A stretch of 63,758 bases of DNA from Gammaproteobacteria bacterium. Lineage in GTDB: Bacteria; Pseudomonadota; Gammaproteobacteria; Chromatiales; Chromatiaceae. Below the pieces are notes generated by a model. The model saw only the letters and a program-made list of their open reading frames with translations. It was not told the origin of the DNA and searched no databases. How positions within the stretch are numbered: position 1 is the stretch's first letter; each line of letters starts with the position of its first letter. The stretch spans positions 1-63,758 of the forward strand of contig WFXD01000041.1 in the NCBI GenBank assembly GCA_015490795.1, read 5' to 3'. The translations under genes and the position numbers were made by a program. Shown piece by piece: positions 1 through 63,758 of the stretch.

Positions 1-1
1 G

Positions 2-145
2 ATGTATGACTATCTTGCCGTTTATGCCAGAAAAGGGAGGCCGCCAGCAGCCTGGGCAGAGTACCTTGAACGAATGCATCTCATTGAAGTGAAAAAATTT
101 GAGAACAGACGCAATAATGGGATCTCTATTTACCAACGAAACTAA
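2..145 (+). CDS. Unrecognised protein, C-terminal fragment
   Basis: An open frame runs from the window edge to a TAA at 143-145 and encodes at most 47 visible residues, ending in NNGISIYQRN. The ATG at 2-4 is probably internal, because the gene is cut by the window edge. The peptide is basic and mixed in character, with no motif I can assign. A repeat fragment follows within a few bases. It could also be a chance open frame; the stretch is short. Confidence 0.35.
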   Translation: MYDYLAVYARKGRPPAAWAEYLERMHLIEVKKFENRRNNGISIYQRN

Positions 146-147
146 TG

Positions 148-174
148 CACCGTTAATATAACTTGATGGAGTAT
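148..174. repeat. Family 2 terminal fragment / mini-palindrome relic
   Basis: The sequence CACCGTTAATATAACTTGAT followed by GGAGTAT resembles the mini-palindromes at 30760 and 39535 and the right end of the family 2 elements (CTTGAYGGAGTACT). It directly precedes a family 3 element, the same order as at 54193-54519. Confidence 0.6.
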
Positions 175-338
175 AGGAGCCTGTCGGGTTTAGGATGAAC
201 TGGCTGCGGAAGTGGGAGAGCGGCTCAACTATCCCCGGTTTTTCGTTGCGTAGGCCCACTATGCGCCTCAAAACCGGGAATATTTGCGCTCACTCTCCCA
301 CTCCCTCGCTACAATCCACCTAAGTCCGACAGACTCCT
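175..338. repeat. Family 3 palindromic element, copy 1
   Basis: Imperfect inverted repeat of about 164 bp. The outer arms read AGGAGCCTGTCGGGTTTAGG on the left and the complement of AGTCTGTCGGACTTAGG on the right. The inner arms contain AGTGGGAGAG and CCCGGTTTT with their complements around a loop of about 25 bases. A second full copy lies at 54355-54519 and a half copy at 16368-16418. It contains no credible coding frame. It occupies the gap between the fragment gene and the stop of the barrel gene at 362. Confidence 0.85.
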
Positions 339-361
339 AGGATCATGTAACTTGCCCCAAT

Positions 362-1771
362 TTAAAATCCATACCGCAGTGCCGTATAGGCGTTGTCGTT
401 GTTTTGAAATTGTCCCAGGAACGTCTGCGTGTTGTTACCCCAGAAAAGATTGCCCCCAATTTCAAGTGAGAGGTGATCATCATATTTATAGTGCAGTTTG
501 GCACGCAGATAGCCATCGTCATCTGATGGTGAGTAGAAGCTGAAGAGTGACCAGAGCAGGTTTTGGTTCATGGTCAGCCAGGTCAGTCGCACGGTGTACT
601 CCTGTCGGCTGCGAGCTGCCGGGTATGCCCCCGTGGGTAGTGTGTGGCGGTAGCGGGCATAATCTTCCATGCGTTTAAGATAGTACTGCACGCCAAGGGT
701 CAGATTGGTTGCAAGCTCCTGCTCGTAACCCAGAATCAGCCGCTGCTCGCTGTTGTTGATCATGGGGTTGCGGCCACTGGGGTCATCCCGTGAGTCATAA
801 TAACCCCATTCAGCATTTGCAATGCCGCTGGCCAGTGAACCGCGAATGCTGGCACCATATACTGCCAGCTCGGGAAACAGGGCGCGGCCAGTGGCCGGGT
901 CAAAGCCACCAGGGCTTTTCCAGAAGCCATTATATCCATAGAGGGCCAACTCATAGGCGCCTATGTTTTTATATAGCCTTAATGCAAACTCATCGTCGTG
1001 CAGCCAGTCATTGGGGCGATCAACTTTTGTGACGGCATCTGTGCCAGCGATGCGGCCAAGGGTTGAGTTGAAGTAGGAGGCGCGGGAGCCATCAATATAA
1101 CGGTCAGCATCAAAGCGCGGTGTGTAGACAAGATCAAGATTGGCTATCTGATGAAACAGTGAGAGCTTGATGGCATCTGACGGTGCCTTGAGATATTCGA
1201 CATCGCGCCCGATCAGAAAGGCGTTCCAATCCTTTGGAAAGAGGTCGTTGATAAAGAGCAGGTCGCCCGTTCCCCAGGTCAGTATCTGCCGGCCCAGACG
1301 GACATCCATAAATTGGGTCGGTGAAAAAACAGCATTGGCAGTGCGAAGGTCGAGCCAGCCCTCTCCCTTGTCTAATGCAACATCCTGATCATCTGTAACA
1401 TCGTCATGGATCAGGTCGGCTACTGCGGTGAAGGTAAAGGTAGAGAACTCCTTCTCCAGTTCAAGCTGCAGGCGTGCTTCATTGAGTGGCCTGCGCTCCT
1501 GGTAGTGATGGCTGTCGATCCATGCCCCACTTCTGATCTCAATAAAGCCTTCCAGAGCAAAGCCCTGCTCTGCCAGGTTGCCTTGATTGAATCCTTCATC
1601 TATGGCATTACCAGGATCTTTTGGCAGGGCAAGCTCTTCACCCAGGTCAAGGCCGCTGGGCAATGCTGGCTCATCAGCATTAAGCCCCATCGGCAGCGCA
1701 GGTTCTGTTGCCACTGCTGCGGAACATAATGAGGCCGCCAGGGTGCTGCAAATGACCCATTTATACATCAA
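362..1771 (-). CDS. Outer-membrane beta-barrel protein of MMPL exporter trio (DUF1302/alginate-export-like)
   Basis: 469-residue secreted protein. Residues 1-22 form a signal peptide ending near AVA-T. A low-complexity stretch follows in which ALP(M/S)GL occurs twice (about 25-42). The rest has the alternating aromatic/hydrophilic pattern of a porin-like barrel, with motifs such as VRLGRQILTWGTGD, and it ends in an aromatic residue (ALRYGF), as outer-membrane barrels do. It lies 3 bp downstream of a LolA-like gene and an MMPL/RND gene, so all three are probably one operon. The likely role is the outer-membrane partner of a lipid or small-molecule export system (inference from context). The exact family name is uncertain. 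Confidence 0.7.
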   Translation of the reverse strand: MMYKWVICSTLAASLCSAAVATEPALPMGLNADEPALPSGLDLGEELALPKDPGNAIDEGFNQGNLAEQGFALEGFIEIRSGAWIDSHHYQERRPLNEARLQLELEKEFSTFTFTAVADLIHDDVTDDQDVALDKGEGWLDLRTANAVFSPTQFMDVRLGRQILTWGTGDLLFINDLFPKDWNAFLIGRDVEYLKAPSDAIKLSLFHQIANLDLVYTPRFDADRYIDGSRASYFNSTLGRIAGTDAVTKVDRPNDWLHDDEFALRLYKNIGAYELALYGYNGFWKSPGGFDPATGRALFPELAVYGASIRGSLASGIANAEWGYYDSRDDPSGRNPMINNSEQRLILGYEQELATNLTLGVQYYLKRMEDYARYRHTLPTGAYPAARSRQEYTVRLTWLTMNQNLLWSLFSFYSPSDDDGYLRAKLHYKYDDHLSLEIGGNLFWGNNTQTFLGQFQNNDNAYTALRYGF

Positions 1772-1774
1772 ATA

Positions 1775-2578
1775 TTATCTCAGCTGTCTGCGTGGTGCCT
1801 TGCGCAGATAGCGTTCGGTAAACAGTGCGTCATCCAGCCCAATATTATATTCAACCTTGCTGTACTCCATTACCGTTTTACCGCCGGTTTTCAGATTTTC
1901 TATACTGGCTTTGGTTACCGTTGGATAGCCTTGGATGTTCTTTACGCTCAGCGCTTTGGCTATGCGGTATTTGCGGCCTGCTTTATCATAATATTCTATC
2001 TGCACGGGGATAAAACTCTGTTTATGGATAAAGGTTTTATAGTAGGAGAACTCAACAGCTGCGGCATCCTTTGGGCTGTTTTTTATGACATAGTAGCTTT
2101 TGGTTGTCTCTACCAGTTCATGTATGTCTTCATCGATCCGGCGGCCGGATACATCTTCATAGAAAAAGTCTGAGCCGACAAAACTGGTGCGTTTATCAGA
2201 GGCTGCAATCCGTTTTACCAGATCCAGCGCGGGAAGATAGAGCCAGCGGTCGTCATCCTGGTCAAGATGTTTCCAAACCAGGAAGGCCATCTTGCTTACA
2301 TCCGCCGGGCGGTGGAAATAGATGTAGAATTTCTGGCCACCCAGGTAGGCATTTTCCTCGATAGCATCGCTCTTGGCGGCATCAATCCGCAGAATGGTCA
2401 GTTGCCGTTGTCGCTCTCGTCCCTGACTGTCGGTGATGATCATCCTGACCTGGGCGCGGCCATCCTGGCCCTGATAGTAGGTGACCATATTGCTGTGGTG
2501 CACGATCTCGTCGGCTGTGGGTGATGCGATGAGTGGTGCAGAGAGGACAAGGAATAGCAGAGTAATAAAGTTGCGCAT
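1775..2578 (-). CDS. Outer membrane lipoprotein-sorting protein (LolA-like fold)
   Basis: 267 residues with an N-terminal signal peptide (about 1-18, FLVLSAPLIAS). The body carries the hallmarks of the exporter-associated 'outer membrane lipoprotein-sorting protein' family: a region around DRWLYLPALDLVKRI, then SFVGSDFFYEDV, and a C-terminal sheet with VTKASIENLKTGGKT. Such proteins have a half-barrel that binds acyl chains and are found beside MMPL transporters. Here the gene sits 3 bp after the MMPL gene and 3 bp before the barrel gene, which indicates tight co-transcription. Substrate is unknown. Confidence 0.85.
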   Translation of the reverse strand: MRNFITLLFLVLSAPLIASPTADEIVHHSNMVTYYQGQDGRAQVRMIITDSQGRERQRQLTILRIDAAKSDAIEENAYLGGQKFYIYFHRPADVSKMAFLVWKHLDQDDDRWLYLPALDLVKRIAASDKRTSFVGSDFFYEDVSGRRIDEDIHELVETTKSYYVIKNSPKDAAAVEFSYYKTFIHKQSFIPVQIEYYDKAGRKYRIAKALSVKNIQGYPTVTKASIENLKTGGKTVMEYSKVEYNIGLDDALFTERYLRKAPRRQLR

Positions 2579-2581
2579 GGT

Positions 2582-5263
2582 TTAGTCTCCTGCTTTGTTG
2601 CGAAACAGCCAGGGCTCAAAGAGTGTGATCATCGCTGGTAATATCAACAGTGATGCAATACCTGCCAGTAGCAGGATGGCGGCAATAAAGATGCCGACGG
2701 TTTGATAGGGTACCAGTGGTGCGGCCAGCAGGGGCAGGAACCCGACACCCACCACAATGGCATTACGTGTAATGGCTCGGGCAGGCTCTGCAAAGACATG
2801 GGGGATGGTAGCCTGCCAGCTGCCATACTGCCTCTGTAGTTGTCGGGAGCGCGACAGGAAATGGATGGCGTAATCTACAGATAACCCCAGACTCAGCGCA
2901 CTGAGTACTGCTACCGGCATATCATAATCCTTGCCGATAAGCCCGATGATGCCGTAGATAACCCACACCGTGACTGCCAGTGGAATCATGGCAAGAATGC
3001 CCCACAGGAGAGATCGAAACAGTATAACCATCATGATCAGCACCACTACAAAACTTCCGGCCAGAGCCATGGCCATGCCGGCGACCATCCTCTCCTGCCA
3101 GATGACATTGATATAGGTGAGTCCAAACCAGCGGTGGGATAGTGCAAAAGGGGGTGGATGGTCTTGGAAATACTTTTTAACCTGCGTCTCTACCGCTGCC
3201 ATATCCTGATTGTCACCGCTGGTCAGTTGCACCAGTATAGTGGCCTTGCGATAGTCGGGGGTAACGAAATGCCAAAGATCATTTGGACGATGGCTGTTCT
3301 GATAGGTGATCAGGGTCTGTGCTACCGCATTGCTGCTGTCGGGGATGCGGAAGGCCTCCTCCTTGCCCATCAGCAATTCACGGTAGACGGTCTTTACCAC
3401 ATCAGCAACCGAGCTTGATTTGCCAACCACGTCGAGTGAGGCCAGGTAGGTTTGGAGGTCGCTGATATACTGCAATACCTCTGGCTGTTTGAAGGTTTCA
3501 TTCCGTTGCCGCTCATGGTCGATAAACAGTTGTGCCTCATCCCAGGCTTCGAACATGTCATCAGTGGCTCTGTCAAGCTGGCTGTTTATATAGCTGTCCA
3601 GTGCGTTTAACAGAGCGGCCTTGTTTTGTGCTGTAGAGGTAAACAGCACGGTCTTATTATACAGCTCTTCAAATACAGTGTTGCTGTTGGGCGTACTGCT
3701 TGCCGCCAGCCTGCCGGCTGTTGCTTTTATTCGCCGTTGCATGGCCTGGCTGTATTCAGCCACGGTATCTGTGGACTCTCCGGGTTCCAGTTCCAGATAG
3801 GCCAGATAGGTGCCACCAAAGTGTTCATTCAACACCTTGTCGGCTATTCGGATGGGGTGGTCGGTGTCAAACCATTTGATGGGGTTGTCGTTGATGTTGA
3901 TCTGGCTGATGCCATACAGTCCGATAGCCATTGCTGCACCGGTGCCTATCAGTACCCATCGGGCATGCCGGTAGATCGACTGGCCAGAGCTGCTCAAAAG
4001 GCGGCTCATCAGGCCGCTATCCTGGGCATCGTCTGTCTGATGCCCAAAGTTGGCCAGCTTCTCTTCCGGGATGAACATGATAAAGGCGGGGATGAAGGTG
4101 ATAGTCCAGAACCAGGCCAGCAATACACCTATGGATATAAACAGCCCAAATGTCTGTACGGGCGGGATGGGCGTCATCAGCAGCGAGGCAAATCCAGCCA
4201 TGGTGGTCAGGGTGGTAAAGAGCATCGGGGTGAAGAGATGCTGCATTACATAGAGAATGGTTTCGCGCCGGTCTTTGCGTTTCTGATACTCATCGAAGAA
4301 ATCCGACAGAATATGGATGGCATCCAGCACGGCTATCGGCATGATGAAGATCGGGATCATGGAGCTCATGATATGGATGGTGTTGCCTGAAATAATCAAC
4401 AGTGCCATGGTGGCCAGTGAGCAGACCATGGCCAGGATCATCGGTGCGCTAATCAGGGAGAGCTTCTTGAAAAACCACCACAGCAGCAGAAAGATCACCA
4501 GCATCGCCAGCGGGGCCGAGATAGCCATCTGGTAAAACATCTCCACCCCAAAGGTATCCTCTGCCACTGGCAGGCCGGTGATATGAAACTCGTCGCCCGA
4601 GCCTTCCCACTCTGCAATCTTACCCAACAGTGCTTCACGTACCCGGTAGCTGAGGTGCTTGTCGGTCAGTGGCAGATAGAGTGCAATGGCCAGGCCATCT
4701 TCACTTACCACGGTGCCATTGAGCAGCGGGATACGCTGTGCCTTCTTGCGTATGGCCAGTGCCTCTTCCTGCGTGGCGGGGGGCTTTGGCATCAGCCAGC
4801 TGAAGTTTACCACCCCCATGCCGCCCTGCTCGATGTTATCCACCACTGAGGGGGCCAGGATATCCACCTCAATGACACCGACCTGTTTTTCCGGATGGTC
4901 AGGGTCGGGCCAGGTGAGAGTCTTGGCAAACTCTGTCAACTCATGAATACGTTGCAGTGAGGCAGGATTAAATACACCCTCTGGATCTCCCGGGTTGACC
5001 ACCCCAACTACAACCATATCCCACAGGCTAAAGGTCTGCTTGCTCGCATTATGAAAAACCCTTACCGGCTCATCAGCAGAGAGCATGTTTTCGGGATCGG
5101 TATCCACCTGTAGAGGGTTCAATGTATTAAAGGTGGCAGGCCACAGGCTGGGCAGAAGTGCCAGCAGAACCAATAGCAGGGTGAAGAGCGACATTGCCCA
5201 GGTGACGGACTTTGGGTGGTCAACCGAGTAACGAACCAGAGGATTGCTTTTGTGCTTGTTCAT
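2582..5263 (-). CDS. MMPL/RND-family exporter, inner-membrane
   Basis: Encodes 893 residues from the chosen ATG at 5263 (MNKHKSNPLVRYSVDHPK). An in-frame ATG 24 codons upstream would add an unusual peptide encoded by the palindrome at 5286-5329, so the shorter start is preferred. One membrane segment lies near residues 20-42. There are two large periplasmic loops and two blocks of five membrane helices (about 245-420 and 740-880), typical of the HpnN/MMPL branch of RND transporters. It probably works with the LolA-like and barrel proteins encoded directly downstream to move a hydrophobic molecule to the outer membrane. That role is inference from family and gene order. Confidence 0.9.
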   Translation of the reverse strand: MNKHKSNPLVRYSVDHPKSVTWAMSLFTLLLVLLALLPSLWPATFNTLNPLQVDTDPENMLSADEPVRVFHNASKQTFSLWDMVVVGVVNPGDPEGVFNPASLQRIHELTEFAKTLTWPDPDHPEKQVGVIEVDILAPSVVDNIEQGGMGVVNFSWLMPKPPATQEEALAIRKKAQRIPLLNGTVVSEDGLAIALYLPLTDKHLSYRVREALLGKIAEWEGSGDEFHITGLPVAEDTFGVEMFYQMAISAPLAMLVIFLLLWWFFKKLSLISAPMILAMVCSLATMALLIISGNTIHIMSSMIPIFIMPIAVLDAIHILSDFFDEYQKRKDRRETILYVMQHLFTPMLFTTLTTMAGFASLLMTPIPPVQTFGLFISIGVLLAWFWTITFIPAFIMFIPEEKLANFGHQTDDAQDSGLMSRLLSSSGQSIYRHARWVLIGTGAAMAIGLYGISQININDNPIKWFDTDHPIRIADKVLNEHFGGTYLAYLELEPGESTDTVAEYSQAMQRRIKATAGRLAASSTPNSNTVFEELYNKTVLFTSTAQNKAALLNALDSYINSQLDRATDDMFEAWDEAQLFIDHERQRNETFKQPEVLQYISDLQTYLASLDVVGKSSSVADVVKTVYRELLMGKEEAFRIPDSSNAVAQTLITYQNSHRPNDLWHFVTPDYRKATILVQLTSGDNQDMAAVETQVKKYFQDHPPPFALSHRWFGLTYINVIWQERMVAGMAMALAGSFVVVLIMMVILFRSLLWGILAMIPLAVTVWVIYGIIGLIGKDYDMPVAVLSALSLGLSVDYAIHFLSRSRQLQRQYGSWQATIPHVFAEPARAITRNAIVVGVGFLPLLAAPLVPYQTVGIFIAAILLLAGIASLLILPAMITLFEPWLFRNKAGD

Positions 5264-5285
5264 CTTTGTATAACCCAGTAAATAG

Positions 5286-5329
5286 TGCTTGATAAGCATA
5301 TTAGTATAAACTAATATTCTTATCAAGCA
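5286..5329. promoter_or_regulatory. 20-bp-arm palindrome between divergent genes
   Basis: Inverted repeat TGCTTGATAAGCATATTAGT / ACTAATATTCTTATCAAGCA separated by ATAA. The 20-bp arms have a single mismatch. It lies just upstream of the MMPL operon start (minus strand) and 25 bp before the DUF2892 gene (plus strand). The position suits an operator for both genes, or an RNA hairpin in the MMPL leader. No regulator gene is adjacent. Function is inferred. Confidence 0.6.
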
Positions 5330-5354
5330 GCCCATAAAACCTGGAGATCACATC

Positions 5355-5555
5355 ATGAGTATAGAACGTATTGTACTGGCTTTTGCAGGTGCCATGATCC
5401 TTGTCAGCCTGACTCTTTCGCAGCTACATTCGCCTAATTGGTTGTGGCTGGCTGCTTTTGTTGGCGCCAATATGTTTCAAGCTGCATTTACCCGTTTTTG
5501 CCCACTGGCAAAATTGCTTGAAAAACTGGGGAAAAAACCGGGCAGGGCATTTTAA
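5355..5555 (+). CDS. DUF2892 (YgaP-transmembrane-like) small membrane protein
   Basis: 66 residues. Two hydrophobic helices (about 5-22 and 29-48) are separated by QLHSPNWLW, followed by a CPLAKLLEKLG segment and a basic tail. This is the layout of the YgaP-like DUF2892 domain: MSIERIV start, a membrane hairpin, and a C-P-x-x-x-L-L motif. These proteins are often single-domain inner-membrane proteins found with sulfur-handling or rhodanese genes. GGAGATCACATC precedes the ATG. It is divergent from the MMPL operon and shares its palindrome. Confidence 0.85.
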   Translation: MSIERIVLAFAGAMILVSLTLSQLHSPNWLWLAAFVGANMFQAAFTRFCPLAKLLEKLGKKPGRAF

Positions 5556-5560
5556 CAGGA

Positions 5561-5742
5561 GGTGTTCTCAATCACCTGAGTGAGCGTGATTCTGAGGCAT
5601 TTTTTGTGCTGGTACCAACGGTAGGCGCTTTAGGCGAGGTGCGGTGGGGTGTAATAGTTACTCTATAATATACAACGAACCGCAACGCCGCCAGCATGGA
5701 AAAGGGTCAGAATCACGCCACGAACGGTTGATTGAGAGCACC
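5561..5742. repeat. Palindromic intergenic element
   Basis: Outer arms GGTGTTCTCAATCA and its complement (TGATTGAGAGCACC) are followed by inner arms GCGTGATTCTGA / TCAGAATCACGC and then TGCTGG/CCAGCA. The interior contains GGTAGGCGCTTTAGGCGAGG. This block also occurs, inverted, inside the family 2 element at 19767-20059 (near 19978-20000). It fills the gap between the DUF2892 gene and the DUF3365 gene and has no coding frame of note. Confidence 0.7.
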
Positions 5743-5770
5743 CCCCAGGTTTAATTGTTAAAAAGGAGAT

Positions 5771-6340
5771 ATGATGAAAAAATTAGTGTTATCGAGTTTG
5801 ATTGCTTGTCTCTCTGTAGCCCCTGCTGTTGCAGAGGATCTCACCCCGCGTGTTGATGCAAGCCGTGCGGCTGTAAAAGATTTTGCCGGTAATCTGGGTG
5901 GAGAACTTAAAGCGGCCCTGAAAAAAGGTGGGCCACTGGAGGCGATCAAGGTGTGCAATACCAAGGCGATGGGTATCACCAGGGTGCATTCTGAAAAAAA
6001 TGGTTGGCAAGTAGGGCGTACCAGCTTGAAACCTCGCAATAGTGCCAATGCCCCGGATGACTGGGAGAGGTCGGTGCTGGAGCAGTTTGAGATTCGCAAG
6101 GCAGCCGGTGAAGACCCCAAGAAGATGGAGCATTACGAGGTGGTCATGCAGAATGGTAAACAGCTCTTTCGCTATATGAAAGCGATACCGACGGCTGAAA
6201 GGCCATGCCTGGCCTGTCATGGTTCCAGGATAAAGCCGGCGATTGCCGAGACGCTGGACAAACGCTACCCTCAGGATCGGGCACGCGGCTACAAAGCGGG
6301 TGATATCCGTGGTGCCTTTACCATCACGCAAACGATGTGA
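5771..6340 (+). CDS. DUF3365 (Tll0287-like) haem-binding periplasmic protein
   Basis: 189 residues. A signal peptide (about 1-21, ending VAPAVAE) precedes the DUF3365/Tll0287-like domain. A single c-type haem site, CLACH, lies at 146-150. The region before it (YEVVMQNGKQLFRYMKAIP) and the end GDIRGAFTITQTM are characteristic of the family, which serves as a periplasmic sensor or redox protein. AAGGAG sits just upstream of tandem ATGs (5771 and 5774). It is convergent with the multihaem cytochrome gene at 6378, so the two may belong to the same respiratory function, although they are transcribed separately. Confidence 0.88.
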   Translation: MMKKLVLSSLIACLSVAPAVAEDLTPRVDASRAAVKDFAGNLGGELKAALKKGGPLEAIKVCNTKAMGITRVHSEKNGWQVGRTSLKPRNSANAPDDWERSVLEQFEIRKAAGEDPKKMEHYEVVMQNGKQLFRYMKAIPTAERPCLACHGSRIKPAIAETLDKRYPQDRARGYKAGDIRGAFTITQTM

Positions 6341-6377
6341 TTTGTAACGGTTCAGCTCACCCCTAAAACCCACCCCA

Positions 6378-7064
6378 CTACCAGTCAAATGGCATGTCGA
6401 TATATTTGATGTCGTGGCGGTGGGTTCCGCTGGCCTTTCTGTCTTCAAACTTGAATTCAAAACCAGAGCCGATGAAAGGGCTGGACTGGTTGTGGCACTG
6501 CTGGGTGCAGACGTTATTATCGGCTGAAGGCATGGTCATGCTGCCGATCTCCACAAACTCTTCCCGCGTATAGGTACCGCGCTTTTTCATCATCATTTCA
6601 GCGTAGTGACTACCTGGGCCGTGGCACATTTCACACTGCACATCTGTCATCTCCGGGGTCTTTTCAATACTGATAAAACCGCCTGGCTCGCCGTAGCCCG
6701 TGGTGTGGCAGCGGATGCACTCGGGCGCCCTGGTGTAATCGCGGTTTGGATCCAGACCTATCTGGCGCTTTGCTTTGGCACGCACGCCAGGCTTGAGCAG
6801 TTCAAAGGCCTTTGACATCCGGGTCGTCTGCCATGAGTCGAAGTGTGGCATGTGACAAATCTTGCAGTTTTCAACGCCAATGTAGACTGGCGCTTCGGCC
6901 TTGAACCGTTTGAGTGCGGATGGCTCGCTTTCAGCGGCTGCGGCCGGGTTGGTGTTGACCCAGTGCTTTTTAATATCGTCCCCGTCCGCAGCCTGTGCAG
7001 TCGCTGAGCTGAGGAGCAAAAGGCAGGTAATGGAGAGGGTGATGATGTTCATCTTTGCCTGCAT
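6378..7064 (-). CDS. Multihaem cytochrome c (cytochrome c554-like)
   Basis: 228 residues with a signal peptide (about 1-26, TAQAA). Three canonical haem sites are visible: CKICH 67-71, CIRCH 116-120 and CEMCH 144-148. A fourth site, CTQQCH at 186-191, has three residues between the cysteines (CX3CH). The spacing fits the tetrahaem cytochrome c554 / c-prime family of periplasmic electron carriers. The GPGSHYAE segment after the third site is typical. The gene starts 5 bp after pckA stops, on the same strand, and may be co-transcribed. An alternative start is the ATG at 7052. Confidence 0.85.
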   Translation of the reverse strand: MQAKMNIITLSITCLLLLSSATAQAADGDDIKKHWVNTNPAAAAESEPSALKRFKAEAPVYIGVENCKICHMPHFDSWQTTRMSKAFELLKPGVRAKAKRQIGLDPNRDYTRAPECIRCHTTGYGEPGGFISIEKTPEMTDVQCEMCHGPGSHYAEMMMKKRGTYTREEFVEIGSMTMPSADNNVCTQQCHNQSSPFIGSGFEFKFEDRKASGTHRHDIKYIDMPFDW

Positions 7065-7069
7065 CAGTG

Positions 7070-8671
7070 TTAACCGGCCAGCGGCCCGGCTGCGTTAACC
7101 TCGGGTGAGACCATATCGGCAAATTCAACAAAGTTTTCATGGAAGGCCTTGGCCAGCTCTTTTGCCTTTGTCTCATAGGCGGCCTTGTCCTCCCAGGTAT
7201 TGGCAGGGTGCAGTACATCAGATGGCACGCCGGGGCAGCTCTCTGGTACCGGCAGTCCAAAGAAGGGGTCTGCAACCACGGTGACATCATCCAGCTCACC
7301 TGATAGTGCGGCGTTCAGCATGGCGCGGGTCAGGCTGATGTCCATCCGCTTGCCTACGCCATAGGGGCCGCCTGACCAGCCGGTGTTGATCAGCCAGCAG
7401 CGAACGTCGTGGCGCTTGATCTTGTCGCCCAGCAGCCGGCCATAAATGCTGGGGTGCAGCGCCATAAAGGGGGCGCCAAAGCAGGTGCTGAAGGTCGCCT
7501 GAGGCTCGGTGATGCCGCGCTCGGTTCCCGCTACCTTGGCGGTGTAGCCCGACAGGAAGTGGTACATCGCCTGTTCCGGGGTAAGGCGTGAAATGGGCGG
7601 GATGACACCAAAGGCGTCGCAGGTCAGCATGATGATGTTCTTTGGGTGGCTGGCAATACCGGGGTAGATGGCATTGGGGATGTGGGTGATCGGGTAGGCG
7701 GCGCGGGTGTTCTCGGTCAGCTTGTCATCATCCAGATCGAGCTGGCGGCTCTTGAAGTCCATCCCCACGTTTTCGAGGATGGTGCCAAAGCGGCGGGTGG
7801 TCTCAAAGATCATCGGTTCTTTCTCTTTGGAGAGGTTGATCACCTTGGCGTAGCAGCCGCCCTCCAGATTAAAGATGCCGTTCTCGCCCCAGCCATGCTC
7901 ATCGTCGCCCACCAGCTTGCGTTGGGGGTCGGCAGAGAGGGTGGTTTTGCCGGTGCCGGAGAGGCCAAAAAAGATCGCAGCATCGCCCGTTTCCCCCACA
8001 TTGGCCGAGGCATGCATGGATAGCACTTCGCGCTGTGGCAGCAGGTAGTTCATTACAGAGAAGATGGATTTTTTGATCTCCCCCGCATACTGGGTGCCGC
8101 CAATCAGAATCTGGCGCTTGCCAAAATGGACAATGATGAAGGCTTCGGAGTTGGTGCCATCCACGCTGGGTACGGCATTCAGGTGCGGTACGTGCAGTAC
8201 GGTGAAGTTTGGCTCGTCCACTTCCAGCTTGCGTCCGAAGTTTCCGGGGCGGATAAACATATTTCGTGCAAAAAGGGCATGCCAGGCATCCTGGGTGATC
8301 ACCCGAATGGGCAGCTCATAAGCCTTGTCCGCGCCGACCAGAAGATCCTGCACAAAGACATTACGCCCTTCCAGAAAATTGCAGGCACGTTGAAAAAGTC
8401 TATTAAACTGCTCTTCTGAAAAGGGTTTGTTGACCTTGCTCCACCAGACCTGCTTTTTACTCTCTGGCTCTTCTACGACAAACTTGTCATTTGGCGAGCG
8501 CCCGGTAAAACAGCCTGTCCGGGTAACCAGTGGCCCCAGATGGGCCAGAAAACCTTCACCACGGCGAATGGCATCTTCGTATAGCTGGCTGGTGGAGGAG
8601 TTCCAGTGGATATCGCCTAAATTGTTGAGGCCCATCTCATCGAGTGCATTCTCAAGGGCACCAATTGTCAT
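7070..8671 (-). CDS. pckA: Phosphoenolpyruvate carboxykinase (ATP)
   Basis: 533 residues, full length for the ATP-dependent PEPCK family, which interconverts oxaloacetate + ATP and PEP + CO2 + ADP in the cytoplasm. The P-loop GLSGTGKT is at 236-243, followed by the metal-binding kinase-2-like DDEHGW at 256-261. RTGCFTGRSPNDKF near residues 51-64 is the oxaloacetate-site signature. It is the first gene of a probable two-gene unit with the cytochrome at 6378. The enzyme may run in the gluconeogenic or carboxylating direction; the sequence does not show which. Confidence 0.97.
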   Translation of the reverse strand: MTIGALENALDEMGLNNLGDIHWNSSTSQLYEDAIRRGEGFLAHLGPLVTRTGCFTGRSPNDKFVVEEPESKKQVWWSKVNKPFSEEQFNRLFQRACNFLEGRNVFVQDLLVGADKAYELPIRVITQDAWHALFARNMFIRPGNFGRKLEVDEPNFTVLHVPHLNAVPSVDGTNSEAFIIVHFGKRQILIGGTQYAGEIKKSIFSVMNYLLPQREVLSMHASANVGETGDAAIFFGLSGTGKTTLSADPQRKLVGDDEHGWGENGIFNLEGGCYAKVINLSKEKEPMIFETTRRFGTILENVGMDFKSRQLDLDDDKLTENTRAAYPITHIPNAIYPGIASHPKNIIMLTCDAFGVIPPISRLTPEQAMYHFLSGYTAKVAGTERGITEPQATFSTCFGAPFMALHPSIYGRLLGDKIKRHDVRCWLINTGWSGGPYGVGKRMDISLTRAMLNAALSGELDDVTVVADPFFGLPVPESCPGVPSDVLHPANTWEDKAAYETKAKELAKAFHENFVEFADMVSPEVNAAGPLAG

Positions 8672-9009
8672 ATCTTTTCCCCATTATGGTCGGGATTATG
8701 AGCGCCAAACAGGGCATTCCTGGAGATCCTTGAAGAGAAGGGTTCTCACGCCTTTGAATAGTCCCGCATGAAAGCCTTAAAAAGGCATCTTGTTTTTGCC
8801 ACATGATAACACTAACGGCAGGCTGAAATTAAGGTGAGTATGGGTGGTTTCAACACTCCCTCAGTATAGGTCAGGAATGGGCGCTTTCTCTTGCAATAAT
8901 AATTCCTAATGCTTTTCAAATTCTGACCGCTAAACTCTGCATGAGTCAGTTTAACCGTGTGGGCAGCTATCAGCTTGAATAGTAATTCCCGGAACCTGAG
9001 GATAATAAA
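8672..9009. other. Intergenic region between divergent pckA and cheV
   Basis: 338 bp with no credible gene. It should hold the promoters of both divergent genes. It contains a small stem (GCCTT/AAGGC near 8774-8786) and a weak inverted repeat near 8932-8955 (AAACTC...GAGTCAGTTT). No clear sigma-70 or flagellar sigma-28 promoter could be assigned by eye. Confidence 0.5.
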
Positions 9010-9954
9010 ATGGCAAATTTCATTCAGTCAGTAGATGATCGAACCCGTCTGGCTGGCACCAATCGACTTGAGGTTCTGCTGTTCAGCCTGGGCAGGGACA
9101 ATAACTCGGGTCGGGTTGAAACCTATGGCGTCAATGTATTTAAGGTCAGAGAGGTGATGCTGGTTCCAGAGATCACCCAGGCCCCGGAGATGCCGCCGTC
9201 GGTTGAGGGTGTGGTCAGCCTTCGCGGTCAGGTGATCCCGGTCATTAACCTGCCAAGGTTTTGCGGGGTTCAGACAGATGATGCCCCCGGTATCCTGATT
9301 ATCACAGAGTACAACAAGCATGTGCAGGGTTTTCTCGTGCATGCCGTTGATATGATTGAGCGGCTTGCCTGGGAGGATGTAAAGGTTCCCCCCGCGATGA
9401 TTGCGCAGCAGCATGGTGGGTTGGTTACGGCGGTCACCGAGCTTTCTGACGGCCGCTTGGTCATGATTATGGATGTTGAGATGGTGCTCGCCAAAACCGC
9501 CGGGTTTGGGGAGAGCGAAGATGAATTTAACGGGATTCAGGAATTTTCCAGAAAGGATTTTACCATCCTGTTCGCTGATGACTCCGCTGTTGCACGCAAC
9601 CAGATAACACGTACGCTGGACCACCTTGGCGCAACGTACATAAGTTGCATCAATGGGTCTGAGGCGTGGAACAAACTGACCGAGATTGCAGGCAGGGCAG
9701 AAGTTACCGGGCAGGCGATAACGGACTATATCCAGCTCATACTGACAGATGTCGAGATGCCGGAGATGGATGGTTATGTGCTGACCAAAAAGATCAAAGC
9801 GGATGCCCGCTTTAATGGCATCCCCGTAATCATGCACTCTTCACTGTCGGCGGATGCAAATAAAGAGTTGGGCAAGGGTGTGGGTGCCGATGCCTATGTG
9901 GCTAAATTTGAACCTGTGGAACTGGCGGCAACATTGCGTGAGCTGCTTGCATAG
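9010..9954 (+). CDS. cheV: Chemotaxis coupling protein CheV (CheW + receiver)
   Basis: 314 residues. An N-terminal CheW-like domain (about 15-165, with VNVFKVREVM and SLRGQVIPVINL) is fused to a response-regulator receiver domain (about 184-313). The receiver has the acidic pair ADD (189-191), phosphoacceptor Asp247 in LILTDVEMPEMDG and the conserved Lys in YVAKFEP. CheV couples chemoreceptors to CheA and tunes adaptation by phosphorylation. A GGAACCTGAGG segment lies upstream of the ATG. It is an orphan here, away from other che genes, but a MotY-like gene is 6 kb away, which supports a flagellated organism. It converges with bioD. Confidence 0.95.
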   Translation: MANFIQSVDDRTRLAGTNRLEVLLFSLGRDNNSGRVETYGVNVFKVREVMLVPEITQAPEMPPSVEGVVSLRGQVIPVINLPRFCGVQTDDAPGILIITEYNKHVQGFLVHAVDMIERLAWEDVKVPPAMIAQQHGGLVTAVTELSDGRLVMIMDVEMVLAKTAGFGESEDEFNGIQEFSRKDFTILFADDSAVARNQITRTLDHLGATYISCINGSEAWNKLTEIAGRAEVTGQAITDYIQLILTDVEMPEMDGYVLTKKIKADARFNGIPVIMHSSLSADANKELGKGVGADAYVAKFEPVELAATLRELLA

Positions 9955-9975
9955 GGGTGGCAGGGTTATATAAAT

Positions 9976-10650
9976 TTATAGCGGCAGGGTCAGGTTTTCT
10001 GCAATAACCCTCGCGCAGGGGGGGTGAGCTATGTGAGGCACCACCCCCAGGCAGGGCGCGGTAATGGCCGCTCGCAGTGTGGCGATGTTTTCATCGCGGC
10101 TCAGCATGTCTGGCTCCACCTCATTGGCGACCCAGCCTGCCAGTCGAACGCCGCTGGCCAGTATGCTCTCGACACTCAGCAGGGCGTGATTGATGCAGCC
10201 CAGCCTGAGACCCACGACCAATATGGCAGGCATGCTCAGCAGCAGGGCAAGATCAGCAGCAGAGTGCTCGCGGCTAAAGGGGGCCAGCCAGCCGCCCGCG
10301 CCCTCTACGATAACGTAATCAGCCTGAGCCAACAGTGACATGTAGTGGGTGCGGATCACGCCAAGCTCTACCTTTTCACCTGCCTGCATGGCTGCCAGGT
10401 GGGGTGCGATGGGGGGTTCGAAAACATAGGGGTTGAGCTCGGAATAGGGCACCGGGACGCTGCCCTGGGCCTGTATCCTGAGCGCATCCTGGTTGCGCAG
10501 CCCCCCCGCCGTCTCGGTTGCGCCTGACGCCACCGGCTTCATGCCGAGCACGCGCTGCCCCCGATTCTGCAACTGCTGCATCAGACCCAGGGTGATCTCT
10601 GTCTTGCCGCAGCCGGTATCTGTGCCGGTAATAAAGTAGCTGTTCATCAT
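9976..10650 (-). CDS. bioD: Dethiobiotin synthetase
   Basis: 224 residues. ATP-dependent carboxylation and ring closure of 7,8-diaminopelargonate to dethiobiotin, the penultimate step of biotin synthesis. The P-loop GTDTGCGKTE (9-18) and EGAGGWLAPF motif are diagnostic. Tandem ATGs occur at 10650 and 10647. The first lies inside the 5-bp target duplication of the family 1 element at 10651-10825, so the whole upstream region is element DNA (CTAGG immediately before ATGATG). It is the last gene of bioB-F-H-C-D and was probably translationally coupled to bioC before the insertion. Confidence 0.95.
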   Translation of the reverse strand: MMNSYFITGTDTGCGKTEITLGLMQQLQNRGQRVLGMKPVASGATETAGGLRNQDALRIQAQGSVPVPYSELNPYVFEPPIAPHLAAMQAGEKVELGVIRTHYMSLLAQADYVIVEGAGGWLAPFSREHSAADLALLLSMPAILVVGLRLGCINHALLSVESILASGVRLAGWVANEVEPDMLSRDENIATLRAAITAPCLGVVPHIAHPPCARVIAENLTLPL

Positions 10651-10825
10651 CCTAGAAAAATCAGTTGAACCTACTGCGGATGCCTAATGCACTCAATCTA
10701 CATGGTTTTTTCATATATTTTGAACTCACCGTATGGGTGATACGACTTCGTACAAAATATATGAAAAAACCATGTATCTTAAGCACCTTAGTCATCCTCG
10801 CTACGGCTCAACTGATTTTTCTAGG
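10651..10825. mobile_element. Family 1 miniature inverted-repeat element, copy A (stem type 1, short)
   Basis: 175 bp with terminal inverted repeats CCTAGAAAAATCAGTTGA / complement, flanked by the direct 5-bp repeat ATCAT (10646-10650 and 10826-10830). The central hairpin has arms with CATGGTTTTTTCATATATTT and its complement around a loop containing CTCACCGTATGGGTGATACG. There is no transposase, so it is non-autonomous. It splits bioC from bioD. The stop codon of bioC lies in one copy of the target duplication and the start codon of bioD in the other. Confidence 0.93.
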
Positions 10826-10826
10826 A

Positions 10827-11690
10827 TCATAACCGCCCTCGAATCAGCTCATCCACGGATACCTCTCGTCTTGTCGTACCGTGCAGCTCGGGCGCCCAGG
10901 CATGGCCATAGACCACCTCGTAGCTGGCAGGCAGCAGGCCATCACGGCGGAATGGTTCATAGGCCTTGATCATGGCCTGCATGCGCCCTTTTCCGGTCAG
11001 GCCCCGCTGCCGGTGGGTGGTGACATTGTGCGCACCGATCATCTTGAGATCCCGCATCAGCCCGGACACTTCGTTGTATGTCAGGGTCAGGCGATCCACA
11101 TCAATGACGGGGTCGGCAAAGCGGGCGCGAATCAGGGCATCCCCCACATCATGCATGTCGGGAAAGGGGCTGACGTGGCTGTGGCCATCCACTGCCTCCC
11201 AGGCCTGGCGCAGCTCCTTTAGCGTATCCAGCCCAAAGGTGGTGAACATCAGCAGACCACCTGGGCGCAGCACCCGCAGGAACTCCCGGAATGTACCCTC
11301 AAGATCGGTACACCACTGGATAGCGGCATTGGAGCAGATGAGATCCACACTGTTGTCGATGAGGGGCAGCTGCTCGGCATCGCCACAGAGACAGGCTGGC
11401 CGACGCAGCCAGGAGCCGCGCCTGCGGGTGTGGTGCAGCATCGGCAGGGCAAAGTCGAGCGCCACGATCTGCGCCTTTTTATAACGCCGGGCCAATGCCG
11501 CTGTCGCCACCCCGGTGCCGCAGCCGATATCCAGCACCACTTTTGGTTGCAGCTTGACGAGATCCAGCCGCTCCAGCATGCATTCGCCGGTCTGGCGTTG
11601 CAGCACAGCGGCATCGTCGTAGGTATCTGCTGCCCGCTCAAAGGCCAGCCGTGCCTGTTGCTTGTCGATGGGCGGTGGTTGTTCACTCAT
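10827..11690 (-). CDS. bioC: Malonyl-ACP O-methyltransferase
   Basis: 287 residues. SAM-dependent methyltransferase that caps malonyl-ACP as a methyl ester so that fatty-acid enzymes can build the pimeloyl chain of biotin. SAM motif I VVLDIGCGTG is at 51-60, AEQLPLIDNSVDLICSNAAIQW is the post-I/motif II region and VLRPGGLLMFTTFG is motif III. The start overlaps the end of bioH by 8 bp. The terminal TGA (10829-10827) lies in the right target duplication of the family 1 element. Without the element it would overlap the bioD ATG as ATGA. Confidence 0.95.
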   Translation of the reverse strand: MSEQPPPIDKQQARLAFERAADTYDDAAVLQRQTGECMLERLDLVKLQPKVVLDIGCGTGVATAALARRYKKAQIVALDFALPMLHHTRRRGSWLRRPACLCGDAEQLPLIDNSVDLICSNAAIQWCTDLEGTFREFLRVLRPGGLLMFTTFGLDTLKELRQAWEAVDGHSHVSPFPDMHDVGDALIRARFADPVIDVDRLTLTYNEVSGLMRDLKMIGAHNVTTHRQRGLTGKGRMQAMIKAYEPFRRDGLLPASYEVVYGHAWAPELHGTTRREVSVDELIRGRL

Positions 11691-12459
11691 GCGGTGGTTC
11701 CAGAAAAGCGTGCAGTGCTGCTACGGATTCGGCGTGGTGTGACAAAAAGGGGGCATGACCGCTGCCTGCCAGCCGCTTGATCTCTGCGGTGGGCAGCAGC
11801 TGATGGATATCATCCGCCACGCTGGCAGGTGCCAGGGTGTCGCGTTCGCCCAACAGCCAGAGCGTGGGGCATTGCAGCTGTGAGAGCTGCTGCCGCAGAT
11901 CGCTCTCCCGCAGCAGCTGTAGCCCCTGATCCAGCGCATCGGGGTGGGGAGCAGGCTGGTGGTCGAGATCCTGCCGCAGCCGGCGCAGGGTCGATTTGGC
12001 CGCTATCGAGCCTCTTACCTGTAGCGCTAAAAATCGCTCCAGAGTGGTTTTTGGGTCCCTGCGCAGGGTATCGGCAAAGCTGGCAAGTGAGCCGCGAACC
12101 ACCGCATGCGGCCAGTCATCGGCCTGGATAAAGCGGGGGGTGGAGGCGACCAGTACCAGCCGGGTGATGCGCTGCGGCGCGCAGAGTGCTGCCTGGATGC
12201 TGACCAACCCGCCCAGTGACCAGCCGACCCAGACGGCCTGTTCCGGTGCAGCGGCCAGGCAGGCTTCGGCCCAATCCTGCAGGCTGTGCAGCGTTTCAGA
12301 AAAGGGGCTATGGCCGTGTCCTGGCAGCTCGATGGTGGTGACGCGGTAACGGCTGCCCAACGTCTCGGCCAGTGCCTTCCAGACGCCGCTGTTCATGCCC
12401 CAGCCGTGTAGCAGCACCAGATCTGGCCCGCTGCCGGTGGTTGTGCTGTGCAGCTTCAT
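11683..12459 (-). CDS. bioH: Pimeloyl-ACP methyl ester esterase
   Basis: 258 residues from the ATG at 12459 ([11 protein letters not shown]). This start is chosen because it forms an ATGA overlap with the bioF stop; an in-frame ATG six codons upstream is possible. It has an alpha/beta-hydrolase fold with nucleophile Ser81 in GWSLGG, acid Asp207 in GERDTLAP and His235 in GSGHAPF. It removes the methyl ester added by BioC, releasing pimeloyl-ACP for BioF. Its location inside the operon between bioF and bioC supports the assignment. Confidence 0.94.
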
Positions 12460-13613
12460 GTTGGGATCTGCATGCACTTTTTGAGGCCATCCAGCAGTTG
12501 GTCGATGTGTTCATCCTGATGAGCGGCAGAGAGGGTGATGCGCAGCCGTGCGCCCTCTTCCGGCACTGTTGGCGGGCGGATGGCAGTGACCAGAATCCCT
12601 TGTTTTTCCAGCTGCTGGCTCCAGGCCAGCGCCTGTTTTGCAGAGCCTGCCAATAGCGGCTGGATGGGGGTGGTGGAGTCCATCAGCGGCAGCCCCAGCT
12701 GCCGTGCGCCGTTGCGAAAGCGCTGCACCAGCTGCTGCAGCCGCTCGCGCCGCCACCCTTCTTTACGCACGAGCTTCAGGCTGGCGCGTGTGGCCTCTGC
12801 CACTGCCGGTGGCAGTGCGGTGGTGTAGATGTAGCTGCGCGCCTGCTGGATCAGTGTCTCAATCAGCGCTTCGGAACCCGCAACAAAGGCGCCGAAGGTG
12901 CCGAAGGCCTTGCCCAGGGTGCCCATCAGTATTGGCACCTCATCCTGGCTCAGGCCAAGGTGGGAGAGGCAGCCACCACCCTCTGCCCCCAGCACCCCCA
13001 GGCCGTGTGCATCATCGACCATCAGCCAGGCATCCTGCGCCCTGGCGGTGCTGGCCAGCGCCGTGAGGGGGGCGATGTCACCATCCATACTGAAGATGCC
13101 GTCGGTAACGATCAGTTTTTCGCCCTGGGCATTGGCCAGCTGAGTGGCCAGCCGTGCGACATCGGCATGGGGATAGCGTTTCAGCCGTGCGCGGGAGAGG
13201 ATGCCGCCATCAATCAGCGAGGCGTGGTTGAGCCGGTCTTCAAAGAGCGTGTCGCCCCGCCCCAGCAGGGCGGAGAGGATGCCGATATTGGCCATGTACC
13301 CGGTGGAGAAGAGCAGCGCGCGGGGGCGGCCGGTGAAGTCGGCCAGCTCCTCCTCCAGGGCGTGATGGGCCGTGCTGTGGCCGATCACCAGATGGGCGGC
13401 ACCGCTGCCGGCGCCGTACTGGCCGGCGCCTCGTTGCAGGGCAGCGATCACTTCAGGGTGGGCGGCCAGCCCCAGGTAGTCGTTGCTGCAAAAGCCGAGC
13501 AGGGTGCGCCCGTCTACCTGTAGCTCCGGGGATTGCGCACAGGAGACCTGTCGGCGCGAGCGGTAGAGATGTGCTTCGCGCCGTCTCTCCAGCGCAACGG
13601 CAAGATTCTTCAT
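12456..13613 (-). CDS. bioF: 8-amino-7-oxononanoate synthase
   Basis: 385 residues. PLP-dependent condensation of pimeloyl-ACP/CoA with L-alanine. The PLP lysine is Lys235 in [21 protein letters not shown] (200-209) carries the cofactor-binding Asp and His. Full length for the alpha-oxoamine synthase family. It lies 5 bp behind bioB and overlaps bioH by ATGA, so it is part of the compact biotin operon. bioA is not in the window. Confidence 0.96.
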
Positions 13614-13618
13614 CTGGA

Positions 13619-14584
13619 TCAGGCGCTGGCTGTAGTCTCTGCAAAGCGGATGCCCAGCCGCTTGAAGAGCTGGCGATCCTCATCGGCCTCGGTGTTGTCT
13701 GTGGTGAGCAGACGTTCGCCGTAGAAGATGGAGTTGGCTCCGGCCAGAAAGCAGAGTGCCTGTAGTTCATCGCTCATATTGCTGCGGCCGGCGGAGAGAC
13801 GCACATGAGAGCGCGGCATAATCAGCCGTGCCACCGCCACGGTGCGCACGAATTCGAAGGGGTCGAGATCATCCGCGCCGAACAGCGGGGTGCCTTCGAT
13901 CTGCACCAGCATGTTGATCGGCACCGATTGTGGATGCTGTGGCAGGTTGGCCAGCTGTTGCAGCATGGAGGCGCGATCCCGACGGCTTTCGCCCAGCCCC
14001 AGGATGCCGCCGCTACAGATGTTGATATTTTGCCTGCGGATGCGCGCCAGGGTATCGAGCCGATCCTGATAGGTGCGGGTGGTGACCACCTCGCCATAGA
14101 ATTCCGGGGAGGTATCCAGGTTGTGGTTGTAGTAGTCCAGCCCGGCATCCTTGAGTCTGGCAGCCTGCTCATCGGTCAGCATCCCCAGCGTGAGGCAGCT
14201 CTCCATGCCGAGGTCATGCACGGCAGCGACCATTTCGATGACCTGATCCAGGTTTTTGTCAGTCGGGTTGCGCCAGGCAGCCCCCATGCAGAAGCGGCTG
14301 GCGCCCTTCTCTTTGGCAATATGGGCCGCCTTGACCACATCCTCCACCGGCAGCAGCTTTTCCGGCTCCAGCTCGGTGCTGTATTTGCTGCTTTGCGAGC
14401 AGTAGCCGCAATCCTCGGAGCAGGCGCCGGTCTTGATGCTGATCAGACTGGAGGCCTGCACGGCATTGGGGTCAAAGCGCGCCCGGTGTGCGGTTTGTGC
14501 CTGAAACAGCAGGTCGTTGAAGGGCTGATCCAGCAGGGTCTGGATCTCTTCCAGAGACCAGTCGTGTCGCAGGGGGGAGTCGGT
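13619..14584 (-). CDS. bioB: Biotin synthase
   Basis: 321 residues from the ATG at 14584 ([11 protein letters not shown]); an upstream in-frame ATG would add 14 atypical residues. A radical-SAM enzyme that inserts sulfur into dethiobiotin. The [4Fe-4S] cysteines are C56, C60 and C63 in [21 protein letters not shown] and the C-terminal ARGRS-like segment ([11 protein letters not shown]) are family signatures for the second cluster and substrate site. It is the promoter-proximal gene of the bio operon and is divergent from the comF-like gene 83 bp away, so the promoter should lie in that gap. Confidence 0.97.
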
Positions 14585-14667
14585 CATAATAGATTCTTGT
14601 GTCGGCAGCAAAAAAAGCGGAGCCATCTTAAAGGATGGGGATTATCTGTCAACTTTGGCAAATGTGA

Positions 14668-15381
14668 ATGGTTTACAAGTGGCGTAAAAAGATACAGTTG
14701 GTCACCTTCCCGGCATGCTGCACCCTCTGTGGCGCAGAGGGGGATGATGGGTTGGATCTCTGCCGTGGCTGTCGGGATGAGTTGCCGTTCAACCGGCAGG
14801 CCTGCCCGCGCTGTGCCCTGCCACTGCCTGATGCTGTGCCTGAAGATGCCCTTTGTGGGCAGTGCCAGAGAGCGCCGCCAAAATTTGATCGCTGCTACAT
14901 CCCGTTGTGTTATGGCTATCCGCTGGATCATCTGATCAGCCACTTCAAGTTTCGTGGCAAGCTGGCAGAGGGGCGTCTGCTTTCAGGTTTGGTTGGGGAT
15001 TTTCTGGTGCAGCAGTCGTGTGAGCTGCCAGAGCTGATCATCCCGGTTCCGCTGCATGCATCGCGTTTGAGGGAGCGTGGTTTTAATCAGGCGCTGGAGC
15101 TGGCCCGGCCGCTGGGGCGCTGTTTTGAGCGCCCTGTTGAGCGTCGCATTGTGATACGTAACCGCCCTACACCTCCACAGATGGAGCTGGACAAGGGGGC
15201 GCGCCGTAAAAATGTTCGTGGCGCCTTTGAGCTTACCGGCCAGCTACGGGCGCGGCATGTCGCGATAATAGATGATGTTGTCACCACAGGCAGCACAGTG
15301 AATGAGCTGGCCACGGTTCTGCGCCGGGGTGGCGCCGAGAGGGTCGATGTGTGGGCGGTGGCTCGAAGAGCAGGCAATTGA
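14668..15381 (+). CDS. ComF/GntX-family phosphoribosyltransferase-like protein
   Basis: 237 residues. The N-terminal third is rich in paired cysteines (CCTLCG, CRGC, CPRCALPLP, CGQC), consistent with a zinc-ribbon pair. The C-terminal half is a type I phosphoribosyltransferase fold with the PRPP loop VAIIDDVVTTGST. ComF proteins support transformation DNA uptake in some bacteria; GntX is the E. coli relative. Its position divergent to bioB is the usual gammaproteobacterial arrangement. The role here is not settled by sequence. Confidence 0.9.
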   Translation: MVYKWRKKIQLVTFPACCTLCGAEGDDGLDLCRGCRDELPFNRQACPRCALPLPDAVPEDALCGQCQRAPPKFDRCYIPLCYGYPLDHLISHFKFRGKLAEGRLLSGLVGDFLVQQSCELPELIIPVPLHASRLRERGFNQALELARPLGRCFERPVERRIVIRNRPTPPQMELDKGARRKNVRGAFELTGQLRARHVAIIDDVVTTGSTVNELATVLRRGGAERVDVWAVARRAGN

Positions 15382-15402
15382 GAACAACCCCCGGGTGAGG
15401 AT

Positions 15403-16269
15403 CTACCGCTCCAGGGTGACCAGAACCCGCCGGTTAATGGCGCGGCCGGTCGGGGTTCGGTTGCTGCTTTTGGGTTTTCGCTCGCCATAGGATTTGACCA
15501 CGACCATCTTCTCTGCAATGCCTTTTGCCAGCAGATAGTGCTTGAATGCCTCAGCGCGGCGCTGTCCCAGAGCGCGGTTATAGCGGTTTCTGCCTATATT
15601 GTCGGTATGCCCGTCAATCCTGATCCGGCGAATATCGCTGTTCTCCTGAATGAACTCAACCAGTTGGTCGGCCCGCTCCCTGGCTTCTGGCAGCAGGGCG
15701 CTGCTGCCAAAATCAAACTGGAGCTGGCTTTGGCGGATCTGCGAATAGCTGTAGGGCAGCAGGTTGGTGATGCAGGCGGTAAATTCAGCCTGTGCAGGTC
15801 TCAGCTGTACGGGAGAGAGCGCCGTCAGCCTGCTGCCCCGGCTCCCCCCGGCGCCAATGGTGCTGAATGTTGGGGTCATGCCCTGTGCCAGCTCATTGAG
15901 GAGCTGTAGTGAGTGCTCGCTGTTAAGCTCTATTTTGTGCTCCCTTCCGGCTGTGGGGAGAGTCAGCAGGGTTTTACTCTTTACCCCATGCTTCCAGGCA
16001 GGGGCTACAGAGAGCAGCGCTATCTTCTGTGCTGCAGGAAGCGGCATGGATGGCCTGAGGCTGAAGGTAAGCGCCTCCCCGGCATTTTGGGTAAACAGCG
16101 CCTGGCCATAGCCGGGTATCTCATGGTACAGGCTGCACTGCATGCGAGAGGTGGCCGTCCCCCATTGCGACTCATGCAGCGTGGCGCCATAGCGTGTGAT
16201 CTGCGCGCTGGCCGGGGTGCAGGCCATTAGCAGAACGATGAGTGTAGGCAGCGGTTGGATTTTGCTCAT
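15403..16269 (-). CDS. motY: MotY-like flagellar T-ring / OmpA-family protein
   Basis: 288 residues from the ATG at 16269 (MSKIQPLPTLIV), chosen because it begins a good signal peptide (about 1-22, PASAQ); an upstream ATG adds 15 residues. The N-terminal domain (YGATLHESQWGTATSRMQCSLYHEIPGYG as separate motifs QWG and CSLYHEIP) matches MotY. The C-terminal OmpA-like peptidoglycan-binding domain has FDFGSSAL, IDGHTDNIG, RNRYNRALGQRRAEA and NRRVLVTLER. MotY forms the T ring that anchors PomAB-type stators of sodium- or polar-type flagella. It converges with the comF-like gene. Moderate certainty on MotY versus a general OmpA protein. Confidence 0.75.
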   Translation of the reverse strand: MSKIQPLPTLIVLLMACTPASAQITRYGATLHESQWGTATSRMQCSLYHEIPGYGQALFTQNAGEALTFSLRPSMPLPAAQKIALLSVAPAWKHGVKSKTLLTLPTAGREHKIELNSEHSLQLLNELAQGMTPTFSTIGAGGSRGSRLTALSPVQLRPAQAEFTACITNLLPYSYSQIRQSQLQFDFGSSALLPEARERADQLVEFIQENSDIRRIRIDGHTDNIGRNRYNRALGQRRAEAFKHYLLAKGIAEKMVVVKSYGERKPKSSNRTPTGRAINRRVLVTLER

Positions 16270-16367
16270 AATGTACTGACAAGTGAGGGCTGTTGTCTGT
16301 TCAGGAACGGGCACGGAACAAGTTCGTGCATGTTCCTTAGTTCGTCTCGTGCAGATAGAACTTTAGT

Positions 16368-16418
16368 AGCCGCTCTCCCACTTCCGCAGCCAGTTCATCC
16401 TAAGCCCGACAGACTCCT
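16368..16418. repeat. Family 3 half element (solo arm)
   Basis: The reverse complement begins AGGAGTCTGTCGGGCTTAGG and continues through ACTGGCTGCGGAAGTGGGAG, matching about 51 bp of the left arm of the element at 175. The other arm is absent. It lies between the motY-like gene start and the stop of the TPR lipoprotein gene. Confidence 0.8.
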
Positions 16419-16450
16419 GGCAAGTGGAGCAGCCGGTGGAGTATTCCGGG

Positions 16451-17398
16451 TCAAGTCTGATCAGCTTCATGCTGGTTCATGGTGCCTGGCTTTTGCTGAT
16501 GACGAAGTCGCTGTAGATTATCCAGCACTCGCTGGGCGCGCTCAGCTTTCTGTAGTGCCTGTTTGTGTTGCGGGTTGAGCAGCAGCAGGGTCTTCCAGAT
16601 GGCAATGGCCCCTTCAAGCTCGCCTCTCTGATAAAGGGTTTCGCCTGCTGCGAGCAGGCGCTGTGTGTGCTTCTCCAGCTCCTCCTGAATCTCTCTTTTC
16701 AGGTTGATTGCGCGGGTTGATTCGGGTGCCAGCTTGAGGAGTTGTTCCAGCAATATCAGTGCGCCATGGTGCTCGCCGCGCTCTTGTTTGTGGCGAGCCT
16801 GTTTCAGCAGTTGCCGGACTCTGATGGCCCTCTTTTTCTGCCGTGCCTTTTTTGCAGACCGGGTTCTGTTGCGTTCAATTTGTGTGAGCCGTTTGCGGTC
16901 GGCCTTTTGCTCTTCAATAGCGAGTGCCAGTTGCAGACACTTTTCAGCTGTGGCCGGGGCATTTTTCAGTTGGCGCTCTCCACAGCGGGAGAGCAGTGGC
17001 CGACTCTCCTGCCAGGTTTTATTCAGCTGTTGCAGGCGGGAGCGAACCATCACATCATCAGCCTCGCTGTTTGCCAGCTGCGCCAATAGTGGGCGCTGCT
17101 GCTGAACCAGGGTGAGCCGGGCGGCCAGGAGCCTGTCTTCGATCAGCTGCCGGTGTTGCTGCTGCTCTGCCTGGATCTGCTCCAGCAGCGCCTCTGCCCT
17201 GGGGTTGCCGGGGTGGTTTTTTTTGACCTGCAGGAGCAGTTGCCCCGCTTCGCTGTAGCGCGCTTCCCTGCGCAGCTGTTCTGCCTGCTGGAGGGCCTCG
17301 GTGATGCTCGGTGGCGCTTTTTGCTGCTCTTGAACGGGGTGGGCGCTGCAACCGGCAAGCAGCACTGCCGCCAGCGATAGATGCCGTAATCTCATCAT
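16451..17398 (-). CDS. TPR-like lipoprotein, unknown function
   Basis: 315 residues. The lipobox LLAG-Cys17 marks an outer- or inner-membrane lipoprotein. The mature part is highly charged and helical. TPR-like units lie near residues 28-70 (EALQQAEQLRREARYSEAG) and 200-285, including EALIL-type repeats ending in YQRGELEGAIAIWKTLLLLNP. A basic coiled stretch lies at about 150-200. It overlaps the upstream cyclase gene by ATGA, so the two are translationally coupled and probably act together, perhaps linking an envelope signal to the cyclase. That link is inference. Confidence 0.7.
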   Translation of the reverse strand: MMRLRHLSLAAVLLAGCSAHPVQEQQKAPPSITEALQQAEQLRREARYSEAGQLLLQVKKNHPGNPRAEALLEQIQAEQQQHRQLIEDRLLAARLTLVQQQRPLLAQLANSEADDVMVRSRLQQLNKTWQESRPLLSRCGERQLKNAPATAEKCLQLALAIEEQKADRKRLTQIERNRTRSAKKARQKKRAIRVRQLLKQARHKQERGEHHGALILLEQLLKLAPESTRAINLKREIQEELEKHTQRLLAAGETLYQRGELEGAIAIWKTLLLLNPQHKQALQKAERAQRVLDNLQRLRHQQKPGTMNQHEADQT

Positions 17399-18945
17399 CC
17401 GTGCTCAACGGGCAGCAGCTGCTCTATGGCCTGTTGCACCTGCTGCTGATATACCGGGTTCATTGTGTTGACCAGGTAGGAGGTAACGGGCTGGCTGCGT
17501 CCTTTCACCTGTACGGGGGGCTGTTGCAGCAGAACGACCTTTTGCGCAACGCCACGCTGTTCAGCCGTATTGGAGCCAATCAGGATGCTGTCGGGTGGTG
17601 CAATGCTGCAGAGGCGTGCGCCAAGGTTTACCGTGTCGCCCACCACGGTGTACTGCATCCGTACCGGGATGCCGATGTTGCCGGCCATCATCTCGCCGCT
17701 GTTGATGCCAATGCGAAAGTGCAGTGACTGTAATCTCTTGCGCCGCCGGCGCTGGTTGATCTGCTGCACAATCTGTTGAACCATCACGCCGCAAGCGACG
17801 GCATGCAGTGCATGCTGGGGGTCGCTCTCGGGTGCGCCAAAGACGATCATCACGCTGTCGCCGATGAATTTGTCGACCATGCCGTGACAGCTGTGGCCTG
17901 CCAGGGCGATGTAGCCGAGGTATTCGTTCAGCATTTCGGAGACGGCCCTGGGCGACATCCCTTCAGTCAATGTGGTGTAGCCCACGATGTCGCAGAAGAG
18001 CACGCTGCCAAAGAGCTGCTCTCCCGCTTTGGCCGGCTGCTCCAGATTGGCCAGTACGCGCGGGGCGGCATGTGGAGAGATGTAGCTGGAGAGCGCCCGT
18101 TCAATGCGCCCCTTTTGACGCATCTCTTCAACCATCAGGTTGAAGCTGGCGATGATGCTGCCGATCTCGTCGCGTCGAAGGTGGTCGAGATTCTCAATCG
18201 GCTCGCCACGGCTGATGGTTTCGCTGACCTGTGCCAGTGCCTGAATCGGCCGTGACAGGTGCCGACTCAGCAGATAGGCCATCATGATGCCAAGCAGGAT
18301 CAGCCCCAGCGTAGTGTAGGCCAGGGCAAGGATCGCCTCGTGCAGCTCCCGGTCGAGCTGATCATGATCAATGGTGATCAGCGCGTGCCCGGGGGTTACA
18401 TCCTTGTACCGGATGGGGGTGGCAAAGGTGATCGCCTTTCGCTCCCTCTCTGCCCGGTCACGCCACGACCAGACAAGCTGCTTTATCTCCGGCCGCATGA
18501 TCCGGTTCTGCTGCACCATGGGTGGGGCAATGCCTGCCCTGGCCAGTGTTCTGTTGCCCTGCCGGATCAGCGCGCCCAGTATCTGCTGGTTCTCAATCTG
18601 GCGGTTGACCAGCCCGGTCAGGGTAAAGTGATCTTCGGCCATCACGGGCTCGCTGGCAGAGTGCGCCAGCTGCTCAACCAGGATATGACCGAAGGTCTCG
18701 GCCTGCTGCATGAAGGAGTGTCTCTGCTGTGTGATCAATACCCAGCCGAGCAGCGCCATCACGCTGGTGACCAGCAGGCCAATTGCCAGTGACCACTTGG
18801 CCACGATGGGCAGGCGTGAATTGCGGTAGAGGGTGCGCAGGCTGGCACCGCCGGAGGTTGCTGGCCCAGGTTTTGCTTCTGTTGGTGTGGTGATGGCGGT
18901 GGACATGGTTTGGGAGCCAAACAGGCCATTAGAGTGACGGCCCAT
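17395..18945 (-). CDS. Membrane class III adenylate/guanylate cyclase with HAMP
   Basis: 516 residues from the ATG at 18945; an alternative ATG at 18906 (MSTAITTPTEA) would remove 13 residues. Layout: first membrane helix about 50-72, periplasmic sensor region about 75-205, second helix about 205-228, HAMP about 229-281, class III cyclase domain about 300-490. The catalytic domain has the metal-binding Asp in LFCDIVGYTTLTEG, the second Asp in KFIGDSVMIVFGAP, and the transition-state region VGDTVNLGARL. It should make a cyclic nucleotide in response to a periplasmic signal. It is coupled to the downstream lipoprotein gene by ATGA. Confidence 0.9.
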   Translation of the reverse strand: MGRHSNGLFGSQTMSTAITTPTEAKPGPATSGGASLRTLYRNSRLPIVAKWSLAIGLLVTSVMALLGWVLITQQRHSFMQQAETFGHILVEQLAHSASEPVMAEDHFTLTGLVNRQIENQQILGALIRQGNRTLARAGIAPPMVQQNRIMRPEIKQLVWSWRDRAERERKAITFATPIRYKDVTPGHALITIDHDQLDRELHEAILALAYTTLGLILLGIMMAYLLSRHLSRPIQALAQVSETISRGEPIENLDHLRRDEIGSIIASFNLMVEEMRQKGRIERALSSYISPHAAPRVLANLEQPAKAGEQLFGSVLFCDIVGYTTLTEGMSPRAVSEMLNEYLGYIALAGHSCHGMVDKFIGDSVMIVFGAPESDPQHALHAVACGVMVQQIVQQINQRRRRKRLQSLHFRIGINSGEMMAGNIGIPVRMQYTVVGDTVNLGARLCSIAPPDSILIGSNTAEQRGVAQKVVLLQQPPVQVKGRSQPVTSYLVNTMNPVYQQQVQQAIEQLLPVEHG

Positions 18946-18986
18946 CGGCCAAGGATAACATGCTTTTTAGTTGAAGGGTGTTTGCG

Positions 18987-19742
18987 CTATTGCTGTAGTG
19001 TGCGCCCGCCATCCACGGTGATGATCTGTCCGGTGATATAGTCAGCGTCCTTGAACAGAAACAGCAGGCTCTTTGCAATATCGCTTGCAGCGCCTCTCCG
19101 TTTCAGGGCCGTGCGCAGCAGGATGGCCTCCTGCTGGCTTTGGGGGATGACCTGTTCAGGCCACAGTATGGCGCCGGGCGCGATGCCGTTTACGCGCACA
19201 TCCGGTGCAAGCTCTTGCGCCAGGGCTTTGACCATCATGGCGCTGCCCGCCTTGGCAATGGAGTAGATGGGATGCCCTTTAAGCGGGCGTTCGGCGTGGA
19301 TGTCTACCAGGTTGATGATGCACCCCTTGCTCTCCCGCAGCAGGGGCGCGGCCGCCTGGGAGAGAAAGAAGGGGGCCTTCATGTTGCTGTTGATCAGCTC
19401 ATCCCACTGCTCGATCCGGGCAGATGCAACAGGCGTGGGATAGAAGCTGGAGGCGTTGTTTACCAGCAGATCCAGCCGGCCAAAGCGCAGGTGGGTATCA
19501 TGGATCAGATTGGGCAGCCGATCGGTACGGTTCAGATCGGCCTGCAAAAGGGTGGCGGAGGCTGGCCGGATGGCCTCCAGCTCCTCTTTCAGCGCCTGGG
19601 CGGCGGCTGCCGAATGGCGATAGTGCAGCGCCAGATCCATGCCGTTGTCATGCAGGGTGCGGGCAATCCGGGCGCCAATGCGGTGAGCCGCCCCCGTGAT
19701 CAGTGCGACTTTTCCGGCGAGGGGTGGTTGCATTTTGGTCAC
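18987..19742 (-). CDS. Pteridine reductase (SDR family)
   Basis: 251 residues. Short-chain dehydrogenase/reductase with the arginine-containing cofactor motif TGAAHRIG (16-23), the pattern that separates pteridine reductases from most SDRs. Catalytic Tyr160 and Lys164 are in YSIAK, and VNGIAPGAILWP follows. The expected reaction is NADPH-dependent reduction of dihydropterins or dihydrofolate, as for FolM. A second in-frame ATG lies at 19733. A family 2 palindrome begins 25 bp upstream of the start, so little native promoter DNA remains on that side. Confidence 0.85.
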   Translation of the reverse strand: MTKMQPPLAGKVALITGAAHRIGARIARTLHDNGMDLALHYRHSAAAAQALKEELEAIRPASATLLQADLNRTDRLPNLIHDTHLRFGRLDLLVNNASSFYPTPVASARIEQWDELINSNMKAPFFLSQAAAPLLRESKGCIINLVDIHAERPLKGHPIYSIAKAGSAMMVKALAQELAPDVRVNGIAPGAILWPEQVIPQSQQEAILLRTALKRRGAASDIAKSLLFLFKDADYITGQIITVDGGRTLQQ

Positions 19743-19766
19743 TGTATGGTCTCCGGTCTTGGTACA

Positions 19767-20059
19767 CTAGTACTCCATCAAGCTAGGTTTGTTGGGTTCA
19801 GCGCTTCTGTGGTGTTTCGCTGCAAGGCACAGTGCGCAGGCAATGGCCTTAGTCCTTGTCAAGCACTGTAACACCGCAGCGGGACACCACAGAAGTGCCC
19901 GAAGGGTTGGCCTGTCAGTATTCAGGGCTGCGTTGTGCCTCTTGCTAAGGACTATGGCCATTAGCTGCGAGGCACGCCTCGCCTAAAGCGCCTACTGTTG
20001 GTGCCCTGAATGCTGACAGACCAACTGAACCCGACAAACCTAGCTTGATGGAGTACTAG
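19767..20059. repeat. Family 2 palindromic element, long copy with nested hairpins
   Basis: 293 bp. The ends are 35-bp inverted repeats with one mismatch (CTAGTACTCCATCAAGCTAG...). Between them lie two further palindromes. The left one has arms TTCTGTGGTGT / ACACCACAGAA (about 19804-19893). The right one has arms GTTGGCCTGTCAGTATTCAG / its complement (about 19907-20033). The predicted shape is a three-way cruciform. The core AAGGCACAGTGCGCAGG is shared with the copy at 54193. The right palindrome shares TAGGCGCTTTAGGCGAGG with 5561-5742. It fills the 327-bp gap between the pteridine reductase and MidA-like genes. Confidence 0.9.
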
Positions 20060-20069
20060 CAGAGTATCA

Positions 20070-21326
20070 GTGAAAATGATCCACCCGAAAGAGTCAACCA
20101 GACAGAGCGTCATGCCCAGTAACCCTCTACAGAGCCACCATGCCGGGCTGCGGCCCACCGAACTGCCCGAGCCTGCAGCAGAGGCGCGCGAACACAGTAA
20201 CCGTCTGACCGGGTCGATCAGGGCCGAGCTGGCGCGCAGCGGTGGCCGAATGCCGTTTGACCGGTTTATGGAGCTGGCGCTCTATGCCCCCGGCCTGGGC
20301 TATTACACCGCAGGCGCGAGGAAGTTTGGCGAGGCCGGGGATTTTGTAACCGCGCCCGAGATTTCGCCACTCTTTGCCCGCTGTCTGGCGCGCCAGTGCA
20401 GGCAGCTGCTGGAGGAGCTGGCGGGAGGGGATCTGCTGGAGGTTGGCGCAGGTACCGGGGTGCTGGCAACCGATCTGCTGCTGGAGCTGGAGGCATTGCA
20501 GATGCTCCCCGAACGCTACTTTATCCTGGAGGTAAGCCCGGATCTGCAACAGCGCCAGCGCGAGACACTGACCCTTCGGGCGGCACATCTGCTGGATCGG
20601 GTGCAGTGGCTGGATGCCATGCCCGAGCCGGGTTTCAGCGGCGTGGTGATTGCCAATGAGTTGCTGGATGCGATGCCGGTCAGCCGCTTTACAATAGCCG
20701 AGTCCGGCGTGCAGGAGGGGTTTGTCCGTTGGTCGGATGAGGGTTTTGAACACCACTGGGATGAGCCTGTCACCCCCGGCTTGAAGGGTGCGGTTACTGC
20801 ACTACAGGCAGAGCTGGGGCCATTTGCCGTTGGCTATGTATCTGAGCTTAACCTGCGGGCCGGCCCCTGGTTGCGGTCACTGGCGCAGCGAATCGGGCGC
20901 GGGGCGGTGCTGCTTATTGATTATGGCTACCCGGGCGCTGAATACTATCACCCGCAACGCAGCATGGGCACCCTGATGTGTCACTACCGGCACCGCGCCC
21001 ATGATGCGCCGTTGATCCTGCCGGGCCTGCAGGATATTACTGCGCATGTCGATTTTTCATCCATTGCCAAAACCGGGCTGGATGCCGGTTTTGAGCTGAA
21101 AGGCTATACGACACAGGCGCATTTTTTGCTGGGGTGCGGGCTGGATTCGCTGCTGATGGAGTCTGACCCCAATGAGATCGAAAGCCATATCACGCTGATG
21201 CAGGCGGTAAAACGGCTCACTATGCCGACGGAGATGGGCGAGCGCTTTAAGGTTATTGCCCTGGGCAAGGGCATTGAGTCATCACTCATGGGGTTTAGTC
21301 TGAGGGACCTGAGTGGCCGTCTGTAA
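20070..21326 (+). CDS. SAM-dependent methyltransferase, MidA/NDUFAF7 family
   Basis: Up to 418 residues; an in-frame ATG at 20112 (MPSNPLQSHH) may be the true start. The hallmark N-terminal block FDRFMELALYAPGLGYYTAG and FGEAGDFVTAPEISPLFA is followed by SAM motif I DLLEVGAGTGVLA and ANELLDAMPVSRF. The mitochondrial relative NDUFAF7 methylates an arginine of complex I NDUFS2. Bacterial members are of uncertain target. An NDUFA9-like gene lies 2 kb downstream, but the two are on opposite strands. The end overlaps the next gene by 14 bp. Confidence 0.9.
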   Translation: MKMIHPKESTRQSVMPSNPLQSHHAGLRPTELPEPAAEAREHSNRLTGSIRAELARSGGRMPFDRFMELALYAPGLGYYTAGARKFGEAGDFVTAPEISPLFARCLARQCRQLLEELAGGDLLEVGAGTGVLATDLLLELEALQMLPERYFILEVSPDLQQRQRETLTLRAAHLLDRVQWLDAMPEPGFSGVVIANELLDAMPVSRFTIAESGVQEGFVRWSDEGFEHHWDEPVTPGLKGAVTALQAELGPFAVGYVSELNLRAGPWLRSLAQRIGRGAVLLIDYGYPGAEYYHPQRSMGTLMCHYRHRAHDAPLILPGLQDITAHVDFSSIAKTGLDAGFELKGYTTQAHFLLGCGLDSLLMESDPNEIESHITLMQAVKRLTMPTEMGERFKVIALGKGIESSLMGFSLRDLSGRL

Positions 21327-22023
21327 CCCAAAAAGGTATGGAGTTGCCCTGCTGGTGCTGCTGATGCTGGGGTGCAATGGCAGCCGTGTCAAAGATTCGG
21401 TATTTGAGCCTCGCCCATTCCAGCTCAAGGATCTTGCCAAGAGCGATGTCGATCTGGTGGCAGAGACCCATCTGAAGCAGACGCTGGCACTGCTTGAAAC
21501 CCTGATGGAAAAGCTCTACCGGCGCAATCCGCAGGAGTTGCGCAAGCGTGGCATTGCAGATGTTGAAAGGGCAGTGAAACAGGTGTTTGGCCCGGGTCGG
21601 CAGCCCGGCTTCCCGGAGCTGCGGGGCCAGCGTGCGATTGACAGCATGCGCCTGGCTTTCCGGGAGAGCTATGGTGGCGATCGTGTTCTGGCGCTGGTAG
21701 AGGGGCTGCGCGGGATGGTGCTCGACTCCTACAACGGGCAGCAGGAGTTCTATCTGCCGGATGAGCTGGACCCGCAAAAGATATACAACGTAGCGCGCAA
21801 TATCGAGATTGCCGTGTGGAAGCTGAGCAATGACAGGGATGCTGAAGGGCGGCTCTATCTGCTGACCAACGATCTGACGGTGCCCAACCTCAGTTTTGAG
21901 CGGCTCTTTGGCAAGCTGATTGCCTTGCAGGATGGCATGGCGGTGGTGGTCTCTGATGCCACCAACCGGCGGATCAAAAATGTGATCCAGTCGGCTGCAT
22001 CCGCCGTGTTTATGGGGATTTAG
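21313..22023 (+). CDS. Putative lipoprotein, unknown function
   Basis: 236 residues from a GTG at 21313 that overlaps the MidA-like gene by 14 bp, which suggests coupled translation. The N-terminus has a hydrophobic stretch LLVLLMLGC, a plausible though not perfect lipobox with Cys21. The mature protein contains a conserved-looking block QRAIDSMRLAFRESYGGDRVLALVEGLRGM and a segment YNVARNIEIAVWKLSNDRD. I do not recognise the family. The 3' end overlaps the cca stop by 14 bp in convergent orientation. Confidence 0.65.
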   Translation: MAVCNPKRYGVALLVLLMLGCNGSRVKDSVFEPRPFQLKDLAKSDVDLVAETHLKQTLALLETLMEKLYRRNPQELRKRGIADVERAVKQVFGPGRQPGFPELRGQRAIDSMRLAFRESYGGDRVLALVEGLRGMVLDSYNGQQEFYLPDELDPQKIYNVARNIEIAVWKLSNDRDAEGRLYLLTNDLTVPNLSFERLFGKLIALQDGMAVVVSDATNRRIKNVIQSAASAVFMGI

Positions 22024-23227
22024 CGGCCTGCTCTGCCCAGGCCTGCTGCACGCGGCTGATGGCCTGCAGCCGCTCCCGCTGGAGGTGAACAGGAATCTGC
22101 TGCGGCCTAGTTGCAGACTGGCTGATTTTTGCGCCATCCACGCCAACGATGGCCTGATAGATCGCGCGTAAAAAATCGGCTTGGGGGTAGCTGCTCTCCT
22201 CCATGCCGGTGCGCCCCCGCACATCGGCTTTGCAGACCAGCAGGAACTGCTCAAAACGTTGCGGGTGGCGTACGGCATCCAGCCCCAGCACCATTTTCAG
22301 CAGTGTCTTCGGGCGCAGTTCAAAGGCGCGGTGACAAAGCAGATGGTAGCGGGCGGTCGGAACGGCCAGGTCGCGCCAGGCGTTGGGGATGCGTAGCCGC
22401 TTGCAGAGCGGTTTGATCAGCTTTGCACCGCGCGCCTCATGGCCATGATGGCCGGGAAGTATTGCCGCAGGTGTGTTGCCTTTGCCCAGATCGTGCACCA
22501 GTGCGGCAAAGCGTACCTGTGGGTCGCGGCTCAGGCGGCAGGCCTGTTGCAGCGTCAGCAGGGTATGCAGGCCGCTGTCAACCTCCGGGTGGTACTCTTT
22601 TTTCTGCGGTATGCCAAACAGGCGGTCAACCTCTGGCAAGACAGTGGCCAGCAGCTCCAGCTCGCGCAGGGTCTGAATGAAGATGTGGGCGCTATCCTCC
22701 GTCAGCGCCTTGGCGATCTCTGCCCAGACCCGTTCGGGCACCAGGTTGTCCAGCTCGCCCCCGGAGACCATCTGCGCAACCAGCTGTTGCGTCTCTGCTG
22801 CAATACGGAACCCCAGCGCATGGTAACGGGCGGCAAAGCGGGCGAGCCGGAGTGTGCGAATGGGGTCTTCCGCGAAGAAGGGGGTGTGACGCAGGATGCG
22901 GTTTTTCAGATCGTCCTGGCCGTTACAGGGGTCGATGATCTTGCCGTCCGCCCCCTGAGCCAGGGCGTTGATGGTGAGATCACGCCGTACCAGATCCTCT
23001 TCAATGCCGACCGCCCCGCTGTTTATGTTGTTGCGCTGGCTGCGCGGCAGGGCGTACTCCTCCTGGGTTTCGGGATGCAGAAATATGGGGAAATCCTTGC
23101 CAACCTGCCGGTAGCCGAGGGCGGTCAGCTGTGCAGGGGTCGCGCCGCTGACCAGCCAGTCGCGCTCGGTGACAGGCTGGCCCAGCAGGGCGTCACGCAC
23201 AGCACCGCCCACCAGGTAGGTTTCCAT
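22010..23227 (-). CDS. cca: CCA tRNA nucleotidyltransferase with HD domain
   Basis: 405 residues from the ATG at 23227 (METYLVGGAVRDALLG). The frame stays open 32 codons further upstream, but only through the family 1 element, so that extension is rejected. The nucleotidyltransferase head has LVGGAVRD and VTERDWLV; an HD phosphohydrolase domain has ALVHDLGKG and HHGHEARG. The enzyme adds or repairs the 3' CCA of tRNAs. The start codon overlaps the ATTAT target duplication of the element at 23231. The sequence upstream of the ATG is CTAGGATA, where AGGA could serve as a close-spaced ribosome site. Confidence 0.96.
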   Translation of the reverse strand: METYLVGGAVRDALLGQPVTERDWLVSGATPAQLTALGYRQVGKDFPIFLHPETQEEYALPRSQRNNINSGAVGIEEDLVRRDLTINALAQGADGKIIDPCNGQDDLKNRILRHTPFFAEDPIRTLRLARFAARYHALGFRIAAETQQLVAQMVSGGELDNLVPERVWAEIAKALTEDSAHIFIQTLRELELLATVLPEVDRLFGIPQKKEYHPEVDSGLHTLLTLQQACRLSRDPQVRFAALVHDLGKGNTPAAILPGHHGHEARGAKLIKPLCKRLRIPNAWRDLAVPTARYHLLCHRAFELRPKTLLKMVLGLDAVRHPQRFEQFLLVCKADVRGRTGMEESSYPQADFLRAIYQAIVGVDGAKISQSATRPQQIPVHLQRERLQAISRVQQAWAEQAAKSP

Positions 23228-23230
23228 TAT

Positions 23231-23426
23231 CCTAGAAAAATCAGTTGAGCCGTAGCGAGGGTGATTAAGGTGCTTAAGATACATGGTTTTTTCATATATT
23301 TTGGACGAAGTCGTATCACCCATACGGTGAGTTCAAAATATATGAAAAAACCATGTAGATTGAGTGCATTAGGCATCCGCACTTGTGCCCGCTTTTTGGG
23401 TAGTAGGTTCAACTGATTTTTTTAGG
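23231..23426. mobile_element. Family 1 miniature inverted-repeat element, copy B (stem type 1, long)
   Basis: 196 bp, inverted relative to copy A. Ends are CCTAGAAAAATCAGTTGA and the complement of CCTAAAAAAATC. The direct flanking repeat is ATTAT (23226-23230 and 23427-23431). It has the same CATGGTTTTTTCATATATTT stem as copy A but carries a 21-bp segment (ACCCAAAAAGCGGGCACAAG + T) that A lacks. It lies between the NDUFA9-like gene and cca and ends exactly at the cca start codon. Confidence 0.93.
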
Positions 23427-23464
23427 ATTATACTCTCAGCAGAACAGATTGGAGATGTGCAGGG

Positions 23465-24418
23465 CTACCCGGCCCGTCGCCAGCGGGAGAGCCGCTGTTG
23501 CCGCTGGGTGGCTCCCAGATAGAGCGGCACGATCTCGTCGATATCTGTTGGCTGAATGCCCAGATCCAGCAGGCCATTGCGCTGGCATACGCTGTCGACC
23601 TGTAGAGAAAGGTAGTTGTCGATAGAGAAGGGTTGCCCTGGCATGCGCCCAAGGATGTGCGCCTGCAAGCGGGAGGCGCTGTCGCTCAAGCGGATGATCC
23701 GGCGCTTCAGCCCCAGCTGCCGGGCGGTGTAGCGTACCAGCTCCTCCAGGGTGAAGATACGTGGCCCGCAGAGCTCGTAACGCTGATCAACGGTGCCGGA
23801 ATCGGTGAGTGTGCGGATAAAGGCTTCGGCAACATCACCCACATGGACCGGGGCGAAACGGGCATCCGGGCAGGCCAGCGGGAAGGGCGCGGGGGAGAGG
23901 CTCAAGAGATCGCCAAAACGGTTGAAGAAGCTGTCACCCGGGCCAAAGATCACCGAGGGGCGGAAGCTGGTGACCTGGATGTCGGGCTGGCTGAGCTTGT
24001 GTGCATGGTTCTCTCCCTCACCTTTGGTAAAGAGATAGCGGCTTGGCCCTTGATCCTGGCTGGCATTCAGTGCGCTCATCTGTAGCAGCCGGGGTATGCC
24101 GGCGGCACGGCAGGCCTGAACAGCGGCATCGACCAGATCCACATGCGCCCGCTTAAAGCCTTGCTTGTTGCCGCCTTCATTGAGTATGCCAACGAGGTTG
24201 ATGAAGGCGCTGCACCCGGCAAGATGCGGCTGCATGGCCTCTGTGTCAAAGATATTGGCGCTTAGCAGCTGAACACCGGGTAGCACCCGCAGCTCTTTAT
24301 GCCGCTCCGGGTTGCGTGTCAGGATGAGGCACGCAACGCCTCTGGCAGCCAATCTGCTGGCGAGGTGGTGGCCAACAAATCCACTACCGCCAAGGATGCA
24401 GACCCTGTTAATCTTCAT
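23465..24418 (-). CDS. NAD(P)-binding complex I NDUFA9-like protein
   Basis: 317 residues. Extended/atypical SDR with the nucleotide motif ILGGSGFVGHHLA near the N-terminus. INLVGILNEGG, the segment YLFTKGEGE in place of the usual YxxxK, and SFRPSVIFGPGDSFFNRF are typical of the bacterial proteins related to the complex I accessory subunit NDUFA9. The function in bacteria is not well defined; it is probably a structural or regulatory nucleotide-binding protein. It lies upstream of cca on the same strand. The two would be about 35 bp apart without the family 1 element. Confidence 0.85.
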   Translation of the reverse strand: MKINRVCILGGSGFVGHHLASRLAARGVACLILTRNPERHKELRVLPGVQLLSANIFDTEAMQPHLAGCSAFINLVGILNEGGNKQGFKRAHVDLVDAAVQACRAAGIPRLLQMSALNASQDQGPSRYLFTKGEGENHAHKLSQPDIQVTSFRPSVIFGPGDSFFNRFGDLLSLSPAPFPLACPDARFAPVHVGDVAEAFIRTLTDSGTVDQRYELCGPRIFTLEELVRYTARQLGLKRRIIRLSDSASRLQAHILGRMPGQPFSIDNYLSLQVDSVCQRNGLLDLGIQPTDIDEIVPLYLGATQRQQRLSRWRRAG

Positions 24419-24456
24419 CTCTTTACCTCACTGAACAATAGATACCAGAAAAATAT

Positions 24457-25269
24457 ATGGAGTATCTGCCGGACGGGCTTGTGATGCAAGATCTGCCTTT
24501 GTATCTGCTGCTGGGGGCGGCGGCAGGTATCATGGCGGGGCTGCTGGGCGTGGGGGGTGGATTGATTGTCGTGCCGGTGCTGATCTGGATCTTTATCAGC
24601 AGGGGATTCGATCATGCCATCGTGGCCCACCTGGCGGTGGGAACCTCGCTGGCCACTATCGTGGTCACCTCTGTCGCCTCTATCTATGCCCATCACTGCC
24701 GGGATGCGGTGCGCTGGGAGCTGGTCATGCAGCTGTTGCCGGGTATCCTGCTCGGCGCCTGGCTGGGGGCGGTTATTGCAGACAGTCTGCCAACACTGTG
24801 GCTGAAACGCATCTTCGCCCTGTTTGTGATTGCGGTGGGGATTCGCATGTTGGTGAGCGTGAATATCGAAGGGTATCGTGAGCTGCCAGCGAGGTGGGGG
24901 CTGGCCGCAGTGGGTGCGGTAGTGGGCACACTCTCGGCTATTGTGGGGGTTGGCGGTGGCTCCATGACGGTTCCCTTTCTTAACGGATGCCGGGTAGCCA
25001 TGCGGCAGGCGGTGGCCACCTCAAGCGCCTGTGGGCTGCCTATTGCGGTTGCCGGTGGCATGGCGTTTGCTGTGGTTGGCTGGGATGCGCCGGCGCTGCC
25101 TGCGGGCAGCAGCGGCTATATCTACTGGCCTGCGGTGTTCGGAGTGGTGGTGACCAGTGTTCTGTTTGCCCCTTTTGGCGTCTATTTATCGCATAACCTC
25201 CCCTCTTCGAGCTTAAAACGTATTTTTGCGCTGTTGTTATTCCTTATTGGCGGTAGAATGGTTATTTAG
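24457..25269 (+). CDS. TSUP (TauE/SafE) family anion permease
   Basis: 270 residues with about eight membrane helices and the two family repeats, each starting with a glycine-rich loop: MAGLLGVGGGLIVVPVL near residue 24 and LSAIVGVGGGSMTVPFL near 153. TSUP proteins move sulfite, sulfonates or similar anions across the inner membrane. The substrate cannot be read from sequence. A second ATG at 24484 (MQDLPLYLLL) is a plausible start. The gene is divergent from the NDUFA9-like gene and precedes rsd. Confidence 0.9.
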   Translation: MEYLPDGLVMQDLPLYLLLGAAAGIMAGLLGVGGGLIVVPVLIWIFISRGFDHAIVAHLAVGTSLATIVVTSVASIYAHHCRDAVRWELVMQLLPGILLGAWLGAVIADSLPTLWLKRIFALFVIAVGIRMLVSVNIEGYRELPARWGLAAVGAVVGTLSAIVGVGGGSMTVPFLNGCRVAMRQAVATSSACGLPIAVAGGMAFAVVGWDAPALPAGSSGYIYWPAVFGVVVTSVLFAPFGVYLSHNLPSSSLKRIFALLLFLIGGRMVI

Positions 25270-25351
25270 CCCTCATGGTGCGGCGGATGCTTGCCAGAGT
25301 GGGACAATTAATGGTTTTATTTACAAAACAGATCAAATAAAGGGTGTAGGC

Positions 25352-25804
25352 ATGACAAATGGTCAGACGGAGCAGGTGGTAGAACGTCGCACTGGCACAC
25401 AGGATATGATTGACAAGCTGCTGGCAGAGCGCAAGGAGATGCTGGCGCTCTATTGGCATGTTGCCGGATTGGAGCCGCTGACAAAAGAGACCCCCGTCGG
25501 CGACCATCTGCAAGAGTTCTGCCAAGTGCTGGTCGACTATATCGCCTTTGGCCATTTCGAGGTCTATGACCGCATTGGCAGCGGCAAGGAGCGGCGCGGC
25601 GCGGTCGTGTCGGTTGCCGAGAAGATCTACCCCCGTATCCTGGATACAACAGATGTGAGCGTCTCCTTCAATGACAAGTACGATGAGTCAGACCATGAAC
25701 TGAATCTGGAGGATCTCTCCAGGGATCTCTCCCAGATGGGCGAAGTGCTTGCAACCCGAATCGAACTGGAAGATCAGTTGATTGAGGTCATGCTACAGCG
25801 TTGA
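25352..25804 (+). CDS. rsd: Rsd/AlgQ anti-sigma-70 factor family protein
   Basis: 150 residues from the ATG at 25352 (MTNGQTEQVVERRTG), preceded by AAGGGTGTAGGC. The longer open frame upstream would run into the TSUP coding end and is rejected. All-helical Rsd/AlgQ family: LAERKEMLALYWHVAGL, LQEFCQVLVDYIAFGHFEVYDRI and LEDLSRDLSQMGEVLATRIELEDQLI. These proteins bind region 4 of the housekeeping sigma factor and favour alternative sigma factors in stationary phase. The next gene starts 20 bp downstream. Confidence 0.93.
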   Translation: MTNGQTEQVVERRTGTQDMIDKLLAERKEMLALYWHVAGLEPLTKETPVGDHLQEFCQVLVDYIAFGHFEVYDRIGSGKERRGAVVSVAEKIYPRILDTTDVSVSFNDKYDESDHELNLEDLSRDLSQMGEVLATRIELEDQLIEVMLQR

Positions 25805-25824
25805 GGATTTTCAACAGCTGCTGA

Positions 25825-28236
25825 TTGGGTTCCCCGGTGTTTTCCAGGCTTAACAGATTCCGTCAGAGTCAGCCCAAAAAAGATGAGTTTTTGGCGTTGC
25901 TCTATCCCTGTGAGCCGATGGGGATCCAGCTTCAAAGTCTGCACCGGGGCATCGATAATGCGCGTATTGATATAACCCTCTGCCCCCTCTTCAGCATCAA
26001 GGCCACACAGCTTGTGCGTGGCATCCTGCAACAGGATGCGGCGCTCAATAGCTTAGGCCGGCAGCCACCCAGGCCCAAAAAGACGGATATGGATGCGTTC
26101 CTCAAGGCCTATGCCGATATGATGGATGCAACGGTGGCAAAGGCGCACAGGGCATCCTCCCCGGATCAGGTCCAGCTGCTTCAGCTGGCGGTTATCCGGT
26201 TTTTGCTGCACCTGATCAATGAAGAGCTGAGCCGCCTGCGCGACGACATGCAGCGTAACCGCGGCGGTGTCATGGGGCGATCGGACCGCCGTGCGCTGGA
26301 GTTTCATGAATGCACGGTTACGCTGGCAAAGCTGAAGAACAGTCTGCGAAACACCGCGCTTCAGCAGATTTTCAGGCGGATCATCAAGCTGGAGGCAAGG
26401 TCGCTGCGGGTGACGCGGAAATCTGTACTGGGAGTATCCTGGCCGCTGCCGCAACCGGTGCTCTGCAACCCGATGCTGCAACAGCCCCTGCCCTGGGAGG
26501 ATGGTCAGCGGGTTGATCCCTATCTCCCCCTCTGTGTTGACTATTTTGATCAGACCAATCGGCTGCTGACCGGAACGTTCAGTGCCTATCTGCCCAGTTG
26601 GGCCCTGGCCTGCGATAAAGAGGATGGTCTCCCTTGCAGCAGGGGGGAGCTAAAAAACAGGGCGCGCCTGCGCAAACCCCAAAGTGGGGCGGATGGCTCC
26701 CTTGAGGTCGAGGCGCTGCTGCGCAGCTCATTGCAGCCGGAGGAGTATCTCCAGGGGCGGTTCTGCTGGCTTGATATGCCGGATAATTTTGAACTGCTGA
26801 CCTCCCCGGCAGTGCTGCAGAAGGCGCTGTGCGGCCAGAACAGAAAGCAGCTGCCGGCAGGCTGGCAGGATTTTCAGCACGATGTGAAAAAGCGCATCTG
26901 CCAGCAGCTACAGCAGTTGGGTCTGGTGCCGCAGATCCTGGCAGCCTATGGCGCTTACAGCGTGATTCGGGGGCTGGGGCAACCGGTGCCGAGCTTGCTT
27001 GTGCAGCAGTATCTCTCTGGAGAGCTGTCGCGAAGAGAGCTGCCACGGCATCTTGCCCGTCTTCCGATAGACCCGTCGTCTATTTCTGCCGTTACAAAAA
27101 AACTGGATCTGGCGCACAATAAAATCAAGCAGATTTCATATGATGAACAAGAACAGCTGTTGCTTAACTACATAAAGGATTTTCTTGTCTTTCGGCGGGA
27201 TCTCAAAAACGCCTTCCTGACATATCAGGCGATGGATCAAATCTCCATCTTGAGCAAAGCGGAAGATGTTGAGTTATCCAATGCCAACAGCACGCTCTAT
27301 CGCTTTGTCTCAAAGCATGAAAATGAGCCCGTAAAACAGCAGATATGCAAGCATGTCATCATCAAGGCGGATATACGCGGCTCGACAGCTATGACCGCCA
27401 GCCTGGTAACAAAAGGGCTCAACCCGGCAACCTACTTTAGTCTCAACCTCTTCAAGCCCATTAACGGTTTGCTGGAGAGCTATGGCGCAACCAAGGTCTT
27501 TGTGGAGGGGGATGCCATCATCCTGAGTATTCTGGAGAGCGAGAGTGCGAGCAGACCGAGTGTGGCGTGGGCCTGCGGGCTGGCGCAGAAAATACTGGAG
27601 GTGGTCGATGTTCAGAACACCAAAAACAGACAGTATGGCCTGCCACCGCTGGAGCTGGGGCTGGGTATCGCTTTTAGTGCAGAGCCACCGGCCTTTCTCT
27701 ATGATGACGAGAAGCGGATCATGATCTCATCGGCGATCAATCGTGCAGATCAGCTCTCATCCTGCTCGGCGGTGCTGCGGCGAAGCCTGTTGCGGCAGCG
27801 GGGCGTCGAGGTGATGACATCAACCGACCCCGGCCTGTTTGAAAAGGAGCATCCGGATCGGCTGTTGCGCTTCAATGTGGATGGCATCGAGCTGGACAGG
27901 GCGGCATTTGACAAGTTAAAGACCGAGTTGACGCTAAAGAGCCTGACCCCGGATGCATCACTGGAGTGTGATGCGCTCACCCTGTATGTTGGCCGCTACC
28001 CGGATAACAGGGGGGGCAAGCACTGGCTGATTGTCAGAAAGGCCTCTGTTCACTACTGGGCCGACAGCAGCATAGGCCCGGAAGAGCAGAAGGGGCGCTG
28101 CTTTTATGAGGTGCTCACCGACCACGAGGTGCTTGCCTGGGTCAAGAATAAAATGGACCGGAGGCGTCGCAAGCGGATTATGGATACTGAAATTGGGCTG
28201 TCTGGAGACGCTCTTCCCTTTTCGAATTTTCGCTAA
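25825..28236 (+). CDS. Large protein with C-terminal class III nucleotide cyclase-like domain
   Basis: About 803 residues if translation starts at the TTG at 25825; GTG at 25837 is an alternative and no good ATG lies nearby. Residues 1 to about 500 match no domain I can name; they are soluble, rich in Gln, Leu and Arg, and predicted helical. Residues about 508-680 resemble a class III cyclase: metal Asp516 in KADIRGST, second Asp563 in VEGDAII, then a region with LGIAFS and SSAINRADQLSS. The C-terminal 130 residues form a further unknown unit. It lies 20 bp behind rsd and may be co-transcribed. Its 3' end overlaps slt convergently by 59 bp. Confidence 0.75.
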   Translation: MGSPVFSRLNRFRQSQPKKDEFLALLYPCEPMGIQLQSLHRGIDNARIDITLCPLFSIKATQLVRGILQQDAALNSLGRQPPRPKKTDMDAFLKAYADMMDATVAKAHRASSPDQVQLLQLAVIRFLLHLINEELSRLRDDMQRNRGGVMGRSDRRALEFHECTVTLAKLKNSLRNTALQQIFRRIIKLEARSLRVTRKSVLGVSWPLPQPVLCNPMLQQPLPWEDGQRVDPYLPLCVDYFDQTNRLLTGTFSAYLPSWALACDKEDGLPCSRGELKNRARLRKPQSGADGSLEVEALLRSSLQPEEYLQGRFCWLDMPDNFELLTSPAVLQKALCGQNRKQLPAGWQDFQHDVKKRICQQLQQLGLVPQILAAYGAYSVIRGLGQPVPSLLVQQYLSGELSRRELPRHLARLPIDPSSISAVTKKLDLAHNKIKQISYDEQEQLLLNYIKDFLVFRRDLKNAFLTYQAMDQISILSKAEDVELSNANSTLYRFVSKHENEPVKQQICKHVIIKADIRGSTAMTASLVTKGLNPATYFSLNLFKPINGLLESYGATKVFVEGDAIILSILESESASRPSVAWACGLAQKILEVVDVQNTKNRQYGLPPLELGLGIAFSAEPPAFLYDDEKRIMISSAINRADQLSSCSAVLRRSLLRQRGVEVMTSTDPGLFEKEHPDRLLRFNVDGIELDRAAFDKLKTELTLKSLTPDASLECDALTLYVGRYPDNRGGKHWLIVRKASVHYWADSSIGPEEQKGRCFYEVLTDHEVLAWVKNKMDRRRRKRIMDTEIGLSGDALPFSNFR

Positions 28237-30163
28237 CCCCTTTTACCAGCGGCATCCGATATGCCAGCTTCGTGGGTTTCTCTCCAAGCTGCTGTTCGTA
28301 GATAACGGTATAACTCAGCACTCGCCGCAGATAGCTGCGCGTCTCTCTGAATGGCACCGTCTCAACCCACAGATCGGCGGGCATATCGCGTTCCGGCAGC
28401 CACCTTTTTACGCGGGTTGGCCCGGCATTATAGGCCGCTGTGGCAAGCACCGGGTGCTGATCGAGCCGATCGAATACCTGGCGCAGATAGGCGCTGCCCA
28501 GCTGAATGTTGAGTTTGGGGTCGAGCAGCAGTGAACCGAGAGAGCGCAGTGAGCGCCCATGCAGCCGCTTTGCAACCTGGCGCGCGGTGCGCGGCATCAG
28601 TTGCATCAACCCCAAGGCACCGGCGCTGGAGCGGGCATCCTGGATGAAGGCGCTCTCCTGGCGCACTACGGCAAAGAGCCAGGCGCTATCAAGCCGGTTG
28701 GTGCTGGCCTCTTTTTCGATGTGGATTTTGTATTTTAACGGGAAGCGCAGATTGAGATCATCCCAGTAGCCGGTACGCGCCAGCGAGAAGATGGCCCGGT
28801 CGTGCCACCCCCAGCTCTCTGCCAGCTTTGCAGCGGCCTGTAGCTCATCCTGCTGCATATCTTTTGTGACCAGTTCCCACTCCCGGCGAGCCTCGATCAG
28901 CCGCCCCAGGATGTGCAGCTCCCTGGCCCTTGCGACAGCCTCCTGCGCCATGACCCTCTGTTGCAGTGCTGCGTCCACCTGAAGCGGGATATTGGCAAGG
29001 TGGTAGCCGAGACCCAGCCGGTCGGCCGCCAGAAATCCATAGTAGCTGCGTTCACGGGCAACCGTGCTGAAGAGCCGCCGGGCCTCGTCTGGCCTGCCCA
29101 GCTCCTCTAATGCGCGTGCGCGCCAGTAGCTCCACCCCTCAGTGCTGCGTTGCGGCTCGGGCAGGGCATTCAGCCAGACCAGCGCCACAGGCCAGTTGCG
29201 CTCCTCCAGCGCGGCTCGTATGCGCCGCTCTCTGAATGCATCGTCATCGGCGGCCGGCTCTATCTGCGCCAGAAAGGAGAGCCTCTCCGGGTCTCTGTCA
29301 CGGATCAGCGCAAAGGCGAGGCTGCGTTCAATATCCAGCTGCTGTCCGGCCGTAAAGCTGTGCCGGTCCTGTAGCAGTCTCCAGGCGTGGAGTGCTGCTG
29401 TGGCATCCTTGCGGGCGAGGCGCTTGATTCCGTGCAGCAAAATGGTGTTGCGGTAGGGGTGCTCTCTGGCGAAGGCCTTGCTGCTGAGGATAACCTGAGG
29501 CTTGCGATGGACCTTCAGCCACCGATCTACCCACTTCTGCTCATCCGCAGGCAAAAATTTGCGAAGATATTTTACCAGGCGGGTTTGGTGTGCCTCCATA
29601 GCCAGCTGAATGCGCTGCCAGGTCAGCTTTTCAGTCTGCATGCCCGCATCCTGCCAGGCTTTGAATATGGGGTTACAGGCCTTTGGCTGTGATTTTTTAT
29701 AGCGCCACAGCGCGGCCACCTGATCCAGCGCCTCCTGCTCTCTGCCACTCTTGTAGAGCGCATGCAGATAGTGGCACTGGCGTGTCACATTTTTGGAAGG
29801 GATATAGAATGCCAGGTAACTCTGCCAGCGACCGCGCTTGGCCAGATGATCCAGCCAGACATTGCGCAGCCGCGTGGCTAACGGGGTATCGGCATAGCGG
29901 GTTAAAAACTGCTGAATACGCTCTTTTTTCTGTTTGTGCAGCTTGCGGCGCAGCTCCCGGTACTCCAGGTACGGGTAGAGCGGGTAGCGTGTAAGTGATG
30001 CCTTGAGCCTTTGGTAACGGCCTGACTTGCCCTGGCTCAACGCCTTTTCGGCGGCTACGAAATCAGCACGCTGGGTGGAGAGCGATGCAGCGCCATCTGC
30101 ATTCGAGAGTATCAACAGCAGCGATGCGATGATCCAGATGAGCTGCCGATAGTAGTGGGTCAT
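28178..30163 (-). CDS. slt: Soluble lytic murein transglycosylase
   Basis: 661 residues from the ATG at 30163 (MTHYYRQLIWIIASLLLI), which starts a clear signal peptide; a further upstream ATG is less likely. A long alpha-helical superhelix (about 30-460) precedes the catalytic SLT domain. The catalytic Glu lies in FAVVRQESAF, followed by SAGALGLMQLMPRTA and VLATAAYNAGP. The periplasmic enzyme cleaves peptidoglycan between MurNAc and GlcNAc, forming 1,6-anhydro ends. It overlaps the convergent cyclase-domain gene at the 3' end. Confidence 0.95.
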   Translation of the reverse strand: MTHYYRQLIWIIASLLLILSNADGAASLSTQRADFVAAEKALSQGKSGRYQRLKASLTRYPLYPYLEYRELRRKLHKQKKERIQQFLTRYADTPLATRLRNVWLDHLAKRGRWQSYLAFYIPSKNVTRQCHYLHALYKSGREQEALDQVAALWRYKKSQPKACNPIFKAWQDAGMQTEKLTWQRIQLAMEAHQTRLVKYLRKFLPADEQKWVDRWLKVHRKPQVILSSKAFAREHPYRNTILLHGIKRLARKDATAALHAWRLLQDRHSFTAGQQLDIERSLAFALIRDRDPERLSFLAQIEPAADDDAFRERRIRAALEERNWPVALVWLNALPEPQRSTEGWSYWRARALEELGRPDEARRLFSTVARERSYYGFLAADRLGLGYHLANIPLQVDAALQQRVMAQEAVARARELHILGRLIEARREWELVTKDMQQDELQAAAKLAESWGWHDRAIFSLARTGYWDDLNLRFPLKYKIHIEKEASTNRLDSAWLFAVVRQESAFIQDARSSAGALGLMQLMPRTARQVAKRLHGRSLRSLGSLLLDPKLNIQLGSAYLRQVFDRLDQHPVLATAAYNAGPTRVKRWLPERDMPADLWVETVPFRETRSYLRRVLSYTVIYEQQLGEKPTKLAYRMPLVKGVSENSKREERLQTAQFQYP

Positions 30164-30245
30164 TGGCCTGGTGAGATGTTTAACAGATAGGGGAGGTTGC
30201 AAGCGGTGTCATGTATGTGCAGGCCAATCAGTTTATAATGAAAGC

Positions 30246-30746
30246 ATGAAGGAGCAGCGTGATTCTAAACCAGCCGGGTTCAATCAACCATCCCCTGTTC
30301 GCGGGCTGGAGGATTTTCCCCCGTTCCGGGATATGCAGATAAAGGTGCTGGAGCTGGATGATGAGTGGAGCCGGATTCGAATCCTGCTGCCGCTCAATGA
30401 AAAGACCCGCAACCCCGGTGGCAGCATGTTTGGCGGCAGCATGGCCTCGCTGGCTGACCCTGTGGCTGCCTTGGCCTGCGGCTGGCGTTTTCAGCAATAC
30501 TCTGTATGGACGCGCAACCTGAGCCTGGATTTTCAGCGCGAAGGGCGCACCGATCTGGAGTTAAGGTTTGAGTTTGATTCCCTGCAGCACACGGCGATAG
30601 CTGAAGAGTTGGCGCGGCATAACCGCGCTACTCCACTGTTTGAATACGCCTATTATTTGGCGGATGGCAGGCTCTGTGCCCGGGTGCAGAACCGTGTCGC
30701 CATTCGCAGAAAAGGCTATGTTGCAGGGAGCAGCGGTGCCCTGTAG
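30246..30746 (+). CDS. DUF4442/PaaI-type hotdog thioesterase-like protein
   Basis: 166 residues from the ATG at 30246 (MKEQRDSKPAG). It has the single hotdog fold pattern of the DUF4442 family: RIRILLPLNEKTRNPGGSMFGGSMASLADP covers the substrate loop (seen as NPGGSMFGGSMAS), then FQQYSVWTRNLSLDFQREGRTDLEL. These proteins are likely acyl-CoA or acyl-ACP thioesterases in the cytoplasm. It is divergent from slt, with an 82-bp shared upstream gap. Confidence 0.85.
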   Translation: MKEQRDSKPAGFNQPSPVRGLEDFPPFRDMQIKVLELDDEWSRIRILLPLNEKTRNPGGSMFGGSMASLADPVAALACGWRFQQYSVWTRNLSLDFQREGRTDLELRFEFDSLQHTAIAEELARHNRATPLFEYAYYLADGRLCARVQNRVAIRRKGYVAGSSGAL

Positions 30747-30759
30747 TGAGAAATTTTGG

Positions 30760-30797
30760 CTAGGAGTCCGTCAATATAACCTGGACGGTGTACTAGC
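30760..30797. repeat. Mini-palindrome of family 2 type
   Basis: TAGGAGTCCGTCAATATAAC then CTGGACGGTGTACTAG forms a short hairpin (arms near GTCCGTC / GACGG). It resembles the mini-palindrome after ffh (39535-39569) and looks like family 2 ends with the interior lost. It sits just after the thioesterase stop and could act as a terminator. Confidence 0.6.
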
Positions 30798-30889
30798 ATT
30801 GCAGTGGGGTTTTTTGATATAAGTCAAATAGTCGCGCGGTTTTTTTCCAAGGCCGCAACAAGAGGGTTAATGAGAGATAAGGGTGCAAA

Positions 30890-31066
30890 ATGAGTCAAAG
30901 TGAACTGATATGGGATGATGAGGCATTAAAGCTGCTGGAAAAGGTACCCTTTTTTGTACGCAAGGCGGCAAGGAAAAAGATTGAAAAAACGGCCGTTGAA
31001 GCGGGTGAAAAGCGCGTTACCGTCGAGCTGATGGAGCAGATAAGGCGGGAGAGAGCCGCCAGCTGA
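30890..31066 (+). CDS. Free-standing PCP_red domain protein
   Basis: 58 residues starting MSQSELIWDDEALKLLEKVP. It matches the small helical domain (PCP_red) otherwise found at the C-terminus of the light-independent protochlorophyllide reductase BchB subunit: W-D-x-E-A-x-x-x-L-x-x-V-P-x-F-V-R, then ARKKIEKTAVEAG and VTVELMEQIR. GATAAGGGTGCAAA precedes the ATG. No bch, chl or nif-like gene is in the window. A solitary copy points to a role outside chlorophyll synthesis, perhaps in another metallo-cluster enzyme (inference). Confidence 0.8.
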   Translation: MSQSELIWDDEALKLLEKVPFFVRKAARKKIEKTAVEAGEKRVTVELMEQIRRERAAS

Positions 31067-31104
31067 CGCCCCCCACCCCGGCTGGCGGGATGGGGGGGCT
31101 GGCG

Positions 31105-32163
31105 CTATCTGCTGTTCCGGCGCGCCTGTGCCGCCTCGGCCAACTGGCGTAACAGCGGCTCGGTATCTTCCCAGCTGATGCAGGCATCGGTCAGGCTCTG
31201 GCCATAGGTCAGCTCCTTGTCCTGTTTCCAGCTTTGCTGGCCTTCCACCAAAAAGCTCTCGATCATTACCCCCAGGATGCGTTCGTCACCGCGCGCCACC
31301 TGCCCGGCCACATCGCGCCCCACATCAATCTGCTTGGCGTGTTTTTTGCGGCTGTTGGCATGGCTGAGGTCGATCATGATGTGTGCTGGTAACCCGGCAG
31401 CCTCCAGACCTTCGGCAGCGATGTTCACGCTCTCGGTGTCGTAGTTAGGGCGCTTGCCGCCACGCAGGATCAGGTGGCCATCCTCATTGCCGGTGGTGGA
31501 GAAGATGGCGGAATGCCCCGCCTTGGTCAGTGACATAAAGTGGTGAGGCTGAGCTGAGGCGCGGATTGCATCGATCGCCACCTGTAGCCCCCCATCGGTG
31601 CCATTCTTGAAACCAACGGCGCAGGAGAGGCCGGAGGCCAGCTCACGATGCACCTGGCTTTCGGTAGTGCGTGCGCCAATTGCGCCCCAGCTGATCAGGT
31701 CAGAGATGTACTGCGGGCTGATGGGGTCAAGGTACTCTGTGCCGGCTGGCACGCCCAGGTTGTTTACATAGCTCAGCAGCTCTCGTGCCTGTAACAGCCC
31801 CTTGTTGATACGAAAACTGCCATCCAGATCAGGGTCATTGATCAAACCCTTCCAGCCCACTGTGGTACGGGGCTTCTCAAAGTAGACGCGCATCACGATC
31901 AGCAGGTCATCCTTCAGCTCCTCACACATCTTCTGCAGCCGGTCAGCGTACTCCTTTGCTGCCTTCAGGTCATGTACGGAGCAGGGGCCGGTCACTACCA
32001 ACAGCCGGTCATCCTTGCTGTTGAGCATGTTGTGAATGCTCTGGCGGGCGTGATAGACCGTCTCGGCAGCTTTCTCCGAGATCGGAAAGGTTGCGTGAAC
32101 CTCAGCCGGGGAGGAGACCTCAGTGGTGTTATCAATGCGCAGGTCGTCTGTTTGGTATCTCAT
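31105..32163 (-). CDS. aroG: 3-deoxy-7-phosphoheptulonate (DAHP) synthase, class I
   Basis: 352 residues, full length for the AroF/G/H type. First enzyme of the shikimate pathway, condensing PEP and erythrose 4-phosphate. Diagnostic blocks: VVTGPCSVHDLKAAKEYA, MRVYFEKPRTTVGWKGLINDP, PAGTEYLDPISPQYISDLISWGAIGARTTESQ (in pieces), and MIDLSHANSRKKH. Feedback specificity (Phe, Tyr or Trp) cannot be told by eye. It stands alone and converges with the PCP_red gene. Confidence 0.95.
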   Translation of the reverse strand: MRYQTDDLRIDNTTEVSSPAEVHATFPISEKAAETVYHARQSIHNMLNSKDDRLLVVTGPCSVHDLKAAKEYADRLQKMCEELKDDLLIVMRVYFEKPRTTVGWKGLINDPDLDGSFRINKGLLQARELLSYVNNLGVPAGTEYLDPISPQYISDLISWGAIGARTTESQVHRELASGLSCAVGFKNGTDGGLQVAIDAIRASAQPHHFMSLTKAGHSAIFSTTGNEDGHLILRGGKRPNYDTESVNIAAEGLEAAGLPAHIMIDLSHANSRKKHAKQIDVGRDVAGQVARGDERILGVMIESFLVEGQQSWKQDKELTYGQSLTDACISWEDTEPLLRQLAEAAQARRNSR

Positions 32164-32279
32164 GCTCGTAATCGCCCTCTATCTATGATGGGCGCATTAT
32201 ACCGAAGCCTGGGTTTCAGCACACTGTATAGTCTGAATTAGTGCCAGGCTGCCTGCCATATCTGCGAGAATGGACTGTG

Positions 32280-32987
32280 TTACTCCATGGTGCTGATGTA
32301 GGCGGCCAATGCGTTGATCTCTCTCTCGGACAAGATGCTGGCAATCTCTCTCATGATGCTGGTTCGCCGTCGGCTGTCGGGTTTGCGAAACTCGTGCAGG
32401 GTTATGCGGATATACTCGGGCAGCTGGCCTGCAAGCCGCGGGTAGGTGTATAGCCCCTGCCCCTGTGCCCCATGGCATTGGGCGCAACGGATGTGAAAGA
32501 GTCTCTTCCCCTCGGCTGTTTGATCGTTCTCTTCCGTGGAGGCCGGACGTGGTGACATGCTGGAGAAGTAGATGGTAACAGCGATCTTGTCTGCATCGCT
32601 TATATGTCTGACCATGCTCTGCATCTGAAAATCCTGGCGTCGACCGTCATGGAAATGCTGAAGCTGTTGCAGTAGATAGCCGGGGTTTTGACCCGCCAGA
32701 TTGGGGCAGCGACCATTGCGGGAGTGCCCGTCTGCCCCGTGGCAGCGCTGGCAAAGCCGGGTGCGGAATTTCATGGCCTGATTAAGTTGCTGACGCGCGG
32801 CGCTGTCTGAGGCGACGATTGCCAACTGCTCGGCAAGCCTTTTCTGTAGCGCCTGATCCGGTGTGAGTCTTGGGAGTTGCTCGGTGGGTGTGGTGACACA
32901 TGCCATAGCCCCGAATAAGCAGCAGACCCATGCTGCGAGTGCTTTCCCAGATCTAATCATGCCCGGTTTCTTTATTAAGAGGTGCAT
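32280..32987 (-). CDS. Dihaem cytochrome c, membrane-anchored or lipoprotein
   Basis: 235 residues. The ATG at 32987 has AAGGATAG immediately upstream and is preferred over 32960. A hydrophobic N-terminus ends at AMAC, a plausible lipobox. Two cytochrome c4-like halves each carry a haem motif, CQRCHG (near residue 78) and CAQCHG (near 164), with axial Met candidates in MQSMVRH and TSIMREI. Such proteins shuttle electrons in the periplasm to terminal oxidases. No oxidase gene is nearby. Confidence 0.88.
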   Translation of the reverse strand: MHLLIKKPGMIRSGKALAAWVCCLFGAMACVTTPTEQLPRLTPDQALQKRLAEQLAIVASDSAARQQLNQAMKFRTRLCQRCHGADGHSRNGRCPNLAGQNPGYLLQQLQHFHDGRRQDFQMQSMVRHISDADKIAVTIYFSSMSPRPASTEENDQTAEGKRLFHIRCAQCHGAQGQGLYTYPRLAGQLPEYIRITLHEFRKPDSRRRTSIMREIASILSEREINALAAYISTME

Positions 32988-33060
32988 CTATCCTTACCTA
33001 TTTCCAGAGTGCGTGCAAATGGGGAGTGCAGGCTTAAAAATTGACATCCTGAATAACACT

Positions 33061-33148
33061 GCCATTAACCGGCATGCCGTAGTGGAGTTTGTTTTGTGCC
33101 ATCAGAGTACAAAACAAACACTGCGGAGGTATGTCCGAGTTGAATGGC
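33061..33148. repeat. Long imperfect hairpin upstream of ccdAB
   Basis: The arms run from GCCATTAACCGGCATGCCG to the complement ending GAGTTGAATGGC. The innermost part is AGTTTGTTTTGT / ACAAAACAAAC around GCCATCAGAGT. About 40-bp arms with several mismatches. It resembles an attC-type fold but lacks the canonical outer core on the left side. It could equally be another miniature repeat. Confidence 0.6.
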
Positions 33149-33169
33149 CTTTGTATGGTTAAATCCCTT

Positions 33170-33176
33170 GTTAGAT
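33170..33176 (+). other. attC-like core site GTTAGAT (left boundary of cassette-like island)
   Basis: GTTAGAT fits the integron core GTTRRRY and is followed directly by the ccdAB promoter region. The next such core in this orientation is at 34426-34432. No integrase gene is present in the window, so this is a candidate boundary only. Confidence 0.4.
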
Positions 33177-33209
33177 GCCCTTGCTTTTGCTACACTGGTA
33201 ATGCGCACC

Positions 33210-33225
33210 ATGCATGCGCATGCAT
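33210..33225. promoter_or_regulatory. Perfect palindrome, candidate CcdA operator
   Basis: ATGCATGCGCATGCAT is a perfect 16-bp palindrome ending 17 bp before the ccdA start. CcdA proteins bind palindromic DNA by their N-terminal ribbon-helix-helix domain to repress their own operon, so this is the obvious candidate operator. Family behaviour is known; the site itself is inferred. Confidence 0.6.
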
Positions 33226-33242
33226 TATATGGAGTAAGTTTC

Positions 33243-33488
33243 ATGCCACAGCTATATGACAAGAATGCTTCAAAGAAAGCCACAAATTTAAGTATAAACA
33301 GCGACTTGCTTTCAAGAGCAAGAAGACTGAAGATCAATCTTTCGGCCACATTAGAACATGCGCTTGAAGATGAATTGAGACGATCAGAACGAAATAACTG
33401 GCTTAAAAATAACAAAAAAGCCATTAATGAATTGAATAAATTGGCAAACAATAATGGTTTGTTCTCCGATGCCTACCGAGACTTCTAA
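33243..33488 (+). CDS. ccdA: CcdA-type antitoxin
   Basis: 81 residues from the ATG at 33243, preceded by TGGAGTAAGTTTC. The N-terminal half (NLSINSDLLSRARRLKINLSATLEHAL) is a ribbon-helix-helix DNA-binding domain. The C-terminal half, ending in FSDAYRDF, is the toxin-wrapping tail typical of CcdA (the F plasmid protein ends FADENRDW). The stop TAA overlaps the ccdB ATG (TAATG), ensuring coupled synthesis. The gene lies in an AT-richer patch than its neighbours, suggesting transfer. Confidence 0.93.
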   Translation: MPQLYDKNASKKATNLSINSDLLSRARRLKINLSATLEHALEDELRRSERNNWLKNNKKAINELNKLANNNGLFSDAYRDF

Positions 33489-33805
33489 TGACCCAATTCA
33501 CGCTCTATAAAAATGAGGATAGTGCATCAAATGATACTTACCCCTACTTCATTGATGTTCAAAACTCGTTGCTCAGTGATTTGAATTCTCGCTTAGTAAT
33601 CCCTTTATCTGCGCACGACACATTGAATAATACAGATGCCAAAAGATTGTGCCCGGTCATTCACCTTGACGAAGGTAACTTTGTATTGCTTACCCACCAA
33701 ATGACCTCAGTTCCAAGCTCAATTCTAAAAACTGAAGTAACCTCTTTAGAAAGCTTTCGTTACGAAATTCTTGGTGCTATCGACATGCTCATCTCGGGCA
33801 TCTAA
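33488..33805 (+). CDS. ccdB: CcdB-type toxin (gyrase inhibitor family)
   Basis: 105 residues, standard length for CcdB. Typical blocks: FTLYKN, YPYFIDVQNSLLSDLNSRLVIPL, CPVIHLDEGNFVLLTHQMTSVP. In the F plasmid toxin the last three residues Trp-Gly-Ile contact GyrA; here the tail is ISGI, so the Trp position is Ser. Toxicity therefore cannot be assumed, although chromosomal homologues do vary at this position. It is translated with ccdA. Its stop codon lies within ATCTAAC (33800-33806), an attC-like outer core. Confidence 0.92.
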   Translation: MTQFTLYKNEDSASNDTYPYFIDVQNSLLSDLNSRLVIPLSAHDTLNNTDAKRLCPVIHLDEGNFVLLTHQMTSVPSSILKTEVTSLESFRYEILGAIDMLISGI

Positions 33806-33938
33806 CATCGCCTGTATTGTGAACAGCCGCAGATATATCCAATGAGGTGCTTCTACAAAGGGGGCTGGAGAGAGCAAAGACAAACAAATATGCATGCTGC
33901 TCCAGCCTGTTCCATTCTCACAAATCACAGGAGTTTTG
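33800..33938. other. Candidate decayed attC site
   Basis: Begins with ATCTAAC (RYYYAAC) followed by GCCTGTATTGTGA. The distal arm TCACAAATCACAGG is complementary, and inner arms GGGGGCTGGAG / CTCCAGCC pair. About 139 bp. The distal outer core expected as GTTRRRY reads GTTTTGA, so it is degenerate. At 34415-34432 a complete right end, ACAGGCAAGCGTTAGAT, is present. Architecture suggests integron cassette origin but is not proven. Confidence 0.4.
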
Positions 33939-33939
33939 A

Positions 33940-34398
33940 ATGATCGACATAGCAAACAGTAAATATCTTGACGACTGTTATACAGCGCTTGAACAGAAAC
34001 AGGCAGCGCTGATGGAAGAGTACCAAATTGATTCATACGGTGGCTTTGATTTTGATATGACCAAAGGCACCATTGAATTTAAGCAGGGCGCTGTTACCAA
34101 GGTGACAGCTAATTTTATCCCGGTGGGCTCATTCAATGAAGAGTTGCAGTCCTGGATGTGGGCATGGGCGAATGGCGGCGTAACAGGTGAAATAAATAAA
34201 AAAGCTGAAACCATAAAGGTGCTGGAAGATAAAACCGGCAATGAGGTTTTTAGTACAGAAACATTTCCAGCAGATGAAGGTTCAGCATGGGAGATTGCGG
34301 CAATGGCCTGTGACCACTACAGAGGGCAAGGTGTATTTGCAGCGCCAATTGAGGGATTGCTGATTTTTATGGTGCTTAGTGATGTTACCGCCGTATAG
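33940..34398 (+). CDS. DUF6882-like protein
   Basis: 152 residues with ACAGGAGTTTTGA before the ATG. The core contains GGFDFDMTKGTIEFKQG, SFNEELQSWMWAWANGG and EIAAMACDHYRGQGVFAAP, the pattern of DUF6882 proteins (the SWxWxWAN block is distinctive). No known biochemical function. It is cytoplasmic by appearance. It lies downstream of ccdAB in the same direction and ends 27 bp before a GTTAGAT core, like a single-gene cassette. Confidence 0.7.
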   Translation: MIDIANSKYLDDCYTALEQKQAALMEEYQIDSYGGFDFDMTKGTIEFKQGAVTKVTANFIPVGSFNEELQSWMWAWANGGVTGEINKKAETIKVLEDKTGNEVFSTETFPADEGSAWEIAAMACDHYRGQGVFAAPIEGLLIFMVLSDVTAV

Positions 34399-34425
34399 AA
34401 AAGGGTTTCCAAACGACAGGCAAGC

Positions 34426-34432
34426 GTTAGAT
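34426..34432 (+). other. attC-like core site GTTAGAT (right boundary)
   Basis: The local sequence ACAGGCAAGCGTTAGAT has the L' box, spacer and R' core of an attC right end. It is complementary to ATCTAAC-N3-GCCTGT at 33800-33815. It marks the right edge of the ccdAB/DUF6882 segment. Confidence 0.45.
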
Positions 34433-34621
34433 CTTCTCTTTAAGTGCTTTATCTCTTTGTAGAGGTATTCTCTATTTGCGTGTGTTTAGCCATTGTTTTT
34501 ATAAAAATATCCTGTTCAATATTGCGATATGGCACGAGCAATATAAAACAGCTGACAAACGCACGATTTAATGCTAGTTATGTAGGGCAGTGTTTTTTCA
34601 AACAAACCGGGAGAGAGTGTT

Positions 34622-34840
34622 ATGTCCATCGTTAAAGAAGATATCGCCGGCCTTAAGAGCGACATTCAAAACCTTCATGAAGATCTTAAAGAGGCAATGG
34701 ATCATCTGGAGTACCACTTAGGTGTAAAAAGAATGGATGAAAACGATCTTAAGAAAATGTCCAAACATTTGGCCGATGTTGACCGGCACATGGCAAAGCT
34801 GCTGGCAGGTGTGGACTCCCTGGAACAGAAGCGCAGTTGA
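34622..34840 (+). CDS. Small coiled-coil protein, unknown
   Basis: 72 residues, strongly charged and helical, with heptad-like spacing of hydrophobics (IAGLKSDIQNLHEDLKEAMDHLEYHL, then LADVDRHMAKLLAGVDSLEQ). GGGAGAGAGTGTT precedes the ATG. No domain recognised. It lies between the cassette-like island and amtB, with a strong hairpin just after it. Confidence 0.6.
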   Translation: MSIVKEDIAGLKSDIQNLHEDLKEAMDHLEYHLGVKRMDENDLKKMSKHLADVDRHMAKLLAGVDSLEQKRS

Positions 34841-34898
34841 TGCTGATGCATGCCGGGTTACCGTATCTATCTGGCTAGACTCACCGCACAGCATCTGT

Positions 34899-34940
34899 GC
34901 TCTGCTTCCCTCTTGCTTTTATGTAAGAGGGAAGCAGAGC
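34899..34940. terminator. Strong hairpin between convergent genes
   Basis: Perfect 16-bp stem GCTCTGCTTCCCTCTT / AAGAGGGAAGCAGAGC with a 10-base loop. It lies between the small coiled-coil gene (plus) and the amtB stop (minus, 34948). There is no T-run directly after the stem on either strand, so it may be a factor-assisted terminator or a 3'-end stabiliser rather than a classical intrinsic terminator. Confidence 0.6.
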
Positions 34941-34947
34941 CTCTTGG

Positions 34948-36252
34948 CTACATCGTATAACCACGCTCCCCATGCTGGTTGAGATCCAGCCCCTCAATCT
35001 CCTCCTCTTCAGAGACCCGCAGCCCCAGCAGACGGTCAACAATCTTTAGAATGCCAAAGGTAATAACAGCGGTATAGGCAACTCCGGCTATCACGCCGAC
35101 CACCTGGACACCAAACTGCCCCGCCATGCTTTCAATGCCATCGGCATAACCATACCCGCTGAAGATACCCAGTGCAGTAGCCGAGAAGATGCCGACCATC
35201 AGCGTGCCCAATATGCCGCCTATACCATGCACTGGAAATACATCCAGTGAGTCATCAATTTTGAGCACCTGCTTGATATAACTGGTTGCAAAATAGCAGA
35301 TGGCTCCGGCCATTATGCCAATAATCAGCGCCCCGCCCGGCCCTACAAAACCTGATGCGGGTGTGATGGTGCCCAGGCCTGCAATAACGCCGGTCAGGGT
35401 GCCCAGGGCGCTTGGCTTGCCATAGCGTTTCCACTCAATGGCGCCCCAGGTTATGGCGCCAGCCGCTGCGGAGATATGGGTCACCAGCATAGCCATTGCA
35501 GCATCCCCATTGGCGGCCAGTGCGCTGCCACCATTAAAGCCATACCAACCGACCCAGAGCATGCCGGCACCAGTAGCGGTCATCGCCAGGCTGTGGGGTG
35601 GCATGGCTGTTGTTGGGAAGCCTTTGCGAGGCCCAATCACGATAGCGGCCACCAAGGCGCCCACGCCTGCGGTAATGTGTACCACGATGCCGCCGGCAAA
35701 ATCATAAAGCCCCATAGAGCCCAGCCAGCCGCCGCCCCAAACCCAGTGGGTCACGGGGGCATAAACCAGTATCAGCCAGATGGCGCTGAACAGGAGCATG
35801 GCGGAGAACTTCATACGCTCAGCAAAGCCGCCCACCATCAGAACCGGGGTAATGATGGCAAAGGTCATCTGAAACAGCATGAAAAGCGATTCCGGGATAT
35901 CACCAGAGAGGGTCTCCCTGCCAACGCCTGCCAGCATGACCTTGCTGAAATCCCCAATCAAGGCGTTCCCCTCACCAAAGGCCAGGCTGTAACCCAGTAT
36001 GAACCAAACGATGGAGGCCATACCCGCAATGGCAAAGCACTGCATGATTACGGAGAGCACATTCTTGGAGCGCACCAGGCCGCCGTAGAAAAGGGCCAGT
36101 CCCGGCAGGGTCATAAAGAGCACCAGGGCTGTTGAAGTCAGAATCCAGGCGGTATTGGCACCATTTATGGTGGCCTCTTCAGCCAGAGCCATGCCTGGCA
36201 AACAGAGCAGCAGTACAGCCAATAATGCCAGTTTGCTTATCGTCAGTGGCAT
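34948..36252 (-). CDS. amtB: Ammonium transporter
   Basis: 434 residues from the ATG at 36252, preceded by AAGGAG; the longer frame upstream is not needed. A signal-peptide-like start (MALAEEA cleavage region) precedes eleven membrane helices. Signatures: LVRSKNVLSVIMQ, TFAIITPVLMVGGFAERM, SLAMTATGAGMLWVGWYGFNGGS and FPVHGIGGILGTL with the pore histidine. It conducts ammonia across the inner membrane. The usual partner glnK (PII) is not adjacent on either side. Confidence 0.96.
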   Translation of the reverse strand: MPLTISKLALLAVLLLCLPGMALAEEATINGANTAWILTSTALVLFMTLPGLALFYGGLVRSKNVLSVIMQCFAIAGMASIVWFILGYSLAFGEGNALIGDFSKVMLAGVGRETLSGDIPESLFMLFQMTFAIITPVLMVGGFAERMKFSAMLLFSAIWLILVYAPVTHWVWGGGWLGSMGLYDFAGGIVVHITAGVGALVAAIVIGPRKGFPTTAMPPHSLAMTATGAGMLWVGWYGFNGGSALAANGDAAMAMLVTHISAAAGAITWGAIEWKRYGKPSALGTLTGVIAGLGTITPASGFVGPGGALIIGIMAGAICYFATSYIKQVLKIDDSLDVFPVHGIGGILGTLMVGIFSATALGIFSGYGYADGIESMAGQFGVQVVGVIAGVAYTAVITFGILKIVDRLLGLRVSEEEEIEGLDLNQHGERGYTM

Positions 36253-36500
36253 AAAAATATACTCCTTATGATGTATCAGCCCTGCACCTGTGTCCGGGCT
36301 ATTTGTTAGAGAGAAGAATAAAAGCGAACATTGTGACATACCATATTAATTGTGCCCATTTTAAATTTGGATATATGCAATGGTTTACTGTGAGTTGCCG
36401 CAGCCAGAGGTTGGCATTATGATGAGCGCCAGCGATTCGCTGGGGTGTGGTGTGAAAACGCGCTATATAACAAAGTGAAATACTTTTATATCAAGAGGTT

Positions 36501-36680
36501 ATGATGCGAGTTGAGATGAATGGCGGTGCTATTGTTATTGTTGCAATTATGCTGATTGGGTTGCTGGCTATTGGCCTGATTGTGTACTACATTCGTAAGG
36601 GTAGAGAGGAGCAAGCCCAGGCCAACGCTGAGGCGAGCGCCTCGGATGAGAAGAGTGCAGCAGCGGATACAGAGGGGTGA
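36501..36680 (+). CDS. Small single-pass membrane protein
   Basis: 59 residues starting MMRVEMNGGAIVIVAIMLIG. One hydrophobic helix (about 9-33) ends at YYIRKGREEQ, followed by an acidic, Ala/Ser-rich soluble tail to DTEG. TCAAGAGGTT precedes tandem ATGs. By the positive-inside rule (RKGR) the tail is cytoplasmic. No family recognised. Confidence 0.6.
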   Translation: MMRVEMNGGAIVIVAIMLIGLLAIGLIVYYIRKGREEQAQANAEASASDEKSAAADTEG

Positions 36681-36796
36681 ATTGGGAAGCATGTTCCCTC
36701 ATCCTGGCGGTTGGCTGGTCCTCTCTGTAGCCCGGTGGTATAAGGGTCTAGGCGTTTGGCGCGCCGTCTGTTGCTTTAGAGATTTGAGGTACTGAT

Positions 36797-37132
36797 ATGG
36801 GACTGTTTATTGGGAATCTTCAGCCTGGTACAACAACCAGCGATCTTCTTGATTTCATGGAAGATCATGAAGGCATAACGGATATTGAGATTGTAAAAAG
36901 GCGCTCTGAGCAGGGAGAGGTGCGTTTTGGTCACATCCTGTTTCGGTCTGGGGAGTGTGTTGCAAAGGCGATCAAACTGCAACAGAAGAGAGACCTGCAT
37001 GGCGCTATGGTGTCGGTGCGTGAATTCGTTAGTCGAGCAGACAACGAGAGGCGCTCAGCCGGCCAGCCTGTTGCACAGCCTTTCAAGGCGGATCGCAGAC
37101 AAGGTGATCGTCGCCATCCTATAGGGGGGTAG
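36797..37132 (+). CDS. RRM-type RNA-binding protein
   Basis: 111 residues. The RRM fold runs about 1-78: beta-1 LFIGNLQPGTT, helix SDLLDFMEDHEG, beta-2 ITDIEIVKRR, beta-3 RFGHILFRSGECVAKAI and beta-4 HGAMVSVREF. The tail (about 80-111) is basic and low complexity (FKADRRQGDRRHPIGG). Such single-RRM proteins in gammaproteobacteria bind RNA; targets are unknown. Followed by a strong terminator. Confidence 0.85.
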   Translation: MGLFIGNLQPGTTTSDLLDFMEDHEGITDIEIVKRRSEQGEVRFGHILFRSGECVAKAIKLQQKRDLHGAMVSVREFVSRADNERRSAGQPVAQPFKADRRQGDRRHPIGG

Positions 37133-37177
37133 CGGCGCTTTTTTGAGCGGACGCCAATATACAATCCTCATTATTCC

Positions 37178-37213
37178 AAAAAACCCTGCACAGGCCGCTG
37201 TGCGGGGTTTTTT
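37178..37213. terminator. Bidirectional intrinsic terminator
   Basis: AAAAAACCCTGCACAG, loop GCCG, CTGTGCGGGGTTTTTT: a 16-bp stem with one wobble, flanked by A and T runs. It serves the RRM gene (plus) and the ypjD gene (minus), which converge on it. Confidence 0.93.
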
Positions 37214-37222
37214 ATGTGGGGG

Positions 37223-38050
37223 CTATCCGCCTCCAGCAAGCACTAACTCAACAACGGCCTTGCTGCCAAAATAGGCCAGCATCAAAGCGACAAAGCCCGC
37301 CAGCGTCCACCTGATGGCGGTGCGTCCGCGCCAGCCAAATTGAAACCGTCCCCACAGCAGAGTACTGAAAACCAGCCAGGAAGCGATGGAGAGCACGGTC
37401 TTGTGTGCAAGGTGCTGGGTGAACATGTTTTCAAGAAAGATAAAGCCGCTCAGAAGCCCTATGCTGAGTAATACAAAGCCGATGATGATCATCTCAAACA
37501 GCAGGGCTTCCATGGTTTGCAGAGGGGGGAGCGCGCGAATAAACCCCCCGGGATGCCGGTTGTGAAGGTGTTGATCCTGAACCGCAAGCAATCCGGCCTG
37601 TACCGCAGCCATGGTGAACAGGCTGTATGCCATGAGTGAGACGATGGCGTGGATACGCAGCCCCCAGGGTGATGCGGGGTCAAAGATATAGGTGGTGGGG
37701 ACGGCCAGCTCCAGGATCAGGGCGATGGCCGCCAGTGGCAGCAGCACAATGCCAAGGTTTTCTATCGGTTTGGAGATGGCAGACAGCATCAGCGTCAGCA
37801 CAATAATCCAGGCGGAGAGTGAGGCTGCGTTGAATATGCCAAGATTCAGGCCGCCATCGGTAAACAGTGCCTGATAGAGCAGCAGGGTGTGCAGCACAAC
37901 ACCTGCCAGCCCCAGGGCAATTCCAGCTTGGCGAGGGGGCTTTTTTAGCGCAACACGGCTGCTGAAGAGCCTTAAACCGATGATGAGGGCGCTGCCCAGG
38001 TAACTGAGCGTGGCCAGAATAGCGATGAGTGTGTTATTCATATAGGGCAT
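37223..38050 (-). CDS. ypjD: CcsA/YpjD-type cytochrome assembly-like membrane protein
   Basis: 275 residues with eight predicted membrane helices. This is the short CcsA/HemX-like family commonly encoded divergently beside ffh in gammaproteobacteria. Marks include LRIHAIVSLMAYSLFTMAAVQA, where the His is conserved, FEMIIIGFVLLSIGLLSGF and AHKTVLSIASWLVFSTLLWGR. The role in cytochrome maturation is inferred from the larger CcsA/CcmC proteins. An alternative ATG is three codons in. Confidence 0.88.
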   Translation of the reverse strand: MPYMNNTLIAILATLSYLGSALIIGLRLFSSRVALKKPPRQAGIALGLAGVVLHTLLLYQALFTDGGLNLGIFNAASLSAWIIVLTLMLSAISKPIENLGIVLLPLAAIALILELAVPTTYIFDPASPWGLRIHAIVSLMAYSLFTMAAVQAGLLAVQDQHLHNRHPGGFIRALPPLQTMEALLFEMIIIGFVLLSIGLLSGFIFLENMFTQHLAHKTVLSIASWLVFSTLLWGRFQFGWRGRTAIRWTLAGFVALMLAYFGSKAVVELVLAGGG

Positions 38051-38177
38051 GATGATGGCATAACTCAGGTAGTTCTGGAAAGGGGCGCTATGCTCTTTGC
38101 AGCCGGCATTCCTTTATAGTAGATTCCACGGGCTCCCTCATATTCCAGATATCAGTAGACGAACAGGAAATCCAGGC

Positions 38178-39536
38178 ATGTTTAATAATCTTAGCGACCG
38201 GCTGGGTCAGACACTCAATAACCTGCGCGGCCGCGGTCGTCTGACCGAGGAGAACATTAAAGAGACCATGCGTGAAGTGCGGATGGCGCTTTTGGAAGCG
38301 GATGTCGCGCTGCCGGTGGTCAAGCTGTTTGTGGATCGTGTCCGTTTCAAGGCATTGGGTGCAGATGTGCTCAGCAGCCTCACCCCGGGGCAGATGCTGG
38401 TCAAGATTGTAAATGACGAGCTGGTCGGCATCATGGGCGAGGCCAATGAAACGCTCAACCTGGCGGCGCAACCTCCCGCCGTTATCCTGATGGCGGGCCT
38501 GCAAGGCTCGGGCAAAACCACCAGCGCAGCCAAACTTGCCCGTTGGCTCAAAGAGAGCCAGAAAAAGTCAGTCATGGTGGTGAGTTGCGATATCTATCGC
38601 CCGGCAGCTATTGAACAGCTAAAGACCCTGGCGACAGAGGTGCAGGCAGCGTTCTTCCCCAGCAGCCCCGACCAAAAACCATTGGCCATTGCAAAGGCCG
38701 CCATCAGCCAGGCGCGCAAGCAGCATGTCGATGTGTTGATTGTTGATACCGCCGGCCGTCTCCACATAGATGAAGAGATGATGGCAGAGATCAAGGCGCT
38801 GCATGCCGCGCTTGATCCCATTGAGACGCTGTTTACTGTCGATAGCATGACAGGCCAGGATGCGGCCAACACCGCCAGGGCCTTTGATGAGGCGCTGCCA
38901 TTGACGGGTGTCGTGCTGACCAAGACAGATGGCGATGCGCGGGGCGGTGCGGCGCTCTCCATCCGTGAGATTACCGGCAAACCAATCAAATTTCTCGGTG
39001 TGGGCGAGAAGACGACCGCCCTGGAGCCCTTTCACCCCGAACGGGTGGCATCCCGCATTCTGGGCATGGGGGACGTACTCTCCCTGGTGGAAGAGGTAGA
39101 GGCCAAGATTGATCGCGGCAAGGCGGACAAATTGGCCAGCAAGATCAAAAAAGGCAAAGGGTTTGACCTTGCCGACTTTAAAGAGCAGCTGGAGCAGATG
39201 AGTAAAATGGGCGGCATGGCCTCAATGATGGAGAAGATGCCGGGTATGGGTGGGGTGCCCGATCATGTCAAAAACCAGGTCAATGACAAAGAGATGGGTA
39301 AGCTGGTCGCCATTATCAACTCCATGACGCTCAAGGAGCGAACCTTTCCTGCGGTGATCAAAGGGGCGCGCAAGCGCCGTATTGCAGCGGGCTCAGGCAC
39401 CCAGGTGCAGGATGTGAACAAGCTGCTGAAGCAGTTTGCCCAGATGCAAAAAATGATGAAGAAGATGAAAGGTGGCGGCATGGCCAAGATGATGCGGGGT
39501 ATGAAAGGCCGCATGCCACCCGGCATGCCATTCTAG
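38178..39536 (+). CDS. ffh: Signal recognition particle protein
   Basis: 452 residues from the ATG at 38178 (MFNNLSDRLGQTLNNL). N domain about 1-90, GTPase G domain with GLQGSGKTT (107-115), DTAGRLHIDEEMM, TKTDGDARGG, then a methionine-rich M domain with MGGMASMMEKMPGM and a C-terminal Met-rich tail. It binds the 4.5S RNA and signal sequences for co-translational targeting. The TAG stop is the first trinucleotide of a mini-palindrome (TAGTACACCG). Confidence 0.97.
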   Translation: MFNNLSDRLGQTLNNLRGRGRLTEENIKETMREVRMALLEADVALPVVKLFVDRVRFKALGADVLSSLTPGQMLVKIVNDELVGIMGEANETLNLAAQPPAVILMAGLQGSGKTTSAAKLARWLKESQKKSVMVVSCDIYRPAAIEQLKTLATEVQAAFFPSSPDQKPLAIAKAAISQARKQHVDVLIVDTAGRLHIDEEMMAEIKALHAALDPIETLFTVDSMTGQDAANTARAFDEALPLTGVVLTKTDGDARGGAALSIREITGKPIKFLGVGEKTTALEPFHPERVASRILGMGDVLSLVEEVEAKIDRGKADKLASKIKKGKGFDLADFKEQLEQMSKMGGMASMMEKMPGMGGVPDHVKNQVNDKEMGKLVAIINSMTLKERTFPAVIKGARKRRIAAGSGTQVQDVNKLLKQFAQMQKMMKKMKGGGMAKMMRGMKGRMPPGMPF

Positions 39537-39569
39537 TACACCGTTAATAATAAGCTGGACGGTGTACTG
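39535..39569. repeat. Mini-palindrome of family 2 type, overlapping ffh stop
   Basis: AGTACACCGT / ACGGTGTACT perfect 10-bp arms around a 15-base AT-rich loop. Immediately after, TACTCCGTCAAGGTGA (39574-39589) matches the family 2 left end. The hairpin could terminate ffh transcription. Confidence 0.75.
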
Positions 39570-39610
39570 GCCTGGTACTCCGTCAAGGTGATTTTTTCTT
39601 AAAAGGGTGC

Positions 39611-39638
39611 TTCACTTTTCCCTGAAATTGCGTACAAT
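39611..39638 (+). promoter_or_regulatory. Candidate sigma-70 promoter of rpsP operon
   Basis: TTCACT, 16-bp spacer, TACAAT: five of six matches in the -10 box and a modest -35 box. It lies about 68 bp before the rpsP ATG and after the ffh hairpin, where the ribosomal operon promoter is expected. Confidence 0.55.
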
Positions 39639-39705
39639 GCGCGGTTTACTTGCTGCCGGGCAGTAAAGCCTGTGGCGCGCGACAAGATAACTTTAAGGGT
39701 AGGTC

Positions 39706-39978
39706 ATGGTAACAATTCGTCTTTCAAGGGGCGGTGCTAAGAAGCGTCCGTTCTATCATGTTGTGGTAACGGACAGCCGCAATCCGCGCGATGGCCGTTA
39801 CATCGAACGCTTGGGCTTCTTCAACCCTGTTGCTACAGGTGGAGAAGAGCGCCTGCGCATCAATCTGGAGCGCATCGAGCATTGGGTCTCCAAAGGTGCC
39901 CAGACCTCAGATCGCGTTGCTTCCTTGTTGAAGGAGCAGGCCAAAGCATTGAAGGAACAGCCTAAAGCGGCTGCCTAA
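39706..39978 (+). CDS. rpsP: 30S ribosomal protein S16
   Basis: 90 residues, beginning [20 protein letters not shown], with [19 protein letters not shown], the standard S16 signature. The C-terminal extension [16 protein letters not shown] is common. AAGGGTAGGTC precedes the start. First gene of rpsP-rimM-trmD-rplS. Confidence 0.98.
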
Positions 39979-39999
39979 CCTTAGCAGCAGTAACCTGCG

Positions 40000-40527
40000 A
40001 TGGCTGAAAAGGCCGCTGTTGATGGTGCGCCAGAGATGGTTGTTCTGGGGCGGGTGACAGGCATATATGGAGTAAAGGGCTGGCTGCGCATCTTTTCTCA
40101 CACCTCACCCCGATCCAACATATTGACCTATCCAGGCTGGTATCTGCGGCAGGCAGGCCGATGGGTAAAGCATGAGGTTCAATCCGGGCGGGTTCACGGC
40201 AAAGGCGTGGTCGCCCGGTTAAAAGGGTGTGATGACCGGGATCAAGCGGCGGCACTGCTGCAGGCGGAGATCGCCATTCCGCGCGAGCAGCTGCCGGATC
40301 TGCAACCCGATGAGTTCTACTGGGCAGATCTGGAAGGATTAAAGGTTCAAACCACGGATGGGCTGGATCTGGGCGTGATAGATCATCTGATTGAGACGGG
40401 CGCCAATGATGTCGTCGTCGTCAAGGGGGAGCGGGAGCGGTTGATCCCCTACCTCTGGCAGGATGTCATTCAACGCGTGGATCTGAAGGCAGGGGTCATG
40501 ATCGTCGATTGGGATGCTGATTTTTAA
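40000..40527 (+). CDS. rimM: 16S rRNA processing protein RimM
   Basis: 175 residues. N-terminal beta-barrel RimM domain with [22 protein letters not shown], and C-terminal PRC-barrel with [13 protein letters not shown] and [13 protein letters not shown]. It binds S19 during late 30S assembly. It lies 21 bp after rpsP, and its last base is shared with the trmD start (TAATG). Confidence 0.97.
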
Positions 40528-41285
40528 TGCGCTTTGATCTGGTCACCCTCTTCCCCGAGATGTTTCGGGCGCTGGATGAGCAGGGGGTAACAGGTCGGGC
40601 AGTGGATCGCGGGCTTGTTGAACTGGCGTTCTGGAACCCACGGGACTACACCCAGGATGTCCACCGCACGGTAGATGACCGGCCCTATGGCGGCGGCCCC
40701 GGTATGGTGATGAAGGTCGAACCGCTAAAGGCGGCCATTGAGCAGGCCAAGGCGGCGGCAAAACCGGAAACCCCGGTGATCTACCTCAGCCCGCAGGGTC
40801 GGAGGCTGGATCAACCGGCGGCTAAAATGCTGGCGAAAAGAGAGGGAATGATCCTGCTCGCAGGGCGCTATGAAGGGATTGATGAGCGAATTATCGAGCG
40901 CTATGTGGATGAGGAGTGGTCCATTGGCGATTATGTTTTAAGTGGTGGCGAACTGGCCGCCATGGTGTTAATGGATGCCGTAATTCGCCTTGTACCGGGC
41001 GTATTGGGGGATGCAGCATCAGCGGAGCAGGATTCGCATACAGATGGCCTGCTGGATTGCCCCCACTACACAAGGCCTGAGGTGATCGACGAGCAGGTGG
41101 TTCCGCCGGTGCTATTGAGTGGCGACCATAAAGCGATACGTCGCTGGCGCCTTCAGCAATCCCTGGGGCGCACATGGCTGCGTCGGCCAGATCTGATACA
41201 GGATCGAGAGCTGAGCGCAGATGAACAGATGTTATTAGATGAATTTATACAGGCGCATACCCGCGCCCGTTCAAAACAGGAGTAG
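40527..41285 (+). CDS. trmD: tRNA (guanine-N1)-methyltransferase
   Basis: 252 residues. SPOUT-class enzyme that methylates G37 of tRNAs, preventing frameshifts. It shows [23 protein letters not shown], the trefoil-knot SAM segment [13 protein letters not shown] and [17 protein letters not shown]. The stop-start overlap with rimM is TAATG. Full length. Confidence 0.98.
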
Positions 41286-41291
41286 ACGACC

Positions 41292-41645
41292 ATGAGCAAC
41301 ATTATTGCGGAGCTCGAAGCTGAACAGATCACGCGCGAGATTCCAGAATTTTCCCCTGGTGATACCGTGGTCGTGCAGGTAAAGGTAAAAGAGGGAAACC
41401 GTGAGCGTATGCAGGCCTTCGAGGGTGTGGTGATTGCAAAACGCAACCGCGGCCTGAACTCGGCCTTTACCGTGCGCAAGATTTCACACGGCGAAGGTGT
41501 GGAGCGCGTATTCCAGACCTACAGCCCGGCGATTGGTGATATTACGGTTAAGCGTCGTGGTGATGTGCGCCGAGCCAAACTCTACTATCTGCGCGGCCTG
41601 ACCGGCAGAGCTGCTCGAATCAAAGAGAAAACCATCAAAAAATAA
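41292..41645 (+). CDS. rplS: 50S ribosomal protein L19
   Basis: 117 residues, standard L19: [34 protein letters not shown]-like [16 protein letters not shown], and [18 protein letters not shown]. It lies 6 bp behind trmD and ends the operon ahead of a strong terminator. Confidence 0.98.
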
Positions 41646-41662
41646 CCGCTGTCGACGCCATC

Positions 41663-41699
41663 AAAAAAGCCGCCCTGCAAAACAGGGCGGCTTTTTTTT
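41663..41699 (+). terminator. Intrinsic terminator of rpsP operon
   Basis: AAAAAAGCCGCCCTG, loop CAAAA, CAGGGCGGCTTTTTTTT: a 15-bp perfect stem followed by eight T residues. Confidence 0.97.
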
Positions 41700-41719
41700 G
41701 CCAGGAATATTGGGATAAT

Positions 41720-41892
41720 CCTAGAAAAATCAGTTGAGCCTACTGTGAACGTCTAATGCACTCAATCTACAGGATTTTTCCCACATTTTGAACTCACCGT
41801 ATGGGTGATACGCAATCGTTCAAAATATGGGAAAAATCCTGTATCTTGAGCACCTTAGCCGCTCTCGCTACGGCTCAACTGATTTTTCTAGG
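41720..41892. mobile_element. Family 1 miniature inverted-repeat element, copy C (stem type 2, short)
   Basis: 173 bp in the same orientation as copy A. Ends are CCTAGAAAAATCAGTTGA and its complement; target duplication ATAAT (41715-41719 and 41893-41897). The central stem reads CAGGATTTTTCCCACATTTT with complementary changes on the other arm (type 2). The 21-bp segment present in copies B and D is missing. It lies between the rplS terminator and sbcB, so it may contribute sbcB leader sequence. Confidence 0.93.
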
Positions 41893-41929
41893 ATAATTCA
41901 TCCCTCAAACCAATGATCGGGGTTAGATT

Positions 41930-43366
41930 ATGCAGGGCACCTTCTATTGGCATGACTATGAGACCTGGGGTGTGGACCCGCGCCGGGATCGCCCCTGCCA
42001 GTTTGCTGGCGTACGAACCGATGAGGCGCTGAATATCATCGGCGACCCCTTGATGATCTACTGCCGCCCGGCAGATGACATCCTGCCGCAACCGGAGGCC
42101 TGCCTGGTTACCGGCCTGACGCCGCAAAAAGCCGCAGCAGAAGGGGTGTGTGAGGCCGAGTTTATCCGGCTGATCCATGCCGAGCTGGCACGGCCAGGCA
42201 CCTGCGGCGTGGGGTACAACAGCATCCGTTTTGATGATGAATTTACCCGCTATGCCCTCTATCGCAACTTCTATGACCCCTATGCCCGCGAGTGGCAAAA
42301 TGGCAATTCACGCTGGGATATCATTGATATGGTGCGGCTTACCTTTGCCCTGCGTCCAGAGGGCATCGAATGGCCCAGCTATGATGATGGTACCCCCTGT
42401 TTCAAGCTGGAGGAGCTGACGGCAGCCAACGGTTTGTCCCATGAGGCTGCGCATGATGCACTGTCGGATGTCCATGCCACCATCGCATTGGCCCGATTGA
42501 TAAAGGAGCGCCAGCCGCGGCTGTTTGATTACCTCTTTCAACTGCGCAACAAGCGGCTGGTTGACCAGCAGTTTGATCTGCGTGAGAAGAGCCCGCTGCT
42601 GCATGTATCCTCCATGTTTCCTGCCTGCTATGGCCGCCTGGCCATGGTGGCGCCCGTCACCCGTCACCCGATTAACAAGAATGGCGTGATTGTGTTTGAT
42701 CTCCGCTATGACCCGGAGCCATTTTTTGAACTTGGCGTTGAGGCACTGCACCAGCGGCTCTTCACCCCTGCAAAAGAGCTGCCAGAGGGGGTTGAGCGCC
42801 TGCCACTCAAAACGGTGCATCTGAACAAGAGTCCGGTAGTTGTCCCCATGAGTACCTTGACCCCTGCCGCCATGGAGCGTTGGCAGATTGATGTGGAAGC
42901 GGGCAAGGCGCATGCCAAAAAACTGCGGCAGGCGGCGGCATTTGAGGAGCGGGTGCGCCAAGCCCACACCTTGCAGCAGTTTGAACCGGCAAGTGACCCT
43001 GACCATGACCTCTATGGTGGCTTTTTTAGCGCTCATGATCGCAAGCAGATAGAGATTGTCCGCCAGGCAAAACCGCAGGAACTGAGAGAGCTACAGCCCT
43101 GTTTTGAGGATCGCCGCCTGCCAGAGATGTTTTTTCGCTACCGGGCGCGTAACTGGCCAGAGACCCTCACTCCGGCTGACCAGGCACGCTGGAGGAGATT
43201 CTGCCGGAAACGGATCTGCCAGCCCGACGGTGGGGGAAGCATCACCCTGGCCGAGTATCGCGAGCAGATTGCTGCGCTGAAAGAGGATGCTAGCGTCCCG
43301 GCAGAAAAGATGCCGCTGCTCGATGAGCTGGCAGAGTGGGGGAGGTCAGTATCAACCTGGGGTTGA
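41930..43366 (+). CDS. sbcB: Exodeoxyribonuclease I
   Basis: 478 residues. DEDDh 3'-5' single-strand DNA exonuclease: Asp9 and Glu11 in YWHDYETWG, GYNSIRFDDEFTRYALYRNFYDPY, and HDALSDVHATIALA with the later catalytic His and Asp. C-terminal SH3-like and helical domains follow. Used in recombination, mismatch repair and SSB-linked DNA processing. It is monocistronic, 38 bp after the family 1 element. Confidence 0.96.
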   Translation: MQGTFYWHDYETWGVDPRRDRPCQFAGVRTDEALNIIGDPLMIYCRPADDILPQPEACLVTGLTPQKAAAEGVCEAEFIRLIHAELARPGTCGVGYNSIRFDDEFTRYALYRNFYDPYAREWQNGNSRWDIIDMVRLTFALRPEGIEWPSYDDGTPCFKLEELTAANGLSHEAAHDALSDVHATIALARLIKERQPRLFDYLFQLRNKRLVDQQFDLREKSPLLHVSSMFPACYGRLAMVAPVTRHPINKNGVIVFDLRYDPEPFFELGVEALHQRLFTPAKELPEGVERLPLKTVHLNKSPVVVPMSTLTPAAMERWQIDVEAGKAHAKKLRQAAAFEERVRQAHTLQQFEPASDPDHDLYGGFFSAHDRKQIEIVRQAKPQELRELQPCFEDRRLPEMFFRYRARNWPETLTPADQARWRRFCRKRICQPDGGGSITLAEYREQIAALKEDASVPAEKMPLLDELAEWGRSVSTWG

Positions 43367-43399
43367 GCATGCCCCTTTCATGGAAACAAGAGATGACCG

Positions 43400-43423
43400 G
43401 AAGCAGGGCCTTGGCCCCGCTTC
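43400..43423. terminator. Hairpin between convergent sbcB and 43428 gene
   Basis: GAAGCAGGGCC TT GGCCCCGCTTC: 11-bp stem with one mismatch, located 34 bp after the sbcB stop and 5 bp from the stop of the opposing gene. No T-run. Confidence 0.55.
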
Positions 43424-43427
43424 GTGA

Positions 43428-43712
43428 TTAATCTGCAATCCACTTCTCCAGAGCAGCAACAACATTTTTTGCCTGATCCTTGCTGGAGATATTAAACTTT
43501 GATTTCTGCATATATTCGCCATTTCGCTTCTGATAGCGGCGAATACTGTACTTTTCAGGGCCATATTCGCCTTTTGTGCGATTCCACTCCTGATAGCGGA
43601 AGATAACCGTGGACCAGGCGCCCTTGGAGAGGATCTGTTTATCCAGCTCCTTGACAATATCGGTGCCATCTTCGGTGTAGGCAATGGTAAGCTCATCTAC
43701 AGTGGATGCCAT
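43428..43712 (-). CDS. Conserved small protein, unknown function
   Basis: 94 residues. N-terminal acidic strand region (VDELTIAYTEDGTDIVKELDKQIL), a central aromatic/basic block (VIFRYQEWNR, YSIRRYQKRNGEY) and a C-terminal helix (SSKDQAKNVVAALEKWIAD). The layout of beta strands then a helix faintly recalls PC4/YdbC-like single-strand DNA binders, but this is weak. It is monocistronic. Confidence 0.65.
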   Translation of the reverse strand: MASTVDELTIAYTEDGTDIVKELDKQILSKGAWSTVIFRYQEWNRTKGEYGPEKYSIRRYQKRNGEYMQKSKFNISSKDQAKNVVAALEKWIAD

Positions 43713-43798
43713 ATATGCAGTACCTGATATAAAGTTTTAGTGGGTTGACCGGCCGGGTATGGTACAGGCTAACAGAGGCAGTGAAAACAGGTTTGTGG

Positions 43799-44437
43799 CT
43801 ACTCGGCCACAGCGCCATTGCGCTTGAGCAGGGCGCTGATGTCACTGTTGTGCCCGGTGGCATACCACAAAGGGGTGTGTCCGGCGGCATCCCTGGCATT
43901 GATATCAGCGCCGTTACGGATCAATATCTTGCTGATCACTCGATCACTCTTTTTCACTGCGATATGGAGCGGGGTATCCCCCTCTTCGGTGACGAGGTTG
44001 ATATCTGCCCCTTGATGTATCAAAAACTTGTAGACATCGCGGTCAGCGATCTGGTTGGATACTGCCTCTTGCAGCAGCCTGTTGCTGTCAAATTTGGCGC
44101 CCTGTTTGATCAGCATCTCTGCCACCTGGGTGCGGCCTGCCATCACTGCATTGTAGAGAGGGGTATGGCCCTCCCTGTCCAGAATATCAATATCGGCCCC
44201 ATGCTTTAGCAGCAGTTTCACCACCACCCAGCGGCCGGCCTTGGCTGCGACATGCAGGGGCATGCTGCCATCCGGGTTGGCCTGGTTGAGATCTGCACCC
44301 CATTTGATATGGCGCTCGATCTGAGCAATATCTCCGCGCTCAATGGCAGGATAGAGCGCAAGGCTGGGGCGATCTGGCTCACCGCAGGCGGTCAAGAGCA
44401 GCAGCAGGATAAGTGCAGGGATCTTTATGGGGTTCAT
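43799..44437 (-). CDS. Ankyrin-repeat lipoprotein
   Basis: 212 residues from the ATG at 44437 (MNPIKIPALILLLLLTAC). The lipobox LLTAC gives a lipid-anchored periplasmic or surface protein. Five ankyrin repeats follow (about 30-205), each with the motif G-x-T/S-P-L-H/Y, for example DGSMPLHVAAKAGRWVVVKLLLKHGADI, EGHTPLYNAVMAGR, EGDTPLHIAVKKS and AGHTPLWYATGH. Probably a protein-binding scaffold; partner unknown. Confidence 0.88.
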   Translation of the reverse strand: MNPIKIPALILLLLLTACGEPDRPSLALYPAIERGDIAQIERHIKWGADLNQANPDGSMPLHVAAKAGRWVVVKLLLKHGADIDILDREGHTPLYNAVMAGRTQVAEMLIKQGAKFDSNRLLQEAVSNQIADRDVYKFLIHQGADINLVTEEGDTPLHIAVKKSDRVISKILIRNGADINARDAAGHTPLWYATGHNSDISALLKRNGAVAE

Positions 44438-44538
44438 CTGACGCTCTGAAAATAGCCCATCATACTGCATTTATAGGGGGCTGTGCGGTTAATTGCAACC
44501 ATGGCCTCTCTGTGGCGCAGCGTGATAAAGTAGCGGCC

Positions 44539-44907
44539 ATGTTACTGAAGATCTTACTGACGGTAGCGGTTGTTTTGGTGGCGGCGCTGGTGCTGCGCAG
44601 GCGCATGCACCGCCTGCAACAGACTGTAGCGCCAGCGCCATCCCGGGTAAAAGCACCGCTACGACTGCCTCACTATGCCGCTTATGGTCTGGTCTCCATC
44701 ATGCTGGCGGGCGCCCTCTATTTTACCTATCTGGAGTGGGAGGATAGCTACCAGATCGTGACCGTTCGGGTGATTGATACCCGTAGTGGCAATGCGGTCA
44801 ACTATGAGGCCTATAAGGGCGATGTGGCAGCGCGCAGCCTGCTCACCCTGGATGGCAAAATGGTCAGCCTTGCAGAGGTGGAGCGCATGGAATTTGTGGG
44901 GGAGTAG
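44539..44907 (+). CDS. Small membrane protein, unknown
   Basis: 122 residues from the ATG at 44539 (MLLKILLTVAVVLVAALVL). Two membrane helices (about 3-20 and 49-66) are joined by a basic cytoplasmic loop (RRRMHRLQQ). The C-terminal domain of about 55 residues ends MVSLAEVERMEFVGE. The longer open frame overlapping the ankyrin gene is rejected. No family recognised. Confidence 0.65.
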   Translation: MLLKILLTVAVVLVAALVLRRRMHRLQQTVAPAPSRVKAPLRLPHYAAYGLVSIMLAGALYFTYLEWEDSYQIVTVRVIDTRSGNAVNYEAYKGDVAARSLLTLDGKMVSLAEVERMEFVGE

Positions 44908-44927
44908 CCGCCTGGATGTGGATGTCC

Positions 44928-45284
44928 CTAAGGGGCTGTGCTTAGCAGGGCGCCGATCTGGCTGGCCTGGCCTCCCGCCTGGGCGCGCATGGCCTCTGCG
45001 CCATCAGCCACCAACAGTTTGCTGATCCGGGCTGCAAGCTGGGCGGCCTCCTCTGTGGTATTGATGTTGCCGCTTGACCGGATGGGTTCACTGGTGGCAC
45101 TGCGATAGAGTTCATCAGCGCGGCCAATGCTTACCATGTTATCAGCCGGTTTGGCGGCTTCAGCGGTGGCAGAGCCGGCCTCCGCACTGCCTTTATTGGT
45201 GCTGCCGGTGCTTTTTGAATCCGGGTTGCCTGCTTTTGTGCTGCTGAAAGATGGCAGTTTGTCATTTGAAATGGGTGCGACCAC
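44928..45284 (-). CDS. Low-complexity small protein, unknown
   Basis: 118 residues. The first half is Ser/Lys/Gly/Ala-rich and probably disordered. The second half has a helical block NTTEEAAQLAARISKLLVADGAEAMRAQAG. No signal peptide. The arrangement of a disordered N-terminus and a short C-terminal helix recalls small regulatory partners such as anti-sigma factors, but I cannot assign it. Confidence 0.5.
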   Translation of the reverse strand: MVAPISNDKLPSFSSTKAGNPDSKSTGSTNKGSAEAGSATAEAAKPADNMVSIGRADELYRSATSEPIRSSGNINTTEEAAQLAARISKLLVADGAEAMRAQAGGQASQIGALLSTAP

Positions 45285-45425
45285 AATGGTGTCCTCATCT
45301 TTAAGTCAAATAAATGACGTATTGATATGCAAAAAAATGCGCTGACAATATCTCAGCAAGTTTCAGGCCAGGATGGGGCGGTTTTGCTTCGGCAACAACC
45401 AATAAGGAGGGGTGATATTTTTTGC

Positions 45426-46355
45426 ATGGGCCGGCTTTGCCGCAGATGGCATTGCAGGTTTGTGAGCGGGGTTCTGTTTTTGCTCCTTGTATCCCCAGTC
45501 GACCTGTTGGCGGCTCCGCAGGTCGATGAGCGCCTGGAGTACAGGATCTCCTATCAGGGGGGCTTGACCGCCATGGCCCGGCTGGATATCTGCGATGCAG
45601 TGCTGGAGAGTTCATGGCAAACCGTTGCGGTGAATGGCGAGGCGGCCTATAAGGCACAGATCCAGATCAGCAGCGAGGCGCATAAAAAGATGGAGCAGCT
45701 CTACCCCTTCCGGTATCAGCTGACCAGCTACTTCAGTACCGATCTGCAGCGCTCCATTCTGTTTGACAAGCGCAGGGAGGGGCGCAAGGGCAAGGAGCGC
45801 CATGAAATCGTTCATTTCGATTGGGATGAGAAGATAACAGAGCGTTATAAACGGCGTAAGCCGCAGCAGGCCGGGGGTGGTTTCCGCAGTGAGGTAACGG
45901 AGATGCTCCATTTTCTGGGGTATGCCCCGGCGGATTTCCGCCGCTCAGGAAAGGCGGGCCAGAAGCTGCTCACCAATATGCTGGACCACCTCTCGCTGCT
46001 GCAAGCGGTTCGGGGCCAGCCGCTTGCGGTTGGTGATGAGAGGCGCTTTACCATCTCTGATGGGAAAAAGGTGCTGAACTATCTGGTTCGGGTTCAAACG
46101 CGTGGGCCTCTGGAGCAGGATAGCCGGCAGCGGGATCTCTTCAAGGTGCGATTTGATGCCTTTAAGGCGGGGCGGTGGAGTGGCCAGCCAGCACACCCCG
46201 CGGTGTTTGTCTGGATGACGGCGGATGAGCGCAGGATTCCGGTTCGCTTTGTTATTGACTACGCCTTGGGTCGCTTTGTCATCCAGCTGAAGCAGAGCGT
46301 GGAGGGGCAGATGGCTAAAATCCTGCCTTTGGCTCAACCATCTCCAGCGCGCTGA
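45426..46355 (+). CDS. DUF3108 periplasmic protein
   Basis: 309 residues from the ATG at 45426 (MGRLCRRWHCRFVSGVLF), preceded by AAGGAGGGGTGAT; a longer frame starts at 45327. A signal peptide (ends near LLAAP) is followed by the DUF3108 beta-rich domain: RLEYRISYQGGLTAMARLDI, YPFRYQLTSYFSTDLQ, FDKRREGRKGKERHE and the terminal VFVWMTADERRIPVRF. Function unknown; family members sit in the periplasm. It overlaps the opposing gene by 41 bp. Confidence 0.88.
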   Translation: MGRLCRRWHCRFVSGVLFLLLVSPVDLLAAPQVDERLEYRISYQGGLTAMARLDICDAVLESSWQTVAVNGEAAYKAQIQISSEAHKKMEQLYPFRYQLTSYFSTDLQRSILFDKRREGRKGKERHEIVHFDWDEKITERYKRRKPQQAGGGFRSEVTEMLHFLGYAPADFRRSGKAGQKLLTNMLDHLSLLQAVRGQPLAVGDERRFTISDGKKVLNYLVRVQTRGPLEQDSRQRDLFKVRFDAFKAGRWSGQPAHPAVFVWMTADERRIPVRFVIDYALGRFVIQLKQSVEGQMAKILPLAQPSPAR

Positions 46356-46977
46356 TGTCGGGTATCTTGGCCGCCTCTACCGGCTGCTGGCAATCCTCAA
46401 GAGTTCCGGTATTGGCGGCATTGAGCGTCAGGCCGCTGGTGTCGATCTCTGCTGGCGGTGGTGGTTCGCTCTCATCCAGCATGGCTTCAGGGCGGGCCGG
46501 GCTCAGCGTTAGATCCTCTGTATCAATATTCGCCGGGGGTGGTGGTTCCCTGCTATCCAGCGGGGCTGTGCTGCTGCCGAGAGTGATGCCATCAATATTG
46601 GGTATCTCCGCGGGCACCACCTCAGCTGCACAATCAATAAGGCTGCCGGTTTTGGCAGGCAGCAGCTCCATCTGATCCCTTGCAGGCGGAGCAGCGTCCG
46701 AGGGGCGATCCGCCTTGGCCTGTGTGGTGCTGGCAGCGCCCGCCTTTGAAGCGGGCTTGATATCAATCAGCGCCCCGGCATTGCGGAAGCTGACCCGGTA
46801 TTTGGCCGCTTTTTCAATATCAACCCCTGACTTTATCTTTACCGGCTTACCCGAAAAGAGTCGTTCCAGCTGCTTTGGGTTGGCATTGAAGAGGCGCCCC
46901 AGCCTGGTGCGCACGGCGGCTTCATCCTGACCGGCTATGATCTGGCCAGAGAAAAAGATATCGAATCTTTCGGACAT
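46315..46977 (-). CDS. Repeat-containing protein with Pro-rich segments, unknown
   Basis: 220 residues from the ATG at 46977 (MSERFDIFFSGQIIAGQD). The N-terminal ~75 residues form a compact domain (RTRLGRLFNANPKQLERLFSGKPVKIKSGVD, AAKYRVSFRNAGALIDI). The remainder is disordered and made of repeats: REPPPPANIDTEDLTLS, then SEPPPPAEIDTSGLTLN, each followed by an xLxDxxx segment. It resembles a small domain that reads protein length or partner via a tail. Function is unknown. Convergent overlap with the DUF3108 gene. Confidence 0.65.
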   Translation of the reverse strand: MSERFDIFFSGQIIAGQDEAAVRTRLGRLFNANPKQLERLFSGKPVKIKSGVDIEKAAKYRVSFRNAGALIDIKPASKAGAASTTQAKADRPSDAAPPARDQMELLPAKTGSLIDCAAEVVPAEIPNIDGITLGSSTAPLDSREPPPPANIDTEDLTLSPARPEAMLDESEPPPPAEIDTSGLTLNAANTGTLEDCQQPVEAAKIPDISALEMVEPKAGF

Positions 46978-47047
46978 CGGATGGTGCTCATGGTGTTGTC
47001 TTGATAAGTGAGTATGGCACAGCAAGCGCCTGTTTTTGCCAAACCTC

Positions 47048-48007
47048 TTATTCCCCCTTCGGGATCATGCTTTTGACCACATTGCACCAGGCATGCGCCA
47101 GATTATCCCGGTTATAGCCCCCGCCGCCGACAGCCAGCATTCGGCCCTTGCAGTGAGTCTCGGCGATCTGTACCAGTGATTTTGCCGCATGGGCATGCGC
47201 CTCGGCGCTGTAGCCAAGGTGCGTAAGCGGGTCGCCTGCAACACTGTCGGCACCGCACTGAAGGATGATGAACTCAGGCGCGGCCTGCTCAATGAAGGCC
47301 TCCGCTCTGGACCAGGCGGAGAGGAACGCCTGATCATCGGCATTAGGCGCCATGGGGATATTGAGTTTGCTCCCTTTGGCGGCCCCCTTGCCCGTCTCGC
47401 TTTGGCTGCCTGTGCCAGGGTAGAGATAGCGGCCATCTTCATGCAGGTCGGCAAAGATCAGCTCTGGATCCTCCTCAAAGGCATAAAAGACCCCATCACC
47501 GTGGTGGGCATCAATATCGACATAGGCCACCCGTTGAATGCCATGTCTGGCACGCAGGGCCTCAATGGCTATACCGCAATCGTTGAAGATACAGAACCCG
47601 GCGGCAGCGTCACGGCGGGCATGGTGCAGCCCGGCAATGGGGAGAAAGGCGCGCCTGCTGCTGCCCTGGAGGATATGGTCGATGGCATCCAGCACACTGC
47701 CCACCACATAGGCTGTGGTCTGATAGGCGCCTGGGAAGCAGGGGGTATCGCCGCCATCCAGATAGCCGCTGCCCGTCTGCGACATGGTCTTCACCCTGGC
47801 CACATAGTTGGCGGTGTGAAACAGCTCGATAGCCGCCTGATCTGCCCGTTTTGGGCGGCAGAGCTGAACACGGCGTTGCAGACCCTGTTTGGTGAATTCA
47901 CGCCAAAAGGCGTTGAATCGATCGGTGCCAAAAGGGTGGTCGTCGCCAAAGCCGTAGCGGGCAATCTCTTCGCCTGCATAGAGACGAACGGATGGTTGAG
48001 TCGTCAT
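47048..48007 (-). CDS. HDAC/AcuC-family deacetylase
   Basis: 319 residues. Arginase-fold deacetylase: GLHHARRDAAAGFCIFNDCGIA includes the His-His charge relay, and DIDAHHGDG (163-171) supplies two of the zinc ligands. ILQCGADSVAGDPLTHLGYS has the third ligand region, followed by GGGGYNRDN. Such bacterial enzymes act on acetyl-lysine, acetoin-related substrates or acetylated polyamines. The zinc site is intact, so it should be active. The start is 81 bp from family 1 copy D. Confidence 0.92.
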   Translation of the reverse strand: MTTQPSVRLYAGEEIARYGFGDDHPFGTDRFNAFWREFTKQGLQRRVQLCRPKRADQAAIELFHTANYVARVKTMSQTGSGYLDGGDTPCFPGAYQTTAYVVGSVLDAIDHILQGSSRRAFLPIAGLHHARRDAAAGFCIFNDCGIAIEALRARHGIQRVAYVDIDAHHGDGVFYAFEEDPELIFADLHEDGRYLYPGTGSQSETGKGAAKGSKLNIPMAPNADDQAFLSAWSRAEAFIEQAAPEFIILQCGADSVAGDPLTHLGYSAEAHAHAAKSLVQIAETHCKGRMLAVGGGGYNRDNLAHAWCNVVKSMIPKGE

Positions 48008-48088
48008 AGTGGGGCCGCTCCTGCCGGATCTCGCTGTCTACTCTACTATGTGTAGTGCCACTCAACAAATGCGGGGTGGATGGGTTAT

Positions 48089-48283
48089 CCTAGAAAAATC
48101 AGTTGAGCCGTAGCGAGAGCGGCTAAGGCGCTTAAGATACAGGATTTTTTCCCACATTTTGAACGATTGCGTATCATCCATACGGTGAGTTCAAAATGTG
48201 GGAAAAATCCTGTAGATTGAGTGCATTAGATGTTCGCACTTGTGCCCGCTTTTTGGGTAGTAGGCTCAACTGATTTTTCTAGG
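48089..48283. mobile_element. Family 1 miniature inverted-repeat element, copy D (stem type 2, long)
   Basis: 195 bp, inverted relative to copies A and C. Ends CCTAGAAAAATCAGTTGA and complement. Flanks GTTAT (48084-48088) and ATTAT (48284-48288), a duplication with one change. Stem type 2 (CAGGATTTTTTCCCACATTT) and it carries the 21-bp segment also seen in copy B. It lies between the divergent deacetylase and kelch-like genes, so it occupies much of their shared promoter region. Confidence 0.92.
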
Positions 48284-48298
48284 ATTATAGTCCAGAGG

Positions 48299-49735
48299 AT
48301 GTCAGTGAATAATATACAGGGTATGAAGCACAGCCTCATTCAATGCCGGTCAGCCATGCTGCTGTGGGGGTTCATGCTGTTGATTGCAGCCAGCCCGCTG
48401 CTGGCGGATGGCAGGCTGCCACCACCGGGCGAGGCCCGCCAAAAGGGAGAGGGGCAGGTCTGGATACCTGGCTGGCGTGAGGGGCCACTTATGCAGACAG
48501 CGCGCTCAGGCGCTGCCGCAGTGGAGGTGGATGGCGTTATCCATCTGATTGGCGGGGTGGATGGCAAAAACTTTCTGCGCAGCAGTGAGTTTATCAGGGT
48601 CGGCGCAGGGGGCGATCTGTCTGAATGGTCGCAAGGCCCAGCGCTGAACACACCGCGAGGCTTTTTTTCTGCGGTACGGCACAAGGGGTTTGTCTATGTG
48701 GTTGGCGGGGGGCAGGGCGACTACGGAAAAACCCTGCTGGATAGCATTGAGCGTGCCGAGATCCAGCCGGATGGCACACTGGGCGAATGGACAATAGAGC
48801 AGTTCAGGCTCAATACCAAACGGCGCTGCACCAAGGTGGCGGTGATAGGCAACCACCTGTATGCCTTTGGCGGATTTGGCGGGACGCTGCTCGACAGTGT
48901 CGAGCGCGCCGAGATCCAGCCGGATGGTACGCTGGGCGAGTGGGCAGTGCTGGTGGATAATATGAATATGGCGCGCTACATCCACGGAGTAAGCAGAGCG
49001 CACAACCGTATCTACATGATAGGTGGTCATGACAAGGTGCGGGGTGTGGGTATTGCTGATGTGGAGTGGAGCCAGCTGGATGATGAGGGGTGGTTGGCGC
49101 CCTGGCAGTTTTCCGGTGCGTTACAGACGGGTCGCTATGGGCTGGCCACACTACAGCATGGCAACTATCTCTATGCACTTGGTGGTCTGGATGGGGCTGC
49201 CTATCTGGAGAGTATTGAGAAGGCGCAAATCAACCCGGATGGCTCGCTCAGCGGTTGGCGATACACAACACCTTTGGCATCACGGCGGGAGGGGATGAGT
49301 GCAGCAGTAGTGAATGGCACGCTCTATATAATGGGTGGCACAAACCTGACTGGATATAAACGCAGTATTGAATATGCCTCTTTCAATGCGCAAGGCGATA
49401 TCGGCTACTGGGCAACCGCTACCGAGGCGGCGATAAAAAAGCGTGAGCGGGATAAAAAAGAGACGCAAAAAAAGATCTTGCCCAACGAGGCGGTGGTTGT
49501 AACGCATCTAAAAGCGGCACGCTACAGCTATCTGGAGGTGCAGCGTGATGATGGGCTGTCGGCCTGGCTGGCCGGGCCAACGGCTGAACTGCCGGCAGGC
49601 ACGCGCATCCAGTTTCCAAATGGTGTTGTGATGCGTAACTTCTACAGTAAAGAGCTGAAGCGTAACTTCCCGGTGCTCATGTTTGTGGGTGAGTTACGGA
49701 TAGTAAAGCAATCAGAATCAAAGCAGATTAACTGA
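48299..49735 (+). CDS. Secreted kelch-repeat-like beta-propeller protein
   Basis: 478 residues from the ATG at 48299; the ATG at 48323 ([16 protein letters not shown]) is also possible. A further upstream frame runs into the family 1 element and is rejected. The signal peptide ends near SPLLADG. About six kelch-like blades follow (about 50-380), marked by YVVGGGQ, YAFGGFG, YMIGGHD, YALGGLD and YIMGGTN. Two blades contain near-identical segments ([16 protein letters not shown] / [16 protein letters not shown]). A C-terminal domain of about 85 residues follows. Likely a secreted binding protein; possible link to the gmd-fcl polysaccharide genes downstream. Confidence 0.82.
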
Positions 49736-49766
49736 TTGGAAAACGCATAATTTACCGGAAATAACC

Positions 49767-50882
49767 ATGAAAAAAAGAGCGCTGATAACAGGGGTCACCG
49801 GGCAGGATGGTGCCTACCTGGCTGAGTTTTTATTGAACAAAGGGTATGAGGTTCATGGCATCAAGCGCCGCTCATCGCTGTTTAACACGGATCGAATAGA
49901 TCATCTCTACCAGGATCCCTCCCAACCGGATCGCGACTTCATTCTCCACTACGGTGACATGACCGACTCATCCAGCCTGGTGCGCATTGTCCAGCAGGTG
50001 CAGCCGGATGAACTGTATAACCTTGCCGCCCAAAGCCATGTGGCAGTTTCGTTTGAAGAGCCGGAATATACTGCCAATGCCGATGCGCTTGGTGCGCTGC
50101 GGATACTGGAAGCGATACGTATTCTCGGGCTGGAAAAAAAGACCCGCTTCTACCAGGCATCGACCTCAGAGCTGTATGGGTTGGTACAAGAGACACCGCA
50201 AAGCGAAACCACCCCCTTTTACCCGCGCTCACCCTACGCCGTAGCAAAACTCTATGCCTACTGGATAACCGTAAACTACAGAGAGGCCTATGGCATCTAC
50301 GCCTGCAACGGCATCCTGTTTAATCATGAATCTCCGGTGCGCGGTGAAACCTTTGTTACGCGCAAAATCACCCGCGCCCTGGCGCGCATCAAACTGGGGC
50401 TGCAAGCGTGTCTCTACCTGGGCAACATGGATGCCAAACGTGATTGGGGGCATGCAAAAGATTATGTTGAGATGCAGTGGCTGATGCTGCAACAGGAGCA
50501 GCCCGAAGATTTCGTTATTGCAACCGGGGTGCAGTATACCGTGCGTGATTTTGTAACAGCCGCAGCGGCAGAGCTGGGCATAACCCTGCGGTGGGAAGGG
50601 GTTGCAGAGGAGGAGAGAGCGATTGTAGAGGCTGCACCAAAAGTGGAGTGCACCCTCAAGCCGGGGGATGTGATTGTAAAGGTTGATCCGCGCTACTACA
50701 GGCCAACAGAGGTTGAAACACTGCTCGGAGACCCTTCAAAGGCAAAAGAGAAGCTGGGTTGGGTGCCAAAGATCGAATTCAAAGAGCTGGTGGCAGAGAT
50801 GGCGCGGGAAGATCTTGAGCTGGCCAAAAAAGATGAGCTTTGCCGCCGTGAAGGATTCCAAACCTATGAGCGCAATGAGTGA
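49767..50882 (+). CDS. gmd: GDP-mannose 4,6-dehydratase
   Basis: 371 residues. Extended SDR with cofactor motif GVTGQDG (9-15), [24 protein letters not shown], and catalytic Tyr157/Lys161 in SPYAVAK. It makes GDP-4-keto-6-deoxy-mannose, feeding GDP-L-fucose synthesis for surface polysaccharide. Stop and start overlap with fcl (TGATG), so the pair is an operon. Confidence 0.97.
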
Positions 50883-51856
50883 TGGCATTTAACCTCGACT
50901 CAAAAATCTATCTGGCAGGCCATGCGGGCATGGTGGGGTCAGCCATTATGCGGCGCCTGCATCGGGATGGGTATCAAAATATAATCACCCGCACCCATGC
51001 AGAGCTGGATCTGACCCACCAACAATCCGTACGTGATTTTTTTGCACAAGAGCGCCCGGAGTATATCTTTCTGGCAGCGGCACGGGTTGGCGGAATCCAT
51101 GCCAACAGCACCCAACCCGCCGCGTTTATCTATCAGAATCTTATGATAGAGGCCAACATCATCGACTCGGCCTGGCGAGCGGGTGCCAAGCGGCTGCTGT
51201 TTTTAGGCAGCTCCTGCATCTACCCCCGCATGGCGGAGCAGCCCATGTCTGAATCAGCTCTTCTTACAGGCCGGCTGGAACCAACCAATGAACCCTACGC
51301 CATTGCAAAGATTGCCGGCATAAAGTTGTGTGAATCCTATAACCGGCAATATGGTACAGACTACCGCTCAGTGATGCCTACCAACCTTTACGGGCCTGAA
51401 GATAACTATAATCTTGAGGATAGCCATGTCATCCCGGCGCTGTTAAGAAAATTTCACGAGGCCAAAATAGCGCATCAGCCGGAAGTGAATGTATGGGGCA
51501 GTGGGACCCCGAAGCGTGAATTTTTATATGTAGATGATATGGCAGATGCCTGCCTGTTTGTTATGTCGCTGACCAGCCAATGCTACCGGGATAAAACAGG
51601 GCCAATGGTATCACACCTGAATGTAGGTACAGGTTGTGATATCACCATTGCTGAACTGGCCAGGGAGATTGGCAAGATTGTTGGCTACAAAGGCAGAATT
51701 GCCTTTGATAAAACAAAACCAGATGGTGCGCCGCGTAAACTGTTGGATGTGAGGTCACTCCAGCAGCTTGGGTGGTGTGCAAAAACAGAGTTGCCGGATG
51801 GGCTGTCTGAAGCCTACAAATGGTTTCTTCAAAACCAGAATGACCTGCGCTGCTAA
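50882..51856 (+). CDS. fcl: GDP-L-fucose synthase
   Basis: 324 residues from the ATG at 50882; a GTG one codon upstream is also open. SDR epimerase-reductase with [27 protein letters not shown], catalytic Tyr and Lys in [15 protein letters not shown] and NLYGPEDNY. It converts the Gmd product to GDP-L-fucose. No fucosyltransferase is present in the window, so the acceptor polysaccharide is encoded elsewhere. Confidence 0.96.
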
Positions 51857-51889
51857 CTGCGTTACTGTCTAAACATACAGGAAATAAAG

Positions 51890-53395
51890 ATGGCTGAAGT
51901 GATAAAAGAGATAGAAAAGGCCATTGCAGGTCAGTACCCCATAATATATCTCAACAGTGCAGAAGAGCGGCGCATGATAAAATTGCTGCATCAGCTGGCT
52001 GAAAAGCAGGCAGATAATATCCCCGTTATTACCTGGTCATGTACAGCGGGGCTGGATAGTAATGATGCCGTTGAAGGGACAGATAATCCGGCAACAGCAC
52101 TACAGTGGATCATTGAAGATGGCCGCCCCGGCTTTTACATCATGAAAGATCTGCTGGACTTTACCGGGCAGCCGAAGATCGACAGGTTGCTGCGAGATCT
52201 CTACGAAAAATTCAGCCGGCGCGATGACCTGTATATTTTTATAGTCTCATCAGATAAGCTGGTCCCCCCTTCATTAAACAGCGAAATATTCCAGATAGAT
52301 GTCAGCCCGCCGGGTATGGAGGAGATGCTGGCTCATCTTGCTGAGCTGCAACAGGGGCATGCAGCTCGAAAATTGCGTGATGAAGCACTAAAAGATATTG
52401 CGCTCTCCCTCTGCGGACTGACTCTGAATGATGCAACGCATATCATGCATCAAATTAACCGTTGTGAGAGAATCACCGCTACAGCGGTCTCCGGCTTGAT
52501 CAGTGAATGCAAAAGACGGCTGGTGGCAAGCGGTGCCGCAACCAGCCTGGAATATGTACCTGTCAATTTTGATATTGATCAGGTTGGCGGGCTGGGCCGA
52601 TTAAAAGAGTGGATCAATATAAGGAAAAATCTCTTCACTCAAAAGGCACAATCAAGTGGCATGCCGATACCCAGAGGAATCCTCATTATGGGCATCAGCG
52701 GCTGTGGTAAAAGCATGTGCGCCAAGGTTGTAGCCAATACATGGAATGTGCCGCTTTTCAGGCTGGATATGAACCTCATTTTTTCACAAATGCATGGCAG
52801 CCCGGAAGCTGCTTTTCATAAAGTCACGCAGATGATGGAGAGTGCAGCGCCAGCGGTATTGTGGATTGATGAGATAGAGAATGGACTGGGGCTGCTTGAA
52901 GGTGGCAATGCCAATCAGTCACATATATTCTCAGCTTTTTTGACCTGGATGCAGGAGAAATCGCCATTGATTTTTGTAGCGGCAACGGCCAACCGGATTG
53001 AATCACTGCCTGCGGAGCTTATTCGTAAAGGGCGTTTTGACCAGGTCTTTTTTTGTGATCTTCCGGGTGATGAAGAGCGGGCAGAGATTATAAAGATACA
53101 TCTTAAGGCCAACAGGCAAAACCCCGGTGACTTTGACATTGCACATCTTACAAAAATCACAAAAGAGTGGAATGCAGCCGAGATAGAGCAGGCAATCAAT
53201 GGCGGGCGAATCGATGCCAGCAGTCAGGGCCATCCATTCACAACAAAAGATATTGCCAGGCACATTGATACCATTGTGCCGTTGTCAGAGACCATGAAAG
53301 AGCAGATGAAAAGGATCAGAGACTGGGCCTGGGACAGAGCGACCCCGGCATCCAAAGGCAAGGGCAGAGAGCTTTCCTTTAACGAAGAGAGCTGA
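51890..53395 (+). CDS. Ycf46-like AAA+ ATPase
   Basis: 501 residues, length typical for Ycf46-like AAA proteins. An N-terminal domain of about 230 residues (YPIIYLNSAEERRMIKLL, FYIMKDLLDF) precedes the AAA module: Walker A GISGCGKS (268-275), Walker B VLWIDEIENG (about 324-333), sensor 1 VAATAN, and arginine finger region RKGRFDQVFFCDLPG. The substrate is unknown. It follows fcl by 33 bp and could be co-transcribed with gmd-fcl. The small gene at 53423 lies 28 bp behind it. Confidence 0.88.
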   Translation: MAEVIKEIEKAIAGQYPIIYLNSAEERRMIKLLHQLAEKQADNIPVITWSCTAGLDSNDAVEGTDNPATALQWIIEDGRPGFYIMKDLLDFTGQPKIDRLLRDLYEKFSRRDDLYIFIVSSDKLVPPSLNSEIFQIDVSPPGMEEMLAHLAELQQGHAARKLRDEALKDIALSLCGLTLNDATHIMHQINRCERITATAVSGLISECKRRLVASGAATSLEYVPVNFDIDQVGGLGRLKEWINIRKNLFTQKAQSSGMPIPRGILIMGISGCGKSMCAKVVANTWNVPLFRLDMNLIFSQMHGSPEAAFHKVTQMMESAAPAVLWIDEIENGLGLLEGGNANQSHIFSAFLTWMQEKSPLIFVAATANRIESLPAELIRKGRFDQVFFCDLPGDEERAEIIKIHLKANRQNPGDFDIAHLTKITKEWNAAEIEQAINGGRIDASSQGHPFTTKDIARHIDTIVPLSETMKEQMKRIRDWAWDRATPASKGKGRELSFNEES

Positions 53396-53422
53396 TTTAT
53401 TGGCATATCAGGAGGAGGGCTT

Positions 53423-53806
53423 GTGAATAAGATGCTGGCAAAACTGCTGGAATGGATCAGGCAACAACTGGGTATTTCAGATAAAATGGATGCCGCCTGG
53501 GAGCCATACTTGAAGGAGGATGCAAATTCACTCTCGCTGTTTCAAAATCGCTGCAATGAGGCGCTGCAAAAGGCACTGTTCTATTTTGACGGTATAAAAG
53601 AGGGCCAAAGAGTAGAAGACGATGGTGAAAAATATATCACTGGAATCATACCAAAAACAAAAATAGAGTATCGAATCTACCGTGATGCCGCACAGATCGG
53701 CACCTACTACTATTTGGACAGGCAAGCATTTAAAACCCCTGAACTGCTGATCTCCTCATTTGTAAAGATGGTTAAAGAGTCAACGCAAACAGGGGAGGAG
53801 TATTAA
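53423..53806 (+). CDS. Unknown protein encoded behind Ycf46-like ATPase
   Basis: 127 residues from a GTG at 53423, preceded by AGGAGGAGGGCTT, a very strong ribosome site. Basic helical N-terminus (MNKMLAKLLEWIRQQLGI), then a possible beta region (DGEKYITGIIPKTKIEYRIYRDAAQIGTYYYLD in parts). I do not recognise it. Its spacing from the ATPase gene suggests co-expression and possibly a partner or substrate role. Confidence 0.65.
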   Translation: MNKMLAKLLEWIRQQLGISDKMDAAWEPYLKEDANSLSLFQNRCNEALQKALFYFDGIKEGQRVEDDGEKYITGIIPKTKIEYRIYRDAAQIGTYYYLDRQAFKTPELLISSFVKMVKESTQTGEEY

Positions 53807-53890
53807 ACCTGGGTTGAAAGGTGTTTTCAGCCCTTTCTATCAATTCCAGCTCTACAGATTCCCACTTTATAGCTAAAGCATCCCAGCCCC

Positions 53891-54192
53891 CTATTGATCA
53901 TTGGCCTCTGCCCGATGCTTGGCTGCGATAAAGGCGCTGTGGGGTACATATATGAGTTCTGAAATCTTGCGCACCAGATGGTCTTCGTATTTGTTGATCT
54001 GCCCATCGGCATAGGCTATTTGCCACAGGTGCTCGACAATATCGACCTTCTCTTCTGCTGAGAAGTGGGTGTTGATCAGTGAGGTAAAGCAGTGATAATC
54101 AATCGCCTGCTCGGCCTCTTGTTCGGCGAGCTGGATGAGCTGCTCGGTTTCATTATCCGTGAGCGTAAATCGTTGGCTGATAAGTTTTCTGA
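53891..54192 (-). pseudogene. TerB-family gene, 5' end replaced by family 2 element
   Basis: The readable part (about 100 residues from SQRFTLTDNETEQLIQLA to the TAG at 53891-53893) is the C-terminal two-thirds of a TerB/DjlA-N-like domain: FTSLINTHFSAEEKVDIVEHLWQIAYADGQINKYEDHLVRKISELIYVPHSAFI (as separate motifs). The usual N-terminal ~45 residues, with the first half of the domain, are absent. At 54193 the coding sequence meets the family 2 palindrome. The frame stays open through the repeat by chance and has an ATG, but that peptide is repeat-encoded. It is probably non-functional. Confidence 0.75.
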
Positions 54193-54354
54193 CTAGTACT
54201 CCGTCAAGGTGATAACTTGGGATGCAGAGCTTCCCAGGCCGGCCAAGGCAAGGCGCAGTCCGCAGGGAATGGCATGCCCTTTCCAAGGACTGCAACGCGG
54301 CATTGGCCGGCCTGGGAAGCTCTGCATCCCAAGTTATCACCTTGACGGAGTACT
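54193..54354. repeat. Family 2 palindromic element, short copy
   Basis: 162 bp. The outer 52 bp of each arm (starting AGTACTCCGTCAAGGTGATA) are perfectly complementary, and the inner ~29 bp are imperfectly so, around GGCATGCC. It shares its ends and the core AAGGC-CAGT-CGCAGG-AATGGC with the copy at 19767. It interrupts the TerB-family gene and abuts a family 3 element. Confidence 0.92.
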
Positions 54355-54519
54355 GGAGCCTGCCGGGCTTAGGATAAACTGGCTACGGAAGTGGGAGAGC
54401 GGCTCAAATATCCCCGGTTTTTCGTTGCGTAGGCCCACTATGCGCCTCAAAACCGGGAATATTTGCGCGCTCACTCTCCCACTCCCTCGCTACAATACGC
54501 CTAAGCCCGACAGGCTTCT
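54355..54519. repeat. Family 3 palindromic element, copy 2
   Basis: 165 bp, about 90% identical by eye to 175-338. Arms GGAGCCTGCCGGGCTTAGGA and complement of CCTGTCGGGCTTAGG; loop region CGTTGCGTAGGCCCACTATG. It directly follows the family 2 element, as at 148-175. After it, 54520-54616 has no feature apart from a run of nine C residues. Confidence 0.9.
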
Positions 54520-54616
54520 GGCCTCTTTGGGGTCTGTGCCTCTCCGGCCCCGAGCGTCTGAATTCTAACCCCCCCCCGTCCGCCTTGTATGCACACATTA
54601 GCCAAAAGAGACCCAC

Positions 54617-55639
54617 CTACGGGGCGGTGCTCTGCTGCGCATTCCGTAGTGCAAGAATCTCCTGACTCAATTGATAGACCGCCATGGCGTAGAGGTTGCT
54701 GTGGTTATAACGGGTGATGACATAAAAATTGTGCAGCCCTGCCCAATACTCGTTGCCGCTGCGGGTGGAGAGCTGGATCAGGCTGGCCGGAAGGTCATCT
54801 GCGTAGTCATCCGCAATCCGGATGCCCGCGGCTTTCAGCTCTGCTATCTTGATTTTGGGTGGCTTGGGTTTGCTGTTTTCCAGGGTGATCCATGCATCGT
54901 GATCGGCTGTTACCCCGCTAACAGGTGAGGCAACGGGTGCGCCTGCTTTCCAGCCGTGGCGGGCAAAATAGTTGGCTACGCTGCCAATCACATCGGCATC
55001 GCTGTCCCAGAGGTCACGGCGGTTATCACCGTCCATATCCACCGCATAGGCGCGGTAACTGGAGGGGATGAACTGCGGCTGCCCCATGGCACCGGCGTAG
55101 GAGCCTTTCACCTCCAGCGGGTCGAGTTTTTCATTCACTGCCAGCACCAGAAAATCCTCCAGCTGGGTGCGGCCAAACCGTTTGCGTTCAGGGTAGTGAA
55201 AGGCCTGGGTGTAGAGCGAGTCAAGCACCCGGATCTTGCCGGGTCGTTTTCCATAGTTGGTCTCTACCCCCACGACGGCAGCGAGCACCTCTTGAGCAAT
55301 GCCAAACCGCTGCTCGGCCTGCTCAATCAGCGTGGCATGGCTGTTCCAGAATTTAAGACCGTTTTCTACCCGTCTTTGGGAGAGGAAGTTTTTACGGTAG
55401 CGGTGCCAGGGCCAGGTAGCTTCGGCAGAATGTTGAAACTTGCTGCGGATCAGCTCTTCCAGATTCTCTGCCCTGGAGAGGATTTTGGCAACCTCATCAG
55501 GGTTGAGGTTGTGGCGTGCTGCCACCTCATCTGCAAACCTCTGCACATCCGGGTTCAGCGCCGGGGTGGCCGCAAAGGCCGGGGGTAAAAGCAGTAGTCC
55601 GATACTCAGCAGGGTGCTGATTCGATTGATGGGCTTCAT
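54617..55639 (-). CDS. mltB: Lytic murein transglycosylase B
   Basis: 340 residues with a signal peptide (about 1-23, AFAA) and no lipobox cysteine, so it is a soluble periplasmic version. Catalytic Glu126 is in VVGVETNYGKRPG, then GAMGQPQFIPSSYRAYAVD and DSDADVIGSVANYFARHGW. It cleaves peptidoglycan glycosidic bonds with 1,6-anhydro formation. It is the last gene of the rod-shape cluster, 25 bp after rodA. Confidence 0.95.
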   Translation of the reverse strand: MKPINRISTLLSIGLLLLPPAFAATPALNPDVQRFADEVAARHNLNPDEVAKILSRAENLEELIRSKFQHSAEATWPWHRYRKNFLSQRRVENGLKFWNSHATLIEQAEQRFGIAQEVLAAVVGVETNYGKRPGKIRVLDSLYTQAFHYPERKRFGRTQLEDFLVLAVNEKLDPLEVKGSYAGAMGQPQFIPSSYRAYAVDMDGDNRRDLWDSDADVIGSVANYFARHGWKAGAPVASPVSGVTADHDAWITLENSKPKPPKIKIAELKAAGIRIADDYADDLPASLIQLSTRSGNEYWAGLHNFYVITRYNHSNLYAMAVYQLSQEILALRNAQQSTAP

Positions 55640-55664
55640 TGGGGTGCATGCTCCGTATGGTGGG

Positions 55665-56804
55665 TCAGGTAGGCAACAGCTTACGATGGGTGTGAATGGA
55701 CATGAGGATACCGAATCCCGCCATAATGGTCACCAGTGATGTGCCGCCATAGCTTACCAGGGGCAGGGGCACCCCGACCACCGGCAGCAGGCCGGTCACC
55801 ATGCCGGTGTTGACGAACAGATAGACGAAGACCACCAGGGTCAGCGCGCCGCCCAGCAGCCGGTCGTAGCTGTCGTGGGCCTGGGTGGCGATATAGAGGC
55901 CGCGCAGGATGATGAAAAGATAGATGGACAGCAGTGCCAGAATGCCTATCAGGCCAAACTCCTCGGCCAGCACGGCAAAGATGAAATCGGTGGAGCTTTC
56001 GGGCAGAAAATCGAGATGCGACTGGGTGCCGTTGAGCCACCCTTTGCCGTAGATGCCGCCAGAGCCAATTGCAATCTTTGACTGGATAATGTGGTATCCC
56101 GCTCCCAATGGGTCGCTCTCCGGGTTGAGAAAGGTGAGCACCCGCTGGCGTTGATAGTCGCGCATCAGATACCAGAGCGCCGGAGCCAGGGCGGCCAGCA
56201 GCGCCATGAAGCCGATGATCAGCCGCCACCGCACACCGGCCAGGAAAAGCACGAAGATGCCGGCGCTGGCGATCAGCAGCGAGGTGCCCAGATCGGGCTG
56301 TTTGGCAATCATCAAGACCGGAACAGTGATCAACAGGGCGGCGATCAGCAGCCGCCGCCAGTCGGGGGGGAGACGGGCTGAAGAGAGAAACCAGGCCACC
56401 ATCATCGGCACTGCCAGCTTCATCAGCTCTGACGGTTGAAAGCGAAAAAGGCCCAGATCCAGCCAGCGTTGGGCCCCCTTGCCTGTATGCCCGAAGATCA
56501 GCACGGCAATCAGCATCAGGATGCCGGCCCCGAATAGCCAGGGGCTCCAGCGCCTGAGCTGCTGAGGCGGGACTTGAGCCATAACGACCATCACTATAAA
56601 GGCCAGTCCGAGCCGGATCAGCTGACGCTCAACCTGAGCCATGCTCTGGTCGCTGGCGCTGTAGAGTACGATCAGGCCAAAGCCACACAGCAGCACCAGT
56701 CCACTGATGAGTGGCAGATCAAGATGCAGCCAGGCCAGTGCCCCCTGCTGTTTTGCCGGGGTTGATTGGGTGAACTCTCGTGGGGGGGGAGAGCGGGGTA
56801 TCAT
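55665..56804 (-). CDS. rodA: Rod-shape SEDS peptidoglycan polymerase
   Basis: 379 residues with ten membrane helices. SEDS family: LVILYSASDQSMAQVERQ, FRFQPSELMKLAVPMMVAWF, KQPDLGTSLLIASAG with the catalytic Asp, and the C-terminal PLVSYGGTSLVTIMAGFGIL. Glycan polymerase of the elongasome, paired with PBP2. The start overlaps the mrdA stop (ATGA), which couples the two. Confidence 0.96.
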   Translation of the reverse strand: MIPRSPPPREFTQSTPAKQQGALAWLHLDLPLISGLVLLCGFGLIVLYSASDQSMAQVERQLIRLGLAFIVMVVMAQVPPQQLRRWSPWLFGAGILMLIAVLIFGHTGKGAQRWLDLGLFRFQPSELMKLAVPMMVAWFLSSARLPPDWRRLLIAALLITVPVLMIAKQPDLGTSLLIASAGIFVLFLAGVRWRLIIGFMALLAALAPALWYLMRDYQRQRVLTFLNPESDPLGAGYHIIQSKIAIGSGGIYGKGWLNGTQSHLDFLPESSTDFIFAVLAEEFGLIGILALLSIYLFIILRGLYIATQAHDSYDRLLGGALTLVVFVYLFVNTGMVTGLLPVVGVPLPLVSYGGTSLVTIMAGFGILMSIHTHRKLLPT

Positions 56805-58666
56805 GGCTGATCTTCCGGTGTGATCTTTTTGTGATCCAGCAGATAGTGATCCATAATGGCGCGGGCAATGGGTGCGGCAACCGCGCCGCCATGGCCGCCG
56901 TGTTCGACGATAACGGCGATTGCAATCTGCGGCGCTTCGACCGGGGCAAAGGCGATAAAGAGCGCGTGGTCGCGCATCTTCTCTGCTACCGTCTCCGCAT
57001 CATACTCCTCATCCTGTTTTACTGTGAAGACCTGTGCGGTGCCGGTCTTTGCTGCAATCCGGTAATCCTTCGTGCGAATGTGGCGGGCGGTGCCGCGGAT
57101 CCCCTCCACCACCTGGGTCATGGCAAAGATGATGTTATCCCAGTTTTTTTGGTCAATGACCGGGAGCTGAGTCGGCTCGGGTTGCAGTGGCATCGCCATG
57201 TCGGATGGCGTTGCGCCGGTGATCTGTTTGACCACCCTGGGGGTTCTGAGAACCCCATGAGTCGCCAGCGTTGCGGTGGCGTGGGCAAGCTGTAGTGGGG
57301 TGGTCAGAAAGTAGCCCTGCCCGATGCCGGTGATGAGGGTTTCACCGGGGTACCAGGCAATGTTGCGTGTGCTCTCCTTCCACTCCCGCGAAGGGAGCAG
57401 GCCGCGCAGTTCGCCGGTGATGTCGATCATGCTCTTTTGCCCAAAGCCAAAGGGGCGAAGAAAAGCGCTCATCTTGTCGATCCCCATCTCATGGGCGAGG
57501 GCATAATAGTAGACATCACAAGATTCGACGATTGACTTCTCCATATCTGTGCGGCCATGGCCGTGCTTCTTCCAGTCGCGGTACTTGTGCTCATGATTGG
57601 GCAGCTGATAGAAGCCGGGGCAAAACAGCTCTTTCTCAAAGGAGATGCTCCCCGTCTCCAGCCCGGCCAGGGCGACAAAAGGCTTTGTTGTAGAGCCGGG
57701 TGGATACTGGCCGCGCAATGCCCGGTCAAAGAGAGGGTTGTCGTCGGATTGCTGCAATGCACTGTAGGCGGCCGAGCTGATCCCCTCTACAAACAGATTG
57801 GGGTTGAACCCCGGCTTGCTGACCAGTGCCAGCACCCCGCCGGTGTTTGGGTCGATGGCGACGGCTGCCCCGTTTTTTTCACCGAAGGCTTCGGTAGCCA
57901 TCGCCTGCAGGCGGGCGTCTATGTGGAGATGAATATCCTGACCGGGTGTGGGGGGGTGGTTCTCCAGCACCCGGATGATGCGCCCCGCGGCATTGACCTC
58001 AACCTGCTGCATCCCGACCGTGCCGTGCAAGAGATCCTCATAGCTCTTCTCCAGCCCGGTTTTTCCGATGTGGCTGGTGCCGGCGTAGTTGGAGGTGTCG
58101 ATGCGCTCCAGCTCCTGCTGATTGATACGGGCGACATAACCCACCAGATGTGCCGTGGACTCCCCCTGGGGGTAGTTTCGTAACAGCCGGGCCTGGATAT
58201 CCACCCCGGGAAAACGGTGGCGGTTGACTGCAAACCGGGCCACCTCCCTCTCGTTGAGGCGCACCCGGATGGGGATGCGGTCAAAGCGGCGTTTCTGTTT
58301 GCGCAGGCGATGGAAGCGTTTGAGGTTATCCTCGCTGATGGTGATGATTTTGGCCAGATCGGCCAGCGTCTGGTCAATATCCTTGACCTGCTCCGGGGTG
58401 ATCTCCAGGCTGTGGGTTGGCAGATTTTGCGCCAGAATCACGCCGTTACGGTCGTAGATCAGGCCGCGAGTGGGCGGCAGTGGCAGCAGCTTGACGCGAT
58501 TCTCATGTGAAAGTGTCGTAAAGTGGCTGTGATTGGTGATCTGCAGATGAGCCAGGCGCAGAACCAGGGTGCCCAGCAGAATCACCACAACAGCGGCCGA
58601 TATGATGGCGCGGGAGGCCAGGGTTCTGCTCTCTCTGACGTGGTCCTTAAAGCTGGATTCAGGCAC
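56801..58666 (-). CDS. mrdA: Penicillin-binding protein 2
   Basis: 621 residues. N-terminal membrane anchor (about 20-45), a PBP dimer domain, then the transpeptidase domain. Active-site Ser325 is in PGSTTKP; the second motif is SCDVYYY; the third is KTGTAQ. It forms peptide cross-links in lateral-wall synthesis with RodA. It lies between mreD and rodA, the usual order. Confidence 0.97.
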   Translation of the reverse strand: MPESSFKDHVRESRTLASRAIISAAVVVILLGTLVLRLAHLQITNHSHFTTLSHENRVKLLPLPPTRGLIYDRNGVILAQNLPTHSLEITPEQVKDIDQTLADLAKIITISEDNLKRFHRLRKQKRRFDRIPIRVRLNEREVARFAVNRHRFPGVDIQARLLRNYPQGESTAHLVGYVARINQQELERIDTSNYAGTSHIGKTGLEKSYEDLLHGTVGMQQVEVNAAGRIIRVLENHPPTPGQDIHLHIDARLQAMATEAFGEKNGAAVAIDPNTGGVLALVSKPGFNPNLFVEGISSAAYSALQQSDDNPLFDRALRGQYPPGSTTKPFVALAGLETGSISFEKELFCPGFYQLPNHEHKYRDWKKHGHGRTDMEKSIVESCDVYYYALAHEMGIDKMSAFLRPFGFGQKSMIDITGELRGLLPSREWKESTRNIAWYPGETLITGIGQGYFLTTPLQLAHATATLATHGVLRTPRVVKQITGATPSDMAMPLQPEPTQLPVIDQKNWDNIIFAMTQVVEGIRGTARHIRTKDYRIAAKTGTAQVFTVKQDEEYDAETVAEKMRDHALFIAFAPVEAPQIAIAVIVEHGGHGGAVAAPIARAIMDHYLLDHKKITPEDQP

Positions 58667-58674
58667 TGGAAATA

Positions 58675-59163
58675 TCAGCTCACTTTAAATCGCCGCCGCA
58701 GATCCCGCAGGATGATATAGATCCAGGGCCACAGCAACATGCCGATAAAGGGGGATGCCCAGTAGCTGAGTGCGGAGGCAGGCCGATGTATCGCACCCAT
58801 TACGATGGTTGAGAGCACCTCCTCCAGCAGCAGCAGCAGCAAGACCCCAAAGGCCTGCTGCCAGAGCGGGAAGAGGCGTATGCGTTGATGCAGTTTGACG
58901 GCGATAAAGGCGGTAATGGCCAGCTCCATGGCATGTTGCCCCAGCAGTGTGTTGGTCATCACATCCACCAGCAGCCCCACAAACCAGCCAACCCCAACCC
59001 CGACGCGCTGTGGCGCGGCTATGCACCAGTAGATGAGCACCAGTGAGCACCATGCCGGGCGGAAGGGGCGAATCCATTCGGGCAGCGGCAGGCTGGTCAG
59101 AACCAGGGCCAGCACAAAACTGGCAATGATGATAAGGCCGCCACGATGAGGTATTACCGTCAT
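58675..59163 (-). CDS. mreD: Rod-shape-determining protein MreD
   Basis: 162 residues with about five or six membrane helices. Blocks: PHRGGLIIIASFVLALVLTSLPLPEWIRPFRPAW (in parts), GWFVGLLVDVMTNTLLGQHAME and PWIYIILRDLRRRF. Inner-membrane component of the elongasome that partners MreC. It overlaps mreC by ATGA and precedes mrdA by 8 bp. Confidence 0.95.
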   Translation of the reverse strand: MTVIPHRGGLIIIASFVLALVLTSLPLPEWIRPFRPAWCSLVLIYWCIAAPQRVGVGVGWFVGLLVDVMTNTLLGQHAMELAITAFIAVKLHQRIRLFPLWQQAFGVLLLLLLEEVLSTIVMGAIHRPASALSYWASPFIGMLLWPWIYIILRDLRRRFKVS

Positions 59164-59978
59164 GGCGTGCGCTCTTCTGTAGAGGGGGCGGGGGGATCTG
59201 CGGTTAATGTGCGCACCAGCAACACCTCATGGGCGCGCTCCAGATTGGCGCTGGGTTTGGCCAGAACGTGGGCAAAAGGCTGGCCGGGCTTGTTGACCAC
59301 CTGGGTGATCTCTGCTACCGGATAGCCGGGAGGGAAGTGGCCACCCAGGCCGGATGTGACCAGCAGGTCGCCGACCTGAATGTCGCTGTTATTGGGCAGA
59401 TGCGGCAGCTCCAGCTCATTGATGCGTCCGGTGCCCATGGCGATGGTGCGCAGCCCGTTTCGGTTCACCTCTACCGGCAGGGCGTGGCTGGGGTCGGTAA
59501 TCATCAGCACGGTGGATGAAAAGGGATCGACACGAATAACCTGCCCCAGTACGGCATTGGCATCCAGTACCGCCTGCCCCTCAAATACACCGGAGTTGTC
59601 GCCCCGGTTGATGACCACCTGCTGCTTGTAGGGGTCGAGGTCAATGGCGATCAACTCGGCAATCAGGATCTGATCTCCAATCTTCAGCGACGAGTCCAGC
59701 AGCTCGCGCAGGCGCATGTTCTCGGCCTCCAGCGCCGCAAGTTTCTGCTGCCGGCCTTTAAGTTTGAGATTGAGCTTGCGCAACGCCCGGTTCTCCTCCT
59801 GCAACGTCTGGCGGGAGGAGAGCGTTTCAGAGAGCCACTCGCCGCTGCTGGCAGGCAGGCTGGCGATCTGCTGCAGGGGGGCAACAATAACCGAAAGGGC
59901 CGAGCGGAGAGATTGCAGGTGGTTTTCACGGTGGTCAACCACCATCATCAGCAGCGAGACGAGCACTGCTGCTGCCAT
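59160..59978 (-). CDS. mreC: Rod-shape-determining protein MreC
   Basis: 272 residues from the first ATG (59978, MAAAVLVSLLMMVVDHRENHL), comprising a membrane helix, a coiled coil (about 55-95, QEENRALRKLNLKLKGRQQKLAALEAEN in parts), and a periplasmic beta-barrel with VVINRGDNSGV, SHALPVEVNRNGLR and GLGGHFPPGYPVAEI. The expected N-terminal segment of the family, M-K-x-x-F-x-x-G-P-S, is present upstream in frame as IKTLFTEGPSITVR, beginning at an ATT codon (60018-60020). Either ATT is the start or the protein is slightly shorter than usual. Confidence 0.93.
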   Translation of the reverse strand: MAAAVLVSLLMMVVDHRENHLQSLRSALSVIVAPLQQIASLPASSGEWLSETLSSRQTLQEENRALRKLNLKLKGRQQKLAALEAENMRLRELLDSSLKIGDQILIAELIAIDLDPYKQQVVINRGDNSGVFEGQAVLDANAVLGQVIRVDPFSSTVLMITDPSHALPVEVNRNGLRTIAMGTGRINELELPHLPNNSDIQVGDLLVTSGLGGHFPPGYPVAEITQVVNKPGQPFAHVLAKPSANLERAHEVLLVRTLTADPPAPSTEERTP

Positions 59979-60086
59979 GCGGACAGTGATGGATGGCCCC
60001 TCTGTAAATAGCGTCTTAATCGGGGATGGCTCTCATGCAATGGCCGCCTGATCACTCAGACAGCCGCATATTTGTCAGAAACCGGG

Positions 60087-61139
<1,053 letters not shown>

Positions 61140-61327
61140 TTAGGGTTTGAATCCAGAATGTAGTTGAAGGCAGGAGAGAGGGCGCAGATGCCCTGAACAA
61201 GCCTTTTCTGCCGGGAAGCGCATAATCTATCAATGGTATAAGTTTGGAGCAAGGAATAGAAGCAAAAATGTGGATATGTTATTTTAGCCCGACTCTGATT
61301 TTGCCCCCCGTTATTACTGAGGAAACC

Positions 61328-61615
61328 ATGTCGCTCGATCATGCCGATGTGAAACAGATTGCCCACCTTGCCCGCCTGGATCTGAGCGGTGAAAAGATGG
61401 AGAGCATTGCTGCGGATCTCACCAATATCCTGGATCTGGTAGCGCAGCTCAGTGCGGTTGATGCCGCAGATGTTGTGCCGATGGCGCACCCGCTACAGAT
61501 GGCCCAACGCCTGCGCAGTGATGAGGTGACGGAGAGAGACCGCCGTGAAGCATTTCAGTCCATTGCGCCTCAGACCGAGAATGGACTCTATCTGGTGCCT
61601 AAAGTTATCGAGTAA
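61328..61615 (+). CDS. gatC: Asp-tRNA(Asn)/Glu-tRNA(Gln) amidotransferase subunit C
   Basis: 95 residues from the ATG at 61328 (MSLDHADVKQIAHLARLDL), with GAGGAAACC upstream; a longer frame to 61244 is rejected. Typical GatC with LARLDLSGEKMESIAADLTNILDLV and TENGLYLVPKVIE. It wraps GatA and GatB in the transamidosome. Confidence 0.97.
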   Translation: MSLDHADVKQIAHLARLDLSGEKMESIAADLTNILDLVAQLSAVDAADVVPMAHPLQMAQRLRSDEVTERDRREAFQSIAPQTENGLYLVPKVIE

Positions 61616-61679
61616 ATCTCTGTTGACTGCCAACTTCGCCCCTTTTTTATCTCTACCTGACTCGATATTTTAAAGCGTT

Positions 61680-63131
61680 ATGCACAATAAAAGCATTACA
61701 GCGCTGGCCGCCGGGCTGCGTGCCGGTGACTACTCCAGCGTCGAGCTGACCCAATATTTTCTTGACCGCATCCAGCGGCTGGATACGGGACTGAACAGCT
61801 TTATCACCGTCTGCGCCGAAGAGGCGCTGGCTGCCGCCAGGGCTGCGGATAAAAAGCTGCAAGCGGGCGAGGCCGGGCCGCTGACCGGCATACCCATCGC
61901 CCATAAGGATATCTTCTGCACCAAAGGGGTCAGAACCACCTGCGGCTCCAGGATGCTGGAGAGCTTCATCTCGCCCTACGATGCCACAGTGGTGGCGCGC
62001 CTCAAGGCGGCGGGCGCTGTCAGCCTGGGCAAGACCAACATGGACGAGTTCGCCATGGGCTCCTCCAACGAGACCAGCTACTATGGCCCGGTGCGCAATC
62101 CCTGGGATACCGGGACGGTGCCCGGTGGATCATCCGGCGGCTCGGCCGCCTGCGTGGCGGCGCGTCTGGCCCCGGCGGCAACGGGTACCGATACCGGCGG
62201 CTCCATCCGCCAGCCTGCTGCGCTGTGTGGCATCACCGGGTTGAAACCCACCTACGGGCGGGTCTCCCGCTATGGCATGATCGCCTTCGCCTCCAGCCTG
62301 GATCAGGCCGGCCCGATGACCACCAGCGCGGCCGATGCGGCCATCATGCTACAGGCGATGGCCGGGTTTGACGGGCGCGACTCCACCAGCGCCGAGCAGC
62401 CGGTGCCGGACTACAGCAGCGGGCTGCAGGATGATCTGACCGGGCTGAAGATCGGCCTGCCCAGGGAGTATTTTGGCGAAGGGCTGGATGCAGCTGTGGC
62501 CAGATCCATCGAGGAGGCCATCGGCGAGTACAAAAAACTGGGTGCCGAGGTGGTCGAGATCAGTCTGCCCAACACCCATCTGGCGGTGCCCACCTACTAT
62601 GTGGTGGCCCCGGCGGAGTGCTCCTCCAACCTCTCCCGCTTCGATGGCGTGCGTTATGGCCACCGTTGTGAAGATCCGAAGGATCTGGAGGATCTCTACA
62701 AACGCTCCCGCGCCGAAGGCTTTGGCGATGAGGTGCAGCGGCGCATCCTGATCGGCACCTATGCGCTCTCCGCCGGCTATTATGATGCCTACTATCTGAA
62801 GGCCCAGCAGGTTCGCCAGCTCATTTCGGATGACTTCAAACGCGCCTTCGGGCAGGTGGATCTGATTATGGGGCCGACCGCGCCGGAGAGCGGCTTCCGC
62901 ATCGGCGAGAAGGCCGATGACCCGGTCAGCATGTACCTGTCAGACATCTACACCATCGCCGTCAACCTGGCGGGCCTGCCGGGGATCTCCATCCCGGTTG
63001 CCCCGGCAGCGGGCAGCCCCGTCGGGCTACAGATCATCGGCAACTACTTTGCCGAGGCCAGACTGCTGAATGTGGCGCACCGGCTGCAGATGGCTACTGA
63101 CTATCACCAAGCAGCCCCCGCCGGAATTTAG
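61680..63131 (+). CDS. gatA: Asp-tRNA(Asn)/Glu-tRNA(Gln) amidotransferase subunit A
   Basis: 483 residues. Amidase-signature enzyme: catalytic Lys in [13 protein letters not shown] (about residue 78), cis-Ser and nucleophile Ser in GGSSGGSAA and [17 protein letters not shown]. It releases ammonia from glutamine for GatB. Full length. It lies 64 bp after gatC. Confidence 0.98.
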
Positions 63132-63145
63132 AGGTTTTGACGAAC

Positions 63146-63758
63146 ATGCAATGGGAAACAGTCATCGGCCTTGAGATCCATGCTCAGCTGGCCACCAAAT
63201 CGAAGATCTTCTCCGGTGCTTCAACCGCTTATGGCGCAGCACCCAACACACAGGCCTGCAATGTAGATCTGGGCATGCCGGGCGTGCTGCCCGTGCTGAA
63301 CCGGGAGGCGGTTCGCATGGCGGTGAGGTTTGGCGTGGCGATTGGCGCCGAGGTTGCGCCCCGCTCAGTCTTTGCACGCAAAAACTACTTCTATCCCGAC
63401 CTGCCCAAGGGGTATCAAATCAGCCAGTTCGAGCTGCCGATTGTCGGCAAAGGGCGCTTGACCATCAATCTGGGAGAGGGCGATATCAAAGAGATCGGCG
63501 TCACCCGCGCCCACCTCGAAGAGGATGCCGGCAAATCGCTGCATGAGGATTTTCACGGCATGACCGGCATCGACCTCAACCGTGCCGGCACACCGCTGCT
63601 GGAGATCGTCTCCGAGCCGGATATGCGCTCTGCCGCCGAGGCCGTTGCCTACGCCAAAAAGATCCACGCCCTGGTGCGCTATATCGAGATCTGTGATGGC
63701 AACATGGCCGAAGGCTCCTTCCGTTGTGATGCCAACGTCTCGGTGCGCCCTATGGGGC
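63146..63758 (+). CDS. gatB: Asp-tRNA(Asn)/Glu-tRNA(Gln) amidotransferase subunit B (3' truncated by window)
   Basis: Starts at ATG 63146 ([20 protein letters not shown]) and runs open to the end of the window, giving 204 visible residues of a usual ~475. Signature blocks: [55 protein letters not shown] and [20 protein letters not shown]. It transfers ammonia to the misacylated tRNA. It lies 14 bp after gatA. Confidence 0.97.

Follow-up and report, generated by a model that had tools for sequence, protein, structure and literature searches.

The window, i.e. the whole stretch of 63,758 nucleotides that was analysed, carries on its minus strand a biotin operon with the gene order bioB-bioF-bioH-bioC-bioD, whose products score above the cut-offs of NCBIfam equivalogs (bioB TIGR00433, bioF TIGR00858, bioH TIGR01738, BioC TIGR02072 and bioD TIGR00347). 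The distance from the bioC TGA to the first bioD ATG is 176 nt, and 175 bp of this are a mobile element flanked by a perfect 5-bp target duplication (TSD), both copies reading ATCAT. The features discussed below are these, with the kind of evidence in brackets:

10827-11690, minus strand: bioC (NCBIfam equivalog)
9976-10650, minus strand: bioD (NCBIfam equivalog)
10651-10825, no strand: the element, a near-palindromic MITE of 175 bp (copy search, fold, paired ends)
10651-10667, plus strand: terminal inverted repeat CCTAGAAAAATCAGTTG (17-mer end search)
10809-10825, minus strand: terminal inverted repeat of the opposite end (17-mer end search)
10646-10650, minus strand: left TSD, ATCAT, holding the first bioD ATG at 10648-10650 (sequence)
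10826-10830, minus strand: right TSD, ATCAT, holding the bioC stop TGA at 10827-10829 (sequence)
10837-10840, minus strand: GAGG, probable original Shine-Dalgarno (SD) sequence of bioD inside the bioC end (anti-SD pairing, sequence)
10801-10830, minus strand: nine-codon dead-end ORF MILEKSVEP behind the old SD (sequence)
12456-12459, minus strand: ATGA overlap of bioF and bioH, comparison case (sequence)
23231-23426, no strand: second copy of the family, 196 bp, with TSD ATTAT at 23226-23230 and 23427-23431 (paired ends)
22010-23227, minus strand: cca-like gene with poly(A)-polymerase-head and HD domains (domain search)

A sequence-only reading of this DNA had proposed that the element entered an ATGA overlap of bioC and bioD, so that one TSD copy supplies the bioC TGA and the other the bioD ATG, and that an overlapping junction became a spacer of roughly 175 nt with both reading frames undamaged. 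The placement of the two codons, the spacer and the undamaged frames are all found as described, and bioF and bioH do share ATGA, as had also been claimed; bioH and bioC overlap by 8 nt. Upstream of the bioD ATG no in-frame ATG, GTG or TTG is present as far back as the preceding stop. The start region of bioD in this genome is TTTTTCTAGGATGATG, downstream of a very stable hairpin.

The ancestral overlap as insertion site is borne out by the congeners. All four with a readable junction lack the element and have a 4-nt overlap of bioC and bioD, ATGA in G001, G002 and G003 and GTGA in G005, and none of these relatives shows a non-overlapping junction. In the fifth congener, G004, bioD is matched only distantly (27% identity), and this genome stands outside the count. 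These four junctions recur in the public loci L056, L057, L058 and L065, which probably come from the same genomes and were not counted again. The predicted empty site, made by joining the flanks with one TSD as GGCGGTTATGATGAAC, holds as well: the joined flanks of the window read TTATGATGAAC, and G001 has TTATGATGAATGG at the same place. Outside the genus the distance from bioC to bioD ranges between -8 and +213 nt, and the 4-nt overlap is thus a trait of this genus and not of bioC-bioD generally. Another lineage with a filled junction is G007 (L019), in which 213 nt containing repeat-like sequence separate the two genes. In a further genome bioC and bioD are kept apart by a palindrome other than the element, GTAG...CTAC (L066, about 5861-5957), and bioD there has a possible GTG start preceded by AGGA at a distance of 7 nt; this palindrome resembles the GTAG-tagged repeats named with PMC3733652.

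The element has the properties of a MITE, namely terminal inverted repeats, a TSD of fixed length, a short body without a transposase gene and many copies. In the bioC-bioD direction it has only short open reading frames, the longest of about 44 codons. The complement of CCTAGAAAAATCAGTTG ends in TTTTTCTAGG, immediately before bioD. The 26-nt arms, TSDs included, are 92% complementary, and the element with its TSDs folds as one long hairpin of -97 kcal/mol (shuffles -37 +/- 4, z = -15). In the genome of the window (G000), a gammaproteobacterial draft of 2.76 Mb in 125 contigs, the element has 81 matches on both strands, at about 40 distinct places by manual count, and the 17-bp end has 103 matches at <=2 mismatches, the reversed control giving 0. 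Among the retrieved stretches we found 34 paired copies, of which 30 measure 173-196 bp. The 5-bp TSD is perfect in 25 of the 34, and all 25 conform to NTNAN, a pattern matched by 5.2% of positions across that same DNA. Two-sided compensating changes that keep the pair occur at 14 of 71 predicted pairs (30 copies); the arms change together, through DNA-level or RNA-level means that are indistinguishable here. Matches to the element were obtained in 6 of 38 genomes (the window's own and 37 relatives), these being its own genome and five congeners, exclusively members of its own genus. Further copies in the window at 41720-41892 and 48089-48283 each lie between predicted genes.

At the contig ends L101 (C114 of G000) and L102 (C102 of G000), both included in the 34 paired copies, the sequence from the element to the end of the contig repeats the element's left flank exactly in inverted orientation, over 66 bp and 28 bp respectively, with a fold of about -144 kcal/mol; these two are probably foldback assembly artefacts. 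Together with the frequent ending of draft contigs in the element, they are what could suggest an assembly artefact at a repeat for the bioC/bioD junction too; however, this copy lies in mid-contig with a perfect TSD, its flanks run on into bioC and bioD, which are neighbours in the congeners too, and we consider such an artefact extremely improbable.

The MITE is of an ordinary kind, and its position is unusually clean. Both frames survived because ATGA followed by any base is an NTNAN site and because a 5-bp duplication copies the whole 4-bp overlap; the exact position thus follows from target preference and tolerance, and no special mechanism is needed. The expected probability of at least one ATGA-overlap match among 25 non-disruptive insertions is 0.09, so that the bioC/bioD site alone is only mildly surprising. 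The TSD covers a gene's own stop in 6 of the 34 paired copies (p 0.002), or 5 of the 25 with perfect TSDs (p 0.003), 4.0% being expected among non-disruptive target sites. The genes concerned are bioC and those for GidB-type (L083), TPR (L086) and TrkA-type (L091) proteins, a sensor kinase (L100) and phosphoglucose isomerase (L130); the TSD of L100 is imperfect, yet this copy is one of the six. The gene calls behind these counts came from a purpose-written codon-usage script and not from a standard gene finder; the six neighbours were confirmed by NCBIfam or Pfam. At 25 unpaired element ends (<=2 mismatches and an intact terminal CC/GG, from 29 at <=3) no stop lies in the target, and the pooled counts are 5/44 and 6/59 (p 0.031 each), where the 44 excludes the 9 paired copies that lack a perfect TSD, along with the 6 unpaired ends that do not conform to NTNAN. 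The unpaired ends and the pooled p value led us to reject a strong preference for stop codons, and the enrichment at targets is suggestive only. A predicted stop falls inside the element in 4 further paired copies of the 34: the ends contain stop codons (CCTAG, TTGA), and at L080, L089, L093 and L097, where a predicted gene terminates inside the element, they seem to supply new gene ends. For pneumococcal BOX repeats PMC3049150 gives 36 cases in which BOX encodes the stop codon. Like BOX as described there, the element meets gene 3' ends; unlike BOX, it keeps the gene's own stop in the TSD in the six copies above and supplies one internally in four.

The bioD start has probably paid a price. 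GGAG occupies the position corresponding to the probable old SD in three of the four congeners; the sequence ahead of the old start is CGAGGGCGGTT in the window, CGGAGCCGGTT in G002 and G003, CGGAGTCGCCT in G005 and CGAAGCCGCTT in G001. Predicted anti-SD pairing at spacings of 3-11 nt amounts to -6.4 at the old site of the window, as compared with +0.6 for the first bioD ATG and -1.8 for the second, the median over 236 predicted genes being -3.8; congener bioD genes have -5.8 (G003 and G002), -6.1 (G005) and -0.2 (G001). The second ATG reaches -4.0 only with a spacing of 0 allowed, and in 19.5% of the predicted genes the SD is no stronger than that of this ATG. The retention of the overlap in G001 at -0.2 indicates that a strong SD is maybe not needed at this junction. 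The proposal that the CTAGG of the element replaces the old signal is unconvincing in view of these energies, and both spacing and energy make the end TTTTTCTAGG unlikely as a good SD for the bioD ATGs. Judging from the sequence, the probable bioD SD, lying inside bioC, stayed with the upstream TSD copy after the insertion. The statement that both genes were left intact consequently holds for the proteins and probably fails for the bioD initiation signal, GAGG having been left with that copy. What now follows the old SD is ATG ATC CTA GAA AAA TCA GTT GAG CCG TAG, the dead-end ORF. A consensus scan of 10600-10900 found neither a sigma-70-like promoter nor an intrinsic terminator, and a promoter or terminator inside the element was set aside on that result; the element may still carry a promoter of another type. 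The ORF of about 44 codons was also rejected as a relay of coupling: it stops 10 nt before the bioD ATG, and its own ATG abuts GAGG with zero spacing.

Thus, we propose, with a probability of roughly 80%, that a MITE with an NTNAN target entered the ATGAT overlap and that bioD is now read from a weak new start beyond the hairpin, coupling being lost. In this mechanism the non-autonomous palindromic element would have entered the ATGAT of the stop-start overlap by a 5-bp staggered cut at its NTNAN target, and repair of the stagger would have duplicated the 4-bp overlap, giving the TGA to the bioC side and the ATG to the bioD side. The staggered repair is what we infer from the TSD; the placement of the codons is shown by the sequence and by the empty sites of the congeners. 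The probable SD stayed upstream, where it precedes and may now serve the dead-end ORF, and bioD would initiate past the stable hairpin, from TTTTTCTAGGATGATG. Translational coupling between bioC and bioD through the overlap would be gone and, most likely, bioD output reduced, with a weak start assisted by U-rich sequence. The base of the hairpin lies directly at the bioC stop, and ribosomes finishing bioC may open it and so help this start.

The bioD protein is still under purifying selection. Between G000 and four congeners pN/pS is 0.24-0.31 for bioD, 0.09-0.13 for bioC and 0.16-0.25 for the cca-like gene, and among those four congeners it is 0.22-0.28, 0.08-0.14 and 0.16-0.24, respectively, some of the synonymous distances, mostly those to G001, being near saturation. 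Decay of bioD is unsupported by these ratios, despite a somewhat long branch (0.144 for G000 vs 0.093 for G002 and 0.038 for G003), and mild relaxation on the branch of the window genome is possible. These data bear on a reading in which the element is a neutral passenger, the need for bioD being so small that doing without SD and coupling costs nothing and nothing compensates for it. The end of the bioC/bioD copy is unchanged, being the exact 17-mer of the family, and equally weak SDs occur in many genes; however, the constraint on bioD means that some level of the protein must be made, and we regard this neutrality as possible and somewhat doubtful.

The position of the hairpin between SD and start codon raises another possibility, a split ribosome-binding site, in which ribosomes would take the old SD in bioC together with the AUG past a hairpin that remains folded. 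The stem runs end to end and, closed at C10825-G10651, would bring GAGG to 11 nt from the first bioD ATG and 14 nt from the second; it is also maintained in the family, with the compensating changes mentioned above. Precedents are T4 genes 38 and 25, for which PMC3014915 gives hairpins shortening 22 to 5 nt and 27 to 11 nt, respectively, and thrS, presented in PMC3936740 as a split ribosome-binding site with a hairpin between SD and start codon. The layout of SD, hairpin and start at bioD is that of these published cases, and the closed-stem spacing of 11 nt matches the value for T4 gene 25 (PMC3014915); at bioD, in contrast, the hairpin is a mobile element and the function putative. The bioD stem is far longer than the T4 stems, the predicted fold pairs the TSDs too and thus covers the first bioD AUG, and stem pairing is maintained at all positions of the family, and hence has not been selected at bioD specifically. 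It is unlikely that the hairpin restores the proximity of SD and AUG at bioD, and the general idea that a palindromic element between SD and start stays translationally near-neutral by folding itself out and restoring the spacing seems to us similarly improbable. If true, this would be a transposon-made split ribosome-binding site, with bioD and perhaps the cca-like gene as natural cases, and frame safety would come from the coincidence of the NTNAN target with ATGA overlaps and ATNATG starts.

In the case of the cca-like gene the second copy sits 3 nt ahead of the ATG, and no element lies within 70 nt upstream of the gene in any of the five congeners (upstream sequence GGAGCATACAATG in G002 and AGAGCAGACAATG in G003). 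As in bioD, CTAGGATNATG leads into the start. Predicted anti-SD pairing changes from -2.7 at the old window site to -1.8 at the new one, with -5.8 in G002 and -1.9 to -2.2 in the other four; with so small a loss, the case is better evidence for the geometry than for the effect. The gene has a 45% identical paralogue elsewhere in the genome.

Returning to the proposed entry into the overlap, a transposon whose TSD is longer than the overlap can enter the tightest joint of an operon with the proteins undamaged. One genus thereby offers a clean natural experiment, its compact biotin operon existing in one form that carries a hairpin element exactly on a stop-start overlap and in another that is free of it, which makes testable what sustains downstream translation once the probable SD is left behind. 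ERIC, with its about 127 bp and TA target, is ruled out as the identity of the element, which has 175 bp and a 5-bp NTNAN TSD. According to PMC3049150 and PMC2229807, Nezha, RUP, Correia/NEMIS and ERIC are alike to it in shortness, terminal inverted repeats, TSDs, strong hairpin, many copies and presence in operons, whereas the element differs in its own end CCTAGAAAAATCAGTTG, its 5-bp NTNAN target and a duplication spanning a stop-start overlap. Among the titles and abstract openings of the literature matches listed, an insertion with its TSD on a stop-start overlap is not described, and it may still be published.

An IS701-type transposase is a candidate for the autonomous partner. G001 carries an IS701_3-type fragment (NCBIfam NF049999, E 2.1e-23, below the model cut-off) which stops 52 bp short of a diverged element end. 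This fragment has no match in G000, no element-type ends were found within the locus of a fuller copy in G002, and no complete copy with both element ends was found. IS701 has a 4-bp target, which would mismatch the 5-bp NTNAN of the element. G004 contains 12 near-identical IS-like ends that share the inverted repeat of the element. Eleven of these lie near the end of a contig; the remaining one, on C129, runs straight into an ordinary gene and seems to be a remnant.

At L119 (1444-5313) two element ends stand 3.87 kb apart and enclose FAD-oxidoreductase-like and ketosynthase-like genes. We rejected a composite element there, given the biosynthetic look of the inner genes and the unlike 5-mers at the two flanks (ATAAT, ATCAT), the latter indicating probably two separate solo ends. 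Directly 3' of the element end, the common sequence AGCCTGTCGGAC and near variants of it occur at L092, L099, L132 and two places of L138, suggesting a second repeat joined to the element.
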